The notes beneath the pieces were generated by a model, which searched no databases, had not been told where the DNA came from, and saw only the letters and a list, made by a program, of their open reading frames with translations. 64,000 nucleotides of DNA, taken from positions 310,001-374,000 of the forward strand of contig NZ_ATXE01000003.1 of NCBI RefSeq assembly GCF_000421525.1, given 5' to 3'. Shown piece by piece: positions 1 to 64,000 of this stretch. The DNA is from Aestuariimicrobium kwangyangense DSM 21549. GTDB lineage: Bacteria; Actinomycetota; Actinomycetes; Propionibacteriales; Propionibacteriaceae. The first letter of the stretch is position 1. Each line of letters begins with the position of its first letter. The translations under genes were made by a program, and so were the position numbers.

Positions 1-672
1 ACGCGCGGCACCAGCATCTGGACCTCGCTGTGGGAGTACCGCGGGGTGGCGCGGTTGATCGTCCGTTCGAGGGGGACGATCTTCTCGCTCGTGATCGCGG
101 TGCTCGTGGCCGCCGTCAGCCTCGTCAACGGCACGTTCTGGCAGGTCGCGATCAACCAGCGACTGGGGGTCAGCGACGCGCTGCTGCCGTTCTTCCCCAT
201 GGTGCGCTCGCTGTTGTCGGTGCTCTTCTTCTTCACCCTGATCCCGCGGCTCACCCACGGCAAGCACCTGAGGGTGCCCACGATGCTGGGGTTCGGGGTC
301 TATCTCGCCGGCCAGGCGCTGTTGGTCACCATCCCGGCGGCCCCGGGCGGCGCGTCGCTGTCGACCTTCGCGTTGCTGGGGGTGTGCCTGCTGCTGGACG
401 CGTTCGGAGCCGGGATGTTGTTCATGCTGGCCGAGTCCCTGGTGGCCCTGCACGTCGACCGCACCGAGCGCTCCCGGGTGATGGCGATCCAGCGCACGGC
501 GGTGATGCTGGTGACCGCGCCGTTCGGGTGGCTCAGCGGGTGGCTGTCGAGCCACGACCGCAGCTGGCCCTTCATGCTCACCTCGGTGCTGCTGCTGGCG
601 GGGCTGGTGGTGGCGGCCCGGTTCTGGGTCACCACCCATGAGGAGGCCGACGAGGTCACGGCCGCCGCCTGA
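1..672 (+). CDS. MFS transporter, C-terminal part (5' end outside window)
   Basis: The reading frame is open from base 1, so the start lies upstream; about 223 residues are visible. They hold roughly six hydrophobic segments, with short basic loops such as PRLTHGKHLR and HVDRTERSR typical of the second half of a 12-TM major facilitator. It should sit in the cytoplasmic membrane, and substrate cannot be read from the sequence. It converges on the phosphopantetheinyl transferase gene and overlaps its 3' end by 17 bases. The neighbouring carrier-protein synthetase and iron boxes make export of an iron-regulated metabolite (for example a siderophore) a reasonable inference only. Confidence 0.75.
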   Translation, partial: TRGTSIWTSLWEYRGVARLIVRSRGTIFSLVIAVLVAAVSLVNGTFWQVAINQRLGVSDALLPFFPMVRSLLSVLFFFTLIPRLTHGKHLRVPTMLGFGVYLAGQALLVTIPAAPGGASLSTFALLGVCLLLDAFGAGMLFMLAESLVALHVDRTERSRVMAIQRTAVMLVTAPFGWLSGWLSSHDRSWPFMLTSVLLLAGLVVAARFWVTTHEEADEVTAAA

Positions 673-1261
673 GCAGCTCAGCCCCGTCGTGTTCGACGAC
701 CGGGCCATTGCCTGACCGGGCCAGGATTGCCACATGCCCGGGCGCGGGTGGGTGCAGGTCGACGAACGAGGGCGCGACCAGCCCTGACTTGAACCGCGCC
801 TCGCGCCTCACCCAGTCCTCCACGTCGACCTCCCCATCGACGTCGACCCGGCCGTCCCCGCCGGCTCCTCGCTGGCCGCCGGTTCTCCGTTGCACGTCAA
901 TGCCGATCGGTTCGAGGCACAGGGCGACGACAGTCAGGAGCCCTGAGTGTGAGACCGATGCCTGCCACGGCTGCCCGACCAGCACCGGACGACCGTGCTG
1001 CCGTCCGCACTCCTCGCAGGTGCGGTCGACCTCGACGAGGTCGGGTGCGAGCCCGCTCAGCCCGGCGATCGCGTGGCGCAGCAGGGCCGCTCCGAGCATC
1101 ACCCGTGCCCGGTCGGCGGGCGGTGCGATGCGTTCGAGCCTGGCCCGCTCCGGTTCGTCCAGCACGTCGAGTTGTTCGATCGAGGCCAGCGTCAGCGGAG
1201 TCCACCAGACGTGGGTGGTGGTGTCTCGGGGTGGCGATGCTGGGGGCAGGGGAGTGTCCAT
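656..1261 (-). CDS. Sfp-type 4'-phosphopantetheinyl transferase
   Basis: A 201-residue protein that should move the phosphopantetheine arm from CoA to a serine of a carrier protein. It shows the Sfp signature IGIDVQ (D122) and the second motif WVRREARFK (E154). The residue two after the Asp is Gln124, where Sfp proteins usually carry a Mg-binding Glu. A CEEC pair near residues 82-85 could be a small metal site. I chose the ATG at 1261 because sequence upstream lacks family similarity and runs into the divergent promoter. It is transcribed away from the carrier-domain synthetase at 1308, whose Ser512 is its likely target. The 3' end overlaps the MFS gene. Confidence 0.85.
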   Translation of the reverse strand: MDTPLPPASPPRDTTTHVWWTPLTLASIEQLDVLDEPERARLERIAPPADRARVMLGAALLRHAIAGLSGLAPDLVEVDRTCEECGRQHGRPVLVGQPWQASVSHSGLLTVVALCLEPIGIDVQRRTGGQRGAGGDGRVDVDGEVDVEDWVRREARFKSGLVAPSFVDLHPPAPGHVAILARSGNGPVVEHDGAELLRRRP

Positions 1262-1278
1262 GTGGGCGATGACGGGGA

Positions 1279-1302
1279 TTAGGTAAGCACAGGCTACCCT
1301 AA
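1279..1302. promoter_or_regulatory. Overlapping IdeR/DtxR-type iron boxes in a divergent promoter
   Basis: Two 19-base windows offset by 5 bases resemble the DtxR/IdeR consensus TTAGGTTAGGCTAACCTAA: 1284-1302 matches at 14/19 and 1279-1297 at 12/19. The hexamer TACCCT (1295-1300) inside the box sits 7 bases before the GTG at 1308 and looks like the -10 of a leaderless transcript. Repressor binding would therefore block it, predicting expression under iron limitation. The site is also only 18 bases from the divergent ATG at 1261. Confidence 0.75.
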
Positions 1303-1307
1303 TTGCC

Positions 1308-3878
1308 GTGAAGCTCCTGCTGGACGACCCGGCTGCCATCCTGCCCGGCTCATGGGTGGCCGGTGACCGGGTGGTCACCGGCGCCGAACTCGGCCGTCTT
1401 GTCTCGGAGCGGGCGCGACTGCTGCCCGACTCGCTCGATGGCCGCTGTCTGGTGCATGTGCGGATGGAGCGAACCCTCGATGCCATCATCGGTTACCTCG
1501 CCGTGCTTGAGGCGGGCCACGTGGCGTTGGTGCTGGGCCCCGGGCAGCCCGGACAGGCGGCCAGGACCGAGCAGGTGGTGGCCACCTACCCGGCCGACCT
1601 CGACCTGGTCCCGGGGGGCTTCGACTGGGTGGGGGATCCTCGAGGACCCCGGCACCTGCTGCACCCCGACCTCACGGTGCTGCTGAGCACCTCGGGCAGT
1701 ACCGGGTCCCCCAAACTGGTCAGGCTCTCCCGCGAGAACCTGCGCGCCAATGCCCGGGGCATCGTCGCGGCCCTGGGGCTGACAGCGGACGACCGGGGGA
1801 TCACCTCGCTTCCCCTGCACTACTGCTATGGGCTGTCGGTGCTGCACGCCCACCTCGTGGCCGGGGCCTCGTTGGTGATCGACGACGGGTCGCCGGTCGA
1901 GCCCGAGTTCTGGTCGACGGTGCGTGAACGTGGTGTCACGAACGTGGCGCTGGTGCCGCACTCAGCCCAGTGGCTGGCGGACTCAGCGCTGTTGGACTCC
2001 GGCTTCCCCGATCTTCGGATGCTCACCCAGGCCGGGGGTCGACTCCCGGCCCGCAGCATCAGCCAGTTGGCGGCGGCAGCTTCGTCGACGGGTTGCGAGG
2101 TGCGGGTGATGTACGGCCAGACCGAGTCGACCGCCCGCATCACCATCGGACCACCGGGGTGCGCCGAGCGTCATCCCGACAGTGTCGGACGAGCCGTCCC
2201 CGGCACCGGACTGCGGCTGGACCTCTCGGTGCCGGAGGCCGACGGCCCAGGAGTGGGCGAACTGGTGGTGACGGGGCCGAGCGTGATGTTGGGCTACGCC
2301 GAACATGCCGACGACCTGGCATTGGGCAGGATGCAGCACGAACTCCGCACCGGCGACCTGGCCACCATCGATGACCACGGTTTCGTGCGCATCGTGGGAC
2401 GACGCCGCAACTTCGCCAAGCTGATGGGGCTGCGCGTCGACCTCGATCGCCTCGAACAGCTGTTGGGCGAGCAGGGCCACGAGGTCGTGGTCACCGGTGA
2501 TGACACCGGTCTGCGGATCGCCGTGAACCCCGCGGTGCACGACGACCCCGGACGTGCCAGCCGGGTCCGTCGCGACGCCGCCGCGGCCAGCGGGGTCGGG
2601 CCGGCCGTCATCGACGTGGCCGTGATGCCGATGCCCCTGCTCGACAACGGCAAGGTCGACCGGATCGCCGCCGACGCCTTGGTTCGCGCCGCCACCCTCG
2701 ACAGCTGTCGTGAGACGCGTCGGTCCGTGGACTCCGGCGGTGAGGCCGTCACCGTCACCGACGTCGCCGGCGTGCTGGCCTCCGTGTTGGCGGTGGACTC
2801 CCTGGATCCCGACCGGTCGTTCGTCGAGCAGGGCGGCGACTCCCTGACCCACGTGGCTGCGACGACCCGTCTCGGTGCCCTGGTCGGCGATCTGCCGTCG
2901 GACTGGCACCATCGTCCCCTCCGTGAACTCGCCGCCCCCGAGCACCGGACCTCGCACCGGGTCGAGACCAATGTGGTGTTGCGCGCCCTGACCGTCCTGA
3001 TGATCTGCTTCTCCCACACGCGGGTGATCGACGCAGCCGGGGGTGCCCACGTCCTGCTCGCCATCGCTGGCTGGAACGCGGCACGGTTCGGATTGTCCTT
3101 GGAGGGCGCGCGCCAGCGTCTCCAGGCAACCCTGCGCTCCGTGGTGGGGGTGTGGCTGCCCACGGCCGCCGCCGCTATCGTCGGGATGGTGGCCTCCGAC
3201 CGCTATGGCTGGGCCAATGTCTTCCTGCTGAACTGGCTGTTCGGAGGCCTCGACGACACCCGGGTGGAACTGTGGTTCGTCGATTCGCTGGTGGCCTGTC
3301 TGGTCGTGATGACGGTGCTCTGCGCCGTGCCGCCCATCGCGCGCGCTCGTCGCGCCGACCCATGGCGGGTGCATGTGGTGATCGCCGCCTTGGCGCTGGT
3401 GCCCCGGTTCGTCGCCCATGCCATCTCTGATGCTCCGGTGGGAGGGGTGCCGCACACGGTGTTCTTCATCTTCGCGGTCGGGGCGGCGATCTCCCACGCC
3501 GCGACGGTACAGCGACGGCTGGTGAGCCTGACGGTGCTGGCGGTGGGGATCGTCACGTACTTCCCCGACCCGCAGCGCAACCTGACCATCCTGGCCGGGG
3601 TGTGCCTGCTGGCCTTCGTGCGCGACGTGCCTGTTCCCCGTCGCCTGGTCTCGACGGTCGTGGTGATCGCGTCGGCCTCGCTCTACATCTACGTCTTCCA
3701 GTTCCAGATCTTCCAACTCGTCCCGCGGTGGGAGCCGGGGGTCGTGCCGGGGATCGCTCGCTCGCTCGCTGCCGTGGTCGGTGGCTGTCTGCTGTGGTGG
3801 CTGGCCGATCCCTTCGTGACGCGCCTGAGGTCACTCGTCCGATTGGACGGATCGCCGTCCACCGCCAGGGATCGCTGA
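1308..3878 (+). CDS. Adenylation-carrier-membrane acyltransferase fusion (NRPS-like)
   Basis: An 856-residue protein with three parts. Residues about 1-470 are an AMP-forming adenylation domain: STSGSTGSPK P-loop near 127-137, YGQTEST, RTGDLATIDDHG, and Lys449 in DNGKVDR. Residues about 485-545 are a peptidyl carrier protein with FVEQGGDSL, Ser512 being the phosphopantetheine site. Residues about 555-850 are polytopic and start with LRALTVLMICFSH, the R-x10-H motif (R559, H570) of acyltransferase-3 membrane enzymes. The protein could activate an acid, load it on its own carrier and pass it to an acceptor at the membrane. Substrate and acceptor are unknown. GTG at 1308 follows a -10 inside an iron box; no Shine-Dalgarno is seen. 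Iron control suggests siderophore or envelope modification. Confidence 0.8.
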   Translation: MKLLLDDPAAILPGSWVAGDRVVTGAELGRLVSERARLLPDSLDGRCLVHVRMERTLDAIIGYLAVLEAGHVALVLGPGQPGQAARTEQVVATYPADLDLVPGGFDWVGDPRGPRHLLHPDLTVLLSTSGSTGSPKLVRLSRENLRANARGIVAALGLTADDRGITSLPLHYCYGLSVLHAHLVAGASLVIDDGSPVEPEFWSTVRERGVTNVALVPHSAQWLADSALLDSGFPDLRMLTQAGGRLPARSISQLAAAASSTGCEVRVMYGQTESTARITIGPPGCAERHPDSVGRAVPGTGLRLDLSVPEADGPGVGELVVTGPSVMLGYAEHADDLALGRMQHELRTGDLATIDDHGFVRIVGRRRNFAKLMGLRVDLDRLEQLLGEQGHEVVVTGDDTGLRIAVNPAVHDDPGRASRVRRDAAAASGVGPAVIDVAVMPMPLLDNGKVDRIAADALVRAATLDSCRETRRSVDSGGEAVTVTDVAGVLASVLAVDSLDPDRSFVEQGGDSLTHVAATTRLGALVGDLPSDWHHRPLRELAAPEHRTSHRVETNVVLRALTVLMICFSHTRVIDAAGGAHVLLAIAGWNAARFGLSLEGARQRLQATLRSVVGVWLPTAAAAIVGMVASDRYGWANVFLLNWLFGGLDDTRVELWFVDSLVACLVVMTVLCAVPPIARARRADPWRVHVVIAALALVPRFVAHAISDAPVGGVPHTVFFIFAVGAAISHAATVQRRLVSLTVLAVGIVTYFPDPQRNLTILAGVCLLAFVRDVPVPRRLVSTVVVIASASLYIYVFQFQIFQLVPRWEPGVVPGIARSLAAVVGGCLLWWLADPFVTRLRSLVRLDGSPSTARDR

Positions 3879-3906
3879 CCCGCTCGACGGCTCACCACCG
3901 TGGCGA

Positions 3907-4722
3907 TCAGTCGGTCGCCGGTGGACCGGGTTCCACCCGGAACCGACGCAACCGCAGTGACGGGTTCGTCGTCCGGACCTCGCGCAGGCGTTCACGATCC
4001 AACCAGGCCAGGGCCACCCCCCGCGGCTCCTCTCCCACCGAGGCGAGCTGGACACCCATCGGATCGACCACCATCGAGTGCCCCACCCCCACCTTCGGTG
4101 GATGGTCGGCGGCGGCCAACCAGACGGTGTTCTCGATGGCGCGTGCCTTGATCAGTGAGTCCCAGTGGGACTCCTTCAACGGGCCGCGCACCCACTCGGC
4201 CGGCATCAGCACCACCTCCGCGCCCGCGTCGACCAGCCATCGCGTGACCTCCGGGAAGCGCAGGTCGTAGCAGGTCTGCAGCCCCACCCGGAAGCCCGAC
4301 ACCTCGAACAGTTGAGGGTCGCGCAGGTCACCCGCCTCGACCCAGTCCGACTCGCGTCCCCCGAACGCGTCGTACAGGTGCAGCTTGCGGTAGGTGGCCA
4401 CCACCCCGGCGTCGGGCGCGACCGCCACCACTTGGTTGCTCACCTTGCCGGGTTCGGACGAGACCCCGGCCATCCCCGCCACGAGGTGCACACCCAGATC
4501 GTCCGCGATCCGACCGAGCCCGGCGACGAAGGGACCCGACTCCGGTTCGGCATGATCCAGCCAGGCGGGGCCGAGCTCTGGTACGAACCAACTCGAGTAC
4601 TCGGGGAAGACCACCAGTCCTGCGCCACGCTCGGCCGCCAACCGGGCCAGTCCCTCGATCTCGGCGAGGTTCCGCGCCCGGTCATCGGTGGGGGCGAACT
4701 GGGCCGCCGCGACACCCAGCAC
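3907..4722 (-). CDS. Carbon-nitrogen hydrolase (nitrilase/omega-amidase family)
   Basis: 271 residues with the Glu-Lys-Cys triad of the nitrilase superfamily: E41 in FPEYSS, K113 in YRKLHLYDAF and C151 in LQTCYDLRFPE. The last motif and the length fit the Nit2/YafV-like omega-amidase branch, which hydrolyses small amides in the cytoplasm, but exact substrate cannot be assigned. It lies 4 bases downstream of pncA and probably shares its mRNA with pncB-pncA, so a role next to NAD or glutamine metabolism is possible. It converges on the synthetase gene ending at 3878. Confidence 0.85.
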   Translation of the reverse strand: MLGVAAAQFAPTDDRARNLAEIEGLARLAAERGAGLVVFPEYSSWFVPELGPAWLDHAEPESGPFVAGLGRIADDLGVHLVAGMAGVSSEPGKVSNQVVAVAPDAGVVATYRKLHLYDAFGGRESDWVEAGDLRDPQLFEVSGFRVGLQTCYDLRFPEVTRWLVDAGAEVVLMPAEWVRGPLKESHWDSLIKARAIENTVWLAAADHPPKVGVGHSMVVDPMGVQLASVGEEPRGVALAWLDRERLREVRTTNPSLRLRRFRVEPGPPATD

Positions 4723-4726
4723 GGGA

Positions 4727-5302
4727 TCAGTGCGCCGTGTGGGTGTCGACGCCAGCAGCCGAGAGTTGGTCGGCCAGCTCGTCGTCGCGTTCGGGGTGCA
4801 CCGAGGCGGTCAGGTCGACCAGCACCCGGGTGCGGAACCCGACCGCGGCGGCATCGACGGCGGTCGCCTTGACGCAGTAGTCGAAGGCCAGCCCGCAGAC
4901 GTCGACCTCACTGACGTCGTGGCGGCGCAGGAAGGGCTCGAGGGCCTCGCCCTCGGGCTCCCCACCGATCGTGCCCTCGAAGCCCGAGTAGGCAGCCGCA
5001 TGGGAGCCCTTGTCGAACACGGCCGCGAACTCGCGGGAGTCGAGGTCGGGGTGCAGTCGCTGCCCCGGGGTGCCCACCACGCAGTGCGGGGGCCACGAGT
5101 CGACGTAGTCGGGATGGTCGGAGAAGTGAGCGCCGGGGTCGATGTGGTGGTCGCGGGTGGCCACCACCAGGTCGTAGCCGTGCTCGGAGTCGAGCAGGTC
5201 GGCGATCTTGTCGGCAACCGCGTTGCCGCCGACGACGGGCAGCGCGCCCCCCTCGCAGAAGTCCGGTTGTACGTCGACGACGATCAGGGCACGCGCGTTC
5301 AT
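4727..5302 (-). CDS. pncA: Nicotinamidase
   Basis: 191 residues. It converts nicotinamide to nicotinate in NAD salvage. The isochorismatase-fold catalytic triad is visible as D10 (VVDVQPDF), K98 (VFDKGSH) and C143 (AFDYCVKATA). Metal ligands of the DxH type are in TRDHHIDPGAHF (D51, H53, with further His downstream). The gene starts one base after the pncB stop, so the two consecutive enzymes of the salvage route are translated from one message. Confidence 0.93.
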   Translation of the reverse strand: MNARALIVVDVQPDFCEGGALPVVGGNAVADKIADLLDSEHGYDLVVATRDHHIDPGAHFSDHPDYVDSWPPHCVVGTPGQRLHPDLDSREFAAVFDKGSHAAAYSGFEGTIGGEPEGEALEPFLRRHDVSEVDVCGLAFDYCVKATAVDAAAVGFRTRVLVDLTASVHPERDDELADQLSAAGVDTHTAH

Positions 5303-5303
5303 G

Positions 5304-6638
5304 TCAGGCCTTCTGGTAGGGGTTGAGGGTGAGGTCTCCGTCTTCGTCGAGCATCAGCGTGGGGATGGCCGGCTCGCCCTTCGAGATACGCAGGGCGGAG
5401 CGGGGCAGTTCGTCCCGTGCCGCCTGGTGTCGCTCACGGGCAGCGTTGATCGGTTCGTGACCCACGATCTCGCCGTCACGCACCAACTCCACCAGCAGCG
5501 GACGATCGTTGCCGTCGTCGCCGGGCGCGGCGCCGATGCCGACCACCTCCGCCTCGGCGTGACCGTGTTCGTCGCGTCGGCGCAGGGCGTACTTGCGTCC
5601 CCCGACCGAAACCTTGTTCGTCGACTTCTTGGCCACGGGTTGCAGCGGGGCACCCGGTTCGTTCGAGTCGGCCCGGGCCACAAGCTTGTACACGAACCCG
5701 CAGGTGGGGTGGCCCGACCCGGTCACCACCGAGGTGCCGACCCCGAACCCGTCCACGGGCGACCCACGCAGAGCCGCGATCTGCCACTCGTCCAGGTCGG
5801 AGGTCACGATGATCCGGGTGTCCTCGGCGCCCAGGTCGTCGAGCAGGTCGCGCACCTCACGGGCAGCGATGGCCAGGTCTCCGGAGTCGAGGCGCACGGC
5901 ACCCAGTCGTCCGTGCGTCAGCTCGACCCCCGAGCGGACGGCCCGCTCCACGTCGTAGGTGTCGACCAGCAGCGTCGTCTGCTCACCCAGGGCGGCGAGT
6001 TGGGAGCGGAACGCGTCGTCCTCGGAGTCGTGCAGCAGGGTGAACGAGTGCGCGGCGGTTCCGGCCGTGGGCACCCCCCAACTGCGCCCCGCCTCGAGGT
6101 TGGAGCTCGACGCGAACCCGGCGATCCAGGCGGCCCGGGCGGCCGCGACGGCGCTCCACTCCTGGGTGCGGCGCGATCCCATCTCGATCACCGGACGGCC
6201 CTCTGCCATGGCGGTCATCCTGCTGGCGGCCGAGGCGATCGCGGAGTCGTGGTTGTAGATCGACAGGAACAGCGTCTCGAGGATGCACGCCTCCGCGAAG
6301 GTGCCCTCGACCACGAGCAGCGGGGAGCCCGGGAAGTACACCTCGCCCTCGCCGTAGCCCCAGATGTTCCCGCTGAACCGGAACGTCGAGAGCCACTGGG
6401 CGAGGTCGTCGTTGACGACCCCGGTACGCACGAGGAAGTCGACGGTCTCCTCATCGAAGCGGAATTCCTCCAGGGCCCTCAGCGCGCGTCCCACACCGGC
6501 GACCACCCCGTAGCGGCGTCCCTCGGGCAGGCGCCGCCCGAACAGTTCGAAGACGCTGTGGCGGGAGGCCGAGCCGTCCCCCATCGCAGCCCGCACCATG
6601 GTGAGCTCGTAATGGTCGGTCAGGAGCGCCGTCGTCAT
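5304..6638 (-). CDS. pncB: Nicotinate phosphoribosyltransferase
   Basis: 444 residues; it joins nicotinate and PRPP to give nicotinate mononucleotide, using the product of the adjacent pncA. Family signatures include the N-terminal LLTDHYELTMV, FELFGRRLPEGR, the central DTYDVERAV, RLDSGDLA, and GFGVGTSVVT near the phosphate-binding region. Length is normal. The ATG at 6638 is the first gene of a pncB-pncA-amidase operon and is divergent from clpS, with about 80 bases between the two starts. Confidence 0.94.
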   Translation of the reverse strand: MTTALLTDHYELTMVRAAMGDGSASRHSVFELFGRRLPEGRRYGVVAGVGRALRALEEFRFDEETVDFLVRTGVVNDDLAQWLSTFRFSGNIWGYGEGEVYFPGSPLLVVEGTFAEACILETLFLSIYNHDSAIASAASRMTAMAEGRPVIEMGSRRTQEWSAVAAARAAWIAGFASSSNLEAGRSWGVPTAGTAAHSFTLLHDSEDDAFRSQLAALGEQTTLLVDTYDVERAVRSGVELTHGRLGAVRLDSGDLAIAAREVRDLLDDLGAEDTRIIVTSDLDEWQIAALRGSPVDGFGVGTSVVTGSGHPTCGFVYKLVARADSNEPGAPLQPVAKKSTNKVSVGGRKYALRRRDEHGHAEAEVVGIGAAPGDDGNDRPLLVELVRDGEIVGHEPINAARERHQAARDELPRSALRISKGEPAIPTLMLDEDGDLTLNPYQKA

Positions 6639-6705
6639 GCCCGTCAGCTTATGGGTGCCACCCTGCCCGCCGCCCGGTTTGCGGGGTCAGGTGGTCGTCG
6701 TCGGA

Positions 6706-6711
6706 CATACT
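6706..6711 (+). promoter_or_regulatory. -10 element of leaderless clpS
   Basis: CATACT lies exactly 6 bases before the clpS ATG, with no Shine-Dalgarno between. The same spacing recurs at many other genes in the window. Confidence 0.5.
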
Positions 6712-6717
6712 GGAGCC

Positions 6718-7017
6718 ATGTCTGTTCCTGTCACGCCAGCGGGCGGCACTGCGACCGTCGAGCAGACCAGCACCTCGGCCGAGGTCGCCCCCGGCTGGGT
6801 CACCCTCGTGTGGGACGACCCGGTGAACCTGATGAGTTACGTCACCTACGTCTTCACCACCTACTTCAACTACAGCCTCGACAAGGCCGAGGAACTGATG
6901 CTGATGGTGCACAACGAGGGCAAGGCGGTGGTCAGCCATGGCACCCGCGAGGAGATGGAACGCGATGTCGCGGCGATGCACGGCTTCGGGCTGTGGGCCA
7001 CCGTGGACCGGTCGTGA
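6718..7017 (+). CDS. clpS: ATP-dependent Clp protease adaptor ClpS
   Basis: 99 residues. ClpS delivers N-degron substrates to the ClpA/ClpC chaperone of the Clp protease. The core VTLVWDDPVNLMSYV and the helix EEMERDVAAMHGFGLWATV match the family, with an N-terminal flexible tail rich in T/S/E. The start is the ATG directly after a -10-like CATACT. Its stop overlaps or abuts the DUF2017 gene, an actinobacterial arrangement that also places murI and rph downstream. Confidence 0.93.
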   Translation: MSVPVTPAGGTATVEQTSTSAEVAPGWVTLVWDDPVNLMSYVTYVFTTYFNYSLDKAEELMLMVHNEGKAVVSHGTREEMERDVAAMHGFGLWATVDRS

Positions 7018-7019
7018 CC

Positions 7020-7658
7020 ATGGGACGTTTCAGCCGCCGCGGCGTGCAGACCGTGTTGACGCTCGACGGTCTCGAGCAGGAGTTGTTGCCCAACCTGGTG
7101 CAGCAACTGCTCGACGTTCTCGAGCACGACCAACAGACCGCCGCAGCCACCCGACGGAGGGACTCGCCCGACGCGTCGGTGCCCGACGCCAGGTCGGCGG
7201 GGCCCGACGACGACCCCTTCCACGTGTGGGAGGCCAGCTTCTCGGAGTCGGAGACCATCGAGGACGAGGACTTCGACGACCCCGACCCGATCACGGCGCG
7301 ACTGTTCCCGAGCGCCTACTCCGATGACCCGGAGGCGGCCTACGACTTCCGCCGGTTCACCCAGGCTGACGAGCGCCGCCAGAAGGTGGCCGAGTGCCGG
7401 TTGGTGCTCGAGGATCTCGACCACCTGTCGTCCCGCGGACGGGTGCAGATCCCTGCCGATCACCTGCAGGCCTGGCTGCGCACGTTGAACAACCTCAGGC
7501 TGGTGCTGTCGGTGCTGCTGGGGATCACCGACGAGGTGTCAGCAGACGAGGCCGCGCAACTGCCGGACGACGACCCGCGGGCCGTGGTGCACCAGTACTA
7601 CGGCTGGTTGGGGTGGATGCTCGAGTCGTTGCTCGAGACGTTGGCCGAGCCCGCCTGA
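7020..7658 (+). CDS. DUF2017 family protein
   Basis: 212 residues, starting MGRFSRRGVQTVLTLDGLEQELLPNL, the typical opening of DUF2017, a family commonly found after clpS in Actinobacteria. The middle (about 40-90) is acidic and low in complexity. The C-terminal half is helical with LRLVLSVLLGITDE and YYGWLGWMLESLLETL. Function is unknown; the conserved clpS neighbourhood suggests a link with proteolysis. The ATG at 7020 is chosen; an in-frame GTG at 7014 overlapping the clpS stop (GTGA) is an equally possible start. Confidence 0.85.
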   Translation: MGRFSRRGVQTVLTLDGLEQELLPNLVQQLLDVLEHDQQTAAATRRRDSPDASVPDARSAGPDDDPFHVWEASFSESETIEDEDFDDPDPITARLFPSAYSDDPEAAYDFRRFTQADERRQKVAECRLVLEDLDHLSSRGRVQIPADHLQAWLRTLNNLRLVLSVLLGITDEVSADEAAQLPDDDPRAVVHQYYGWLGWMLESLLETLAEPA

Positions 7659-7696
7659 GGCTCGCTGACCGGGGGGCCACCCGACCCGGGCACCAG

Positions 7697-7715
7697 TTAA
7701 GGCAGGGTTGCCTGA
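7697..7715. promoter_or_regulatory. Weaker upstream iron box of feoA
   Basis: TTAAGGCAGGGTTGCCTGA matches the IdeR/DtxR consensus at 12/19, with recognisable half-sites. It lies 45 bases upstream of the stronger box at 7742-7760, so cooperative or alternative binding is possible. Confidence 0.4.
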
Positions 7716-7741
7716 CGAAATTGGCGACCCGCCCAGGGACC

Positions 7742-7760
7742 CCAGGTGAGGCATACCTAA
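7742..7760. promoter_or_regulatory. IdeR/DtxR-type iron box of the feo operon
   Basis: CCAGGTGAGGCATACCTAA matches TTAGGTTAGGCTAACCTAA at 14/19. A -10-like TAAGCT (7758-7763) overlaps its right end and ends 7 bases before the feoA GTG. A bound repressor would occlude the promoter, giving low-iron induction of feoABC. Confidence 0.75.
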
Positions 7761-7770
7761 GCTCGTTGCC

Positions 7771-8010
7771 GTGACCACGTCCGCTGCCTGCTCCGTGCTC
7801 GAGGCTCCCCTGAACATCGCCCTCACCCTCGTCGAGGCCCAGGGCAGTCCGGGGCTGCTGCGCCGGCTCGCAGCGCTGGGGATCCGTCGTGGCCACCGAC
7901 TCGAAGTGGTGCTCGCCACCGCCGGTGGTGGACGAGTGGTCTCGCTGGGCGACTCCAGGCTGGCACTGGGACGAGACCTGGCCGCGGCCCTGATGGTCCA
8001 GCCCAGATGA
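7771..8010 (+). CDS. feoA: Ferrous iron transport protein A
   Basis: 79 residues, a cytoplasmic SH3-like partner of FeoB. Visible features are RLAALGIRRGHRLEVVLATAGGGRVVSLGDSRLALGRDLAAALMV, matching the FeoA pattern of a glycine turn followed by beta strands and an 'RLALGRDLA' segment. The GTG start is read without a Shine-Dalgarno, consistent with a leaderless message. It is 10 bases upstream of feoB and lies behind two iron boxes. Confidence 0.88.
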   Translation: MTTSAACSVLEAPLNIALTLVEAQGSPGLLRRLAALGIRRGHRLEVVLATAGGGRVVSLGDSRLALGRDLAAALMVQPR

Positions 8011-8020
8011 GGCGGGCACG

Positions 8021-10042
8021 ATGAGGGCGGCAACCGTCGGGGCCACCTGTCACGGGTCCTCGTCCGATGCGGGAGCGGGCAGTGGTGCGCCGGTGGTCGC
8101 ATTGGTGGGAGCCCCGAACGTGGGCAAGTCCACGCTGTTCAACGCGCTGACGGGCGCCCGCGTCACCATGGGCAACTGGCCGGGCACCACCGTTGCGGTC
8201 TCACGGGGCACCTGGCGGGCCGGTCGGGAGCTGACCCTGATCGACTTCCCCGGGGCCTACAGCCTCGATCCGCTCAGCCCGGACGAGGCACTCACCCGCG
8301 GCCTGGTGGTCGACGCACCTGCCTGCGAACGCCCCGAGGTGACCGTCGCGGTCGTCGACGCCTCGCAGCTGGCCCGAGGGCTGTACCTGGTGACCCAACT
8401 GCGCGAGCACGACCTGCGCGTGGTGGTGGCCCTGACGATGGGCGACGTGGCCACCAGCCGGGGCATCACCGTCGATCCGGCTCTGCTGGCCCAGGAGCTG
8501 GGAGCCCCGGTGGTGACGGTCGATCCCCGACGCCAACGCGGCCTGGACGAGTTGGCTCGGGTCGTGGTCGACTCCGCTGCCCGGGACGTGCCGAGCCCGC
8601 GCCTGCTGGCCCCTCATCCGTCGGCCGCCCATCCGTTGAGCCCGCATCAGTTCAGGGAGGGGCCCACGGCCTCGCAGGGCGTGGAAGACGACGCTCTCGC
8701 ACGCGAGGACGAGCGCTTCGCCACCATCGACCGCGCAGTGACGGCCTCCATCACCCGCGACCCCTCGGCCGCTCGCACCCTCAGCGACCGCGTCGACCGA
8801 TGGGTGACCGCCCCGGTGGCTGGGCCGCTGATCTTCATGGGTGTGATGTGGCTCGTCTTCCAGGTCACCACCACCGTGGCAGCCCCCCTGCAAGCGGCGT
8901 TGGGCTCAGTGGTCAGTGGCCCGCTGACCTCGACGCTGCGTTCGGCGTTCGGTTCGGTCGGCCTGGGAGGAACCTGGGCAGAGGGATTGGTCGTCGACGG
9001 ACTGGTCGCAGGGGTCGGCATGGTGCTGACCTTCGCGCCGCTGATGGCGCTCATGTTCGTGCTGCTGGCCCTGCTCGAGGATTCCGGCTACCTGGCCCGG
9101 GCCGCGGTGGTCACCGACCGACTGATGCGTTCCATCGGTCTTCCGGGACGCGCCTTCCTCCCGCTGGTGGTCGGCTTCGGCTGCAATGTGCCTGCGATCT
9201 CCGCCACCCGCATCCTGCCCACGGCCCGCGAACGACTGCTGACCTCGCTGCTGATCCCGTTCACCTCATGTTCGGCGAGGCTGACGGTCTACACCTTGGT
9301 GGCCTCGGTGTTCTTCGGTCCCTGGGCGGGCACGGTCGTGTTCGTGATGTACCTGGTCAGCATCGGGTTCGTGATCGGGGTGGGCGCCCTGCTGCGGACC
9401 ACCCTGTGGCGCACCTTCGGCGCCGATCCGCTGCTGATGGACCTCCCCGCCTTCCATCGGCCCACGCTGAGGCTGATCGCGGGAGTGACCTGGCAGCGGC
9501 TGTCAGGCTTCCTGCGCACCGCCTCGGGCATCATCGTCGCCGCCGTCACCGTGGTGTGGTTGCTGCAGTCGATCCCGGCGGTGGGCGGCCTGGGCTTCGG
9601 CGAGGCGCCGGTGGCCGACTCCGTCTACGGGAGGCTCGCCCAAGCCGTCGCGCCGATCTTCGGCCCGGCCGGGTTCGCGACCTGGCAGACGGTCTCGGCC
9701 CTGGTGGTCGGGTTCGTGGCGAAGGAGGCGGTGATCAGTTCCTGGGCCCAGACCTACGCGGTGGCCGACCCTGCCCCCGGAGCGACCGGAGCGACCGGAG
9801 CGACCGGAGCGCTGGGCGACCAGATCGTGCATGCCTTCAACGCCAGTTCGGGCGGCCACCCCCTGCCCGCGGTGCTGGCCTTCCTGGTGTTCCTGCTCGC
9901 CTACACCCCGTGCGTGGCGACCCTGGCCGCCCAACGCCGCGAGATAGGGGTGCGCTGGACGGCCTTCGGCGTCGGGCTCCAGTTGGTGGTGGCCTGGCTC
10001 GCCGCTGTGGTCGTCTTCCAGGTCGGACGGTGGTGGTGGTGA
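8021..10042 (+). CDS. feoB: Ferrous iron transporter FeoB
   Basis: 673 residues. An N-terminal G domain carries G1 GAPNVGKST (30-38), a TTVAVS switch I and G3 DFPGAYSL. The G4 position reads LTMGDVA, with Thr where the canonical NxxD has Asn; whether that is usual in actinobacterial FeoB I cannot check. A polytopic C-terminal half includes LPLVVGFGCNVPAISATR and the second gate motif LIPFTSCSARLTVY. It moves Fe2+ across the cytoplasmic membrane. A 9-base tandem repeat (9780-9811) adds a GATGATGA run in a loop. The feoC start overlaps its stop codon. Confidence 0.95.
   Translation: MRAATVGATCHGSSSDAGAGSGAPVVALVGAPNVGKSTLFNALTGARVTMGNWPGTTVAVSRGTWRAGRELTLIDFPGAYSLDPLSPDEALTRGLVVDAPACERPEVTVAVVDASQLARGLYLVTQLREHDLRVVVALTMGDVATSRGITVDPALLAQELGAPVVTVDPRRQRGLDELARVVVDSAARDVPSPRLLAPHPSAAHPLSPHQFREGPTASQGVEDDALAREDERFATIDRAVTASITRDPSAARTLSDRVDRWVTAPVAGPLIFMGVMWLVFQVTTTVAAPLQAALGSVVSGPLTSTLRSAFGSVGLGGTWAEGLVVDGLVAGVGMVLTFAPLMALMFVLLALLEDSGYLARAAVVTDRLMRSIGLPGRAFLPLVVGFGCNVPAISATRILPTARERLLTSLLIPFTSCSARLTVYTLVASVFFGPWAGTVVFVMYLVSIGFVIGVGALLRTTLWRTFGADPLLMDLPAFHRPTLRLIAGVTWQRLSGFLRTASGIIVAAVTVVWLLQSIPAVGGLGFGEAPVADSVYGRLAQAVAPIFGPAGFATWQTVSALVVGFVAKEAVISSWAQTYAVADPAPGATGATGATGALGDQIVHAFNASSGGHPLPAVLAFLVFLLAYTPCVATLAAQRREIGVRWTAFGVGLQLVVAWLAAVVVFQVGRWWW
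9780..9811 (+). repeat. 9-bp tandem repeat inside feoB
   Basis: Three full copies of GAGCGACCG and a partial fourth, in frame, encode a Gly-Ala-Thr run in a loop between membrane segments. The unit is a multiple of three, so copy-number change would not break the frame. Confidence 0.85.
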
Positions 10043-10332
10043 GCGCACCCCTGAGCTCGGTGCTGGCCGCCTTCGGTGCCGGCGCCCTCAGCCTGGACGA
10101 GGTGGCCGATCGCACTGGCCTGGACCGCGACGTCGTCGACGCCGCTGTCGACCACCTGCGGCGCATGGGCCGTCTGCGGGCCACCGAACTCGCCGTCGGC
10201 TGCCCCAGCGGCGGCTGCGGCAGCTGCGCCTCGGGACGACCCGAGGCGACCGCCGGCTGCGGGGCGGCGGCACCGTCGGCCCACCGCAGCGGCCCGGTGC
10301 TGGTGCAGCTGTCACTCCCGCGCCGGCGGTAG
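10039..10332 (+). CDS. feoC: FeoC-like winged-helix protein with Cys cluster
   Basis: 97 residues. The N-terminal half (FGAGALSLDEVADRTGLDRDVVDAAVDHLRRMGRL) reads as a small winged helix, and the second half has a cysteine cluster CPSGGCGSC plus a later ATAGC, resembling the proposed iron-sulfur site of FeoC. GTG at 10039 overlaps the feoB stop (GTGA), so translation is probably coupled. FeoC proteins are thought to regulate or stabilise FeoB. No separate promoter is needed. Confidence 0.75.
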   Translation: MSAPLSSVLAAFGAGALSLDEVADRTGLDRDVVDAAVDHLRRMGRLRATELAVGCPSGGCGSCASGRPEATAGCGAAAPSAHRSGPVLVQLSLPRRR

Positions 10333-10335
10333 TCT
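10330..10335 (+). promoter_or_regulatory. -10 element of leaderless murI
   Basis: TAGTCT ends 6 bases before the murI GTG, inside the last codons of feoC. No Shine-Dalgarno is present between it and the start. Confidence 0.5.
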
Positions 10336-10341
10336 GCCCTC

Positions 10342-11175
10342 GTGCCAGAGGTGAGCGTCAACCCCCCGGGAACCCCCGACGTCCATGCCCCGATCGGCGT
10401 GTTCGACTCAGGCTTCGGGGGACTCACGGTGGCGAGGGCCATCGTCGACCTGCTGCCCGGCGAAGACATGGTCTACCTCGGCGACACGGCCCGGGCACCG
10501 TACGGGCCCCGTCCGATCGCCGAGGTGCGGGAATTCGCGCTGCAGTGCCTCGACCGACTCGTCGCCCACGGCGTGAAACTGCTGGTGATCGCGTGCAACA
10601 CCGCCTCCGCGGCGGTTCTGCGCGATGCCCGCGAGCGCTATGACGTGCCCATCGTCGAAGTGGTGCTGCCCGCCGCCCGCCGCGCGGCCGCCACCACCCG
10701 CAACCGACAGGTGGGGGTCATCTGCACCCGGGCCACGGCCACCAGCCGCGCCTACGACGACGCCCTGGCGATCGCACCCGAGATCAGCCTCACCACCCAG
10801 GTCTGCCCACGGTTCGTCGAGTTCGTCGAGAACGGCATCACGGGCGGGGACGAACTGCTCGGCCTCGCGCGCGAGTACCTCGCCCCGATCCAGGAGGCCG
10901 GGGTCGACACCCTGATCCTGGGGTGCACCCACTACCCCCTCCTGTCGGGAGTGCTCAACTATGTGCTCGGTGGGGGAGTCACCCTGGTCTCGAGCGCCAC
11001 CGAGACCGCGGAGCAGACGTGGGCCGCACTCGCCGCGGGACACCTGCTCACCGATCGCGAGCGTCCGGCGCGTCGACTCTTCCTCACCACCGGCGACGAG
11101 GAGCGCTTCTCGGGCATCGCGGGACGGCTCACCGGCGGCTTCGTGCAGGACGTCTCGCGGGTGCACATCGGTTGA
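10342..11175 (+). CDS. murI: Glutamate racemase
   Basis: 277 residues; it makes D-glutamate for peptidoglycan. The two catalytic cysteines are in ACNTASAA and LGCTHYPLL, with the substrate-binding IGVFDSGFGGLTVARAI at the N-terminus and YLGDTARAPYG after it. Start is GTG at 10342, 6 bases after a TAGTCT -10. The position between clpS-DUF2017 and rph-rdgB is common in Actinobacteria; here feoABC has been placed in between. Confidence 0.95.
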   Translation: MPEVSVNPPGTPDVHAPIGVFDSGFGGLTVARAIVDLLPGEDMVYLGDTARAPYGPRPIAEVREFALQCLDRLVAHGVKLLVIACNTASAAVLRDARERYDVPIVEVVLPAARRAAATTRNRQVGVICTRATATSRAYDDALAIAPEISLTTQVCPRFVEFVENGITGGDELLGLAREYLAPIQEAGVDTLILGCTHYPLLSGVLNYVLGGGVTLVSSATETAEQTWAALAAGHLLTDRERPARRLFLTTGDEERFSGIAGRLTGGFVQDVSRVHIG

Positions 11176-11222
11176 CGACCCTCTTCAGCGTTGACGACCC
11201 TCTTCAGGGGAGCGTCTAGGCT
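11172..11222 (+). promoter_or_regulatory. Duplicated TTGACG segment and promoter before the Cys-rich ORF
   Basis: The 17-base string TTGACGACCCTCTTCAG occurs at 11172-11188 and again at 11191-11207 (period 19). The first copy includes the murI stop codon. TTGACG resembles a -35, and TAGGCT at 11217-11222 is a good -10, about 20 bases after the second copy. The duplication therefore gives two possible -35 elements. Confidence 0.5.
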
Positions 11223-11249
11223 GGCCGCACCCAACCCGAGGAGGAACCC

Positions 11250-11369
11250 ATGTGCACTCGAGTCACCTGCGACAAGTGCGGCAAGCCCACCTGGCAGGGC
11301 TGCGGTGAGCACGTCGAACAGGCTCTGGCCGGGGTCGACATGGCCGACCGCTGCCACTGCCCCCGCTGA
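11250..11369 (+). CDS. Small cysteine-rich protein, 39 residues
   Basis: ATG at 11250 follows a good Shine-Dalgarno (GAGGAGG, 11238-11244 region). The product has two Cys pairs suggestive of a zinc site: [13 protein letters not shown] near the N-terminus and CHC near the C-terminus, with [10 protein letters not shown] between. I recall similar tiny actinobacterial proteins of the form MC..TCxxCGKxTWxGCGxH, all of unknown function; this is from memory and unsearched. It has its own promoter and lies alone between murI and rph. Confidence 0.75.
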
Positions 11370-11424
11370 CCGGAGCAGCGACTTCCACCCCCCGTCGCCG
11401 GGCCACAGATCGACTGAGGTTCAG

Positions 11425-11430
11425 TAGGGT
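11425..11430 (+). promoter_or_regulatory. -10 element of leaderless rph
   Basis: TAGGGT is followed by 7 bases and then the ATG at 11438. This favours that ATG over the in-frame GTG at 11429, which overlaps the hexamer itself. Confidence 0.55.
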
Positions 11431-11437
11431 GGCCCCC

Positions 11438-12223
11438 ATGGTCCCCACCCCTGATCCTGTTGATCCTGCCGGCCCGGCGGCGGGCGTCCGTTCCGACGGA
11501 CGCGCTGCCGACCAACTGCGACCGGTCACCATCACCCGCAACTGGCTGGACCATGCGGAGGGGTCGGTGCTGGTCGAGTTCGGCAAGACCCGGGTGCTCG
11601 TCGCCGCCAGCGTCACCGAGGGCGTTCCTCGCTGGCGCAAGGGCACGGGCCTGGGCTGGGTGACGGCCGAGTACGCCATGCTCCCGCGGGCCACCCACGA
11701 CCGGTCCGACCGGGAGTCGGTACGTGGCCGCATCGGTGGCCGGACCCACGAGATCAGCCGTCTGATCGGACGATCCCTGCGTGCCGTCATCGACACGAAG
11801 GCCCTGGGCGAGAACACGATCCAGATCGACTGCGACGTGCTGCAGGCCGACGGCGGCACTCGCACCGCGTCCATCACCGGCGCCTACGTCGCGCTGGTGG
11901 ACGCCGTCGAATGGCTACGGGCCCGCGGCGCCCTCAAGGGCGAACCCATCAAGGACTCCGTGCAGGCGATCAGCGTGGGGATCGTTGACGGGGTGCCCCT
12001 GCTCGATCTCGCCTACACCGAGGACTCGTCCGCCGACACCGACATGAACGTGGTCGTCTCGGGCAGCGGCGACTTCATCGAGGTGCAGGGCACCGCCGAG
12101 GGTGCCCCCTTCGACCGTGACCTGCTCAACCAGTTGCTCGACCTGGCGCTGAAGGGCTGCTCCGACCTGGACCGTGCCCAGCGTCATGCGCTGGAGACCC
12201 CGGCGGCGGAGGCACTCCCGTGA
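11438..12223 (+). CDS. rph: Ribonuclease PH
   Basis: 261 residues. A phosphorolytic 3'-5' exonuclease that trims tRNA 3' ends. Family motifs seen: [33 protein letters not shown], the tRNA-contact [26 protein letters not shown], and the phosphate-site [15 protein letters not shown]. The N-terminal 20 residues are a Pro/Ala-rich extension. rdgB starts within its stop codon (GTGA), so the pair is translationally coupled. Confidence 0.95.
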
Positions 12224-12903
12224 ACGACGAGACCCAGGCCTGGCTGGCCGATCTGGTTCGCCCCGCCGGCCCCACCCTGGTGCTGGCCACTCACAACCCG
12301 AAGAAACTCGTCGAGATGCAGCGTCTCGTCGAGGAGATGAAGCTCGACGTGGCCGTGCTCGGGCTCGCTGACCTGCCCAACAGTGTGGCCCCTCCTGAGA
12401 CCGGCACCACCTTCGAGGAGAACGCGCTGATCAAGGCCCGCGCCGCCGCGGCGGCGCACGGGCTCCCCGCGCTGGCCGACGACTCGGGGCTCGAGGTCGA
12501 CGCTCTCAATGGCATGCCCGGCATCCGGTCGGCCCGCTGGGCGGGCTCGGATGCCACGGACGAGGAGAACCTCGAGCTGCTGCTGCGCCAGATCGACGAC
12601 GTTCCCGAGGCAGATCGGCGTGCTCGGTTCGTGTCGGCGATGGCCCTGGTCGTGCCCGGCGCCCACGGTGAGAGGCGCGAGCACGTGGTGCGGGGGGAGT
12701 GGCCCGGCCACATCACGGTCGAGCCCTCGGGCTCGGAGGGATTCGGCTACGACCCCATCTTCGCCCCCGACAACGCCAAGGGAACCGCGGCCCAGCTCGA
12801 CCCCGACGAGAAGGACAAGCGATCCCACCGCGGGCAGGCCCTGCGCCTGATCATGCCGCTGGTGGCGCAGACCCTGGCTGCCGACCAGTCCGCGAGGGGT
12901 TGA
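12220..12903 (+). CDS. rdgB: RdgB/HAM1 non-canonical purine NTP pyrophosphatase
   Basis: 227 residues; hydrolyses XTP, dITP and ITP to keep deaminated purines out of DNA and RNA. Signature segments are [53 protein letters not shown] and GFGYDPIF. About 20 extra N-terminal residues precede the core. The GTG overlaps the rph stop; thyA follows 3 bases after its own stop, forming rph-rdgB-thyA. Confidence 0.94.
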
Positions 12904-12906
12904 GCG

Positions 12907-13701
12907 GTGCAGCAGTACCACGACCTGGTTCGTCTGATCCTCGACGAGGGCGCGGTGAAGTCCGACCGCACCGGCACCGGAACCCTGAGTGTCTTCGGCC
13001 ACCAGATGCGCTTCGACCTGCGCCAGGGCTTCCCCCTGCTGACCACGAAGAAGGTGCACACCCGCTCGGTCTTCGGTGAGTTGTTGTGGTTCCTGCGCGG
13101 CGACACGAACGTGGCATGGCTGCACGACAACGCCATCACCATCTGGGACGAGTGGGCCGACGCCGACGGCGACCTCGGCCCCATCTACGGCTACCAGTGG
13201 CGCTCCTGGCCCACGCCGAACGGCGAACACATCGACCAGATCGCCACCCTGATCGAGGGGTTGCGGACGAATCCCGACTCCCGACGCCACATCGTCAGCG
13301 CGTGGAACGTCGGCCAGTTGGACGAGATGGCCCTGCCGCCCTGTCACGCCTTCATGCAGTTCTACGTCAACGACGGCGAACTCAGCTGCCAGTTGTACCA
13401 GCGCTCCGCCGACGTCTTCCTCGGCGTGCCGTTCAACATCGCCTCATACGCCCTGCTGACCCACCTGCTGGCGCAGGTGACCGGACTGCGGGTGGGTGAC
13501 TTCGTCCACACCCTGGGCGACGCGCACCTGTACTCCAACCACCTCGACCAGGCGCGGGAGCAGCTCACCCGCGACTTCCGGCCGCTGCCCCAGCTGCGGC
13601 TCAACCCCGACGTCACCGAGATCGACGCCTTCACCCTGGCCGACATCGAACTGGTCGGTTACCACCCCCACCCAGCCATAGCCGCCCCGATCGCCGTCTG
13701 A
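12907..13701 (+). CDS. thyA: Thymidylate synthase ThyA
   Basis: 264 residues; methylates dUMP using methylene-tetrahydrofolate. The catalytic Cys is in [13 protein letters not shown], with [17 protein letters not shown], the arginine segment [11 protein letters not shown] and the dUMP-binding [23 protein letters not shown] start right after rdgB. The downstream DHFR domain regenerates the folate it consumes, so the 13710 gene is its direct metabolic partner in the same operon. Confidence 0.96.
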
Positions 13702-13709
13702 GGAGACCG

Positions 13710-14723
13710 ATGCAGATCATCAGCATTGCCGCCGTTGCCGAGAACCAGGTGATCGGCGACGGGTCGCGGATCCCATGGCACCTGCCCGAGGACTGGGCCC
13801 GTTTCAAGGAACGCACCACCGGCAACTTCCTGGTCATGGGTCGCGAGACCTTCGAGCAGATCGGACGCCCGCTGCCGAACCGCACCACCATCGTGGTCAC
13901 CCGCAATCCCGACTGGCAGGCCCCCGCGGGCACCGGGGCCACCCGCGTGCTGGTCGCCAACTCGATCGAGGGAGCCATCGAGCTCGCCCGTACCGACCGG
14001 ATGCAGGCCCGCGACGACACCGTGTTCGTGGCCGGTGGTGCACAGATCTACGAGCAGTCGATGGAGCTGGTCACCGGGCTCGACATCACCGAGGTGCACC
14101 AGTCGCCCGACGGCGACGCCCGGTTCCCCGAGATCCGGCCCGAGCAGTGGGCCGAGCTGAGCCGGGAACCCCAGCGGGGCTTCGACTTCGTCCGCTACGC
14201 CCCCGTCACCGTGACGGACCGGCTCGAACTCCGCCCGGCCACACCCGTCGACGTGGACGACTGGTTCGCCCTGCACTCCGACCCGGCCGCCTTCCCGTTC
14301 GCCCCGGACGGCCCCATCACCACGACCGAGGAGGCCGAGAACGAACTAGGTGAGTACCTCGCCAGTTGGCTGAACCGGGGGCTGGGCTACTGGTTGGCCC
14401 GTGAGCGCGACACGGGTGACCTGGTGGGCGCGGGCGGGATGCGTGCCATCCGCCTGCCCAACGGCGACTCGGTGTGGAAGCTCTACTACCGGCTGGTGCC
14501 CGCCAAGACAGGTCAGGGGTTCACCGCCGAACTGGTGCGGGCCGCCGTCGAGCAACTGGCCCGCATCGACCGCTACGCCCGGGTGCGGGCCGTGATGCGC
14601 GCCGACAACGCCGACGCCATCGCGGTGGTCGACAACCTCGGGCTGGCCGAGCACGGCCGACTGGTCAACGAGGCCGGCCAGGAGCAGATCATCTACCAGA
14701 GCGTCGTCAAAGACCTGATCTGA
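13710..14723 (+). CDS. folA: Dihydrofolate reductase fused to a GNAT acetyltransferase
   Basis: 337 residues in one uninterrupted frame. Residues 1-about 163 are a complete DHFR: IAAVAENQVIGDGSRIPWHLPEDWARFK, VMGRETFEQIGRPLPNRTTIVVTR, VFVAGGAQIYEQSM. Residues about 170-337 are a RimJ/RimL-like GNAT domain: LELRPATPVDVDDWFALHSD, GYWLARERDTGDLVGAGGM, YYRLVPAKTGQGFTAELVRAAVEQL and an ADNADAIAVVDNLGL C-terminal motif. The first domain completes thymidylate synthesis with thyA 8 bases upstream. The acetylation target of the second is unknown. dinB follows immediately. Confidence 0.92.
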   Translation: MQIISIAAVAENQVIGDGSRIPWHLPEDWARFKERTTGNFLVMGRETFEQIGRPLPNRTTIVVTRNPDWQAPAGTGATRVLVANSIEGAIELARTDRMQARDDTVFVAGGAQIYEQSMELVTGLDITEVHQSPDGDARFPEIRPEQWAELSREPQRGFDFVRYAPVTVTDRLELRPATPVDVDDWFALHSDPAAFPFAPDGPITTTEEAENELGEYLASWLNRGLGYWLARERDTGDLVGAGGMRAIRLPNGDSVWKLYYRLVPAKTGQGFTAELVRAAVEQLARIDRYARVRAVMRADNADAIAVVDNLGLAEHGRLVNEAGQEQIIYQSVVKDLI

Positions 14724-14724
14724 G

Positions 14725-16176
14725 GTGCGCTCCACCGCCTCGGTGCTGCACCTCGACCTGGACGCGTTCTTCGCCTCCGTCGAGCAGCGCGACAAGCCCT
14801 CCCTGCGGGGCAAGCCCGTCGTCGTCGGTGGGGTGGGCGTGCGTGGGGTGGTGGCCACCGCCTCTTACGAGGCTCGGTTGTTCGGGGTGCGGTCGGCCAT
14901 GTCGGGCGCCGAGGCGCGCCGGCGGGCCCCGTACGCGGCCTTCCTGTCACCGCGCTTCGAGGCGTACCGGCAGTCGTCCCGCATCGTGATGGCCCTGCTG
15001 GCCGAGTACTCGCCCAGGATCGAACCGCTGAGCCTCGACGAGGCGTTCGTCGACCTGGCCGCGGGCGGCGTCGACTGCTCGTCGGTACCCGCCCTGGTGG
15101 AGTTGGGCGAACGGATCCGCGCCCAGGTGTTCGAACGAACCGAGGGGCTGACCGCCTCCATCGGTATCGGCACCAGCAAGTTCATGGCCAAGGTCGCCAG
15201 CGAACTCGGCAAACCCGACGGCCTGCACGTGGTTGCCCCGGGCGACGAGGTGACCACCATCGCCCCGTTGCCCGCCAAGGCCATACCGGGGGTGGGGCCG
15301 GTGAGCGCCGAGAAGCTGAACCGGCTCGGCATCCACACCGTCGCCGACGTGCAGCGCGCCTCCCTGACCGAACTGACCCGCGAGCTGGGGTCGAGTTGGG
15401 CGTCGGGCCTGCACGCGTTCGCGTTCGCGCGCGACGATCGCCCCGTCGAGAGCCAACGAGAGGTCAAGTCCATCTCGGTCGAGGACACCTTCGAGACCGA
15501 CCTCACCGACCGGGCCGCTCTGGAGGCCATCCTGGATCGCGACTCCGAGGTGGTCGTCGGCAGGCTTCGTCGTCACGGGTTCTTCGCCCGCACCGTCACC
15601 ATCAAGGTGCGATTCGGTGACTTCACCACCCACACCCGGTCGCGGTCGTTCAGTGGGGGCACCGACTCGCCCGAGCGGGTGGCCCGTGCCGGACGGGAAC
15701 TCCTCTCCGGGCTCGACGTGCGGGTCGGGGTCCGTCTGCTCGGCATCGGGGTGTCCAGCTTCGTCGGCGCTGCCCAGGAGGAACTCTTCGACCTCGACGA
15801 CGATGGCGACACCGTGAGCGCCTCCGTCTCGTCGGGCGACACGGACGAGCACGTGGGCGGCCCCTTCGGGCGGCGCCGCAGCAGCGGCTGGACGCCCGGC
15901 ATGGAGGTCGAGCACGAGGAACACGGTCGCGGCTGGGTCTGGGGAACCGGCCTGGGTCGGGTCACGGTGCGTTTCGAGACCCGGGCGGCACCCCACGGTC
16001 GGGTCAGGTCATTCCTGGTGGACGACCCCGCGTTGTCGAGGGCCACCGCGCTGCTGCCGATGGCCTGGCAGGTGCCCGAGGACGACGAGGACAGCCAGGA
16101 GGGGGACGTCGACCACCAGGCCCTCGATGACGTGGGCGGGGACGCCCAGTCCCAGATGGGTGGCCCGGGCGGGTGA
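14725..16176 (+). CDS. dinB: DNA polymerase IV (Y family) with C-terminal extension
   Basis: 483 residues. Translesion polymerase with LHLDLDAFFASVEQRD (metal Asp residues), VVATASYEARLFGVRSAM, SLDEAFVDL (catalytic D and E) and GIGTSKFMAKVASELGKPDG, then a helix-hairpin-helix and little-finger domain to about residue 355. A further ~120 residues include GWTPGMEVEHEEHGRGWVWGTGLGRVTVRFE, a small beta-barrel-like module, and a C-terminal acidic tail with no recognisable beta-clamp motif. The GTG start is one base after the previous stop, so it belongs to the thyA-folA operon. No SOS box was found nearby. Confidence 0.92.
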   Translation: MRSTASVLHLDLDAFFASVEQRDKPSLRGKPVVVGGVGVRGVVATASYEARLFGVRSAMSGAEARRRAPYAAFLSPRFEAYRQSSRIVMALLAEYSPRIEPLSLDEAFVDLAAGGVDCSSVPALVELGERIRAQVFERTEGLTASIGIGTSKFMAKVASELGKPDGLHVVAPGDEVTTIAPLPAKAIPGVGPVSAEKLNRLGIHTVADVQRASLTELTRELGSSWASGLHAFAFARDDRPVESQREVKSISVEDTFETDLTDRAALEAILDRDSEVVVGRLRRHGFFARTVTIKVRFGDFTTHTRSRSFSGGTDSPERVARAGRELLSGLDVRVGVRLLGIGVSSFVGAAQEELFDLDDDGDTVSASVSSGDTDEHVGGPFGRRRSSGWTPGMEVEHEEHGRGWVWGTGLGRVTVRFETRAAPHGRVRSFLVDDPALSRATALLPMAWQVPEDDEDSQEGDVDHQALDDVGGDAQSQMGGPGG

Positions 16177-16231
16177 GCGCAGGGTGATCGGTGGTCGGCC
16201 CGCGTGGCCGGACAGCACTGGGCGTTCGGAC

Positions 16232-16316
16232 CAATCGTGCGGATCGTGTGCTGTGGCGCGAGGAGTTGCGGTCAGGGCGCAACATTTCCCGTCAGACGAC
16301 ACGATTCGCACGATTG
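16232..16316. repeat. 85-bp inverted-repeat element, copy 1
   Basis: Left arm CAATCGTGCGGATCGTGT (16232-16249) pairs with the right arm at 16299-16316 at 17/18 positions. Each arm is itself a direct repeat of ATCGTG with a 9-base period. The 49-base centre holds a small hairpin GTTGCG/CGCAAC (16265-16283). It lies between the convergent genes dinB and the GH43-like gene, in a 234-base gap otherwise without recognised features. A second copy in inverted orientation is at 37903-37987. Confidence 0.8.
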
Positions 16317-16410
16317 GCACCCGTCGCCCGGCTCAACTCCCGGGCCCCTCGATCGAGATGGAACCCCGGGACAGGGAGCGGCCACCTTCGTGGTTCAGCT
16401 GATCGCCGGC

Positions 16411-17367
16411 TCAGAAGGCGGCGGCGACTGCCTCGTACTCGGTTCGGGTCAGCGGCAGGACGGTGCCGTGCTTCGTCCGGGCGGGAAGGTCGAGGTCGAT
16501 CTGGGTCCAGTGACCGGAGCCGAGATCGGTCGTGGTCAGGGCTCGGTAGCCCTGGGGCTCGAGTTCGTAGGAATCGACCCACAGGTACCAGCGGCGCTCG
16601 TGGTGATGACGGAAGACGAGCGGAGCCTCGATGCCGTCGGCGATCTGTGACCCGATCCGTGTCGCCACCGGTCGCCACTCGCCGAAGAAGCTGTCCGCCA
16701 CCTCCTCGAAGATGCGCCTGCCGTCAGGCGAGTTGTCCTTGGCGAAGCGGTGCACGCGCCCCGGGTGTGGGTCATCGTCGGCTTCCACGTGGATCGTCAG
16801 GTCGATCACCTCGACGCCCTGGTCGAGGAAGACCCGGGCCGGGGTGAACGTGACGAAGTCACGCGTGCGGTTGACCAGGATTCGGCTGTGGCTGTCGCCG
16901 GTGTGGGACTCGTCCGCGAACAGCTTCGACGACCAGTAGACGAGGTAGTCACCGGATTCGGCGTCATGGTGGGCCTCCGGTGCCCACGCCATGCCGGCCT
17001 CGACGGGTGCCACCTCGACCAGCCTCGGCTCCGACCAGTGCACCAGGTCGGGGGAGTCCCACACGACCAGGTTCCGGCTGCCGTGGCGAGACAACCGGTC
17101 CCAGTCGATGGTCGCCTCGCCGGTCCAGATGCGCGCGTCGGTCGCGATGATGTGGAACCCGTTGCCGTCGTGACGGCGCAGCAGGTGCGGGTCGCGCACC
17201 CCGGTGGTTCCCAGTGTCGACTCCAGGATCGGCGCACCGGAGTTGAGGCGACGCCAGCGCAGGGGGTCATCCCCCTCGCTGATGGACAGGAAGATCTTCT
17301 CCGCATGTCCGTGGGGGTCCTCGACGAAATGGACGAGCAGGTAGCCGTGGCCCTCGGGTTCGATCAC
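16411..17367 (-). CDS. GH43-like five-bladed propeller glycoside hydrolase
   Basis: 318 residues without a signal peptide, so cytoplasmic. The pattern fits GH43-type arabinan/xylan enzymes: an acid-containing GVRDPHLLR, WAPEAHHDAESGDYLVYWSS and EAPLVFRHHHERRWYLWVDSY, with DLVHWSEPRLV repeats typical of blade edges. It would cleave short imported oligosaccharides; linkage unknown. GTG at 17367 is chosen because a -10 TACAGT (17375-17380) lies 7 bases upstream; an in-frame GTG at 17376 overlaps that hexamer. Divergent from the lactonase at 17402, so the two sugar genes share a promoter region. Confidence 0.75.
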   Translation of the reverse strand: MIEPEGHGYLLVHFVEDPHGHAEKIFLSISEGDDPLRWRRLNSGAPILESTLGTTGVRDPHLLRRHDGNGFHIIATDARIWTGEATIDWDRLSRHGSRNLVVWDSPDLVHWSEPRLVEVAPVEAGMAWAPEAHHDAESGDYLVYWSSKLFADESHTGDSHSRILVNRTRDFVTFTPARVFLDQGVEVIDLTIHVEADDDPHPGRVHRFAKDNSPDGRRIFEEVADSFFGEWRPVATRIGSQIADGIEAPLVFRHHHERRWYLWVDSYELEPQGYRALTTTDLGSGHWTQIDLDLPARTKHGTVLPLTRTEYEAVAAAF

Positions 17368-17374
17368 CCGACCC

Positions 17375-17395
17375 ACTGTAGGCAGTGACTAGGCT
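17375..17395. promoter_or_regulatory. Back-to-back -10 elements of GH43-like gene and lactonase
   Basis: TACAGT on the minus strand (17375-17380) serves the GH43-like gene and TAGGCT on the plus strand (17390-17395) serves the lactonase, whose ATG is 6 bases further. The -35 regions must overlap each other, so the two transcripts probably compete. Confidence 0.5.
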
Positions 17396-17401
17396 GGCGG
17401 C

Positions 17402-18430
17402 ATGCGCGATCTCGTCCTCGTTGCCAATGCCGGTGATGGCACCGTCTCGAGTTTCCGGTTCACGGGGGACGCCTTGGAGCCGCTGGCGGTGAGCACCGTG
17501 GGGAACGCTTGTTCGACCTTCGTGGTGGACGAGGCCCGTGACCTCGTGCTGGCCGCGAGCAAGCAACCGAGCGTCGACACCTTCCGGCTCGACCGGGCCA
17601 CCGGGCGGCTCATTGCGCTGGCAAGTGTCCCGGTCGCCTCGTCCATGACCTACCTCGACCTGGCGCATGACGGGCGGGTGCTCGTGGGCGCCTCCTACGG
17701 CGGAGGATTCGCCGAGACCCGACCGGTCGACGAGGAGGGGCGACCGTCGGACGAACCCGTCGCCCGGGTCGAGTGGCCGCAGTCCCACTGCGCGTTGGTG
17801 GCAGGTTCCGGTGGGGAGGCCGTGCTGTACGTCGTCTCGCTCGGGGCTGACTTGGTGGCCCAGTACGCGCTGTCGTCGGATGGGTCGTTGGTGGCCCTCG
17901 ACCCGGCCACCGCTGTTGCCCCGGAGGGGTCGGGTCCTCGCCACCTCACCCTGTCGCGCGATGGGAAGGTCGGCTGGGTGGTGACTGAGTTCTCGGGGGA
18001 GGTGCTCTCCTTCGCGCGTGACCGCACCGGGGCGCTGACGCCGTCGGCGAGGCGCGCCTTCTTCCCCACCGACGCCGGTCTGACCCACAGTCGCCTCGGC
18101 GCCGACCCGCTCGCCGAACACCTGATCTGGGGCGCCGATGTGCACCAGGCGGGTGCCGATGGGCAGTGGGTGCTGGCCACCGAGCGCACCACCTCGACCC
18201 TGGCCTGCCTGCCAGTGCTCGCAGACGGCAGCCTGGGTGAACGCGTGTCGAGGATCGCCACGCCGACCCAGCCCCGTGGGTTCTGGGTGCTCGACGGTGG
18301 CCGGTTCGCCGTGGTGGCGGGGGAGCGCGACACTGAGGTGTCGCTCGTCAGCGTGGACGAGGGTGGGGCACTCGACGAGGTCGGTCGCTGGCCCACCGGT
18401 CGGGGAGCGAACTGGGTGCGCGCTGTCTGA
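17402..18430 (+). CDS. Lactonase-type beta-propeller (6-phosphogluconolactonase-like)
   Basis: 342 residues of repeated propeller blades (MRDLVLVANAGDGTVSSFRFTGDALEPL, AQYALSSDGSLVALDP, GSGPRHLTLSRDGKVGWVVTEFSGEVLSF, TQPRGFWVLDGGRFAVVAGERDTEVSLVSVDEGG). GPRH and the terminal asparagine-containing segment fit the seven-bladed lactonase family that includes bacterial 6-phosphogluconolactonase (Pgl). No signal peptide. It could open a sugar-acid lactone released in the pathway of the divergent GH43-like enzyme. Assignment to 6-phosphogluconolactone itself is by family only. Confidence 0.8.
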   Translation: MRDLVLVANAGDGTVSSFRFTGDALEPLAVSTVGNACSTFVVDEARDLVLAASKQPSVDTFRLDRATGRLIALASVPVASSMTYLDLAHDGRVLVGASYGGGFAETRPVDEEGRPSDEPVARVEWPQSHCALVAGSGGEAVLYVVSLGADLVAQYALSSDGSLVALDPATAVAPEGSGPRHLTLSRDGKVGWVVTEFSGEVLSFARDRTGALTPSARRAFFPTDAGLTHSRLGADPLAEHLIWGADVHQAGADGQWVLATERTTSTLACLPVLADGSLGERVSRIATPTQPRGFWVLDGGRFAVVAGERDTEVSLVSVDEGGALDEVGRWPTGRGANWVRAV

Positions 18431-18498
18431 GTCGGACGGCCCCCTACCGCCGAGGAACTGGGTGTGGGTGGGGGCGTGGCTGATCGGGACGTGACCGG

Positions 18499-19311
18499 TC
18501 AGGACGGGGGCAACCGCTGGAGGGTCGCCAGGATGCGGCCGGTGTCATGGGTTCCCTGCAGGGCCGCCAGGGTGACCCTGTCGTTGGTCAGGACTCCCGC
18601 CTCCGACCAGGTGATGCCACCGCTCTCCCGGCGGTCCTGGACGCTGCGCTCGGCAAGTGCCGGGGTCATGCCCGCACGGGGGCAGTGCTTCAGATCGGCC
18701 TGGAAGACCGACAGCCACGCTGCGGCCCGCTGCGGGTCGGGGAAGCTCAGTTGGATCAGGTTCCCGATTCCGTTCGTCGCGGGGTCGCGATAGGCAGCGG
18801 TGAGCGCATAACGGGCCCGTGGGATGGTCGAGGGTTCCGGCCCGCAGCCGGGAAGGGCGGCCAGTGACGCATCGGCCGCGTCGACCTGGTGGACGAAGGT
18901 GCCGTTCGGGTTGAACTCGCCCTCATCGGCCTTGGCCTGGTCGTCAGCCGTGAAGGTGAGAATGCTCCTGGGCACCGTGGCCCCGCTGAGCGGGCCGGCT
19001 GTCGACGGGTCGGGAGACGGTGTCCTGGCCGTGACCCCTGCACTGGGGGGAGCTGACCCTGGGGCGGAGGAGCTGGCGGTTGTGCTGTCCTTGGCGGGGG
19101 TGGCGCTCGGGCTGGTGACTCGTGTGGTGGGCGCGCCACTGTTGGGTGAGGCCATGGTGGGTGCGGGGGTGGTCGGCGTCGTCCTCGGGGTCGGGGAGTG
19201 CGACGAGCAGCCCATCAGCACGACGGCGAGTGCCAGGGCGCAGGCACCGACCGCGACCCCATCCCCTGCCCGGGGGGCTGGCCGGTCGCCCCTGGCGGTC
19301 TGAGGTGTCAT
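18499..19311 (-). CDS. Secreted lipoprotein, low-complexity linker, function unknown
   Basis: 270 residues. A twin-Arg-free signal with hydrophobic VAVGACALALAVVLMGC puts a lipobox Cys at residue 35. A Ser/Thr/Pro linker of about 80 residues follows, then a globular domain (from about residue 120) starting SILTFTADDQAKADEGEFNPNGTFVHQVDAADASLAALPGCG and containing NLIQLSFPDPQRAAAWLSVFQADLKHC, which resembles substrate-free sensor or PknH-sensor-like lipoprotein domains; I do not recognise it firmly. The ATG at 19311 overlaps the stop of the wall peptidase (ATGA), so they are translated together and probably act on the same cell surface. Confidence 0.75.
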   Translation of the reverse strand: MTPQTARGDRPAPRAGDGVAVGACALALAVVLMGCSSHSPTPRTTPTTPAPTMASPNSGAPTTRVTSPSATPAKDSTTASSSAPGSAPPSAGVTARTPSPDPSTAGPLSGATVPRSILTFTADDQAKADEGEFNPNGTFVHQVDAADASLAALPGCGPEPSTIPRARYALTAAYRDPATNGIGNLIQLSFPDPQRAAAWLSVFQADLKHCPRAGMTPALAERSVQDRRESGGITWSEAGVLTNDRVTLAALQGTHDTGRILATLQRLPPS

Positions 19312-22300
19312 TTCTGGAAGTGCTGGTAGTCGGGTTCGCTCCACCATGCACCCCAGTAGAAGCCGTGGCCGACCAGTTTGGTGGTCAGGGTGCTGGTGCC
19401 GACCAGGACACCCGGCTTGCTGGGGTCACGATGGGTGGCGTACCAGTTCTCGTAGGGGTACCAGACACCGAATTCCTTGTACGGGTTCTCGAAGTCGTTG
19501 ATGTCGATCGCCCTCCCGTACGAGTGCGGTGACATGGCGTAGGGGTTGCCGCTGACCTTGCGGCAGTTGAACGCTGAGGTGTTGTCGGCGGCCATCATCT
19601 TGTAGTCATTGCCGAGCCAGTGGTTCGGGTTGACCATCTGGCGGATCTGGAAGCTGTTCCATGCCGCGGCCGAGAACGAGTCGATGATCTGGGTGACGAC
19701 GTCCGAGCGGACGATCATCACGCCCCGATGCACCCGGTTGTCGAAACCGAGGTGATTCATCGAGATGGTGCGCAGGCTCGAGGGGCCCACCGGGCAGCCG
19801 GAGCGGAAGGTGTACTGCACCTCGGCGGAGGTCGTGGTGTGGGTGGTGGCGTTGACCCGCACCCTGATGCGTCCGTGGTCGATGCGCGCGTTCTGGAAGT
19901 CCTGGACGTCCTGACTGCCGGGTCCGGTGGGCAGTCCCAGGTCGCCGGTGGCGGCGTTGTGGGTGGTGCTGGAGTAGACACGCCAGACGTCACCGTGGAC
20001 CGCGGGCCAGCCGTTGGTACCGCGCATGATCGCCCCGGAGGTGAACCTCTGCATGGTGACGCCCTTGGTGTACTCGTTGGACGTGGGCCGTCCGAGGGGG
20101 CCGGCGGCCAGCTTGAGCGAGACCCAGGTCTGGTAGATGGGTCCACGGACCCAGTGGATGCCGCTCGCAGTGTTGCGGTACAGCATCGAGGTCGCCGAGG
20201 TCTGGCCCGCACCGGCAAGTTTCGTCCACGAGTCGGCCGTGTACGGGGCAGTCGCCGAGGTGGTGTCCGAGATCGGTGCCCCGTACTTGCCCGCGCCGTG
20301 GGCGAGGTAGTGGTCGGCGGCCTCCGTCGTCAACCAGCGGACCCCATGGTCGGACGAGACGAGCGCACCACGGGTGAACCGGCTGACCGAACCACCGGAG
20401 TAGTTGGCCAGAGCGACCACCTCGGTGGTCGGGACCCCGGTACGCGGGTAGCCGCCCAGCGCGGTGTAGCGGGAGTAGATGGGGCCGTGCACCGCATGGG
20501 CGCCGGTGAAATTGGTGTAGACGATGACACCCTTGGCGTAGGTCTGGTGGGCGATGCAGCCGTCCAGGACGACACCGGTCGTGGCTGCGCCGAGTTGGGT
20601 GCCCAGCGTGGAGTGCCTCGCGCTGATGGCGTTCTGCGCCAGCGACTGGAACGACGGCGCGACCGCTGGCACTGCGTTGGGCGTGAAGTAGCCGACGACG
20701 TCGGCGATCAGCTGCACGGTGCCCCGGTTGTGGCTCGTGAGGGACAGTGTGCCGTCGGCGCCCAGGGGGACGACCGCCAGGTTGTTGCGGGTGTCCCCGC
20801 CGGGCAGGTTGAGCGACGAGGCGTTGGGCTCACAGCTGCCGCTGGGGTACGCGCTGACGTGTCCCGGCCGGGTTGCGTTGGTGCCGGTCAGGTTGAGCAC
20901 CACCGCCGAGACTCCGCTGGTGGGTACACCGCCGCGGCCGGCGATCTGGACGCGCAGGCTGCCGTCCGGCGCCACCGGACCGGTCCCGCCGGCTCCGATG
21001 CGGGTGTCGAGCACTCGGGAAGGGGTGAGCGGCTCGAACCTGCCCGCGGCATCACCGGAACCAGCGAGATGGTAACCAACGATGTCGCCCACCACGTGCA
21101 CGGTGCCCGGGCTGCGGTTGGCGATGGCGATGCTCCCGTTGGCCCCCACCTTGACGACGACCAGGCTGGCCCGGGTGTCGGCCCGGGGGAAGTTCAGGTT
21201 CGAGGTGCCGGGCTCAGCCGTGCCGTCGGCGTGGACGATCAGATGTCCGGGTGCGGTTGAGCCGGTCTCGGTGAGGTTGAGCACCACCGCCGAGACGCCG
21301 CTGGCGGGGACGCCGCCGCGGCCCGCGACCTGCACCCGGATGGTGGCGTTCGCGGGAACGGGTCCCGTCGCCCCGGTGTCGGTGCGGGTGTCGAGGATGC
21401 GATCCGGGGTCAGCGGCGCGTACGCCCCGGCCGCCGTAGGGATACCGGCCAGGTAGTAGCCGGACACGTCGGCGATCAGGTGGACGGTGCCCTCGCTGTT
21501 GTTGGTCAGTGCGATCTTGCCGTCCGCGCCGAGGGTGACCACGGCCAGGTTCGCGCGCGTGTCACCTGCCGGAAAGTTCAGGTTCGAGCTGGACGGCTGC
21601 GGGGTGCCGTCCTGGTAGGCCGTGATGTGGCCGGGACGGCTGGAATTGGTGACGGTCAGGTTCACCACGACGGCTCCCACGCCGTCGGCCGGGATCCCGC
21701 CGCGTCCGGCGAGTTGCACGTGGATGGTGCCGCGTGCGGGCACCGGCCCGGAGGCGCCATTGTTCGTCCGGGTGTCCAGGACGCGGGTGGGCGCCAGGGA
21801 CACGAAGGTGCCCCCGTCGCTGGGGGTGGCCGCTCCTGACTGGCCGCTGTCGGTGATGGACCAGCCGGCGGCCCCGGTGAGCGTCGCTCGGGGTTGCGCT
21901 GCGGCAGCCGAGTAGCTCGAGGATCCCGCGTCGAAGGCCACCCCCGTTGGTACCTTCTGGGTGGCCCATCCGGTCAGGAGCGCGTCGTAGTTGGACGATG
22001 ACAACCGGACGCCCGAGAACATCCTCGTCATGTCGGCGACGTGGGTCACGTCCCACCGGCCGAGGTCCTGGTCGAAGGAGGTGGCCCCGTCGAACATCGA
22101 GCGCATGGTCGTGACCCCGCTGGTGTCCCAAGCGCTGACGTCGCCGTCGAAGGCCACCGCCCCTTCGAACATCGACTGCACCCTGGTCACGCCGGAGGGC
22201 AGGGAGGTGGGGACCTTGGTCAGATGGGTCGCCCCCAGGAAAGCGCCGCTGTAGTCGGTGATCCCCAGCGATCCGAACGAGGACACTGACGTCAGCGTCG

Positions 22301-22694
22301 AGGCTCCCACCCCATTCCTGCTCTGTGGGGAGGCGAACCCCTGCGGGGTGCCGCACACCGACACGGTGTAGGCACCGGGCGACGCGAAGTCGAACCCCAC
22401 CAACCCCGGGTCAGCCGGATAGGTCTGCCGTTGGTCGGTCGCCGGTCCCTCACCGGACGGGGTGGCCGACCCGGCTCCGCCCCAGTCGATGGTGACGGTG
22501 CCCGAACCGCCGGTGAGCACGAACCCGACGTGACCCTTCGTGCCCGGGTCCACCCGGGTGTCGAAGGTCATCACCATGGGGTCGGAGCAGGGCAGCGGCG
22601 CCGGCTCAGCCCGGGCGACCGTCACGGAGGTGGCTGCGAATGCGGCCAGGATCACCGCGAAGATCGCCCCCGATGCCGTCCTCAGTGTTCGCAT
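19308..22694 (-). CDS. Large secreted wall protein: DUF285-like, triple repeat, LGFP, M15 peptidase
   Basis: 1128 residues. Signal peptide 1-29 (cleavage near ARA-EP). Residues about 140-250 are BspA/DUF285-type repeats (MFEGAVAFDGDVSAWDTSGVTTMRSMF). Three copies of a ~120-residue beta domain follow at about 297-417, 425-545 and 552-671, each with LDTR, AGRGG(I/V)P, a VNLT or LNLT strand and ending DV.GYY or similar. LGFP-like repeats (YTALGGYPRTGVPTTE) span about 735-910. The C-terminus (960-1128) is an M15 D-alanyl-D-alanine carboxypeptidase-like domain with SPHSYGRAIDIN (H1057, D1064) and WWSEPDYQHF. It should bind and trim peptidoglycan. RBS GGGGAG precedes the ATG at 22694. Confidence 0.88.
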   Translation of the reverse strand: MRTLRTASGAIFAVILAAFAATSVTVARAEPAPLPCSDPMVMTFDTRVDPGTKGHVGFVLTGGSGTVTIDWGGAGSATPSGEGPATDQRQTYPADPGLVGFDFASPGAYTVSVCGTPQGFASPQSRNGVGASTLTSVSSFGSLGITDYSGAFLGATHLTKVPTSLPSGVTRVQSMFEGAVAFDGDVSAWDTSGVTTMRSMFDGATSFDQDLGRWDVTHVADMTRMFSGVRLSSSNYDALLTGWATQKVPTGVAFDAGSSSYSAAAAQPRATLTGAAGWSITDSGQSGAATPSDGGTFVSLAPTRVLDTRTNNGASGPVPARGTIHVQLAGRGGIPADGVGAVVVNLTVTNSSRPGHITAYQDGTPQPSSSNLNFPAGDTRANLAVVTLGADGKIALTNNSEGTVHLIADVSGYYLAGIPTAAGAYAPLTPDRILDTRTDTGATGPVPANATIRVQVAGRGGVPASGVSAVVLNLTETGSTAPGHLIVHADGTAEPGTSNLNFPRADTRASLVVVKVGANGSIAIANRSPGTVHVVGDIVGYHLAGSGDAAGRFEPLTPSRVLDTRIGAGGTGPVAPDGSLRVQIAGRGGVPTSGVSAVVLNLTGTNATRPGHVSAYPSGSCEPNASSLNLPGGDTRNNLAVVPLGADGTLSLTSHNRGTVQLIADVVGYFTPNAVPAVAPSFQSLAQNAISARHSTLGTQLGAATTGVVLDGCIAHQTYAKGVIVYTNFTGAHAVHGPIYSRYTALGGYPRTGVPTTEVVALANYSGGSVSRFTRGALVSSDHGVRWLTTEAADHYLAHGAGKYGAPISDTTSATAPYTADSWTKLAGAGQTSATSMLYRNTASGIHWVRGPIYQTWVSLKLAAGPLGRPTSNEYTKGVTMQRFTSGAIMRGTNGWPAVHGDVWRVYSSTTHNAATGDLGLPTGPGSQDVQDFQNARIDHGRIRVRVNATTHTTTSAEVQYTFRSGCPVGPSSLRTISMNHLGFDNRVHRGVMIVRSDVVTQIIDSFSAAAWNSFQIRQMVNPNHWLGNDYKMMAADNTSAFNCRKVSGNPYAMSPHSYGRAIDINDFENPYKEFGVWYPYENWYATHRDPSKPGVLVGTSTLTTKLVGHGFYWGAWWSEPDYQHFQK

Positions 22695-22823
22695 GAGACG
22701 CGCTCCCCCCGCAGGCACCACGCCTCAGGGAAGGGCGCGATGGTGTTGCGGCTGAGCATAGGCCGAGGTCGGTCCAACGCCTGCCGTGTCGGGGAGGTCC
22801 GCCGCGGTCCGCGGATGGAAGGG

Positions 22824-22905
22824 TGCCGGAGAAGGGACTTGAACCCTCACGCCTTGCGGCACAGGAACCTAAATCCTGCGTGTCTGCCAATTCCACCACT
22901 CCGGC
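22824..22905 (-). tRNA. tRNA-Leu (anticodon TAG)
   Basis: Reads 5' to 3' on the minus strand from GCCGGAG to CTCCGGC plus discriminator A, with a long variable arm. Anticodon stem CAGGA/TCCTG encloses loop TTTAGGT, so it decodes CUA-type leucine codons. The CCA end is not encoded. Confidence 0.95.
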
Positions 22906-22915
22906 GGTGGGGGGA

Positions 22916-23395
22916 TCAGATCCCCAGGTCGCGCTTCAGCTTGTCGACGTGACCCGTGGCCTTGACGTTGTACTGCGCGAGCGCAATGGTTCCCGACCCG
23001 GCTTCGTCCACGTCGACCACGAAGGTCGAACGCAGCACGCCGGTGATCTCCTTGCCGTAGAGCATCTTGGTGCCCCAGGCGCCGTAGGCGTTCAGGGCCT
23101 GCCTGTCGGGGTCGGCCAGCAGGGTGACACCCAGGGCTTCCTTGTCGCGGAACGTGGCGAGCTTGTCGACACTGTCCGGGCTGATGCCCACGATCTCGTA
23201 GCCGGCATCGCGGAACTCCTGCTGGGCCGCGGTGAAGTCGACGGCCTGGATCGTGCACCCCGGGGTCATGGCCGCCGGGTAGAAGTAGACGACCACCCTT
23301 CGTCCCGCGAAGTCCGCCAGCGACACCTCCGCCCCGGTGGCGTCGGGCAGGCTGAACTCCGGGGCGGGCGAGCCGATGTCAAGGCGGTTGTTCAT
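22916..23395 (-). CDS. bcp: Peroxiredoxin, Bcp/PrxQ family, single cysteine
   Basis: 159 residues; thiol peroxidase reducing hydroperoxides. The peroxidatic Cys47 is in YPAAMTPGCTIQAVDF. Many Bcp proteins have a second Cys five residues later; here it is Val52, and no other Cys exists, so it works as a 1-Cys type needing an external thiol such as mycothiol or thioredoxin. ATG at 23395; a -10-like TATCGT (minus strand, 23403-23408) lies 7 bases upstream, suggesting a leaderless message. Confidence 0.9.
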   Translation of the reverse strand: MNNRLDIGSPAPEFSLPDATGAEVSLADFAGRRVVVYFYPAAMTPGCTIQAVDFTAAQQEFRDAGYEIVGISPDSVDKLATFRDKEALGVTLLADPDRQALNAYGAWGTKMLYGKEITGVLRSTFVVDVDEAGSGTIALAQYNVKATGHVDKLKRDLGI

Positions 23396-23402
23396 GCCCC
23401 AC

Positions 23403-23408
23403 ACGATA
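23403..23408 (-). promoter_or_regulatory. -10 element of leaderless bcp
   Basis: TATCGT on the minus strand, 7 bases before the bcp ATG at 23395. The divergent DUF3618 gene has a TAGGGT -10 at 23419-23424 on the other strand. Confidence 0.45.
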
Positions 23409-23455
23409 CCGGTGCGGCTAGGGTGGTCTGGCACGCTCCAATGAAGGGACCGACC

Positions 23456-23761
23456 GTGGCCGACACCACCGACACCCGTACCGCCGCCCAGATCCGGGCC
23501 GACCTGGCCGCAGCCCGCGCCCGGGTCTCGGCGAACCTGGCCAACCTCGTCACCGAGGTGCATCCGACCGCCATCAAGGACCGCACCATCGATGACGCGA
23601 AGACCTTCGCGCACACCGAGTTCGATGCGGCCAAGTCGCAGGTGAAGGACGAGCGCGGCTGGCGCATCGACCGGCTGCTGATGCTCAGCGCCGCCGTGGT
23701 CGGCACTGTGGCCGTGTTGGTCGGCATCCGAGCCATCGTCGGTGGCGGACGACGCTCCTGA
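23456..23761 (+). CDS. DUF3618 small membrane protein
   Basis: 101 residues. N-terminal TRTAAQIRADLAAARARVSANLANLVTEVHP is the DUF3618 signature (helical), followed by an amphipathic middle and one C-terminal TM segment (LLMLSAAVVGTVAVLVGIRAIVGG). Function unknown. The GTG at 23456 has an RBS AAGGGA 6 bases upstream; an ATG at 23441 in frame is the alternative, and the -10 TAGGGT at 23419-23424 supports either. It ends before a strong terminator shared with tRNA-Lys. Confidence 0.8.
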   Translation: MADTTDTRTAAQIRADLAAARARVSANLANLVTEVHPTAIKDRTIDDAKTFAHTEFDAAKSQVKDERGWRIDRLLMLSAAVVGTVAVLVGIRAIVGGGRRS

Positions 23762-23806
23762 CCTGTCCCACAGCCGAAGCTGACCCACGTGCCAGGGGGA
23801 ATGCGA

Positions 23807-23840
23807 AAAGGCCTGTCGAGAGTGATCTCGACAGGCCTTT
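23807..23840. terminator. Bidirectional hairpin terminator
   Basis: A perfect 14-bp stem (AAAGGCCTGTCGAG / CTCGACAGGCCTTT) with a 6-base loop AGTGAT. It lies between DUF3618 (plus) and tRNA-Lys (minus) and can end both transcripts; the stem ends in A/T-rich bases on each side. Confidence 0.85.
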
Positions 23841-23844
23841 CCCG

Positions 23845-23920
<76 letters not shown>

Positions 23921-23982
23921 GCGCCAAGAAACTGTAGAACATCGCGCGCCGGTTTGGGAAATCGAGCCGCCCCGGGCGGGTA

Positions 23983-24723
23983 TCAGCTCCGTCGGCCGGC
24001 CCTCACCGCAGCGATCCTCTGGCGACGCAGTTCGTCCACCTCGGGCACCGCCAGCGGGTCGAGGTCGAGCCCGGTACCCAGCCGAAGCACGTGGTCAGCC
24101 AATTCGGGGTTGCGGGCCAGCACGGGCCCGTGCGGGTAGGTACCGATGACGGTTCCCTGCTGGGTTCCCTCGGTGCCGTCCCCGTTGTTGCCGACTCCCA
24201 CCTCGACCCGGGCGAGCGGAACGGCATCAGCTCCCAGGGTGGTGTGGCCGCCGTGGTTCTCGAAACCCGTCAGCTCGTAGGAGGTGCCGTCCTGGCGCTG
24301 CCAACGCGTGAGGATCTCTCCCACGGCCCGTATCGGGCCGCGGCGGGTGCTGACATCGAGCAGTCCCAGGCCCTCGATCACCTGGTCGTGGTCGCCCACC
24401 GTGAAACTGGTGCCACAGATCTGGTAGCCCGCGCAGACCGCGAACAGGGCTGCCCCCGCCTCGACCGCCCGGAACAGGTTGCCGTCGGCGCGCAGGGCCT
24501 TGACAGCCGAGATCTGGGCGAGGTCCTCGCCACCGCCGAGCAGGTAGACGTGCCCGTCAGCAGGGACCTCCTCGCCCGGTTCGACGACCAGCAATTGATG
24601 GTCGATGCCACGCCACTCCAGACGCTTGCCCAGCACGGTGGCGTTGCCGCGGTCACCGTAGATGCCCAGCAGCGATTGGTAGACCAGCACCAGTTTCACG
24701 GGTCCGTTGACGGGACGGCTCAT
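23983..24723 (-). CDS. gatD: Lipid II isoglutaminyl synthase, glutamine amidotransferase subunit
   Basis: 246 residues, class I-type glutaminase of the CobB/CobQ family. Catalytic Cys97 sits in LFAVCAGYQICG and His198 in TYPHGPVLA; VYLLGGGEDLAQ and FENHGGHT are GatD-like. It releases ammonia from glutamine for MurT to amidate the D-Glu of lipid II. Its ATG overlaps the murT stop (ATGA), so the complex is made stoichiometrically from one message. Confidence 0.93.
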   Translation of the reverse strand: MSRPVNGPVKLVLVYQSLLGIYGDRGNATVLGKRLEWRGIDHQLLVVEPGEEVPADGHVYLLGGGEDLAQISAVKALRADGNLFRAVEAGAALFAVCAGYQICGTSFTVGDHDQVIEGLGLLDVSTRRGPIRAVGEILTRWQRQDGTSYELTGFENHGGHTTLGADAVPLARVEVGVGNNGDGTEGTQQGTVIGTYPHGPVLARNPELADHVLRLGTGLDLDPLAVPEVDELRRQRIAAVRAGRRS

Positions 24724-26024
24724 GCCAGACCTCCGAGTTTCCGCAGTCGCTGGAAGGGGGTGTAGGTGGCGATCACGTCGACCGGTCCGTCGACGCGGGT
24801 GACCTCGGGTCGTCTGAAAGCGGCCGCCAGGTCTGGCTCGACGACGTGGTCGACCCCGGCATGGCGCAACCGCACGGCCAGGTCCTGGGCCCGAGGGCCG
24901 GTGGCGACCACGGTTCGTCCGGCCAGTTGTTCGTAGCGCACGTCCCACAACCACGAGACGTCACGTCCGTCGGCGGCCGCCGAGTCGATGGCCAGCACCA
25001 CCGTCTGACTGGTGGCCAGGGGCAGTGACTCCGCCCAACCCGAGGGGTTCTTGGCCAGCAGCAGGGTGGCGCGGGCGGTGCCGATGGTGGCGGTGGCGTA
25101 ACGGCCGGCGGGTGAGGTCACCGTGGCCATGCCGTCGAGGGCGGTCTGGGCGGGCACGCCCATGGCGCGGGCGGCAGCCAGGGCGCAGGCGGCGTTGGCC
25201 CGGTTGAACCGTCCGGGCACCTGCAGGTCGAGGGTGAAGACGCGACCGTTGGGGTCGCTGACCTCGTCACCGCGCACCGTGTAGTCGGCCACGGGCTGCG
25301 TGAGGGAACAACCGGGGCAGTCCCACCGGGACTGGTCACGCACCAGCAACGAGCCGCACTCCGGGCAGAGCGCCGCGTCCTCGTTCCACACGTCGCCCGT
25401 GTCGACCCAGATCACCCGTCGCGCCGGCTGCGCCGACCACACCACGAGCGGGTCGCAGGCATTCGCGACGACCACGGGTCCGCTGCTGCCCGCCGCTTGC
25501 AGGGCGATCCGCCACGACCGTCCCAAGGACTTGATCTCGTGGTGGCGGTCGAGTTGGTCGCGCGAGAAGTTGAGCAGCACCAGCACCTCGGGACGGCCCA
25601 GTTCGATGACGGTGGCCACCACCCGCTCGTCCGTCTCCAGCACCGCGATCGACGACCGTGGTTGGTTGGCCAGCGCAGAGGCGATGCCGTGGTGCAGGTT
25701 CGCCCCGTCGGCGTTGGTGACCACGTCGTCGGGGTCGGCGACCGAGGCGCGCACGGCTGCGGTCAACAGGTGGGTGGTCGTGGTCTTGCCGTTGGTGCCC
25801 GAGACGCTGGCGATGCGGCGGTCGGCCAGCAACTTCCCCAGCGCCCCCGGGTCGAGACGCAGCATGACGGTTCCCTGGATCGAGGCGCCCGTGCCGCGTC
25901 GAGCCAGGCGCGAGGCGGCAGCCGCCGCCTTGCCTGCCGAGGTGGCGGCGTTCAGTCGCAGCCGACTCAGGGCTCCCGGCTTCGGCGGGCGGAAGGGCAG
26001 TCGAGGAGCGGCCATGTGGGTCAT
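24720..26024 (-). CDS. murT: Lipid II isoglutaminyl synthase, Mur ligase-like subunit
   Basis: 434 residues. ATP-binding SVSGTNGKTTTTHLL, LLNFSRDQLDRHHE and a zinc ribbon of the CPECG...CPGC type characteristic of MurT within the central domain, then a DUF1727-type C-terminal domain (LLLAKNPSGWAE). It activates the alpha-carboxylate of D-Glu in lipid II and uses ammonia from GatD. The start is ATG at 26024 (MTHMAAP); ATG at 26015 is possible. Confidence 0.93.
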   Translation of the reverse strand: MTHMAAPRLPFRPPKPGALSRLRLNAATSAGKAAAAASRLARRGTGASIQGTVMLRLDPGALGKLLADRRIASVSGTNGKTTTTHLLTAAVRASVADPDDVVTNADGANLHHGIASALANQPRSSIAVLETDERVVATVIELGRPEVLVLLNFSRDQLDRHHEIKSLGRSWRIALQAAGSSGPVVVANACDPLVVWSAQPARRVIWVDTGDVWNEDAALCPECGSLLVRDQSRWDCPGCSLTQPVADYTVRGDEVSDPNGRVFTLDLQVPGRFNRANAACALAAARAMGVPAQTALDGMATVTSPAGRYATATIGTARATLLLAKNPSGWAESLPLATSQTVVLAIDSAAADGRDVSWLWDVRYEQLAGRTVVATGPRAQDLAVRLRHAGVDHVVEPDLAAAFRRPEVTRVDGPVDVIATYTPFQRLRKLGGLA

Positions 26025-26120
26025 TCTGACATGTCCCCCGAATGCGGCGGACAAGGGCCTCGGGCCCGACGTGGAGCATGGGAGGGGGAGGCCGGAGCAC
26101 TCACGGCAGGAGGTGAAGTG

Positions 26121-26197
26121 TGGGGTGAGTAACGGGACTTGAACCCGCGACATCCTGGACCACAACCAGGTGCTCTACCAGCTGAGCTATACCCACC
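26121..26197 (-). tRNA. tRNA-His (anticodon GTG)
   Basis: Acceptor GTGGGTA/TACTCAC with an encoded extra G at position -1 (complement of 26197), discriminator C, and encoded CCA. Anticodon stem CCTGG/CCAGG with loop TTGTGGT. The -1 G and discriminator C are the standard identity elements for histidine. Confidence 0.95.
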
Positions 26198-26258
26198 ACG
26201 ACCACACTGCGCGCCGGAAACCGGCTCGGATGAATATACCGATCCGCGGGCCGGATCG

Positions 26259-26912
26259 CTAATCGAGCTCCACCGCCGAACCGTCCGCCGTCGTCGCCAC
26301 CGCGCCAGTGAGCGCACCTTGGTGCTTGGCGGCCACCTGCTTGGCCATGGCGCTGGTCGGTCCGACGGGGACGAACACGGCCTCGCGGTAGTAGCGCAGT
26401 TCCTCGATCGACTCCTGGATGTCGGCGAGCGCGCGATGGTTGCCCGACTTGGCGGGGGAGTTGTAGTACGCCTTGGGGTACCACCGTCGCGCCAGTTCCT
26501 TGATCGAGCTGACGTCGACGTTGCGGTAGTGCACGTGGGACTCGAGTTCTGGCATGTCGCGCGCCAGGAACATGCGGTCGGTGCCGATGGTGTTCCCCGC
26601 CAGGGGAGCCCTGCCCGCGGCGGGCACGTGGGTGCGCACGTACTCCAGGACCAACTGCTCGGCCTCGGCCATGGTCAGCCCGTCCTCGAGTTCGACCAGC
26701 AGGCCGGAGGTGGTGTGCATGCTGCGAACGAAGTCGTTCATCTGTGCCAGCGCCTCGGCCGGCGGCTTGATGAGCACGTCGACGCCTTCACCCAGCACGT
26801 TCAGGTCACCGTCGGTGACCAGCGCGGCCACCTCCACCAGGGCATCGGTGGTCAGGTCGAGTCCCGTCATCTCACAATCGATCCAGACGAGCATCTCGTT
26901 GGTCTGCGCCAC
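26259..26912 (-). CDS. orn: Oligoribonuclease
   Basis: 217 residues. DEDDh 3'-5' exoribonuclease that degrades 2-5 nt RNAs and pGp[11 protein letters not shown] holds the first D and [41 protein letters not shown] is strongly Orn-like, and [19 protein letters not shown] supplies the His and last Asp. GTG start with AAGGGG upstream. tRNA-His lies just downstream on the same strand, a common actinobacterial order. Confidence 0.95.
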
Positions 26913-26960
26913 CGGGTGCGCCCCTTTCGGTCGGTCGGGCGACCCGAGCGGCCGTCCGGT

Positions 26961-27036
26961 TGGCGCCCCAGGCAGGAATCGAACCTGCGCGCGACAGATT
27001 AGAAGGCTGCTGCTCTATCCGCTGAGCTACTGGGGC
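26961..27036 (-). tRNA. tRNA-Arg (anticodon TCT)
   Basis: Acceptor GCCCCAG/CTGGGGC, discriminator G and encoded CCA. The anticodon loop reads CTTCTAA, giving TCT (AGA codons, rare in this GC-rich genome). The stem GCAGC/TCTGT has one mismatch at the base nearest the loop (C/T) and one G-T pair. Confidence 0.9.
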
Positions 27037-27096
27037 TGGTCCAGCCGTCAGTGTAAAGCCTCCCAGCAGGCCGGCTGCGCTGCACTGGGCACTCGC

Positions 27097-27102
27097 TAGG
27101 CT
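27097..27102 (+). promoter_or_regulatory. -10 element of leaderless prsW operon
   Basis: TAGGCT ends 6 bases before the ATG at 27109, the first gene of the PrsW-GTPase-GTPase-ThuA run. Confidence 0.55.
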
Positions 27103-27108
27103 GGGCCC

Positions 27109-28485
27109 ATGTCGTCAGCACGTCTGGAGCGCCGAGCTCGTGTCCTCTCGGGGGTGCCGCGCAACCAGCCGCCTCGACCGTGGTACCTCCGCGTCCTGCG
27201 CAGCCCGTGGACGTGGGCGCTGGTCGGAATCCTGCTGGTGGGATTCGTGGGGCTGTTCGACATGTACTGGATGTTGCACGCCGACCGCAAGGTCGAGGGT
27301 GGCACCGTTCCCGGCATCACCAACCAGGCCATGCGGATCGGTGCCAAGTACGCGTGGCCCACGGCCGTGGTGTGGTCGTTGCTGTTCCTGTGGTTCGACC
27401 GTTTCCGCAAGCACCGCGTCGTGACGTGGCTGATCGCCTTCCTCTGGGGGGCCTGCTTCTCCACCTGGATGTCGATCTACGTCAACTCCTGGGCCGGCGA
27501 ACTGCTCAGCGTGCAGGGCAACGGCGACCCGTCGACGGGCGCTCGTCCGGCGGTGTTCGTGGCCCCCTTCGTCGAGGAGTTCTCGAAGGCAACCATCGTG
27601 TTCGCGCTCGCGGTGCTGGCCCGCTACCGCATCGTGTCGATCATGCAGAGCGTCTCGCTCGCCGGGTTGTCTGCCGTGGGCTTCGCCTTCACCGAGAACA
27701 TCATCTACTACGCCCGCGGCTACGAATATGCCTCCCGGACCATCGAGGCCGGCGACGCGGAGCAGGCGTTGCTGTCACTGGTGAGGCTCCGCGGTGTCTA
27801 CACCTCGTTCGGCCACCCGTTCTTCACGACGATGACGGCGATCGGGATCCTGGTCGGGGTGAGGCACCGCAGCAAGCTGGTGCGCATCCTCGCCCCGGTC
27901 ACCGGCTTCCTGGCGGCGGCGCTGGGTCACATGGTGTTCAACGGGGTCGCCTCCAGCGTGCCCGAAGGCGGGGGGATGAAGTACTGGCTGATGGCCGTTG
28001 CGGTCGTCGTCGTGCTCGCCGGCGTGCTGGTTGCGTGGATGATCCGGGAGGGTGGACGAATCCGGGCCCGCCTGAACGATCTGGTGCGGTTCGGGTGGTT
28101 GTTGCCCTCCGACCCCGTGATCTACTCAAGTCTGTGGCGGCGCCTGCGCCTGCTGGTCATCGCGCTCTCGCAACCGTCCCGACTTCCCGCCACGATCCGG
28201 GTCATGCGCCACCTCACGGAGCTGGCCTACCTGCGTGACTCGATGGTGCTGGGCCTGATCGACCGGGTCGGATACGAGCACGCGAGGGAACTGCTCGAGG
28301 TCATCCGCCGGGATCGTCCGGTCGCCGTGACGACGCTGGCGGGTGAGAAGGTTCGGTTGCCCCACCCGGTGGCCTGGCTTCGCTCCCGACGTCAGTTGGC
28401 CGCGGCAGCCGGCCCGGCGCCGCAGTGGGCGCCGCCCTCGTGGGAGCCGAACCAGTGGGGGCCCCCGCCGGGTGGACGCGCGTGA
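27109..28485 (+). CDS. PrsW-family intramembrane metalloprotease
   Basis: 458 residues with about eight hydrophobic segments. The PrsW signature is intact: FVEEFSKATIVFAL (E156, E157), FAFTENIIYYARGY (E196, N197), GHPFFTTMTAIG and ALGHMVFNG His motifs. Family members cut membrane proteins such as anti-sigma factors within the bilayer. A ~150-residue C-terminal cytoplasmic region ends in a Pro/Trp-rich tail (QWAPPSWEPNQWGPPPGG). The stop overlaps the next ATG by one base (TGATG), so the protease is translated with two dynamin-like GTPases; its substrate might be one of them, which is inference. Confidence 0.88.
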   Translation: MSSARLERRARVLSGVPRNQPPRPWYLRVLRSPWTWALVGILLVGFVGLFDMYWMLHADRKVEGGTVPGITNQAMRIGAKYAWPTAVVWSLLFLWFDRFRKHRVVTWLIAFLWGACFSTWMSIYVNSWAGELLSVQGNGDPSTGARPAVFVAPFVEEFSKATIVFALAVLARYRIVSIMQSVSLAGLSAVGFAFTENIIYYARGYEYASRTIEAGDAEQALLSLVRLRGVYTSFGHPFFTTMTAIGILVGVRHRSKLVRILAPVTGFLAAALGHMVFNGVASSVPEGGGMKYWLMAVAVVVVLAGVLVAWMIREGGRIRARLNDLVRFGWLLPSDPVIYSSLWRRLRLLVIALSQPSRLPATIRVMRHLTELAYLRDSMVLGLIDRVGYEHARELLEVIRRDRPVAVTTLAGEKVRLPHPVAWLRSRRQLAAAAGPAPQWAPPSWEPNQWGPPPGGRA

Positions 28486-30437
28486 TGGGCGTTCCGGACG
28501 TGCCGTCCGCGGCCCCTTCGTCCGGGGCCGGGGCCGCCCGTGTGACCGCAGCCCAGCTGGGCGCGGCGCTTGCGACCTTGCGATCGCGGGTGGCCGGGGT
28601 CAGCCTGCCGATCGACCTGCCCGGTACGGCAGACCAACGAAGGAACGCACACGAGCTCGTCCGTCAGTTGGACGACTACGTGTTGCCCCGGCTGGCCACC
28701 CTCGAGGCCCCGCTGCTCACCGTCGTGGGCGGATCCACCGGCGCTGGCAAGTCGACGCTGGTCAACACCCTGGTGGGCCGCACCGTCACCACTCCCGGAG
28801 TCATTCGCCCCACCACCAAGTCGCCGGTCTTGATCCACCATCCCGACGACGAGCACTGGTTCTCCGACGAGCGCATCCTGCCCACGCTGATCCGCTCCAG
28901 GGTGGCCTCACACGACCAGAGTTCCCTGCAGTTGGTGGCGGAGCCGAGCCTGCCACCCGGGCTCGCCGTGCTCGACGCACCCGACTTCGACTCCGTGGAC
29001 GAGCGCAACCGCGAACTGGCGACGGAGTTGTTGCAGGCGGCTGACCTGTGGTTGTTCGTCACCTCAGCTGCCCGGTACGCCGACGCCGTGCCGTGGGAGT
29101 TCCTGCAGCAAGCGGTGCAGCGCAGGGCGGCCGTCGCCGTCGTGCTCGACCGTGTGCCCCCGGCGGCCATGACCGACGTCCCCACCCACCTGGGGCAGAT
29201 GATGACCGAGCGTGGCCTGGGCGACTCCGCGCTGTTCGCCGTGCCCGAGACGGCCACCGATGCCGAGGGGTTGCTGCCTGATGCGGCAGTCTCACCGATA
29301 CGCACCTGGCTCGCCACGCTTGCGGCCGACGAGCGCAGCCGTCAGGCCGTGGTCATGCAGACCCTGACCGGCGCCATCGACTCCATCGGGCCACGAGTGT
29401 CCAGCCTGGCCGCGGCGACCGATGACCAGGTCGAGGCCCTCGAGAGCCTGCGCCAGGACGCTCGCAGCGCCTACGCCGAGGCCGCCCGACAGGTGGCGGT
29501 GCAGTCCGCCGACGGAACCCTGCTGCGGGGTGAGGTGCTCGGTCGCTGGCACGAGTTGGTCGGCACCGGTGAGTTCATGCGTGCCCTCGACCAGCGCATC
29601 AGCTGGCTGCGCGACCGGGTGTGGGGCACCCTCGTCGGCAAGCCACCCGAGGTCGACAAGATGAAGGTGGCGGTCGAGAACGGGCTCGAGGCGCTGGTGC
29701 GCGAAGAGGGGCAGGCAGCCGCCGAGCGCGCAGAAGCCGCCTGGCGGGCCACGCCAGCCGGCCGCTCCCTCCTGGCCAGACACGCTGCCGCCCACGGGCG
29801 GGACGAACTCACTCGCGCCTCGCGGGAGTTCCCGGGCAAGGTCGCCCGCGCGATCCGGGACTGGCAGGGCGACGTCGTCGAACTGGTGGCCGAGGAAGGC
29901 ATGGACAAGCGGTCGAGGGCTCGACTGCTGGCGTTCGGTGTCAACGGTGCCGGGGTGGCCCTCATGGTGACGATCTTTGCCTACACCGGTGGCCTCACGG
30001 GTGCCGAGATCGGCGTGGCCGGTGGCACGTCGGTACTGGCCCAAAGACTGCTCGAGGGCATCATCGGTGACGACGCCGTCCGCGCATTGGCGGAGAGGGC
30101 GAAGGCCGACCTGGATGCCCGGATCGAGACGCTCATGTCGACCGAACTCGCCCGGTTCGAGGCCGTGCTGGCCGAGGCCGGCGTCGCCGACGACCAGGCC
30201 GCCGCCCTGCGGGAATCGGCAGCGGCGGTGGAGCGGGCCCACGTGGAAGGCTTCGACCACGAACGAGCCATCACCGCCGACACCACCACGGCGCGCCGGA
30301 TGAACCCGGCCCGCACCCCGGCGGCGCTCGGCTCGTCCACCTCTGAGCCCGTGGTGACCGTCAGCCAGGTCGCGGCCAGTCCTGCCGAGGTGGTCGACGG
30401 TGAACTGGTCGAGCATCGGGACGGGGACGACCGCTGA
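28485..30437 (+). CDS. Dynamin-like / YfjP-type GTPase 1
   Basis: 650 residues. P-loop GGSTGAGKST (82-91), switch I PTTKSPV, G3 as LDAPDFDSVD; the G4 position reads VVLDRVPP rather than NKxD, so base specificity is uncertain. Long helical regions follow, with a glycine-rich hydrophobic stretch (GVALMVTIFAYTGGLTGAEIGVAGG) near residue 490-515 that could insert in membrane, then a charged tail. The layout resembles bacterial dynamin-like protein pairs. ATG at 28485 shares a base with the prsW stop; GTG at 28482 is an alternative. The second GTPase overlaps its stop (TGATG). Confidence 0.8.
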   Translation: MGVPDVPSAAPSSGAGAARVTAAQLGAALATLRSRVAGVSLPIDLPGTADQRRNAHELVRQLDDYVLPRLATLEAPLLTVVGGSTGAGKSTLVNTLVGRTVTTPGVIRPTTKSPVLIHHPDDEHWFSDERILPTLIRSRVASHDQSSLQLVAEPSLPPGLAVLDAPDFDSVDERNRELATELLQAADLWLFVTSAARYADAVPWEFLQQAVQRRAAVAVVLDRVPPAAMTDVPTHLGQMMTERGLGDSALFAVPETATDAEGLLPDAAVSPIRTWLATLAADERSRQAVVMQTLTGAIDSIGPRVSSLAAATDDQVEALESLRQDARSAYAEAARQVAVQSADGTLLRGEVLGRWHELVGTGEFMRALDQRISWLRDRVWGTLVGKPPEVDKMKVAVENGLEALVREEGQAAAERAEAAWRATPAGRSLLARHAAAHGRDELTRASREFPGKVARAIRDWQGDVVELVAEEGMDKRSRARLLAFGVNGAGVALMVTIFAYTGGLTGAEIGVAGGTSVLAQRLLEGIIGDDAVRALAERAKADLDARIETLMSTELARFEAVLAEAGVADDQAAALRESAAAVERAHVEGFDHERAITADTTTARRMNPARTPAALGSSTSEPVVTVSQVAASPAEVVDGELVEHRDGDDR

Positions 30438-32089
30438 TGGCACGGCAAAGGCCCGTCGCGGAACGACTCCAGGCTCTGGGCCACGTGGTCGAGCAGGTCG
30501 AGGGACGGGTGCCCGACGAGGCGGTCAGGCACGCGGACGAACTGGTCCGTCGCGCGGGCTCGAGGCTGGCGATCGCCGGGGACCACACCGTGGTTGCCCT
30601 GGCCGGTGCCACCGGATCAGGCAAGTCGAGCCTGTTCAACGCGCTGTCCGGAACCCAGCTGGCCGAGCCGGGAGTGCGTCGTCCCACCACGGCGAAGGCC
30701 ATGTCGGTCTCCTGGGGGGATGTGCCCCCCGCGGAACTGCTCGACTGGCTCGACGTGCCACGTCGCCACCAGGTCGAGTTGTCGCGGGTCCCTCGTCCCG
30801 GGTCGCAGGCGCCGGGGCTCGAGGGACTGGTGCTGCTTGACCTTCCCGACCACGACTCGATCGAGGCAGCCCACCGCGCCGAGGTCGATCGACTGGTCGA
30901 CCTGGTCGACCTGCTGGTGTGGGTGGTGGATCCCCAGAAGTACGCCGACGCGGCCCTGCACGAGCGCTACCTGAAGCCACTGGCCGGCCACGCCGAGGTG
31001 ATGCTGGTCGTGCTCAACCAGGTCGACCTGCTCACCCCCGGGCAACTCGTGCAGTGCGAGCGTGACCTGCGTCGCCTGCTCGACAACGAGGGCTTGGGCA
31101 AGGCCCGGATCGCGGCGGTGTCGGCGACGACCGGTCAAGGAGTCGACGCCCTGCGCCGTCAGGTCGTCGACCTGGTCGCCAGGAAGCGGGTGGTGGCCGA
31201 GCGTCTCGGCGCCGACCTCACCCGTGAGGCAGCTCGGTTGGCCCCGGAACTGGGGTTGGACGACTCCGGCTCCGCCGGTGACCCTGCCATCGGTTCCGGC
31301 ACCGTGCGCCAGTTGAACCGGGCGTTGGCCGAGGCGGCGGGGGCCGATGTCGTCACCGAGGCCGTGCTGGCCTCGGTGCGACGACGCGGTGAACTCGTCA
31401 CGGGATGGCCTGTGCTGTCATGGATCGCGTCGCTGCGACCGGACCCGTTGAGGCGTCTGCACCTCGACCGGCTCCCGATCGGGCGCACCAAGAAGTCGCT
31501 GGAGCCGGTCCGCGTTCCCCGCACGGGGCTCGACTCCGGGCAGGGGGCCTCGAAGGCGAGGGTGACCTCGGCGGTCAGGGCGCTGTCGGACGAGGCTGCC
31601 GCCGACCTCCCACGCTCGTGGCAGGACGCGGTCCGCCGTGCCTCCCTCGCCAACCAGGGCGTGCTGGCCGACGAGCTGGACCGGGCGGTGGCCACCACCG
31701 ACCTGGCGATGGACCGCGGCTTCGGCCACTGGCGCGTGATCCAGGTCGTGCAGTGGATCCTGGTGGCTGTGGTGGCCGCTGGACTGCTGTGGCTGGCCGC
31801 CGATCTGGTGTTGGCCTACTTCCACTTCCCGCCCCTGCCGACCCGCAGCTGGCACCGGTTGCCGGTGCAGACCTGGCTCGTGGTCGGGGGAGTGGCCGCT
31901 GGTCTGCTCCTGGCCCTGATCAGTCGCGTGTTCGTCGAGGTGAGCGCGCGAGCCAAGGCCCGCCGGGCCCACGCCGTGCTGACCCGACAGGTCGCGGCCG
32001 TGGCCGAACGGCAGGTGGTGGCGCCGGTCACCGCAGAACTCGTCCGACTTCGCACGGCACGCGAGGCGCTGGGGCGAGTCCGTGGCTGA
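30437..32089 (+). CDS. Dynamin-like / YfjP-type GTPase 2 with two C-terminal TM segments
   Basis: 550 residues. All G motifs are good: GATGSGKSSLFNAL (57-70), switch I PTTAKAM, G3 LLDLPDHDS, G4 LNQVD, G5 SATTGQGVD. Two TM helices near 437-461 and 480-498 anchor it, followed by a cytoplasmic helix of about 50 residues. It is paired with a GTPase whose G4 is degenerate, as in systems where one partner regulates the other. ThuA-like protein starts 8 bases inside its 3' end. Confidence 0.82.
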   Translation: MARQRPVAERLQALGHVVEQVEGRVPDEAVRHADELVRRAGSRLAIAGDHTVVALAGATGSGKSSLFNALSGTQLAEPGVRRPTTAKAMSVSWGDVPPAELLDWLDVPRRHQVELSRVPRPGSQAPGLEGLVLLDLPDHDSIEAAHRAEVDRLVDLVDLLVWVVDPQKYADAALHERYLKPLAGHAEVMLVVLNQVDLLTPGQLVQCERDLRRLLDNEGLGKARIAAVSATTGQGVDALRRQVVDLVARKRVVAERLGADLTREAARLAPELGLDDSGSAGDPAIGSGTVRQLNRALAEAAGADVVTEAVLASVRRRGELVTGWPVLSWIASLRPDPLRRLHLDRLPIGRTKKSLEPVRVPRTGLDSGQGASKARVTSAVRALSDEAAADLPRSWQDAVRRASLANQGVLADELDRAVATTDLAMDRGFGHWRVIQVVQWILVAVVAAGLLWLAADLVLAYFHFPPLPTRSWHRLPVQTWLVVGGVAAGLLLALISRVFVEVSARAKARRAHAVLTRQVAAVAERQVVAPVTAELVRLRTAREALGRVRG

Positions 32090-32714
32090 CCTGTTGCTGG
32101 TCACCGCCACCCACGAGGCGTTCAGGCACTCAGCCGCGATCGAGGCGGGGGTGGCGCTGTTCGCTCGCCTGGCCGTCGAGGCGGGGCTCGACCTGCTCCA
32201 CACCGAGGACACCTCGGTGCTCAACCCCGATGACCTCGCTCGGGCCCGCGCTGTGGTCTTCCACCAGTGCAACGGTGAGATCCTCACTGACGACCAGCGG
32301 GCCTGCCTGCAGTCGGCAGTGCGAGCGGGGTGTGGGTTCGCTGCCGTGCACAACTCCACCGGTGCCGAGCGTGGCTGGCCGGGCTACCTGGAACTGGTCG
32401 GGGCACGGTTCCGCAGCCATCCACCCCTCGACGAACAGCGGCGGGGCTTGCGGGCGGTCGCTCCCGACCCGTCCACCCAGCACCTGCCCGACCCCTGGTC
32501 GTGGTCGGACGAGTGGTACGAGTTCGAGTCGGAGCCAGTCGGAGTCGAACCACTGGTGGTGCTCGCCGACGAACCCAACCGCCCCCTGAGCTGGCGTGGG
32601 CGACTGGGTCTGGGCCGAACCTGGTACACCGCCCTCGGGCATCGTGCCGAGGCCTACTCAGATCGGGTCTTCGTCGACCACGTGTGGGGCGGCATCACCG
32701 GCGTGATGCGCTGA
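32082..32714 (+). CDS. ThuA-like protein (class I GATase-like fold)
   Basis: 210 residues matching the ThuA family: LLLVTATHEAFRHSAAI, FHQCNGEILTDDQRACLQSAVRAGCGFAAVHNST, WSWSDEWYEFES, and GLGRTWYTALGHRAEAYSD near the end. ThuA proteins are linked with trehalose or other sugar metabolism but their chemistry is not defined here. GTG overlaps the GTPase 2 gene, so it is the last gene of the operon. Its 3' 57 bases overlap the convergent rRNA methyltransferase gene. Confidence 0.85.
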   Translation: MADLLLVTATHEAFRHSAAIEAGVALFARLAVEAGLDLLHTEDTSVLNPDDLARARAVVFHQCNGEILTDDQRACLQSAVRAGCGFAAVHNSTGAERGWPGYLELVGARFRSHPPLDEQRRGLRAVAPDPSTQHLPDPWSWSDEWYEFESEPVGVEPLVVLADEPNRPLSWRGRLGLGRTWYTALGHRAEAYSDRVFVDHVWGGITGVMR

Positions 32715-33662
32715 CGACCCGCTCCCGGGAACAACAGGGGACTGTTCCGCGGGCACCAGATGGTCGCGCGCCCAGTCATCGGCCGCTGGGTCATCGCGCG
32801 CTGGGTCATCGGGCGGCTGCACCAGCGTGCCGACGAAGTGCACCGTGATCTCCAGCCGGTCGAGGGCACTGATCCGCTCGACCCCCTCCTCGGGAGCATT
32901 CCAGCGGTAGGGCGTCATCCCCCACACCTGCATGATCTCCTCGTTGCTCCCCAGCGTCACGCGGGCCTCGAATCGTCGCTGCTCCAGCACCGGCCAGGAC
33001 CGGGCCAGCAGTACTTCCTCGTCGTGGGGGCGGTAGTCGCGGTACAGCTGGGCCCTCAGTTCGGCGAGGTGGGAGTCGCCGGGGGTGACCAGCAGGGCTC
33101 GGCCGCCCGGGGCCAGCACGCGAGCGAACTCGCTGCCGAGCACCGGTGACATCACGCTGGTGAGCAGGTCGACCGATCCGTCGACGGCCGGCAACTGGTT
33201 GACCGAGGCGACGACGGCGACGGCTCGGGGCACCCGGCGGGCCGTGAGCCTCATGGCCGGACGGGAGATGTCGAACGCCACCCAGTGGTCGTCGTGCAGG
33301 TGCTTGCCCTCGGGGCGACTCGAGGAGTCGTCGGGTATGGCCGACAGCATCGCCTCGGTGAACGTGCCCTCGCCGCAGCCGACGTCGAGCATCGTCTCGG
33401 GCATCAACTCGCCCACCCACTCGTGCAGGCCCTCACTGAGGACGCGGTAGTGGCCACGATCGAGGAATGCCCGCCGTGCAGCGACCATTGACTGGTCGTC
33501 ACCCTGCGCCCGCGACCTCGACTTGCCGGGAGTCAGCAGGTGCAGGTGCCCGTCGCGGGCCTGGTCGAAACTGTGACCGGCCCGGCAGCGGGCCACCCGG
33601 TCGCGCAGGCGCAGCCGGTCGCCGCACACCGGGCAGGCGAGGATGCCGTCGCGTTCGCTCAT
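32658..33662 (-). CDS. rlmA: 23S rRNA (guanine-N1) methyltransferase, RlmA type
   Basis: 334 residues. An N-terminal zinc ribbon (CPVCGDRLRLRDRVARCRAGHSFD) and a SAM-binding MLDVGCGEGTFTEAML, then VTLGSNEEIMQVWGMTPYRWN, match the RlmA family that methylates G745 or G748. Gram-positive members often target G748. A low-complexity C-terminal tail of about 55 residues (from PPDDPARDDPAADDW) is longer than family norm and lies partly antisense to the ThuA-like gene. Its 15-bp repeats are listed separately. ATG at 33662. Confidence 0.85.
   Translation of the reverse strand: MSERDGILACPVCGDRLRLRDRVARCRAGHSFDQARDGHLHLLTPGKSRSRAQGDDQSMVAARRAFLDRGHYRVLSEGLHEWVGELMPETMLDVGCGEGTFTEAMLSAIPDDSSSRPEGKHLHDDHWVAFDISRPAMRLTARRVPRAVAVVASVNQLPAVDGSVDLLTSVMSPVLGSEFARVLAPGGRALLVTPGDSHLAELRAQLYRDYRPHDEEVLLARSWPVLEQRRFEARVTLGSNEEIMQVWGMTPYRWNAPEEGVERISALDRLEITVHFVGTLVQPPDDPARDDPAADDWARDHLVPAEQSPVVPGSGSSAHHAGDAAPHVVDEDPI
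32771..32815. repeat. 15-bp tandem repeat (three copies) in the rlmA tail
   Basis: Units CCCAGTCATCGGCCG, CTGGGTCATCGCGCG and CTGGGTCATCGGGCG follow one another, coding DDPAR-like pentapeptides on the minus strand. It lies in the C-terminal extension of rlmA near the overlap with the ThuA-like gene. Confidence 0.7.
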
Positions 33663-33694
33663 GGTCCCGATTCTTCCAGCCTCGGAGCGGACTG

Positions 33695-33733
33695 TTGTCC
33701 ACAAGCGAGGGGGAGGTCGAAGGGTTGTCCACA
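33695..33733 (+). promoter_or_regulatory. Two perfect DnaA boxes upstream of ssb
   Basis: TTGTCCACA occurs at 33695-33703 and 33725-33733, exactly 30 bases apart in the same direction. This nonamer is the preferred high-GC actinobacterial DnaA box. The intervening 21 bases are purine rich. The sites lie 91-129 bases before the ssb ATG. Confidence 0.65.
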
Positions 33734-33823
33734 GCCCGGCATCGCGGGCGGGACCATCCCGGGAGTTCCGGTCACAACTCAGGTGACTGCCCTTCGGCAG
33801 ACCATCCCTGGAGAGGACCATTC

Positions 33824-34288
33824 ATGGACGCAACCATCAGCCTGTCGGGAAACATCGGCACCGACGTCGAGACCTTCACCGGCGACGACTGGGAACTGGC
33901 CCGGTTCCGCCTCGCCTGCACTCCGAGGGTGCGCCGCGGAGGGGAGTGGACCGATGGTGAGACAACCTGGATCTCGGTGAGGGCCTCCAACCGGTTGGCC
34001 CGCAACGTCGCCGCCAGCCTGCACAAGGGTGACCCCGTGGTCGTCACCGGCCGGCTGCGCACCCACGTCTGGCAGGACGCCGAGGGTGTCAAGCAGGACC
34101 GTCTCATCGTCGAGGCCTCGTCGGTGGGTCACGATCTCAACCGGGGCACCACCAACTTCGCCCGCAACGAGCGGGTGGCCTCACCGGCATCCCCGGGGGA
34201 ACCGGTCGACCGTGACGACGTGGACCCTGAACCCGTCGATGAGCCCGCCCCGGACGAACAGGTGCCCGGGCTCGGGGGCCGCGACTGA
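33824..34288 (+). CDS. ssb: Single-stranded DNA-binding protein
   Basis: 154 residues. The OB fold is clear: ISLSGNIGTDVETFTGDDWELARFRLACTPRVRRGGEWTDGETTWISVRASNRLARNVAASLHKGDPVVVTGRLRTHVWQDAEGVKQDRLIVEA, then an acidic disordered tail ending VPGLGGRD rather than the classical DDDIPF-like tip. The missing tip and the location away from rpsF/rpsR suggest the paralog SsbB-type, used in recombination or transformation. Strong RBS GGAGAGGA 6 bases before the ATG. Upstream DnaA boxes may link it to replication control. Confidence 0.88.
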   Translation: MDATISLSGNIGTDVETFTGDDWELARFRLACTPRVRRGGEWTDGETTWISVRASNRLARNVAASLHKGDPVVVTGRLRTHVWQDAEGVKQDRLIVEASSVGHDLNRGTTNFARNERVASPASPGEPVDRDDVDPEPVDEPAPDEQVPGLGGRD

Positions 34289-34421
34289 GCTCAGGGCGCA
34301 GGAACCATCCGGAGCGCGTTCACTGGCATACTGGACGACGGTCCGCGCCTGTGCGGTGCGGCCGTTCCCCGGGGCGTGCGAGCGCACCGGACGACGTCGA
34401 TGCGAAGGAAACGCGCCACTC

Positions 34422-36104
<1,683 letters not shown>

Positions 36105-36119
36105 GAGCTGACGCCGCCC

Positions 36120-37298
36120 GTGCGCACCGGACTCGACGCCCTCGCCGAGCGCGATTTCGCGGAACTGCGGGGGCGTCGCGTCGTCGTGCTGTCGAACCCG
36201 ACCGGTGTGATGGTGCGGGAGGGGCGTGTGCTGCACGGGGTCGACGCCATGGTGGCCGCGGGCGTCGAGGTGGTCGGCGTGTTCGGGCCCGAGCACGGCT
36301 TCCGGGGAACGGCCACCGCCGGTGAGTCGGAGGCCGATGCGTTCGACCCGGTGACCTCCGTCCCGCTGCTGGACGCCTACCACGCGGGTCCCGAGCACCT
36401 GGCCGAGGCATTGGTGCGGCTCGGAGCCCACGTGGTGGTGGTCGACCTTCAGGACGCGGGCGTCAGGTTCTACACCTACGTCTGGACGATGTACCGGTTG
36501 ATGATGGCGGTCGCCCGCGTTCCCGCAGTGGCGATGCTCGTGCTCGATCGCCCCAACCCCTTGGGCCGGGCCCGCAGGGGAGGGCTGCTGGCTCCCGGTC
36601 TGGAATCGAGCATCGGCCGGAGGTCGATCCTGCACCAGCACGGCCTCACCCTGGGTGAGCTGGCCCGCGTGCTGAATGCCCATCACCTGCCCGAGGAGCC
36701 GGGTGGGACGAGCATTGACCTGTCCGTCGTGCCCGTCGAGGGCTGGGACGGCTCGGCACGTTCGTCCGGGGCTCCGGGATGGCCACTGTGGGTGGCACCG
36801 AGCCCCAATCTGCCGACTGTGGAGTCGTGTCTGGCCTATCCCGGAACCGGGCTGCTGGAGGCTGTCACGCTGTCGGAGGGGAGGGGGACGACCCGTCCGT
36901 TCACCCTGCTCGCGGCGCCCTGGGTGGACGACCGCTGGCTGGCCCGCCTGGACGAGGGCCGACACCCGGGCGCGTTGCTGCGCGAGGCCGCGTTCGAGCC
37001 GTTGGCCGTGCCCCACTTCGAGACCCATGCCGGCCGCCTCTGCCGAGGGGTCGAGGTGCATGTCACCGATCCCGACGAGTTCGACGCGGTCCGGTTCGGG
37101 GTCGACCTGCTGACCAGTGCGCGTGACCTCTACCCGGAGCTCACCCACCGCGGGGACCAGTGGCGATGGCTCGACCTGATGACCGGACGCAGGCAATTCG
37201 CCCGGGACCTGCTCGCGGGGGCGGGCACCGACGACCTGCTGGGAGGCTGGCTGCCCGACCAGAGAGCCTGGGATGAGCAGGTGGGCTCGCTCAGATGA
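36120..37298 (+). CDS. namZ: NamZ/DUF1343 exo-N-acetylmuramidase (GH171)
   Basis: 392 residues matching the family by FGPEHGFRGTATAGE, VVVDLQDAGVRFYTYVWTMY, LDRPNPLGR and PSPNLPTVESCLAYPGTGLLEA. NamZ removes non-reducing MurNAc from peptidoglycan fragments. Characterised members are exported; I see no signal peptide, so this copy may recycle muropeptides in the cytoplasm, or act after entry with other carriers. GTG start at 36120, 15 bases after ettA. Its 3' end overlaps NYN by 8 bases. Confidence 0.85.
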   Translation: MRTGLDALAERDFAELRGRRVVVLSNPTGVMVREGRVLHGVDAMVAAGVEVVGVFGPEHGFRGTATAGESEADAFDPVTSVPLLDAYHAGPEHLAEALVRLGAHVVVVDLQDAGVRFYTYVWTMYRLMMAVARVPAVAMLVLDRPNPLGRARRGGLLAPGLESSIGRRSILHQHGLTLGELARVLNAHHLPEEPGGTSIDLSVVPVEGWDGSARSSGAPGWPLWVAPSPNLPTVESCLAYPGTGLLEAVTLSEGRGTTRPFTLLAAPWVDDRWLARLDEGRHPGALLREAAFEPLAVPHFETHAGRLCRGVEVHVTDPDEFDAVRFGVDLLTSARDLYPELTHRGDQWRWLDLMTGRRQFARDLLAGAGTDDLLGGWLPDQRAWDEQVGSLR

Positions 37299-37839
37299 AC
37301 TCGAGCGGGTCGAACTCGTCGATCTCGATGATCCGCACCCGGGGCAGACGCTCACGGAACGCCGCCACGTCGTACTCCAGGTCGAAGAACTCCACCCCAT
37401 CGATGCGACGCAGCGACGTGGCCAGGAACTCGCCGAACCCGACGATGCCCACCCGTCGATCCGGATCCTCGGCCAAGGCCTCCATCTGCGGGGCGAAGTC
37501 GGCGTCGTGGCTCACCAACATCACGTCGGCGGGTCGACCGGCCAAGGCCTCGGTCGTGCGCTGGATGGCGATGTCGACGACCTTGCCCTCACCCCGCAGC
37601 GGCACCGGACGGTAACCGATGGCCAGCAGGGCCTGCACGAACGAAGCCGGCAGTTCCGCCGGAACCGCGAGGAAGAACAGCCCCTTCACCGGCTGGCCCC
37701 AAGCCCGCTCGGTGTAGTCGAGCAGGGTGTTCCACCGGGGTCGCTCGTGGGGGTCCGGGCGGCGTCCCAGAACCGAGTTCCCCAGGGTCGCGTCGATGTT
37801 CTCGCCGTCGACCAGCAGGTAGGTGGTGCGCTCGCTCAT
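37291..37839 (-). CDS. NYN-domain (PIN-like) nuclease
   Basis: 182 residues. LLVDGENIDATLGN at the start, RGEGKVVDIAIQRTTEALAG and VMLVSHDADFAPQMEALAEDP carry the Asp/Asn residues of the NYN/LabA RNase fold, followed by VGIVGFGEFLATSLRRIDGVEF. Likely an RNase on structured RNA; specific target unknown. TAGGCT (minus strand, 37846-37851) is 6 bases before its ATG, so it is leaderless. A repeat element begins 60 bases upstream. Confidence 0.85.
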   Translation of the reverse strand: MSERTTYLLVDGENIDATLGNSVLGRRPDPHERPRWNTLLDYTERAWGQPVKGLFFLAVPAELPASFVQALLAIGYRPVPLRGEGKVVDIAIQRTTEALAGRPADVMLVSHDADFAPQMEALAEDPDRRVGIVGFGEFLATSLRRIDGVEFFDLEYDVAAFRERLPRVRIIEIDEFDPLEFI

Positions 37840-37845
37840 GCAGGG

Positions 37846-37851
37846 AGCCTA
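37846..37851 (-). promoter_or_regulatory. -10 element of leaderless NYN gene
   Basis: TAGGCT on the minus strand, 6 bases before the ATG at 37839. Confidence 0.5.
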
Positions 37852-37902
37852 GTGCGTGCTGTGCCCGCGCTCGCTGCGGTCAGACGGTTCAATCAGGGGG
37901 TT

Positions 37903-37987
37903 CAATCGTGCGGATCGTGTGTTCTGACGCCAGATGTTGCTCCAGGGACGGAAGAGTCGGCGCCAGCGCACACGATCGGCACGATTG
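37903..37987. repeat. 85-bp inverted-repeat element, copy 2 (inverted relative to copy 1)
   Basis: Left arm CAATCGTGCGGATCGTGT (37903-37920) is identical to that of copy 1; the right arm (37970-37987) matches its complement at 17/18. Read as reverse complement, the 49-base centre aligns with copy 1 at about two thirds of positions, sharing TGGCGC, GCAACAT and CGTCAGA. It sits between the divergent promoters of the NYN and DUF1905 genes, a context different from that of copy 1. Confidence 0.8.
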
Positions 37988-38068
37988 GCCGGGGGAGCAA
38001 CCCGCCCGGCACGAGGTGGCGGCGATCGGGAGAGTCCCGCGTCACGGGTCGTCCTCCCCACCCGGTGC

Positions 38069-38074
38069 CAGACT
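38069..38074 (+). promoter_or_regulatory. -10 element of DUF1905 gene
   Basis: CAGACT is a weaker -10, exactly 6 bases before the ATG at 38081. Confidence 0.35.
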
Positions 38075-38080
38075 GGGACG

Positions 38081-38365
38081 ATGGACCTGCAGTTCACCGC
38101 AGAGGTGATCGAGTGGCGCGGCCCTGCCCCCTTCTACTACGCGGTGGTGCCGAACGACGAGGCCGACCTGATCGCCGAGGTGGCCCAGTCGATCATCTAC
38201 TGGGGGTGCGTGCCGACGATGGCGACCATCGGTCACCACACCTACAGGACGGCCATGTTCCCCAAGCAGGGCACCTATCGGGTCCCGATCCGCAAGAACG
38301 TGCGCGAAGACCTGGGCATCGGGGTCGGTGACAGGATCGAGGTCTCACTCTTCCTCGACGTGTGA
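38081..38365 (+). CDS. DUF1905 family protein
   Basis: 94 residues fitting DUF1905: FTAEVIEWRGPAPFYYAVVPNDEADLIAEVA, then RTAMFPKQGTYRVPIRKNVREDLGIGVGDRIEVSLFLDV. A small beta-barrel, cytoplasmic; function unknown. ATG at 38081 follows a CAGACT -10. It converges on the glycosyltransferase gene, with 43 bases between stops. Confidence 0.85.
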   Translation: MDLQFTAEVIEWRGPAPFYYAVVPNDEADLIAEVAQSIIYWGCVPTMATIGHHTYRTAMFPKQGTYRVPIRKNVREDLGIGVGDRIEVSLFLDV

Positions 38366-38408
38366 GCGATGCTCGGCGCCCGGTGGATCCCTGCTGCCGA
38401 GTGCGCAC

Positions 38409-39773
38409 TCAGCCCTGCTGCGAGGCGAAGACTCCTTGGCGGCTCCAGCGTTGCCAGGTCACGCCCCGTCCGGTGGCCATGCGAACCAGCGTGCGCACCA
38501 ACGCACGGAACTCGGTCAGGTCGACCAGGTAGAACACCAACCACGCCATCGGTGCCAGCGGCAGCAGCGCCAAGGACTCCCTGCGTCGGGTGTCAGTGAG
38601 CACCTGCCACCCCACCACCAGCGTGAGCGCGCCGATGTAGACCAGCGCCGGACCGTAGTCCCCGACGGCGATCGTCCACGCCCACATCACGGTCACCAGA
38701 AGGGGTTCGGCCAACAACAACACCTCCGAGAGCAGGGCGACCGGCAGGATCAGCATCGTCAACACGCGCTTGCGTGGGAGGGCGGGGTTGAAGAACAGGT
38801 GTCGGTACTGCCGGAAGGTGAGGAACCGTCCGAACTTCCAGCGCAGGCGCTGTCGCACCAAGCCGTCCCAGTCGGCCGGAGCCTCGGTCGTCACGACGGC
38901 GTCGGGAGCGTAGACGATGCGGTGCCCGGCCGCCTGCAGTCGGGTCGACATCTCGATGTCCTCGGTGATGTTGTCCTCGTCGAACCCGGCCAGGGCCCCC
39001 GATCGTCCCCGGTCGATCAGCTCGTGCAGCACGTCGGCCCGGTAGGCAGCGGCCGCGCCCCCGACTATGTAGATCGAGTCGAGCACCGAGTCTGCCTTCT
39101 TGAAGTAGAACCCGTAGAGGTACTCCAGGCGCTGCACCAGCCCCAGCACGCCGGGCCGGTTGCCGATCTTCACGTTGCCAGCCACGGCCATCACCCGGGG
39201 GTCGTCGAACCGGCGGGCGAAGTTCGTGAGGGTGTCGGCTGCCACCGCGCTGTCGGCGTCAGTGGTGACGATGATCTCGCCCGAGGCCACGCCGAGCCCA
39301 CGGTTCAGCGCCGAGGCCTTGCCGCCGTTGGGTTGGCTGACGTACACGAGTCGGCCCGGTCGTCCGGACGCCTCGTGCTCGGCCACCAGCGCCTGCATCA
39401 CGGCGTGGGTGTCGTCGGTCGAGCCGTCGTTGATCACGACGACCTCGACATCGGGGTGGTCGCTGGCCAGCAGCGAGCGCACGGTCAGCGCGATGCCGAC
39501 TTCCTCGTTCCAGGCGGGGACGAGCACCGAGACGCGCTGGGCGGGGATGGCGGCGCGGCGGGGGGCGCGACGACGGCGCCACCAGCTCTGCACGTCGAAC
39601 CAGGGTGCGACGAGCAGCTGCAGGGCGTACTTGAGCAGGCTCGGCAGGAAGAGCAGGGTCAGGGCGATCTGCCAGGTCTCGGACGGCCTCGCGGCGCTCC
39701 GGTGGCCGAACAACACCAGCCATCCCAACGCCAACGTGATCCCGTATCCCAGCAGGTAGAGCAGAGCAGTCAC
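38409..39773 (-). CDS. Membrane glycosyltransferase family 2 (poly-N-acetylglucosamine synthase-like)
   Basis: 454 residues. Two TM segments at the N-terminus, a GT-A domain with VLVPAWNEEVGIALTVRSLLAS, VINDGSTDDT, TDADSAV (DxD), FDEDNITEDIEMS (TED) and QRLRWKFG (QxxRW), then three or four TM helices. This is the processive synthase layout of PgaC/IcaA and hyaluronan synthases. Partner deacetylase or secretion genes are not present in the window. The GTG at 39773 is 7 bases after TATCCT (minus strand, 39781-39786), so probably leaderless. Confidence 0.88.
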   Translation of the reverse strand: MTALLYLLGYGITLALGWLVLFGHRSAARPSETWQIALTLLFLPSLLKYALQLLVAPWFDVQSWWRRRRAPRRAAIPAQRVSVLVPAWNEEVGIALTVRSLLASDHPDVEVVVINDGSTDDTHAVMQALVAEHEASGRPGRLVYVSQPNGGKASALNRGLGVASGEIIVTTDADSAVAADTLTNFARRFDDPRVMAVAGNVKIGNRPGVLGLVQRLEYLYGFYFKKADSVLDSIYIVGGAAAAYRADVLHELIDRGRSGALAGFDEDNITEDIEMSTRLQAAGHRIVYAPDAVVTTEAPADWDGLVRQRLRWKFGRFLTFRQYRHLFFNPALPRKRVLTMLILPVALLSEVLLLAEPLLVTVMWAWTIAVGDYGPALVYIGALTLVVGWQVLTDTRRRESLALLPLAPMAWLVFYLVDLTEFRALVRTLVRMATGRGVTWQRWSRQGVFASQQG

Positions 39774-39780
39774 GCCTCTC

Positions 39781-39786
39781 AGGATA
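39781..39786 (-). promoter_or_regulatory. -10 element of the glycosyltransferase gene
   Basis: TATCCT on the minus strand, 7 bases before the GTG at 39773. Confidence 0.45.
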
Positions 39787-39842
39787 CTCTCAGACTTCGG
39801 CTTCTCCGATTCGAGCGACCGACCGCCCGTCCAGCGTCGCCC

Positions 39843-42680
39843 TCAGGAGTGGGTGAGCAGCAGCTCGGCCAAGGTCATCGCGCGTCGTTGGGTCAGGTCG
39901 TCGACCTGCTTGCGGCAGCTGAACCCATCGGCCAGCACGATCGCTCGGGGGTTGGCACGCAGCGCCGGCAGCAGGGCCGTCTCGGCCACCGCGACGGAGG
40001 TCTCGTAGTGTCCTCGTTCCACCCCGAAGTTGCCGGCGAGGCCGCAGCATCCCCCCAGGGTGGTGACGGTGGCACCGGTCCGCCCGAGCACGTCGGCGTC
40101 GGCCGACCAGCCCAGCACGGAGGCGTGGTGGCAGTGGGGCTGGGCCACGACCTCGTGCCCACTCAGGTCCGGAGCCTGCCAGTCGGGCGTCGACGACAGC
40201 ACCTCGGCGAGGGTCCGGACGGCGCTGGCGACGATGCCGACCCTGGGGTCGTCGGGCAGCAGTTCGGGGGCGTCGGAGCGCCAGACAGCCAGACAGGAGG
40301 GCTCGGCCCCCACGATCGTCACGCCCGCCTCCGCGATCGGTGCGAGCACCTCGAGTGCGCCACGCAGTTGGGCGCGGGCTCCGTCCAACTGCCCCGTGGT
40401 GATCCAGGTCAGGCCGCAGCAGGCACGATCGCTGATCACCTCGGGCTGGTACCCGGCCCGTTCCAGCACCGCCATCAGCGACGCCACCTGGGTGCCCTCG
40501 AAGGCGTCGGTGAAGGAGTCGACCCACACGGCGACCCGCCCGTGGCGCCCCGGCACACCGCCGCCTGCGTCAGCGGTCCCAGAGCCGGTCGAGCGACCCC
40601 GGTGCGCCGCACGTCGCCGTTGCGAGCCCCCGGGGTTGAACCGCGGCAACGGACGACGACCGTCCACCCCGGCCAGCCGTTTGGCGAGCGATCCCACACC
40701 GGGCACGGACAGTGCCACGTTGGCCAGTGCCGAGACGCCCGGCACCACGTGCACCAGCGAGAGCCAACGGGGCAACTGGCCGAGGGTGTAGTGCGACAGG
40801 GGGCGGAGTCGACCCTTGTAGGACTCGTGCAGCACCCTCGACTTGTAGGCGGCCATGTCGATGCCGGTGGGGCAGTCACGCCCGCAGCCCTTGCACGACA
40901 GGCACAGGTCGAGTGCCTCGTGCACCTCGGGGGAACGCCAGCCCCCTGCGACCAGGGACCCGTTGACCATCTCCTGCAGTACCCGGGCCCGGCCGCGCGT
41001 GGAGTCCTTCTCGTTGCGGGTGGCCTGGTAGCTCGGGCACATCACCGCTCCGGGTCCCAGGGTCGCGGTCACACACTTGCCCACCCCGGAACACTGGTGC
41101 ACCTCGCGCACGAAGTGGGGGTCACTGAGCCGCAGCGGTGAGCCGACGGTGGCCGCGACCCGAACGTCGGCGTCGACGGCGACGGGGTCGACGAGCACGC
41201 CGGGGTTGAGCAACCCACGCGGGTCGAACAGGGCCTTGACCTGCCCGAACAGTGCGATCGCCTCGGGGGAGTACATCGCGGGCAGCAGGGCCGAGCGGGC
41301 CCGCCCGTCACCGTGCTCACCCGACATCGAACCCCCGTGGCTGGCGACCAGGGCCGCGGCTCGCTCGACGAACTGCCGGTAGACGGCCGCCCCACCCTCT
41401 CGTTCGAGAGGGAAGTCGATGCGGACGTGCACGCAGCCGTCGCCGAAATGTCCGTAGGGCAAGCCGTGCAGGCCGAACTCCTGCAGCAACTGGTCGAACT
41501 CGCGCAAGTAGGCCCCGAGCCGTTCGGGCAACACCGCAGCGTCCTCCCAGCCCGGGTAGGCCGGATCGGCGAGGCTGACCCCGGCCAGTCCCGCCCCGTC
41601 CTCGCGGATCTTCCACAGTCGATCGGCTGCTGTCGGGTCGTCCACCACCCAGCCGTCGAGACAGCCCGAGGTGGCCAGCAGCGCCTCGGCGCGGGAGCGC
41701 ACCTCGGCCTCGTCCTCGCCCACGAGTTCGACGAACATCCAGCCGTCGCCGGCGGGGAGTGCGGGGACGGCGGCCGGCCCCTTGGTGCGCGCCACCACGT
41801 CGACGATCCGCCGGTCCATGCCCTCGGCGGCCACGGGACGATGGGGCAGCAGCGCCGGCACCGCGTCGGCGGCGTCGGCCATCGACGGGTAGCCCAGGGC
41901 CACCACCGCCGCGTGCGGCAGGTCGCGGACCAGCCGCACGGTCGCCGAGAGGATGACGGCCAGCGTGCCCTCGGTGCCGGCCAGGAAGCGGGCCAGGTCG
42001 AACTTGCGCTCGGGCAGCAGGTGCTCCATCGAGTAGCCCGAGACCTGGCGGCCGAATCGTCCGAACTCGGTTCGCACCAGGCCGAGGTTGGCGCCCACGA
42101 GTGCCCGCAGGTCGGTGGCCAGACCACCCGTCGACGGTTCACCCGAGGTGACCGTGACGATCTCCCCGGAGCCGGTCAACACCTCAAGCGAGACCACGTT
42201 GTCGGCTGTTCGTCCGTAGCCCAGGGCGCGTGGACCGCATGCGTTGTTGCCGATCATGCCGCCGATGGTGCAGCGGGTGTGGGTCGACGGATCGGGCCCG
42301 AACCGCAGCCCCAGTGGCCGCGCCTGAGCCTGCAAGGTGGCGTGCACCACGCCGGGTTCCACGGTGGCGGTGGCCGCGTCCGGGTCGATCGACACCACCC
42401 GGTTGAGGTGGCGGGCGACGTCGACGACCAGCCCCGGCCCGACGGCATTGCCGGCGCAGGAGGTGCCCGCGCCGCGCACCGTCACCGACACCTCGGCCTC
42501 GAGGGCGGCCCTGACCACCTCGACGAGTTCGTCGCGCGTGCGTGGGAAGGCCACCGCGAGGGGCTCGACTCGGTAGAGGGAGGCGTCGGTGGTGTAGAGG
42601 GCCCGGGTGAGGGTCGAGTCGTCGACGCAGTCGAACCGGGCCAGGGTCTGCGGGACGGTGGCGCGGGTGGTGACGGTCAT
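39843..42680 (-). CDS. FAD-linked dehydrogenase fused to Fe-S subunit (D-lactate / glycolate / 2-hydroxyacid type)
   Basis: 945 residues. The first ~480 residues are an FAD_binding_4 plus FAD oxidase C-terminal domain (RGAGTSCAGNAVGPGLVVDVARHLNR, GMIGNNACGPRALGYGRTADNV, GEHGDGRAR). The middle has two cysteine clusters, CSGVGKC...MCPSYQATRNEKDSTRGRARVLQ and CLSCKGCGRDCPTGIDMAAYK, for two 4Fe-4S centres. The end has CCG-type motifs (CCGLTW, GGCCGLAGNFG). It corresponds to GlcD and GlcF, or YdiJ, in one chain. The substrate is a 2-hydroxyacid, not resolvable here. ATG at 42680 is 4 bases after the MarR stop. Confidence 0.88.
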   Translation of the reverse strand: MTVTTRATVPQTLARFDCVDDSTLTRALYTTDASLYRVEPLAVAFPRTRDELVEVVRAALEAEVSVTVRGAGTSCAGNAVGPGLVVDVARHLNRVVSIDPDAATATVEPGVVHATLQAQARPLGLRFGPDPSTHTRCTIGGMIGNNACGPRALGYGRTADNVVSLEVLTGSGEIVTVTSGEPSTGGLATDLRALVGANLGLVRTEFGRFGRQVSGYSMEHLLPERKFDLARFLAGTEGTLAVILSATVRLVRDLPHAAVVALGYPSMADAADAVPALLPHRPVAAEGMDRRIVDVVARTKGPAAVPALPAGDGWMFVELVGEDEAEVRSRAEALLATSGCLDGWVVDDPTAADRLWKIREDGAGLAGVSLADPAYPGWEDAAVLPERLGAYLREFDQLLQEFGLHGLPYGHFGDGCVHVRIDFPLEREGGAAVYRQFVERAAALVASHGGSMSGEHGDGRARSALLPAMYSPEAIALFGQVKALFDPRGLLNPGVLVDPVAVDADVRVAATVGSPLRLSDPHFVREVHQCSGVGKCVTATLGPGAVMCPSYQATRNEKDSTRGRARVLQEMVNGSLVAGGWRSPEVHEALDLCLSCKGCGRDCPTGIDMAAYKSRVLHESYKGRLRPLSHYTLGQLPRWLSLVHVVPGVSALANVALSVPGVGSLAKRLAGVDGRRPLPRFNPGGSQRRRAAHRGRSTGSGTADAGGGVPGRHGRVAVWVDSFTDAFEGTQVASLMAVLERAGYQPEVISDRACCGLTWITTGQLDGARAQLRGALEVLAPIAEAGVTIVGAEPSCLAVWRSDAPELLPDDPRVGIVASAVRTLAEVLSSTPDWQAPDLSGHEVVAQPHCHHASVLGWSADADVLGRTGATVTTLGGCCGLAGNFGVERGHYETSVAVAETALLPALRANPRAIVLADGFSCRKQVDDLTQRRAMTLAELLLTHS

Positions 42681-42684
42681 TGCC

Positions 42685-43176
42685 TCAGTCTGGCACCGCG
42701 AGGATGGCCTGCATGCAGCGTCCCAGTGCCACGAAGTCATCGGGATCGACGGCGTCGACCAGCACCCGACGTACCTCACGCACGTGACCGGGTGCTGCCC
42801 GTTCCAACAGTGCGTAGCCCTCGTCGGTCAGCGAGGCGATCACTCCCCGCCGGTCATCGCTGGCCTGACGACGGATCACCCACCCGTTGGTCTCCATCCG
42901 GTTGATGGCGTGGGTGAGTCGGCTGCGCGACTGGTGAACCATGGCCGCCAGGTCTGACATCCGGCGTTCCCGGTTCTCGCCCTCGACCAGCGACACCAGG
43001 ATCTCGTAGTCGCCGAGGTCGAGACCGACCGTGCGCAGTTGGGCGTCCAGTTCGTCGTTGACCCGTGCCACACCGTGCAACCACGCCCGCCAGATCTGTT
43101 GCTGTTCATCGGTCAGCCAGACCACGTCCGCGTCGCCCCCCGCGCGTGGATCGCTGGGATCCAGTGCCTCGCTCAT
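42685..43176 (-). CDS. MarR-family regulator
   Basis: 163 residues with the winged helix: LGDYEILVSLVEGENRERRMSDLAAMVHQSRSRLTHAINRMETNGWVIRRQASDDRRGVIASLTDEGYALLE. It is first in an operon with the large dehydrogenase and probably controls it and possibly the divergent acyl-CoA synthetase. ATG at 43176 is 7 bases after TAGCAT (minus strand), and the upstream in-frame ATG at 43185 overlaps the hexamer. Confidence 0.88.
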   Translation of the reverse strand: MSEALDPSDPRAGGDADVVWLTDEQQQIWRAWLHGVARVNDELDAQLRTVGLDLGDYEILVSLVEGENRERRMSDLAAMVHQSRSRLTHAINRMETNGWVIRRQASDDRRGVIASLTDEGYALLERAAPGHVREVRRVLVDAVDPDDFVALGRCMQAILAVPD

Positions 43177-43183
43177 GGCGAGC

Positions 43184-43189
43184 ATGCTA
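43184..43189 (-). promoter_or_regulatory. -10 element of leaderless marR gene
   Basis: TAGCAT on the minus strand, 7 bases before the ATG at 43176. The divergent fadD-like gene has TAGGAT at 43255-43260 on the plus strand. Confidence 0.45.
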
Positions 43190-43298
43190 TCTGCTGGCGA
43201 CCCGGTCACCATCAGGCACCCCGCCTGAAACCCGTTGTGGCGCGCGGCTGACGCTAGGATGCCGACTGACGAACTCCGCCCCGCCGCGAGGAGAGAAC

Positions 43299-45214
<1,916 letters not shown>

Positions 45215-45218
<4 letters not shown>

Positions 45219-46099
45219 CCACCACGATGCGGGTCGAGGTGCCCCTGCGGTGGGGTGACATGGACGCGCAGGCGCACGTCAACAACGGCATGGTGGCGGA
45301 GTACCTGCAGGAGGCGCGCGTCGACTTCCTGCACGCCGCGGGCGTGACCGAGATGCTCGAGACCGGGGTGGTGGTGATCTCACACCAGATCGAGTACCTC
45401 GCACCGATCACCTACTCGCCCAGGCCGGTGGTGGTCGACCTGGGCATCACCCACATCGGAGGCGCTCGGTTCGAGGTGGCCTACCTGCTGAGCCACGACG
45501 GGGTCGAGTGCGCCCGGGCCCGCTCGGTGCTGTGCCCCTTCGACCTCGCCTCCCAACAGGTGAGGCGGCTCTCCGCGGGGGAGCGGGGCTGGTTCGAGCG
45601 GCACCGCATCGAGGTCGAGCCCTTCCGGGATCTTCAGGCTCCGGCCCTGCTCGGGAGGGGGGTGGCGCACCCGCTCCGTCCCCGATGGTCCGACGTGGAC
45701 CGTTTCGGGCACGTCAACAACGTGCGCCTGTTCGACTACGTGCAGGAGGCCCGGATCGCGGCGTCCAGTTGGGTGGACCCCTCGATGCTGCGCCACGGCA
45801 GCAGTCTCGACCCGGCCCACGCGGCCGAGGAGCACTCGCTGTGGTTGGTCGCCCGGCAGGACGTGGAGTACCTGGCCCAGATCCCCTATCGGGTCGAGCC
45901 CTACCGGGTCGACACGGGAGTGGCGAGGCTGGGCAACAGCTCGGTCACCTTCGCCGCCGAAGTGGTCGACCCCCTGGCGGAGGACCAGGTGCTCGTCCGG
46001 GCCCGGACGGTGCTCGTCTGTGCCGATGACGAGGGACGACCCAAGCAACTACCCGCCACCACGCGCAGCAGGCTGGGCCGCGAACTGGTGCGCGACTGA
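45215..46099 (+). CDS. Double-hotdog acyl-CoA thioesterase
   Basis: 294 residues with two hotdog halves: LRWGDMDAQAHVNNGMVAEYLQEARVDFL near residue 11 and PRWSDVDRFGHVNNVRLFDYVQEARI near residue 160. Both halves keep the DxxxHVNN segment with the catalytic Asp, so both may be active. It hydrolyses acyl-CoA; length preference unknown. GTG at 45215 overlaps the ligase stop; ATG at 45227 is possible. Confidence 0.88.
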
Positions 46100-46118
46100 C
46101 CCGTGAGAAGCTGCTCCC

Positions 46119-47276
46119 ATGAGTTTCGCTGACCGGATCGATGCCCTCACCCCCGACGACCTCGTGGCCCGCGGCTCGGGCAAGTGGACGAGGTTCCCCG
46201 GCACCCTGGGCGCCTTCGTGGCCGAGCACGACTTCGGACTGGCCGACCCCATCGCCGAGGCCCTGCACCGGATGGTGGACGGTTTCAACTTCGGATACCT
46301 GCCCGACTCCCTGGCCCACGAGATGTGCGAGGCGACCGCCCACTACGTCCGGCGCTATGGATGGCAGCTGGAACCGCGGCACGTGACACCCCTGCCCGAC
46401 GTGTTGTCGGGGCTCGAGATCGCCATGGACCTGATGCTGGCCGAGGGTGCCAAGGTGATCCTGCCGACGCCTGCCTACATGCCCTTCCTGACCATGCCCG
46501 GCAGGGCCAGGCGAGAGCTGGTCGAGGTGCCCATGCTGCGCACCGAGACGGGTTGGGAGTACGACTTCGACTCACTCGACAAGGTCTACGAGCAGGGGGA
46601 CCTGCTCATCCTGTGCAACCCGCACAACCCCATCGGCAAGGTCGCCACCCGCGAGGAGCTCACCCGCCTGAGCGAGATCGTCGACGCCCATCACGGGCTC
46701 GTCTACAACGACGAGATCCATGCCCCGCTGGTGTTCGGCGAGGCGGTGCACGTGCCCTATCACGCCCTTTCCGAGGTCACCGCGGGCCACACCGTCACCT
46801 CGATGGCTGCCAGCAAGGCCTGGAACCTGCCCGGGCTGAAGGCCGCTCAGTTCATCGTGACCTCCCCGTCGCTGCGGGAACTGTGGGAGCCGATCGCCTT
46901 CGGGCGCAGCCACGGCACCGCCACCCCGGGCGTGGTGGCCACCGTGGCCGCCTACACCCAGGGGCAGCCGTGGCTGGACGAGGTGCTGACCTACCTCGAC
47001 GGCACCCGCGTCGCCCTGGCCGATGCGATCGCGTCGAAGCTTCCCGGGGTCGGGCACGTCTCCCCCCAGGGCACCTACCTGGCCTGGCTCGAGACGGCCG
47101 ACCTGGGCCTCGAGAACCCACAGCGATTCTTCCTCGAGGACGCCAAGGTCGCCCTCACTGATGGAGCGGCCTGCGGTGCCGCCGGAGTGGGTGACGTGCG
47201 GCTCAACTTCGGGACGGCCCGTCCGATCGTCCTGGAGATGATCGACCGCATGGCCCGAGCGCTGGAACAGCGGTGA
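46119..47276 (+). CDS. MalY/PatB-type C-S lyase (class I/II aminotransferase fold)
   Basis: 385 residues. PLP fold with ILCNPHNPIGKVATREEL, VYNDEIHAPLVFG and the lysine in SMAASKAWNLPGLKAAQF; PTPAYMPFLTMPGR and GTYLAWLE are MalY-like. MalY/PatB enzymes are usually cystathionine beta-lyases. ATG at 46119. The lacI-type gene lies downstream with an operator overlapping its stop codon region. Confidence 0.88.
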   Translation: MSFADRIDALTPDDLVARGSGKWTRFPGTLGAFVAEHDFGLADPIAEALHRMVDGFNFGYLPDSLAHEMCEATAHYVRRYGWQLEPRHVTPLPDVLSGLEIAMDLMLAEGAKVILPTPAYMPFLTMPGRARRELVEVPMLRTETGWEYDFDSLDKVYEQGDLLILCNPHNPIGKVATREELTRLSEIVDAHHGLVYNDEIHAPLVFGEAVHVPYHALSEVTAGHTVTSMAASKAWNLPGLKAAQFIVTSPSLRELWEPIAFGRSHGTATPGVVATVAAYTQGQPWLDEVLTYLDGTRVALADAIASKLPGVGHVSPQGTYLAWLETADLGLENPQRFFLEDAKVALTDGAACGAAGVGDVRLNFGTARPIVLEMIDRMARALEQR

Positions 47277-47277
47277 C

Positions 47278-47303
47278 CAACCACTGGTTGCCAACTCTTG
47301 CCG
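47278..47303. promoter_or_regulatory. Candidate operator before the LacI-family gene
   Basis: A 13-base inverted repeat CAACCACTGGTTG (47278-47290) overlaps the 18-base motif GGTTGCCAACTCTTGCCG (47286-47303). A near copy (15/18) occurs on the minus strand at 49884-49901 between the LarA-like and uxaC genes. Confidence 0.6.
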
Positions 47304-47332
47304 TGGCGGGCGCGGTCTGATTGGGTGACCAC

Positions 47333-48376
47333 GTGAGTGACACGAGCAGCGAGGCTTCGGACACGGCACGCCAGTTCGCCGCTGGGATGCAGAAGCGCCC
47401 GACCATCTATGACGTGGCGGCCGCGGCTGGGGTGAACCCGTCGACCGTCTCCCGAGCCTTCTCGCGGCCCGGTCGTGTCTCGGACAAGACCGCAGCCCAC
47501 ATCCACGCCGTCGCCCAGGCGATGGGATACCGAGCCGAGGCCGTGTTCCGGGCCCCGTCCACGCGGCACACCCAGCTGTTGGCGCTGGCGGTCTCCGATG
47601 TCACCAACCCGTTCTTCTTCTCCATCATCCGCGGGGCGGAGAACGAGGCCACGGCCCGTGGCTACCAACTGCTGCTGGCCGACACCCAGGAGTCCCAGAC
47701 CCGGGAGCAGGCCCTGTTCGACCGCTCGCTCGACAAGGTCGACGGCCTGCTCGTCGCCTCGTCACGCATCTCCGACACCGGCCTGCGGGCCGCAGCCCGG
47801 AAGGTGCCCACGGTGGTGATGAATCGCGTCGTCACTGGTCTTCCCAGTGTCATCGCCGACAACGGACGAGCCATGCGCCGGGCCCTGGAGCACCTCGCCT
47901 CGCTCGGCCACCGTCGGGTGGCCTATGTCAGCGGTCCGGAGGCCTCGTGGGCCAATGGTTCCCGCTACCGGGCCTTCCGGGAGGGGTGCTACGAACTCGA
48001 CCTGATCGACCAGCGGGTCGGACCGGTTGCCCCCACGGTCAAGGGTGGGGCAAGTGTCACCGACACCTTGCGCGACAACGGCGCCACCGCGGCGGTCTGC
48101 TTCAACGACCTGACCGCGATCGGGGTGATCCGCCGGGCCAAGGAATTGGGCTGGAGCGTGCCCGGTGACCTGTCCGTGGTGGGCTTCGACAACACCTTCG
48201 CCTCCGACCTGGTGAGCCCCAGTCTGACCACGGTCGCGGCACCGCTGTCGGAACTGTCACGCCGTGCCACGGCCCTGGTGATCACCATGATCCAGCGTCC
48301 CTCGACCCCCCCGGTCGAGCCCCAGATCCTGCCGATCCAGTTGATCGTCCGCGAGTCGAGCGGGGAGCCGGGCTGA
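47333..48376 (+). CDS. LacI-family transcriptional regulator
   Basis: 347 residues. Helix-turn-helix PTIYDVAAAAGVNPSTVSRAFSRPGRVSDKTAAHIHAVAQAMGYR, then a periplasmic-binding-like sensor domain (LALAVSDVTNPFFFSIIRGAENEA, GLPSVIADNGRAMRRALEHLASLGHRRVAYVSG, VCFNDLTAIGVIRRAKELGWSVPGDLSVVGFDNTFASDLVSPSLTTVAAP). GTG at 47333 is chosen on GGGTGA just before it; an ATG at 47387 and a TTG at 47321 are alternatives. Context and shared motif point to control of the uronate genes, and of itself. Confidence 0.88.
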   Translation: MSDTSSEASDTARQFAAGMQKRPTIYDVAAAAGVNPSTVSRAFSRPGRVSDKTAAHIHAVAQAMGYRAEAVFRAPSTRHTQLLALAVSDVTNPFFFSIIRGAENEATARGYQLLLADTQESQTREQALFDRSLDKVDGLLVASSRISDTGLRAAARKVPTVVMNRVVTGLPSVIADNGRAMRRALEHLASLGHRRVAYVSGPEASWANGSRYRAFREGCYELDLIDQRVGPVAPTVKGGASVTDTLRDNGATAAVCFNDLTAIGVIRRAKELGWSVPGDLSVVGFDNTFASDLVSPSLTTVAAPLSELSRRATALVITMIQRPSTPPVEPQILPIQLIVRESSGEPG

Positions 48377-48527
48377 CCCGGAGCGTCAGTCGGCCATACC
48401 GGTCCGATCCATCCCGTGGTTCGCGCGGCCGCCGCTGGGCGAAATCCACGCCAATTGGGGCACGTGAGGGGCCTGGCCGTCACGTGGCGTGACGAGGAAG
48501 CCGCTCAGCTGCCCGGATCGGCGCGGA

Positions 48528-49832
48528 TCAACTCGGCCGGTGCCGGTAGAGCACCTCTCCGGCGTTCTCGATCACCACGGTGCCGGGCTCGGCCGCCATC
48601 GCCTCGAGGTCCATCTCGTCGGGGTCGAGATAGCCCAGGTTGATGGACTCGCACACCTCGCGGGGGATCCGCGTGGCCAAGGTCACCTTCACCCGACAGC
48701 TCTCGACCCCGGTCTCGGCGTCGTAGCTGCCGGCGCCGCGCAGGTGGGTGGAGTGGGCGAGCACTCCCCAGTGGACGTCCTTGTAGGTGTCCCACTGCTT
48801 CACGAAGAAGTCGCGGCAGTGGTAGCCGATCTCGTAGATCTCGGGGTGGGTCTCCGAGACCTCTGTGACGTGGGGGGCGTAGATGATCACCTCGCCCCCG
48901 TCGGCGACGGCCGGTTCCAGCTTGTAGAAGCCCTTGGCGGCCGTCCAGATGTCTTCGTAGCGAGGCATCATGCACGAGACCACCCGCTGGAAGGGGGTCT
49001 CGACGTAGGTGACGTGGGTCTGTGCGGCCACGTCGGCGGCGGCCCCCCAGGCATCCTCGGTGGTGCCGAAGGCGGCGGCCTCGATCAGACCGGTGCCGGA
49101 CTCGACCACCAGCTTCAGCGCCAGCCGCGCTCCCGGGATCAGTCGCGCCCCCTCGTTGATCATCGCCCTCACCGGGGTGATGCCGCGGGTTCCGATGATC
49201 GCCGCGGAACTGATCAGGGCCCCCACCCAGTGGGTCATGTCGATGAATTCCTGGCTGGCCACGCCCGGGATGAAGTACTTGTTGCCACCCGAGATGCCCA
49301 CCACCTCGTGGGGAAAGACGGGTCCCACCACGATGTTCACGTCGGCCTCGACCACGTGGCGGTTGAGCACGATGTCGGCACCCACGTCGAGCCTGCCCTC
49401 GGACAGTTCGCCGATGCGATCACCCTCGATCCGTCCGACCTTGACCAGCATGGTGGGGTCGGCCCATTCGTGGTTCACGATGGTCAGCCCCGGGTAGCGC
49501 TGCGCCAGCCCACCGGGTTCAACCCCGAACATGCGCTCGATCTCATCGGGTTCCATGTAGCTGTGCGTGCCGAGCGCGATCACCGCGGTCAGCGAGGCCA
49601 CCCGGTCGATCAGGTGGCGGTGCAGGATCGTCGCCACCTCGGGCAGTGGCATCGAGCGCGTGCCGTCGGGCACCACCAGCACCACCTTCTTGCCGTCGAG
49701 GTCGACCTCGCCCAACTTGCGAGCGACGAACTCCTCCAGCTCCTCTTCTGCGACGTGCTGGTGGGGACCGCCGATCAGTTCGCAGGTGACGGGCCCGATC
49801 GGGGTCTCACTGGTCGCCAGGATGTCGCTCAT
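48528..49832 (-). CDS. LarA-like nickel-pincer epimerase/racemase (DUF2088)
   Basis: 434 residues. The residues that hold the nickel pincer cofactor in lactate racemase LarA are present: H90 in ALGTHSYMEPDE, H175 in FPHEVVGISGGNKYFIPG and K185, plus PDGTRS near residue 55. Divergent from uxaC and close to kdgK, so its substrate is more likely a sugar acid, such as mannonate or altronate, than lactate; LarA homologues with aldonate epimerase activity are known. Needs cofactor genes larBCE, not seen here. ATG at 49832. Confidence 0.88.
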   Translation of the reverse strand: MSDILATSETPIGPVTCELIGGPHQHVAEEELEEFVARKLGEVDLDGKKVVLVVPDGTRSMPLPEVATILHRHLIDRVASLTAVIALGTHSYMEPDEIERMFGVEPGGLAQRYPGLTIVNHEWADPTMLVKVGRIEGDRIGELSEGRLDVGADIVLNRHVVEADVNIVVGPVFPHEVVGISGGNKYFIPGVASQEFIDMTHWVGALISSAAIIGTRGITPVRAMINEGARLIPGARLALKLVVESGTGLIEAAAFGTTEDAWGAAADVAAQTHVTYVETPFQRVVSCMMPRYEDIWTAAKGFYKLEPAVADGGEVIIYAPHVTEVSETHPEIYEIGYHCRDFFVKQWDTYKDVHWGVLAHSTHLRGAGSYDAETGVESCRVKVTLATRIPREVCESINLGYLDPDEMDLEAMAAEPGTVVIENAGEVLYRHRPS

Positions 49833-49883
49833 GCGTCCAGTGAACGCCGTTGCGAGCGGGCGGGCAAGCAGGGGGCCGGGGAC

Positions 49884-49908
49884 CGGCAAAGCTTGGCAAC
49901 CCTTGGCA
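49884..49908. promoter_or_regulatory. Shared motif in larA-like/uxaC divergent promoter
   Basis: On the minus strand 49884-49901 reads GGTTGCCAAGCTTTGCCG (15/18 match to the motif before lacI). Two TTGGCA copies on the plus strand at 49893-49898 and 49903-49908 sit 10 bases apart, one helical turn. Confidence 0.6.
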
Positions 49909-49939
49909 GTCACCCCTCCCGCTCGCGAGAGTTGGGGCC

Positions 49940-51349
49940 ATGGTCTCCCTCACCCTTCACCCGGATCGGCTCTTCCCCGCGGAGCCGTCGACGCGCGACG
50001 TGGCGCGTCGGCTCTACGCGCAGGTCAAGGATCTGCCCATCATCAGCCCCCACGGCCACGTGCCGCCGGCCTGGATCGCGGACGACATCCCCTTCCGCGA
50101 CCCCGCCTCGCTGCTGATCACCCCCGACCACTACGTCAACCGGATGCTGCACGCCAACGGTGTCGAGCTCTCGACCCTGGGCGTCAACCAGGGAGAGCTG
50201 GACGAAGCCGCCGCCCGCACCGCGTTCCGTGCGCTGTGCGAGCACTGGAACGACTTCCGGGGCACGCCCGTGAAGTACTGGCTGGAAGATGCCCTGGTCG
50301 GCATCTTCGGTGTCGACGTGGTGCCCTCGGCCCAGACAGCCGACCAGATCTACGACACCGTCGCCGCCTGGATCGCCCAGGACTCCTCGAGGCCGCGCGC
50401 CCTGATGGGCGCCTTCGACATCAGGTTCATGGCCACCACCGATGACCCGTGCGACGACCTCGTCCACCACCGAAAGCTCGCGGACGACGCGTCGTTCACC
50501 CGCCGCGTGGTGCCCACCTTCCGTCCGGACAAGTACCTGGAGCCGTTCCGGGACGACTGGAACGAGTTGACCGACCGTCTCGCCGAGGTCTCGGGCGTCG
50601 ACATCTCCAGCTATGCGGGCTGGGTGGCGGCAATGGAGAACCGGCGCGCTTATTTCAAGGCCAACGGTGCGGTCTCGACCGACCACAGCCACCCCGACCT
50701 GGGCACCATCGTGCTGGAACCCTCCGAGGCGGAGCGGTTGTTCCGACTGGCCCGCGCTGGCCGGATCTCCGAGGACGAGGCCACCGTGCTGCGCCGCAAC
50801 ATGCTCACCGAGCAGGCCCGGATGGCCACCGAGGACGGGCTCACCATGACCCTGCACCCCGGGGTGGCGCGCAACCACCACCGGCCCACCTTCGAGACCT
50901 ATGGCGCCGATGTGGGCTGCGACATCCCGATCGCGGTCGAGGCGACGCGGTCGCTGCAGCCGCTGCTCAACGCCTACGGGACGTCCAAGAACCTCAACCT
51001 GGTGCTGTTCACCCTGGACGAGACCATGTTCAGTCGGGAGTTCGCCCCTCTCGCCGGTTTCTACCCCTCGGTGTACGTGGGCGTGCCGTGGTGGTTCATC
51101 GATGCCCCCGACGCCATCCGTAGGTTCCGCAAGGCCACCACCGAGACGGCTGGCTTCTCGCGCACCTCGGGGTTCATCGACGACACGAGGGCCTTCTGCT
51201 CGATCCCCGCCCGCCACGACATGTCGCGTCGCCTCGACTGTGGCCACCTGGCCGAACTCGTGGTCGAACACCGCCTCACCGAGGACGACGCCCACGAGGT
51301 CGCCCACCAGTTGGTCGTCGACCAACCCACCCGAGTCTTCAAGCTCTGA
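49940..51349 (+). CDS. uxaC: Glucuronate/uronate isomerase
   Basis: 469 residues. IISPHGHVPPAWIAD contains the metal His pair, and VKYWLEDALVGIFGV, LHPGVARNHHR and VYVGVPWWFIDAP fit UxaC. It converts glucuronate to fructuronate or galacturonate to tagaturonate. The next steps, a reductase and dehydratase (UxuAB or UxaAB), are absent from the window; the LarA-like epimerase may replace or connect part of that route. ATG at 49940. kdgK follows after 150 bases of repeats. Confidence 0.92.
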   Translation: MVSLTLHPDRLFPAEPSTRDVARRLYAQVKDLPIISPHGHVPPAWIADDIPFRDPASLLITPDHYVNRMLHANGVELSTLGVNQGELDEAAARTAFRALCEHWNDFRGTPVKYWLEDALVGIFGVDVVPSAQTADQIYDTVAAWIAQDSSRPRALMGAFDIRFMATTDDPCDDLVHHRKLADDASFTRRVVPTFRPDKYLEPFRDDWNELTDRLAEVSGVDISSYAGWVAAMENRRAYFKANGAVSTDHSHPDLGTIVLEPSEAERLFRLARAGRISEDEATVLRRNMLTEQARMATEDGLTMTLHPGVARNHHRPTFETYGADVGCDIPIAVEATRSLQPLLNAYGTSKNLNLVLFTLDETMFSREFAPLAGFYPSVYVGVPWWFIDAPDAIRRFRKATTETAGFSRTSGFIDDTRAFCSIPARHDMSRRLDCGHLAELVVEHRLTEDDAHEVAHQLVVDQPTRVFKL

Positions 51350-51364
51350 ATCAGCACCAGCATC

Positions 51365-51470
51365 ACGGGGCGGGGGATGACCCCCTGCACCCCCACGGGA
51401 ACGGGGCGGGGGATGACCCCCTGCACCCCCACGGGAACCAGACGGGGGATGACCCCTTTGCCCCCACAGA
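51365..51470 (+). repeat. Three tandem 36-bp repeats with small hairpins
   Basis: Units start at 51365 and 51401, identical over 36 bases; a third, diverged copy follows from 51437. Each contains GGGGG-ATGA-CCCCC, a 5-bp hairpin with a 4-base loop, and begins near ACGGGGCGGGGGATG. They fill most of the uxaC-kdgK gap and form the kdgK leader. Confidence 0.85.
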
Positions 51471-51499
51471 ACCAGGCACCTCATACGGAAAGAGTCATC

Positions 51500-52588
51500 A
51501 TGCAGCTTCGAGACAATGCGCAGTGGTCCCTCGTGGTCGCCACGTCGATGGGCATCCGCATCACCCCGGACCATGCCCAGCAGGTGCAGACCTCCGACCA
51601 CTTCTTCATGCAGGCCACCTCGGCCGAGTCGAACGTGGCCTCGGTCTCGTCCTACCTCGGCGAGCCCACCAAGGTGCTCACCGCCTTCGTCGAGGGATCG
51701 CCGATCTCGGCCTTCATCAAGTCGAACCTGCGCGCGCGTGGCATGTCGTACGAGGGCCCGGATCGTCCGCAGGGCGACGCCTGGGGCTACCGGCACCAGT
51801 TCAACATCGCAGACTCCGGCTACGGTCTGCGTGGCCCCCGCGTCTGGAACGACCGCGCCGGTGAGGTGGGTCTGTCACTGACTGCCGCCGACTTCGACCT
51901 CGATCGCATCTTCGGTGACGAGGGCGTCAAGGTGTTGCACCTGTCGGGCCTGATCGCCGCCTTGTCTCCCGAGACCTCGCAGTTCTGTCTCGACCTGGCA
52001 CGCGCGGCCAAGCAGCATGGCACCGCGATCGCGTTCGACCTCAACTTCCGGGCTTCCTTCTGGAAGGGACGAGAGGACGAGTTGCGGGCCGCCTTCACCG
52101 AGATCGCCTCCGAGGCCGACATCCTGATCGGCAACGAGGAGGACTTCCAGCTCGCGCTGGGCGTGGCCGGGCCCGAGGAGGGTGGTGCGGCGCTCACCGA
52201 CAAGATCGATGGCTTCAAGGAGATGATCGGCCGGATCACCCAGGCCTTCCCGCATGCCTCGTATGTCGCGACCACCCTGCGAGAGGTGGAGACGGTGAAC
52301 CGTCACCTCTGGGGGGCCGTCGTGTGGGCCCGGACTGAGGGCGACGGGGGCCGGTTCGCGGTCGCCGACCTGCGCGAGATCGGGGTCTACGACCGTGTCG
52401 GCGGGGGCGACGGTTTCGTCGGCGGCCTGCTCTACGGCATCCTCAAGGGCTGGCCGGCCGAGAAGGCCATGCAGTTCGGTTGGGCCACCGGAGCCCTGGC
52501 TGCGACCTCCATCACCGACTACGGCGCCCCGGCCGACGAGGACCAGGTGTGGTCGATCTGGAAGGGCAACGCCCGCGTCAAGAGGTGA
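51500..52588 (+). CDS. kdgK: 2-keto-3-deoxygluconate kinase (PfkB family)
   Basis: 362 residues. PfkB fold; the catalytic motif YDRVGGGDGFVGGLLYGILKG matches the KdgK subfamily, with the Asp as base, and LIGNEEDFQLALG is the PfkB mid motif. It phosphorylates 2-keto-3-deoxygluconate. Together with uxaC it belongs to uronate breakdown. ATG at 51500 with GGAAAGAG upstream; the open frame continues upstream through the 36-bp repeats, encoding a repetitive MTPCTPTGT peptide that I treat as untranslated. Confidence 0.82.
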   Translation: MQLRDNAQWSLVVATSMGIRITPDHAQQVQTSDHFFMQATSAESNVASVSSYLGEPTKVLTAFVEGSPISAFIKSNLRARGMSYEGPDRPQGDAWGYRHQFNIADSGYGLRGPRVWNDRAGEVGLSLTAADFDLDRIFGDEGVKVLHLSGLIAALSPETSQFCLDLARAAKQHGTAIAFDLNFRASFWKGREDELRAAFTEIASEADILIGNEEDFQLALGVAGPEEGGAALTDKIDGFKEMIGRITQAFPHASYVATTLREVETVNRHLWGAVVWARTEGDGGRFAVADLREIGVYDRVGGGDGFVGGLLYGILKGWPAEKAMQFGWATGALAATSITDYGAPADEDQVWSIWKGNARVKR

Positions 52589-52623
52589 CCCACCTGCGCG
52601 ACAGACCCAGCGAGACAGAAACC

Positions 52624-52673
52624 GACGCAGCCGAGGATCCCTGCCCCTCAGGGCGGAAGTCCTCGGCTGCGTC
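52624..52673. terminator. Bidirectional hairpin terminator
   Basis: A perfect 14-bp stem GACGCAGCCGAGGA / TCCTCGGCTGCGTC with a 22-base loop, followed by CGCTTTCGTTT. It separates kdgK from the convergent catalase gene. Confidence 0.8.
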
Positions 52674-52689
52674 CGCTTTCGTTTCCGGG

Positions 52690-54150
52690 TCAGGCGGCGA
52701 CGGCTGCCCGCAGCGCGGTACCCAGACCGGCATCCACCGATCCCCAGTAGCCAAAGAAGTTCTCCAGGACCGTCTCGTTGGCGATTGCCTTGCCCTGCCC
52801 GATCAGGGTGCTGAGGAAGCGGACGCGCTGCTCCTCATCGAAGACCTCGCGGTAGAGCGTGCCCGCCTGACCGAAGTCGTCGTCCTCGGGGTGCAGTTCA
52901 TAGGCCGAGCGGACGAGTTCGCCGTCGGCCGCGAAGGAGTTGTCCACCGGGCCGGTCTGGTCTGACCACGAGTCGCCGAACGAGTTCGGGGCGTAGACCG
53001 AGGCCGCACCACGGTGGTCGACGGTCATGTTGCCCTCGAAGTTGTAGGAGTGAACCTCGGTGATCGGCTTGTTGACCGGCACCTGCTGGAAGTTGGTGCC
53101 GATGCGGTACCGCTGGGCGTCTGCGTAGGCGAAGTTTCGCCCCAGCAGCATCTTGTCGGGGCTCATGCCCATGCCCGGCACCATGTTCGAGGGCGCGAAC
53201 GCCGCCTGCTCGATCTGGGCGAAGAAGTTGGTCGGGTTCTCGTTCAGGGTGAGTGTGCCCACCTTGATGCGCGGGTAGTCCTTCTTCGACCAGGTCTTGG
53301 TCAGGTCGAACGGGTTGAACCGGTAGCTCTTCGCCTCGTCGTAGGGCATCACCTGCACGTACAGGTCCCAGCTGGGGAAGTCACCGTTGCGGATGGCGTC
53401 GAACAGGTCGCGGCGATGGTGCTCTGCGTCCGCCCCGGCCAGGGCCTCGGCATCGGCCGCGGAGAAGTTGTGCACCCCCTGCTGGCTCATGAAGTGGTAC
53501 TTGACCCAGAACTTCTCGCCGGCGGCGTTGACCCACATGTAGGTGTGGGAGCCGTAGCCGTTCATGGTGCGCCACGATTTCGGCAGGCCACGGTCACCCA
53601 TCACATAGGTGACCTGGTGGGCCGACTCGGGGTTGAGGGTCCAGAAGTCCCACTGCATGGTGGCATCGCGCAGTCCGGAGTCGGGCAGGCGCTTCTGCGA
53701 GCGGATGAAGTGGGGGAACTTCATGGGGTCGCGCAGGAAGAAGACAGGGGTGTTGTTGCCCACCAGGTCGAAGTTGCCCTCGGTGGTGTAGAACTTCAGC
53801 GCGAAGCCCCGCACATCGCGCCACGTGTCGGGCGATCCGAGCTCGCCGGCGACGGTCGAGAAGCGCTGCAGCACACGGGTCTTCACCCCCGGCTGGAACA
53901 GGGCGGCCTTGGTGTGGGCGGTGACGTCCTCGGTGGTGACGAACTCGCCGAAGGCGCCGGCGCCCTTGGCGTGCGGACGACGCTCCGGCACATTCATGCG
54001 GTTGAAGTGCTGCAGGGTCTCGACCAGGTGGTGGTCGTGCAGCACGATCGGACCATTGGCTCCGACGCTCAGCGAGTTTCGATCACTCACGGCCGGGATA
54101 CCGGCCTGGGTCGTCGACCCGGACTTCATCGGGGTGGTCTCGTCGGACAT
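52690..54150 (-). CDS. katA: Monofunctional haem catalase
   Basis: 486 residues, the size of small-subunit catalases. Catalytic His60 in [48 protein letters not shown], and the proximal-haem segment [26 protein letters not shown]. Decomposes H2O2. The ATG at 54150 is 4 bases from GGAG; ATG at 54153 would overlap the furA stop by 4 bases. Coupled to furA, as expected for peroxide regulation. Confidence 0.95.
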
Positions 54151-54635
54151 CATGCTCCTTCTGGTGGTACGGGATCAGTTCTCGAACGGCTGGGCGCGGT
54201 TGCCCGCCGGCTCGCAGGGGGACTCGTGCGGCACTCGCTGCACAGGCCTCGGTACAGGACCTCGGCCACCTCGATGGACATGCCGAGGTCATGGGGTGGG
54301 AGGATGCAGGGCACCTCGGTGCCCACGCAGGCAACGTCGGTGACCCGTCCGCACGAGGTGCAGACCGCGTGGTGGTGGTTGTCACCGAGGTCGAGTTCGT
54401 ATCGGGCTGGCTGGCCCGGCAGGTCGAGGCGGCGCAACAGATGCGCCCTCGTCAGGTCGGCCACGATCACGAAGGCCGCCTGCCGGCTGATGCCCACCCC
54501 CGCACTCAGCTTGACGAGTTCGTCGGCGGTGACGTGGCGATGGTCGGCCAGTGACTCAATGACTGCTATCCGTTGGCGGGTGACCCGGAGTCCGCCGCGC
54601 TGCAGGAGCAGAGAGGCGGCAAGATCGGTGGTCAT
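54150..54635 (-). CDS. furA: Fur/FurA-family regulator of catalase
   Basis: 161 residues. N-terminal winged helix ([55 protein letters not shown]), metal/zinc region [16 protein letters not shown] with CTSC and a second CSEC pair. The tail is Pro/Arg rich. It most likely represses its own operon through the palindrome at 54651-54671 and acts as a peroxide and iron sensor. ATG at 54635 is 6 bases after a TACCGT -10 on the minus strand, so the message is leaderless, as is known for furA in mycobacteria. Confidence 0.9.
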
Positions 54636-54641
54636 GGGTCC

Positions 54642-54647
54642 ACGGTA
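54642..54647 (-). promoter_or_regulatory. -10 element of leaderless furA
   Basis: TACCGT on the minus strand, 6 bases before the furA ATG. Confidence 0.6.
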
Positions 54648-54650
54648 GCG

Positions 54651-54671
54651 TCTTTGGACTCAGTCCAAAGA
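54651..54671. promoter_or_regulatory. FurA operator, perfect palindrome
   Basis: Two 10-base arms TCTTTGGACT and AGTCCAAAGA flank a single central C, an exact inverted repeat. It overlaps the -10/-35 spacer of furA-katA and fits a Fur-family binding site used for autorepression. Confidence 0.8.
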
Positions 54672-54695
54672 AAGGGTCCGACTTCGCTGGCAGGT

Positions 54696-56000
54696 TCAGC
54701 CGCGGGTGAACGTCTGGCGCCCGCGCCAGAAGGTCGCCACCACAGGATCGGGGAGCGATCGTCCGTGGTAGGGGTTGTTGCGCGCCAGCGAGAGTGACCG
54801 GTCGCGATCGACCACCGTGCGCGCGCTGGGATCGACCACCACGAGATTGGCCGGTTCGCCGACCACGAGCGGACGACCCTGCTGTCGTAGGGCGCCGATC
54901 CGCGCCGGGGTGTGGCTCATCCGATCTGCGACCTGGGCCCAACTGAGTCGTCCCTGGTCGACCATGGTCTCGACCACCACCGACAGCGCCTGCTCCACCG
55001 CGACCATGCCCGGCTTCGCCTCGGGGAAGGGCTTGTCCTTGTCGGATGGGCGGTGTGGTGCATGGTCGGTGGCCACCGCATCGATCGTCCCGTCGGCCAG
55101 CGCCTGCCGGACCGCCTCGACGTCGTCGGCCGACCGCAGTGGGGGATTGACCTTGTAGGTCGTGTCGCCGGCACCACCCTCGAAGGATTGACGAAGGTCG
55201 TCGACCGACAGCAACAGGTGGTGCGGCATGACCTCGGCTGTCACCCGGACGCCCCGGGCCTTGGCCCAGCGCAGCACCTCGACGCCCTCAGCGGTCGACA
55301 CGTGGCACAGGTGGAGCCGCGCTCCGAGGTAACCGGCCACCTGCACGTCGCGGGCGATGACGACCGACTCGGCGATGCTGGGCCAGCCATGGAGGCCCAA
55401 GTCCCGGGAGACCTCACCCTCGTGGCAACAGGCGGACGACCCGGCCAGGGTCGGGTCCTGGCAGTGTTCGGCCAGGACGGCGTCGAAGGGCAGCAGCGCC
55501 TCCATCGCGGCACGCACAAGGTCGGCGGTGGGAACGGAGAATCCGTCATCGGAGAAGACCCGGACCCCCACGGCGAGCATCGAGTCGAGGTCGGCCAGTT
55601 CCTCACCCGCCAGCGCGCGGGTGACGGACCCGATCGCCACGACCTCCGTGCTCGGACCATGCTTCCCGGAGGCGGCCGCGAGTTCACGCAGGGCGCGCAC
55701 CCGGGCCCCCGAGTCGGTGACCGGGGACGTGTTCGCCATGGCGAAGGTGGCGGTGTACCCACCCCTGGCCGCAGCGGCGGTGCCGGTGGCGATGGTCTCG
55801 GCCTCGGTCTGGCCGGGTTCGCGCAGGTGGGTGTGCAGGTCGACGAGTCCCGGCAGCGCCAGCAGGCCGTCCGCGTCGACCACCCGTGCGCCCGGTCCCG
55901 CCTCGGGGGCGATCAGCCCGTCGACCACGTGCAGGTCGCGACGGCGCCCGTCGGGCAGGGCGATGCCGGTGAACGTCCAGCTGCTGGGTTCGTCCATCAT
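54696..56000 (-). CDS. pyrC: Dihydroorotase
   Basis: 434 residues; third step of pyrimidine synthesis. Metal and substrate motifs: LVDLHTHLREPGQTEAET, LCHVSTAEGVEVL, MPHHLLLS, AVATDHAPHRPSDKD. The ATG at 56000 overlaps the pyrB stop (ATGA); a second ATG follows immediately. Together with pyrB it is translated as one unit. Confidence 0.95.
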   Translation of the reverse strand: MMDEPSSWTFTGIALPDGRRRDLHVVDGLIAPEAGPGARVVDADGLLALPGLVDLHTHLREPGQTEAETIATGTAAAARGGYTATFAMANTSPVTDSGARVRALRELAAASGKHGPSTEVVAIGSVTRALAGEELADLDSMLAVGVRVFSDDGFSVPTADLVRAAMEALLPFDAVLAEHCQDPTLAGSSACCHEGEVSRDLGLHGWPSIAESVVIARDVQVAGYLGARLHLCHVSTAEGVEVLRWAKARGVRVTAEVMPHHLLLSVDDLRQSFEGGAGDTTYKVNPPLRSADDVEAVRQALADGTIDAVATDHAPHRPSDKDKPFPEAKPGMVAVEQALSVVVETMVDQGRLSWAQVADRMSHTPARIGALRQQGRPLVVGEPANLVVVDPSARTVVDRDRSLSLARNNPYHGRSLPDPVVATFWRGRQTFTRG

Positions 56001-57115
56001 CGGTTCCAGTGCAGGGTCGCGTCCCAGGGGCGCTGCTTGGTGGTCACCCTCACCATCTCGGGCGAGCAGCCGAGGGCCGTGAGGAAGATGGCCATCCGCA
56101 CGTTGACCCCGTTGTCGGTCTGGTGGAAGATCGCCAGCCCGGGCAGGTCGTCGACGTCGGAGGAGAGGTCGTAGGCATCGTGGCGTGAGTCACGCGGCAA
56201 CGGATGCATGATCACGATGTCGAGGGCGTCGGCCTCCGCCAGCACCGACCGGTCGATGAGGTTGCCCTGGATGCTGGCGGGCACCTCACCGGTGATCCGT
56301 TCGCGCTGCACCCTGGTGGTGTAGACGGCGTCGGCTCCCCGCAGTGCCTCGACCACGGTGTCGCAGACCGTCAGGCGGTGGCCGGCCGAGGTGAGGTGGC
56401 GGGCCGTCTCGTCAGGCAGTTCCAGGCTCTCGGGTGCGAACAGCCGCACGGACACGTCACGGTAGACGGTCAGCAGCTTGAGCAGGGAGTGCACGGTGCG
56501 GCCGTGACGCAGGTCACCGACCACGGCGATCGTGCTCCCGTCGACGGTGCCGCCCCGCTGGCCCAGTTCCTTCTCGAGGGTGTAGAGGTCCAGCAGGGCC
56601 TGACTGGGATGTTCACCGGCTCCATCGCCGGCGTTGATGACCGGGACGACGCTGGCTGCCGCGAACTGGGCCACGGAACCCTCGTCTGGGTGGCGCACCA
56701 CGAGCACGTCGGAGTACCCCGAGACGACGCGGGAGGTGTCCTCGATGGATTCGCCCTTGGCCATCGACGAGAACGTGAAGCCCGTGGTGGTGGTGACCTC
56801 GCCGCCGAGCCTGAGGAAGGCGGACTCGAAGGAGAGTCGCGTGCGGGTCGACGGTTCGAAGAACAGGCTGCCGAGGACGGCACCGTCGAGCACGCTGCAG
56901 ACGGTCTGCCCGGTCGCCAACTGCCGGTCGCCGCGCCCCAGTTGTCGCTGGGCGATGGGGGCGACCGTGTCGGCCAGGGTGAACAGGTCTACCAGGGTGG
57001 GCCGATCGAACTGAGAGACGCTCAGCAGATGCTTCCCCTTGCCGAACAGCTCGCCCTCACCGTAGGGGTGGAGTGACCCGTTCGGCCGGGACTGGTCAAG
57101 GTCTGGTGCCGTCAT
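55997..57115 (-). CDS. pyrB: Aspartate carbamoyltransferase
   Basis: 372 residues, longer than the ~310 typical. Carbamoyl-phosphate site FFEPSTRTRLSFESAFLRLG, MAKGESIEDTSRVVSGYSDVLVVRHPDEG, HPSQALLDLYTLEKE, DLRHGRTVHSLLKLL and HPLPRD. Makes carbamoyl aspartate for the next enzyme, pyrC. Extra residues lie at the N-terminus (about 30) and in the region around QTDNGVNVRMAIFLTALG. RBS GGAGGG before the ATG. No PyrR or other attenuator was evident upstream. Confidence 0.93.
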   Translation of the reverse strand: MTAPDLDQSRPNGSLHPYGEGELFGKGKHLLSVSQFDRPTLVDLFTLADTVAPIAQRQLGRGDRQLATGQTVCSVLDGAVLGSLFFEPSTRTRLSFESAFLRLGGEVTTTTGFTFSSMAKGESIEDTSRVVSGYSDVLVVRHPDEGSVAQFAAASVVPVINAGDGAGEHPSQALLDLYTLEKELGQRGGTVDGSTIAVVGDLRHGRTVHSLLKLLTVYRDVSVRLFAPESLELPDETARHLTSAGHRLTVCDTVVEALRGADAVYTTRVQRERITGEVPASIQGNLIDRSVLAEADALDIVIMHPLPRDSRHDAYDLSSDVDDLPGLAIFHQTDNGVNVRMAIFLTALGCSPEMVRVTTKQRPWDATLHWNR

Positions 57116-57159
57116 GGCAGCCCTCCGTCTCGTCGCGCCAGTGAAGCTACCACGTGCAT

Positions 57160-57165
57160 TACAGT
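57160..57165 (+). promoter_or_regulatory. -10 element of the small membrane protein
   Basis: TACAGT ends 6 bases before the ATG at 57172. Confidence 0.5.
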
Positions 57166-57171
57166 GCAGCC

Positions 57172-57411
57172 ATGATCTTCCTGCGCGTGCTGCCCGGCTG
57201 GCCGGAGCCCCAACCCGTCTCCGATCTCCACCTGCTGCTGATCACCGTGCTGGGTCCGTTGACGTTCGGGCTGGTGATCGCAGCCATCGCCTGGGCGCCT
57301 CGCATGATGAAGCGCAACCGGGCCGAGGCAGAAGCCGTTGGCCTGGGCGATCCCGCCCACGAGGCCATCGAGGCCCCCGTGGGCGCACGCCACGCTGAGA
57401 TCACCAGCTGA
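57172..57411 (+). CDS. Small single-pass membrane protein
   Basis: 79 residues. One TM helix (LHLLLITVLGPLTFGLVIAAIAWAP), then a basic cytoplasmic stretch RMMKRNRAEAEA and a tail without motif. I do not recognise the family. Leaderless, 6 bases after a TACAGT. It sits between the divergent pyrB and the convergent pepN genes. Confidence 0.6.
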   Translation: MIFLRVLPGWPEPQPVSDLHLLLITVLGPLTFGLVIAAIAWAPRMMKRNRAEAEAVGLGDPAHEAIEAPVGARHAEITS

Positions 57412-57444
57412 CCAACCCCCACTTCTCGATCAGCGCCGGCCCGG

Positions 57445-60027
57445 TCATCCCTGGGCCTGCACCCGCAGCGCCCTGGCGGTCGCGTCACGGCGTTCCACCA
57501 CGGTGCGGCGCACCTGGTCCGAAGGCTGGCTCGAGGCCAGCCATTCGTCCACCCGAGCCACCCACGCCTCGTCCCCGTCGATCGGGAACAACCAGGTGAG
57601 GGCCGTCTGGGTGGAGGCGTGCCCGCGGTCATGCCATCCGTTGTCGCCCCGGCTGATCTGCTCGCACACCTCCAGGTACTTCTCGTAGTAGGGGGCCAGG
57701 ACCTCGTCCTGGTCGTACTGGGCGAAGTTGGCCGCCAGCGTGCGGTGGGTGCCGTTGGGAATGGACGGTTCGTTGACGGCCCGCTCCCACGCGGCAGCCT
57801 TGGCCTCGGCTGTGGGACGCGCTGCGCGGGCCCCGGCCGCCAGTTCAGCACCCTGGATGGTGTGGTCTCGTTCCTGCTCGGCGGCGATCTCGTCCTCGCC
57901 GACGGCGCCCATCCGGGCCAGGGCGGTGATGATCTTCCAGCGCATGTCGGTGTCGACCGTCAGACCAGCCGGCACCTCCTCGCCGCGCAACCAGCCCTGC
58001 AGCAGTTCGGCGCCCTTCTCGGTGTGCACCGAGGCGATCAGGGCGTTCGCGAAGGCCAGCTGGTGGTCTGAGCCCGGCTCTGCCTGCTTCAGCAGGCCCG
58101 CGATCGAGGCCACCAGCGTGGAACGGGCGTCGGGCCGACGAGCGGTGGCCGTGTATCCCGTGGCTGCCAACTGTGCCTGCCGCAACAGTGATCCGACGGC
58201 AGTGAGGTCACTCTCGCGACCCACCCCCCTCGCGACCAGCGCGACGTAGTCGGAGGACTTCATCTCGGCGTCGCGGCACATGTCCCAGGCAGCACCCCAG
58301 ATCAGTGCGCGGGCCAGGTCGTCATCGAGCACGTCGATCTGCTCGACGGCAGTGGCCAGCGAGCGCTCGTCCAGACGCACCTTGGCGTAGGTCAGGTCGC
58401 GGTCGTTGAGCAGCACCAGGTCGGGCTGCACGGCCCCGACCAGCGCATCCACCGAGGTGCGTTCGCCCGAGATGTCGAGTTCGACCCCGTCGCGTCGGGT
58501 GAGGCGGCCCTCGCGGGAGTCGAAGAGTCCGACGGCCAGCCGGTGCGTGCGCAGGGTCGGCCACTCGGCAGGAGCGGTCTGCACGATCTCGAAGCGGGTG
58601 AAGGCGCCGCTGTCGTCGACGTCGAAGTCTGCGTGGAGGGTGTTCACCCCGGCCCTCTCGAGCCACTCGCCGGCGAACCAGCTCAGGTCGCGTCCAGAAG
58701 CCTGCTCGAGGGCGCCGAGCAGGTCATTGAGTTCGGTGTTGCCGAACGCGTGCTCCTTGAAGTAGGCCCGCACCCCGGCCATGAAGTCCTGCTCGCCGAC
58801 GAGGCTCACCAGTTGCTTCAGCGTCGAGGCGCCCTTGGCGTAGGTGATGCCGTCGAAGTTCTGCTCGACGGTCTCGAGGTCGACCATGTCGGCGGCGATC
58901 GGGTGGGTGGTGGGCAACTGGTCCTGGGTGTAGGCCCAGCCCTTGCGGGCATTGGCGAAGCTGACCCAGGGGTCGACGCCGCCGTACTTCGCGACGATCT
59001 TCGACTGGCAGTAGTGGGACGCCCATTCGGCGAACGACTCGTTCAGCCACAGGTCGTCCCACCACTTCATGGTGACCAGGTCGCCGAACCACATGTGCGC
59101 CAGTTCGTGCAGGATCGTGTTGTCGCGAGCCTCGTACGAGGCGGAGGTGACCCGGGAGCGGAACAGGTACTCGTCGCGGATGGTCACGCAGCCCGCGTTC
59201 TCCATGGCTCCGGCGTTGAACTCGGGCACGAACGCCTGGTCATAGGTCCCGAAGGCGTACGGGTGGTCGAACTCCGCCTCGAAGACCTCGAACCCGCGCT
59301 TGGTCGTGGTGAAGATGCGCTCCGCGTCGAGGGAGTCCTTCACCGACTGCCGACACAGGATGGACGCGGGGACCTCACCCGAGGTCGATGCGATGGTGTC
59401 GTGGACGACATGGAAGTCACCGGCGACGATGGCGGTGATGTAGGTGCTCATCGGGGGAGTGGGGTCGAAGATCCACTGGGCGAACTGGTGGCCCTCGGTG
59501 TCGTCGTCCAAGGCTTCGGGAGTGACGGCGGCCGCATTGGAGACCACGACCCAGTGAGCGGGAGCGGCGATCGTGAACTGGAAGGTGGCCTTCAGGTCGG
59601 GCTGCTCGAAGCAGGCGTAGACCCGACGTGCGTCGGCGATCTCGAGCTGGGTGTAGAGGTAGACGCGGTCGTCGGCGGGGTCGACGAACCGGTGCAGTCC
59701 CTCGCCCGTGTGGCTGTAGCGGCACACCGCCACGATCGTCAGTTCGTGCTCGCCCTCGGGGGCTTCGATCGGGTAGCGGTGGTCGGCGAAGGCGGCCGGG
59801 TCGAGGTGCTGCCCGTCCAGCTCCACCGAGAGCACGCGGTCTGCGATCAGGTCGATGTGGGTCTGCTGACCGGTGGTGTGGAAGGTGACCGTGGACGACG
59901 AGATGAATGTCTCGGGGTCACTGACATCGCGTCCGGTCAGGTCCACCAGCACGCGGTAGGCGTGGGTGGAGACCACGGACGACCGCCGCTGTGCGGTCTC
60001 GCGGGTCATGTTCGCAGGGTTCGACAC
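57445..60027 (-). CDS. pepN: Aminopeptidase N (M1 family)
   Basis: 860 residues. GAMENAG exopeptidase motif and zinc site [29 protein letters not shown] (HExxH-18-E), plus [28 protein letters not shown], all typical of M1. Removes N-terminal residues from cytoplasmic peptides. GTG at 60027 ([10 protein letters not shown]) is chosen for its Shine-Dalgarno GGAGG 5 bases upstream; ATG at 60009 would lack one. The frame is open far upstream but that part has no family similarity. Confidence 0.95.
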
Positions 60028-60174
60028 TGGATCCTCCAGATTGGTGAAACGTACCCATCGAGCGTAGCGACTACGTGCTTTCGACGCGGGGGCGCCGTCG
60101 GCGACCCGCCGCAAATCACTCGCCGTCAGCGGAATTGCTTGTGCCGACAGCGGACCTCGGGCTTGGCTTGCGCC

Positions 60175-60777
60175 ATGACGACCAATGTGGAGATGTACTT
60201 CGACCCGATGTGCCCCTGGGCCTGGATGACCTCTCGCTGGCTGCTCGAGGTGGAGCAGGTGCGCGAGGTGAACCTGACGTTCGGCGTGATGAGTCTTTCG
60301 GTGCTCAACGAGGGTCGCGACCTCGACCCCGACTACCAGGCGGCCATGCAGCAGGGTTTCGTGGGCGTGCGCGCCGCGATCGGGGTGCGGGAGCTCCACG
60401 GCCAGCAGAAGTTGCGGGAGTTCTACACCGCCCTGGGTACTCGCTACCACCTCGGCAAGGAGCCCCAGACCATCGACACGGTGCGAGCGGCCCTGGCCGA
60501 GGTGGGGGCGGACGAGTCGATCGCGGACCGGGCCACCACCGACGAGTGGGACGCCCTGCTGCGTGAGAGCCATGCGGCCGGGATGGAACCCGTGGGCAAC
60601 GATGTCGGCACCCCCGTGGTCCACATCAACGGCAAGGCGCTGTTCGGACCCGTCATCTCCCCGGCGCCCAAGGGCGAGGAGGCAGGGAACCTCTTCGACG
60701 GGGTCGAGAAGGTCACCGCCTACGACGGGTTCTACGAACTCAAGCGCTCGCGGACCGTGGGCCCGATCTTCGACTGA
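60175..60777 (+). CDS. DsbA-fold thiol reductase (Rv2466c-like), single-cysteine variant
   Basis: 200 residues. [45 protein letters not shown] matches the mycothiol-dependent reductase Rv2466c, whose site is CPWC. Here it is CPWA (Cys13, Ala16), so the second Cys is lost and a monothiol mechanism with mycothiol is expected. [19 protein letters not shown] holds the cis-Pro. ATG at 60175. Its last 46 bases overlap the convergent transporter gene. Confidence 0.85.
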
Positions 60778-61814
60778 GCCCGCTGACGAGCCACCGCACG
60801 CCAGCTGCCGGTGGCCGCCAATGACCAGGTCGCCACCAGCACGAGGCAGCAGGCGCGCGCGATGGTCTCCCATCCCATCAGGTGGGTCCCCAGCGAGAGA
60901 GTGCCGAGGGGGAAGGTCAGGGACCACCACGCCGGCGTGAAGGCCAGGCCCCGGGCGAAGGCGCGCACCGTCGTCCAGATGGCCCAGACGACGAGCGGCG
61001 CACCGAGCACCAGCATCACCCACCCATAGGCGTGGGCGAGCCGGGCCACCGACGACTCGCTGCCACCCACCACCCTCGCGATCGCCTGCGCGGCTGCCGT
61101 CGACTGACCGACGATGCCCAGCGGGATCCAACTGGTCGGGGCCGCCGACGTCGTCAGGGGAGTGCGTGCCCAGTGCTCGCGGTAGGCGAGGGCGAAGACG
61201 ACCAACCCCAGACCCAGGGCGATCGCGAAGCAGCCGATCGACAGGGCCATGATCAGGCTGCGAGCACCCGGAACGCGGCCGGCCAGTGCCGCCCCCGTGG
61301 TGGCCGACACCATGGGCGCCACCACCGGCAGGCCCCAACTGAAGGTGGCGGGGCGGCCGTGCAGCGACCCCTGCACGGCATGGACGACGAAGCCCAACGC
61401 CGCCGCGAGACCCAGCACGGTTCCAACCGTCCACAGCAGCGCATCGACCTGCAGACGCGGAGTGACCGTCACCGTCGCCGATCCGACTGACAGCACACCC
61501 ATCGAAACCATGCCCCACGCCATGAACTGCGTGGGGTCGCCCACGCTCGTCCTCATCACCGAGGAGCTCCTGGCAGCACGGGCCACGAAGCCCGCGGACA
61601 GTCCGACCAGCAGCAGCCAGGCCGTCACCACCAGGGCGTGGGAGGTGTACCGGGCGAAGCCGTGCTGGCCGAACAAGGTGTGCAGCAAGGTGGCGAGGAT
61701 GCCGGTGCCCATCACGGCTCCGAACCAGGCCGGTCCGGCCCCGGCCAGTGTCGGGACGGGTGCACCGTTCAGGGCGCGTGGGTTCTGGACACTGGGAAGT
61801 GTGGAGGTGGTCAC
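60732..61814 (-). CDS. TDT-family transporter (TehA/SLAC1-like)
   Basis: 360 residues with about ten hydrophobic segments, including [18 protein letters not shown], the gating-type helix of the TehA/TDT family, and [17 protein letters not shown] near the end. Family members export sulfite, tellurite or C4-dicarboxylates, or serve as anion channels. GTG at 61814 is chosen because the LysR promoter lies upstream of it; ATG at 61865 is possible. Divergent from a LysR regulator, which probably controls it. Confidence 0.8.
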
Positions 61815-61872
61815 GCTCCAAGACTGACCGCTGGCCTGGCCGGGCGGTAGGGGCGAACTCACCATGGAGGCA

Positions 61873-61878
61873 TATCCT
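61873..61878 (+). promoter_or_regulatory. -10 element of the LysR gene
   Basis: TATCCT ends 6 bases before the ATG at 61885, favouring it over the in-frame ATG at 61864. Confidence 0.5.
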
Positions 61879-61884
61879 GTGCAC

Positions 61885-62766
61885 ATGGCACAGACGTGGC
61901 CCGACCTGATGGCCCTTGACCTGCTGGTGGCGGTCGCCGAACACGGGAGCGTCGGCGCTGCGGCTCGGTCACGCGGAACCGATCAGCCCAACGCCACCCG
62001 CTCCCTGGCCAGGCTCGAGCGTCGCCTGGGGTGCACCTTGCTCGAACGCGGTCCGCGTGGATCGAGCCTCACCCCCAGTGGTCTCATGGTGCTTGACCAT
62101 GCCCGGGCGGCGCTCTCCGCGGTGCGCGCGCTCGTGGACGTGACCGCCGCGAACGGGTCGCCGTCGTCCGCCACGATCCGGGTGGGGGCGAGCCAGACGA
62201 TCGCCGAGCACCTGCTCCCCACGTGGCTCGCCGCCCTGCGTCAACACCACCCTGAGATCTCTGTCGACGTGCACGTCCACAACAGCCACGACGTGGTGGC
62301 AGACCTGCGCGCAGGCCGCGTGACCCTCGGTTTCATCGAGGACCCCACGGTCCCCAGGGGTGTCAACAGCCTGGTCGTCGCCCACGACGAGATGGTGCTG
62401 GTGGTCGCCCCGCACCACGTCTGGGCCCGGCGACGTCGTCCGGTGTCGCTGGAGGAGTTGTCCGCGACCCCGCTGATCACCCGTGAATCGGGGTCGGGTA
62501 CCCGCGTCGCGCTGGACGAGGCCGTCGGCGCCCCCGTGACTCCCTTCCTCGAGGTGGCCAGCAATGCCGCGGTGAGGGTCTCGGTGGCCTCGGGCGCGGC
62601 CCCGGCGGTGCTGAGTCGGCTCGCCGTGTCCGACGCCGTCTCGGCGGGCACCCTGGTGGCGGTCCCGTTGGCGACGCGCATCAGGCGTCCGCTCCACGCC
62701 GTGTGGGCCGGAGCCCGACGGCTGCAGGGGCCCGCCGCCGAATTGCTCGCCACTGCACACCCCTGA
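61885..62766 (+). CDS. LysR-family transcriptional regulator
   Basis: 293 residues. N-terminal HTH (MALDLLVAVAEHGSVGAAARSRGTDQPNATRSLARLERRLGCTLLERGPRGSSLTPSG), then a LysR substrate domain (IRVGASQTIAEHLLPTWLAALRQHHPEI, HDEMVLVVAPHHVWARRRRPVSLEEL). Its effector is unknown. By position it should regulate the divergent TDT transporter. Leaderless after TATCCT. Confidence 0.9.
   Translation: MAQTWPDLMALDLLVAVAEHGSVGAAARSRGTDQPNATRSLARLERRLGCTLLERGPRGSSLTPSGLMVLDHARAALSAVRALVDVTAANGSPSSATIRVGASQTIAEHLLPTWLAALRQHHPEISVDVHVHNSHDVVADLRAGRVTLGFIEDPTVPRGVNSLVVAHDEMVLVVAPHHVWARRRRPVSLEELSATPLITRESGSGTRVALDEAVGAPVTPFLEVASNAAVRVSVASGAAPAVLSRLAVSDAVSAGTLVAVPLATRIRRPLHAVWAGARRLQGPAAELLATAHP

Positions 62767-64000
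<1,234 letters not shown>

Follow-up and report, generated by a model that had tools for sequence, protein, structure and literature searches.

Gene content and organisation of the locus

A gene for a PrsW-family intramembrane protease, genes for two dynamin-like GTPases and a gene for a ThuA-family protein lie head to tail in the stretch of 64,000 nucleotides analysed here (the window), which raises the question of whether the four form a single device and what such a device would do. An earlier note, made from the letters of the window, had taken them for a four-gene operon. The ORF listing gives four tightly packed ORFs at 27109-32714 (Table 1), and the Pfam scores of the PrsW, ThuA and both Dynamin_N products are all above cut-off. 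The TGA of PrsW is overlapped by the ATG of GTPase 1 (TGATG), the TGA of GTPase 1 by the ATG of GTPase 2, and ThuA starts with a GTG inside GTPase 2, with an overlap of 8 nt, so the overlapping or abutting junctions described in the note are as it gave them. The 3' end of ThuA is in turn overlapped by a convergent ORF of the RlmA methyltransferase type. PrsW and the two GTPases look like a single transcription unit, and that part of the proposed operon stands; ThuA, as discussed below, is not a conserved member of it. Scans for promoters and terminators called no sites. The tRNA-Arg gene upstream was considered as an island integration site, which is unsupported, conserved synteny covering both flanks.

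Table 1. Features of the PrsW-GTPase locus and its flanks (positions in the window)
Feature	Position	Strand	Basis
Oligoribonuclease Orn, conserved divergent neighbour upstream of PrsW	26259..26912	-	NCBIfam 266 bits; profile search
tRNA-Arg(TCT), divergent upstream neighbour	26961..27036	-	ARAGORN
PrsW-family intramembrane metalloprotease, 458 aa	27109..28485	+	ORF; Pfam PF13367 117 bits; ortholog alignment
GTPase 1, DynA-type dynamin-like GTPase, 650 aa	28485..30437	+	ORF; Dynamin_N 48 bits
GTPase 2, DynB-type dynamin-like GTPase, 550 aa	30437..32089	+	ORF; Dynamin_N 30 bits
ThuA-family protein, 210 aa	32082..32714	+	Pfam PF06283 152.9 bits, cut-off 33.4
RlmA-type 23S rRNA guanine methyltransferase ORF, whose real start is probably internal	32658..33821	-	Pfam, NCBIfam
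Single-stranded DNA-binding protein SSB, conserved on the downstream side; start given approximately	33815..34288	+	hmmsearch, profiles from this window
ABC-F protein, EttA type, conserved on the downstream side; start given approximately	34418..36104	+	ORF; profile search

Motifs and predicted structure of the two GTPases

Of particular note is the divergence of the two GTPases from the canonical dynamin motif set (G1, G3 as DxPG, G4 as T/NKxD), of which G1 is present while the set as a whole is not. GTPase 1 has GGSTGAGKST at G1, DAPDFDS at G3 and, in place of NKxD, LDRVP at G4 (119-121 homologs compared); GTPase 2 has GATGSGKSS, DLPDHDS and NQVD at the same positions (125 homologs compared). 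Both partners thus carry DxPDxDS rather than the canonical DxPG, essentially without exception, the glycine of G3 being replaced by aspartate in 119/119 homologs of GTPase 1 and 125/125 of GTPase 2. The G4 of GTPase 2 is NxxD in all 125 homologs, while GTPase 1 has no canonical G4. With these departures at G3 and G4 a canonical GTPase cycle can be claimed less firmly; the kinship of both proteins with dynamins is unaffected by them, since the fold and Pfam support stand.

By hydropathy GTPase 2 has two transmembrane-like segments, at aa 441-459 and 482-500, and its AlphaFold2 model has long helices at 430-461 and 477-549; GTPase 1 has a single hydrophobic segment, at aa 481-499. The earlier description of GTPase 1 (intact P-loop, non-canonical G4, a hydrophobic stretch) and of two membrane helices in GTPase 2 is thereby borne out, but its statement that GTPase 2 has all G motifs fails at G3. 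The AlphaFold2 models of GTPase 1 (pLDDT 86.8) and GTPase 2 (pLDDT 90.1) both show a GTPase domain followed by a helical neck and trunk. Foldseek places BDLP and IniA among the best folds for the former; for the latter it ranks the two Campylobacter DLPs and BDLP best. Against BDLP, IniA and Cj-DLP it gives E of about 1e-7 to 1e-10 and probability 1.00 but low TM-scores of 0.2-0.3, probably a consequence of differing hinge positions. A sequence search of the PDB matched no entry to the GTPase family beyond the P-loop region. It missed DLP1/DLP2 of Campylobacter jejuni, likewise a side-by-side heterotypic pair of dynamin fold, and BDLP1 of Nostoc, although both are among the best structural matches; the DxPD of the present pair sets it apart from the canonical DxPG. 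Mycobacterial IniA, which shares an actinobacterial dynamin-like fold, was also missed by sequence.

Relationship to DynA/DynB and distribution of the pair

The sampled Streptomyces-like genomes each have just one adjacent Dynamin_N pair, with the same G motifs and located beside SSB and ABC-F genes. GTPase 1 and GTPase 2 are reciprocal best matches of that pair, partner to partner, at 42-46% identity, and by sequence comparison are its orthologs. DynA and DynB of Streptomyces are encoded by the neighbouring genes vnz_12110 and vnz_12105, and DynB has two transmembrane segments (PMC6428758; PMC8748795). GTPase 1 and GTPase 2 are almost certainly DynA and DynB, because of the reciprocal best matches, the motifs, the gene order, the two transmembrane segments of the second partner and the dynamin-like predicted fold; the tie runs through the Streptomyces-like genomes and rests on the uniqueness of their pair. 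At our locus, too, two dynamin-like genes are adjacent with DynA first, and the G1/G2/G3/G4 signatures and the SSB/ABC-F neighbourhood are the same. The Streptomyces-like pair differs in this modest identity, in a long N-terminal extension of its second partner and in having no adjacent PrsW. The earlier note's pair of membrane-acting dynamins survives as a pair that probably acts on membrane, though its identity with DynA/DynB had been missed. The type of pair is thus already known, and what we describe is its Propionibacteriaceae version, with PrsW as an order-specific neighbour.

GTPase 2 was found at E<1e-25 in 45 of 246 genomes sampled across the phylum, and the two GTPase genes are adjacent in nearly all genomes having them, with a spacing usually of 0-60 nt. 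From such matches the pair is widespread in Actinobacteria, and DynB is reported from unicellular members as well (PMC8748795); no match to GTPase 2 was seen in six genomes of one family, possibly Mycobacteriaceae. Within the Propionibacteriales the pair looks vertically inherited. It is absent from 18 of 119 Propionibacteriaceae genomes and hence dispensable.

It has been lost on many occasions, which would fit a conditional function, as would be expected if the pair served membrane repair or envelope stress, in the manner of Bacillus DynA or mycobacterial IniA, and were not specially connected with division. The predicted folds match IniA and BDLP, and membrane tethering by a bacterial dynamin pair has been described (PMC6104087). 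However, the nearest characterised relatives, DynAB of Streptomyces, are divisome proteins, and in the loci read across orders no stress-response gene was recognised adjoining the pair, so that we consider a repair or stress function rather unlikely, if the most credible of the alternatives.

The linked PrsW protease

The PrsW product is a member of its family both by Pfam score and by the E/E, E, H and H motifs of its membrane region; E156/E157, E196, H236 and H274 are invariant in the alignment of orthologs, which also have a conserved C-terminal W-x-P-P tail. A search of the PDB with the PrsW profile gave no match. PrsW of Bacillus subtilis, of the same PF13367 family and with the same conserved motifs, cleaves the anti-sigma factor RsiW (PMC3482391), whereas no anti-sigma gene was recognised adjoining PrsW here.

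PrsW lies directly upstream of DynA, on the same strand and often with little or no gap, in 53/53 testable Propionibacteriales loci vs. 0/46 in other orders, and in 96 of the 99 Propionibacteriaceae genomes with both genes. PrsW, GTPase 1 and GTPase 2 are collinear in nearly all Propionibacteriales genomes bearing the pair. In Kribbella PrsW and DynA are separated by an apparent gap of 1.2-2.4 kb; at L032, the single locus examined closely, this is no further gene but a long N-terminal extension of DynA. Leaving ThuA aside, this arrangement is far from chance, and the co-conservation check proposed earlier gave a pair conserved across Actinobacteria, PrsW accompanying it in the Propionibacteriales only, and ThuA accompanying nothing.

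This adjacency, the two transmembrane helices of DynB and the retention of all catalytic motifs in PrsW would suit a regulated device, in which intramembrane cleavage by PrsW of DynB, or of a membrane protein bound to DynB, acts as an on-off switch of the pair when the envelope is stressed. Yet 15 Propionibacteriaceae genomes keep PrsW with the pair absent; in most of the loci read it has retained Orn and SSB/EttA as neighbours, in several lying between them, which is what a clean deletion would leave. In all other orders the pair persists with no adjacent PrsW. A role of the W-x-P-P tail in docking the pair was considered and is weakened by the retention of such a tail in a pairless genome (G004), and a search of the papers available on PrsW with dynamin, or on SCO2683/ssbB, found nothing relevant. 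Because those 15 genomes have PrsW without the pair, PrsW is not tied to it, the link being order-wide yet separable, and action of PrsW on the GTPases is possible though weakened; the switch itself we regard as unlikely.

ThuA and the question of defence

ThuA occurs in one of 119 Propionibacteriaceae genomes, namely this one, and homologs from the same order sit elsewhere. We accordingly reject it as a functional fourth member: it is a recent, lineage-specific insertion, a passenger outside the conserved unit. Its combination with the other genes had been noted as unusual, which it is; the device that was to include it is not upheld. The RlmA-type ORF, absent from this position in about 100 related loci, entered the interval between DynB and SSB either jointly with ThuA or beside it.

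Some bacterial dynamins are linked to phage tolerance, and the locus had been thought possibly defensive. An anti-phage island of PrsW, dynamins and ThuA is nevertheless rejected as highly improbable: among the PADLOC defence-family models there was no convincing match, the best reaching 17.8 bits in the P-loop region, and the locus is flanked by housekeeping genes (Orn, tRNAs, SSB, EttA), the position is conserved across the order, relatives have no ThuA and inheritance appears vertical.

Proposed role

Taken together, we somewhat favour a reading of the locus as two unequal dynamin-like GTPases that form an obligate pair, the Propionibacteriaceae DynA/DynB, with a probable role at the septal membrane, accompanied by a co-transcribed PrsW of separate function and by a passenger ThuA. 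DynB would be held in the membrane by its two helices and bind guanine through its normal G4, while DynA, with a single hydrophobic segment and a G4 that departs from the standard, would probably be its heterotypic partner in this species. The two may form an assembly on the cytoplasmic membrane, with the division site as the likeliest place, and there, by analogy with Streptomyces DynAB, keep the FtsZ ring stable, shape the septal membrane or do both; stabilisation or remodelling of that membrane is the most likely function. Against a septal role counts another paired bacterial dynamin, Campylobacter DLP1/2, removal of which gave no obvious division defect (PMC6104087). PrsW would have its own ancestral job, presumably cleavage of a membrane protein in envelope signalling, and would work without the pair too, which in the Propionibacteriales would be transcribed behind it.

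It is distinctly improbable that in the Propionibacteriales DynAB is a target or effector of the co-transcribed PrsW, with regulated intramembrane proteolysis controlling a bacterial dynamin. If such control did operate, the Gly-to-Asp change at G3 of both partners and the missing specificity residue in G4 of DynA would imply an unusual, asymmetric nucleotide cycle. The assignment places an operon of the Propionibacteriaceae, Cutibacterium included, inside a characterised cell-division family, one in which G3 and G4 diverge family-wide from the dynamin motifs in a way open to biochemical testing.

Organization of the locus

The window covers 310001-374000 of contig C3 in genome G000 (Propionibacteriaceae, 3.0 Mb). 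Four overlapping plus-strand open reading frames (ORFs) for PrsW, the two dynamin-like GTPases and ThuA were called as the earlier note had described them. Further downstream in the window lie genes for SSB and an EttA-type ABC-F protein. A MurT/GatD-type gene pair adjoins Orn here and in three other loci (L030, L165 and L168), so the conserved neighbourhood reaches further.

Features of the PrsW-dynamin locus and its flanks
Feature	Position	Strand	Remarks
MurT/GatD-type gene pair	23983-26015	-	adjoins Orn
Orn (oligoribonuclease)	26259-26912		upstream of PrsW, divergent
tRNA-Arg(TCT)	26961-27036		upstream of PrsW, divergent
PrsW	27109-28485	+	ORF; Pfam above cut-off
GTPase 1	28485-30437	+	ORF; Pfam above cut-off
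GTPase 2	30437-32089	+	ORF; Pfam above cut-off
ThuA	32082-32714	+	ORF; Pfam above cut-off
RlmA-type ORF	32658-33821	-	downstream, convergent with ThuA

The dynamin-like pair

Neighbourhood conservation upholds the grouping proposed in the earlier note Actinobacteria-wide for the two GTPases, only within Propionibacteriales for PrsW with the pair, and not at all for ThuA. GTPase 2 is present in 45 of 246 genomes evenly sampled across the phylum (E<1e-25), with the other GTPase adjoining in nearly all 45; in about 100 loci inspected closely the two are almost always same-strand neighbours, mostly spaced by 0-60 nt (extrapolated from the profile). They form one unit across Actinobacteria. Cellulomonas, Isoptericola, Cellulosimicrobium and Sanguibacter carry two pairs, one on each side of SSB-EttA (Cellulomonadaceae, Promicromonosporaceae and Sanguibacter loci L132, L133, L134, L135, L139 and L144), and these sit in separate parts of the GTPase 2 tree, which suggests an old duplication or transfer. 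Two records appear mislabelled: L113, a contig labelled as a Spirochaetaceae MAG, carries the actinobacterial Orn-DynA-DynB-SSB-EttA array and is probably mis-binned, and L104, 'Streptomyces sp. SID13031', falls inside Kribbella in the GTPase 2 tree and is probably misnamed.

AlphaFold2 models from alignments of 42 sequences (pLDDT 86.8 and pTM 0.82 for GTPase 1, 90.1 and 0.81 for GTPase 2) gave bacterial dynamins as top Foldseek matches in the PDB, namely BDLP (2j69), the Campylobacter DLP pair (5owv/5oxf) and IniA (6j72), with probability 1.00 and E ~1e-7 to 1e-10. Differing hinges probably account for the low TM-scores over the whole chains. Both GTPases have an intact G1. The canonical dynamin G3 is DxPG; that of GTPase 1 is D-x-P-D-x-D-S in 119/119 sequences, and in GTPase 2, which the earlier note had credited with all G motifs, D replaces G in 125/125, three D and the S being invariant and P present in 120. 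G4 is NxxD in all 125 GTPase 2 sequences and [D/N]-R-x-P in most of GTPase 1, so that the non-canonical G4 noted there is a trait of the whole family.

Four Streptomyces-like genomes (f6/g22, 8-10 Mb) each hold a single adjacent Dynamin_N pair, its second GTPase being placed by the GTPase 2 search. In the three loci read, this pair adjoins SSB (and EttA where the stretch was long enough) and has G-motif signatures in common with the window pair. With proteins of one of them (G050) as queries, the window pair was the best match, each partner to its counterpart. Streptomyces DynA and DynB are vnz_12110 and vnz_12105 (PMC6428758); DynB has two TM segments and stabilises Z-rings together with SepX, and DynB-SepX co-occurrence extends to unicellular actinobacteria (PMC8748795). 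From uniqueness, gene order and TM count, we conclude that GTPase 1 is the predicted DynA and GTPase 2 the predicted DynB; membership of the DynA/DynB family is held with high confidence. A long N-terminal extension is seen in Kribbella DynA (locus L032, 5887-9120, ~500 aa; locus L049, 5261-7537) and in DynB of Streptomyces-like genomes.

PrsW and the conserved frame

Motif residues E156, E157, E196, H236 and H274 are invariant in 18 aligned PrsW orthologs. PrsW lies directly upstream of DynA in 53/53 testable loci of Propionibacteriales (Propionibacteriaceae, Nocardioidaceae and Kribbellaceae, with groups f1, f2 and f3 assigned there by kinship) versus 0/46 of other orders; in families f8 and f9 it is 4-6 kb upstream. 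Among 119 Propionibacteriaceae genomes, each at least 90% complete, the pair occurs in 101 and PrsW in 115; three have neither. With the window genome left out, the two are adjacent on the same strand in 96 of the 99 holding both, the exceptions being G282 (3.8 kb apart), G286 (281 kb) and G002 (different contigs).

Eight pair-less genomes (G004, G284, G301, G371, G332, G346, G362 and G367) have PrsW followed directly by SSB and/or EttA, a junction resembling the outcome of clean removal of the pair, and in six of them the stretch read still has Orn on the other side. In G286, likewise, PrsW adjoins SSB and EttA, with the pair elsewhere. What stays constant is therefore Orn-PrsW-SSB-EttA, and the pair is a dispensable cassette inside this frame. 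That PrsW controls DynB by proteolysis is a rather improbable reading: PrsW adjoins DynA, but it is retained in 15 Propionibacteriaceae genomes lacking the pair, which argues against its solely serving to process the pair; it may possibly do so where both occur. The Propionibacteriaceae PrsW C-terminus bears a conserved short motif, often YSxVDPxWGPP (window 28426-28482), after a variable, probably disordered linker; pair-less G004 retains the W-x-P-P ending.

ThuA is an insertion. It occurs only in the window genome of the 119, was not found in G001 of the same genus, and has its closest relatives found (45%, family f4, same order) at other genomic places. The DynB-SSB gap, usually 100-200 nt in Propionibacteriaceae, is here ~1.7 kb, filled by ThuA and the RlmA-like ORF. 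With its start overlapping the stop codon of dynB, ThuA could be co-transcribed with it. The RlmA-type 23S rRNA guanine methyltransferase ORF, at this place in the window genome only, overlaps the ThuA 3' end and is related to the Erm32/MyrA/ChrB models, scoring below their cut-offs.

Proposed role

The DynA/DynB family was known beforehand; the largely open-access literature searched yielded no relevant paper on the order-wide PrsW-DynAB operon or on the family-wide G3/G4 changes, and neither is claimed as unreported. Of the roles raised by the earlier note, defence appears highly improbable, and general membrane repair by the pair unlikely, if less so than PrsW control of DynB. Going beyond orthology, fold, motifs, gene order and losses, we infer, with modest preference, a septal role: DynA and DynB would form a heterotypic, unequal pair on the cytoplasmic membrane, anchored by the two TM helices of DynB and, like the Streptomyces proteins, acting at the septum; PrsW would be co-transcribed with them and have an ancestral role independent of the pair.
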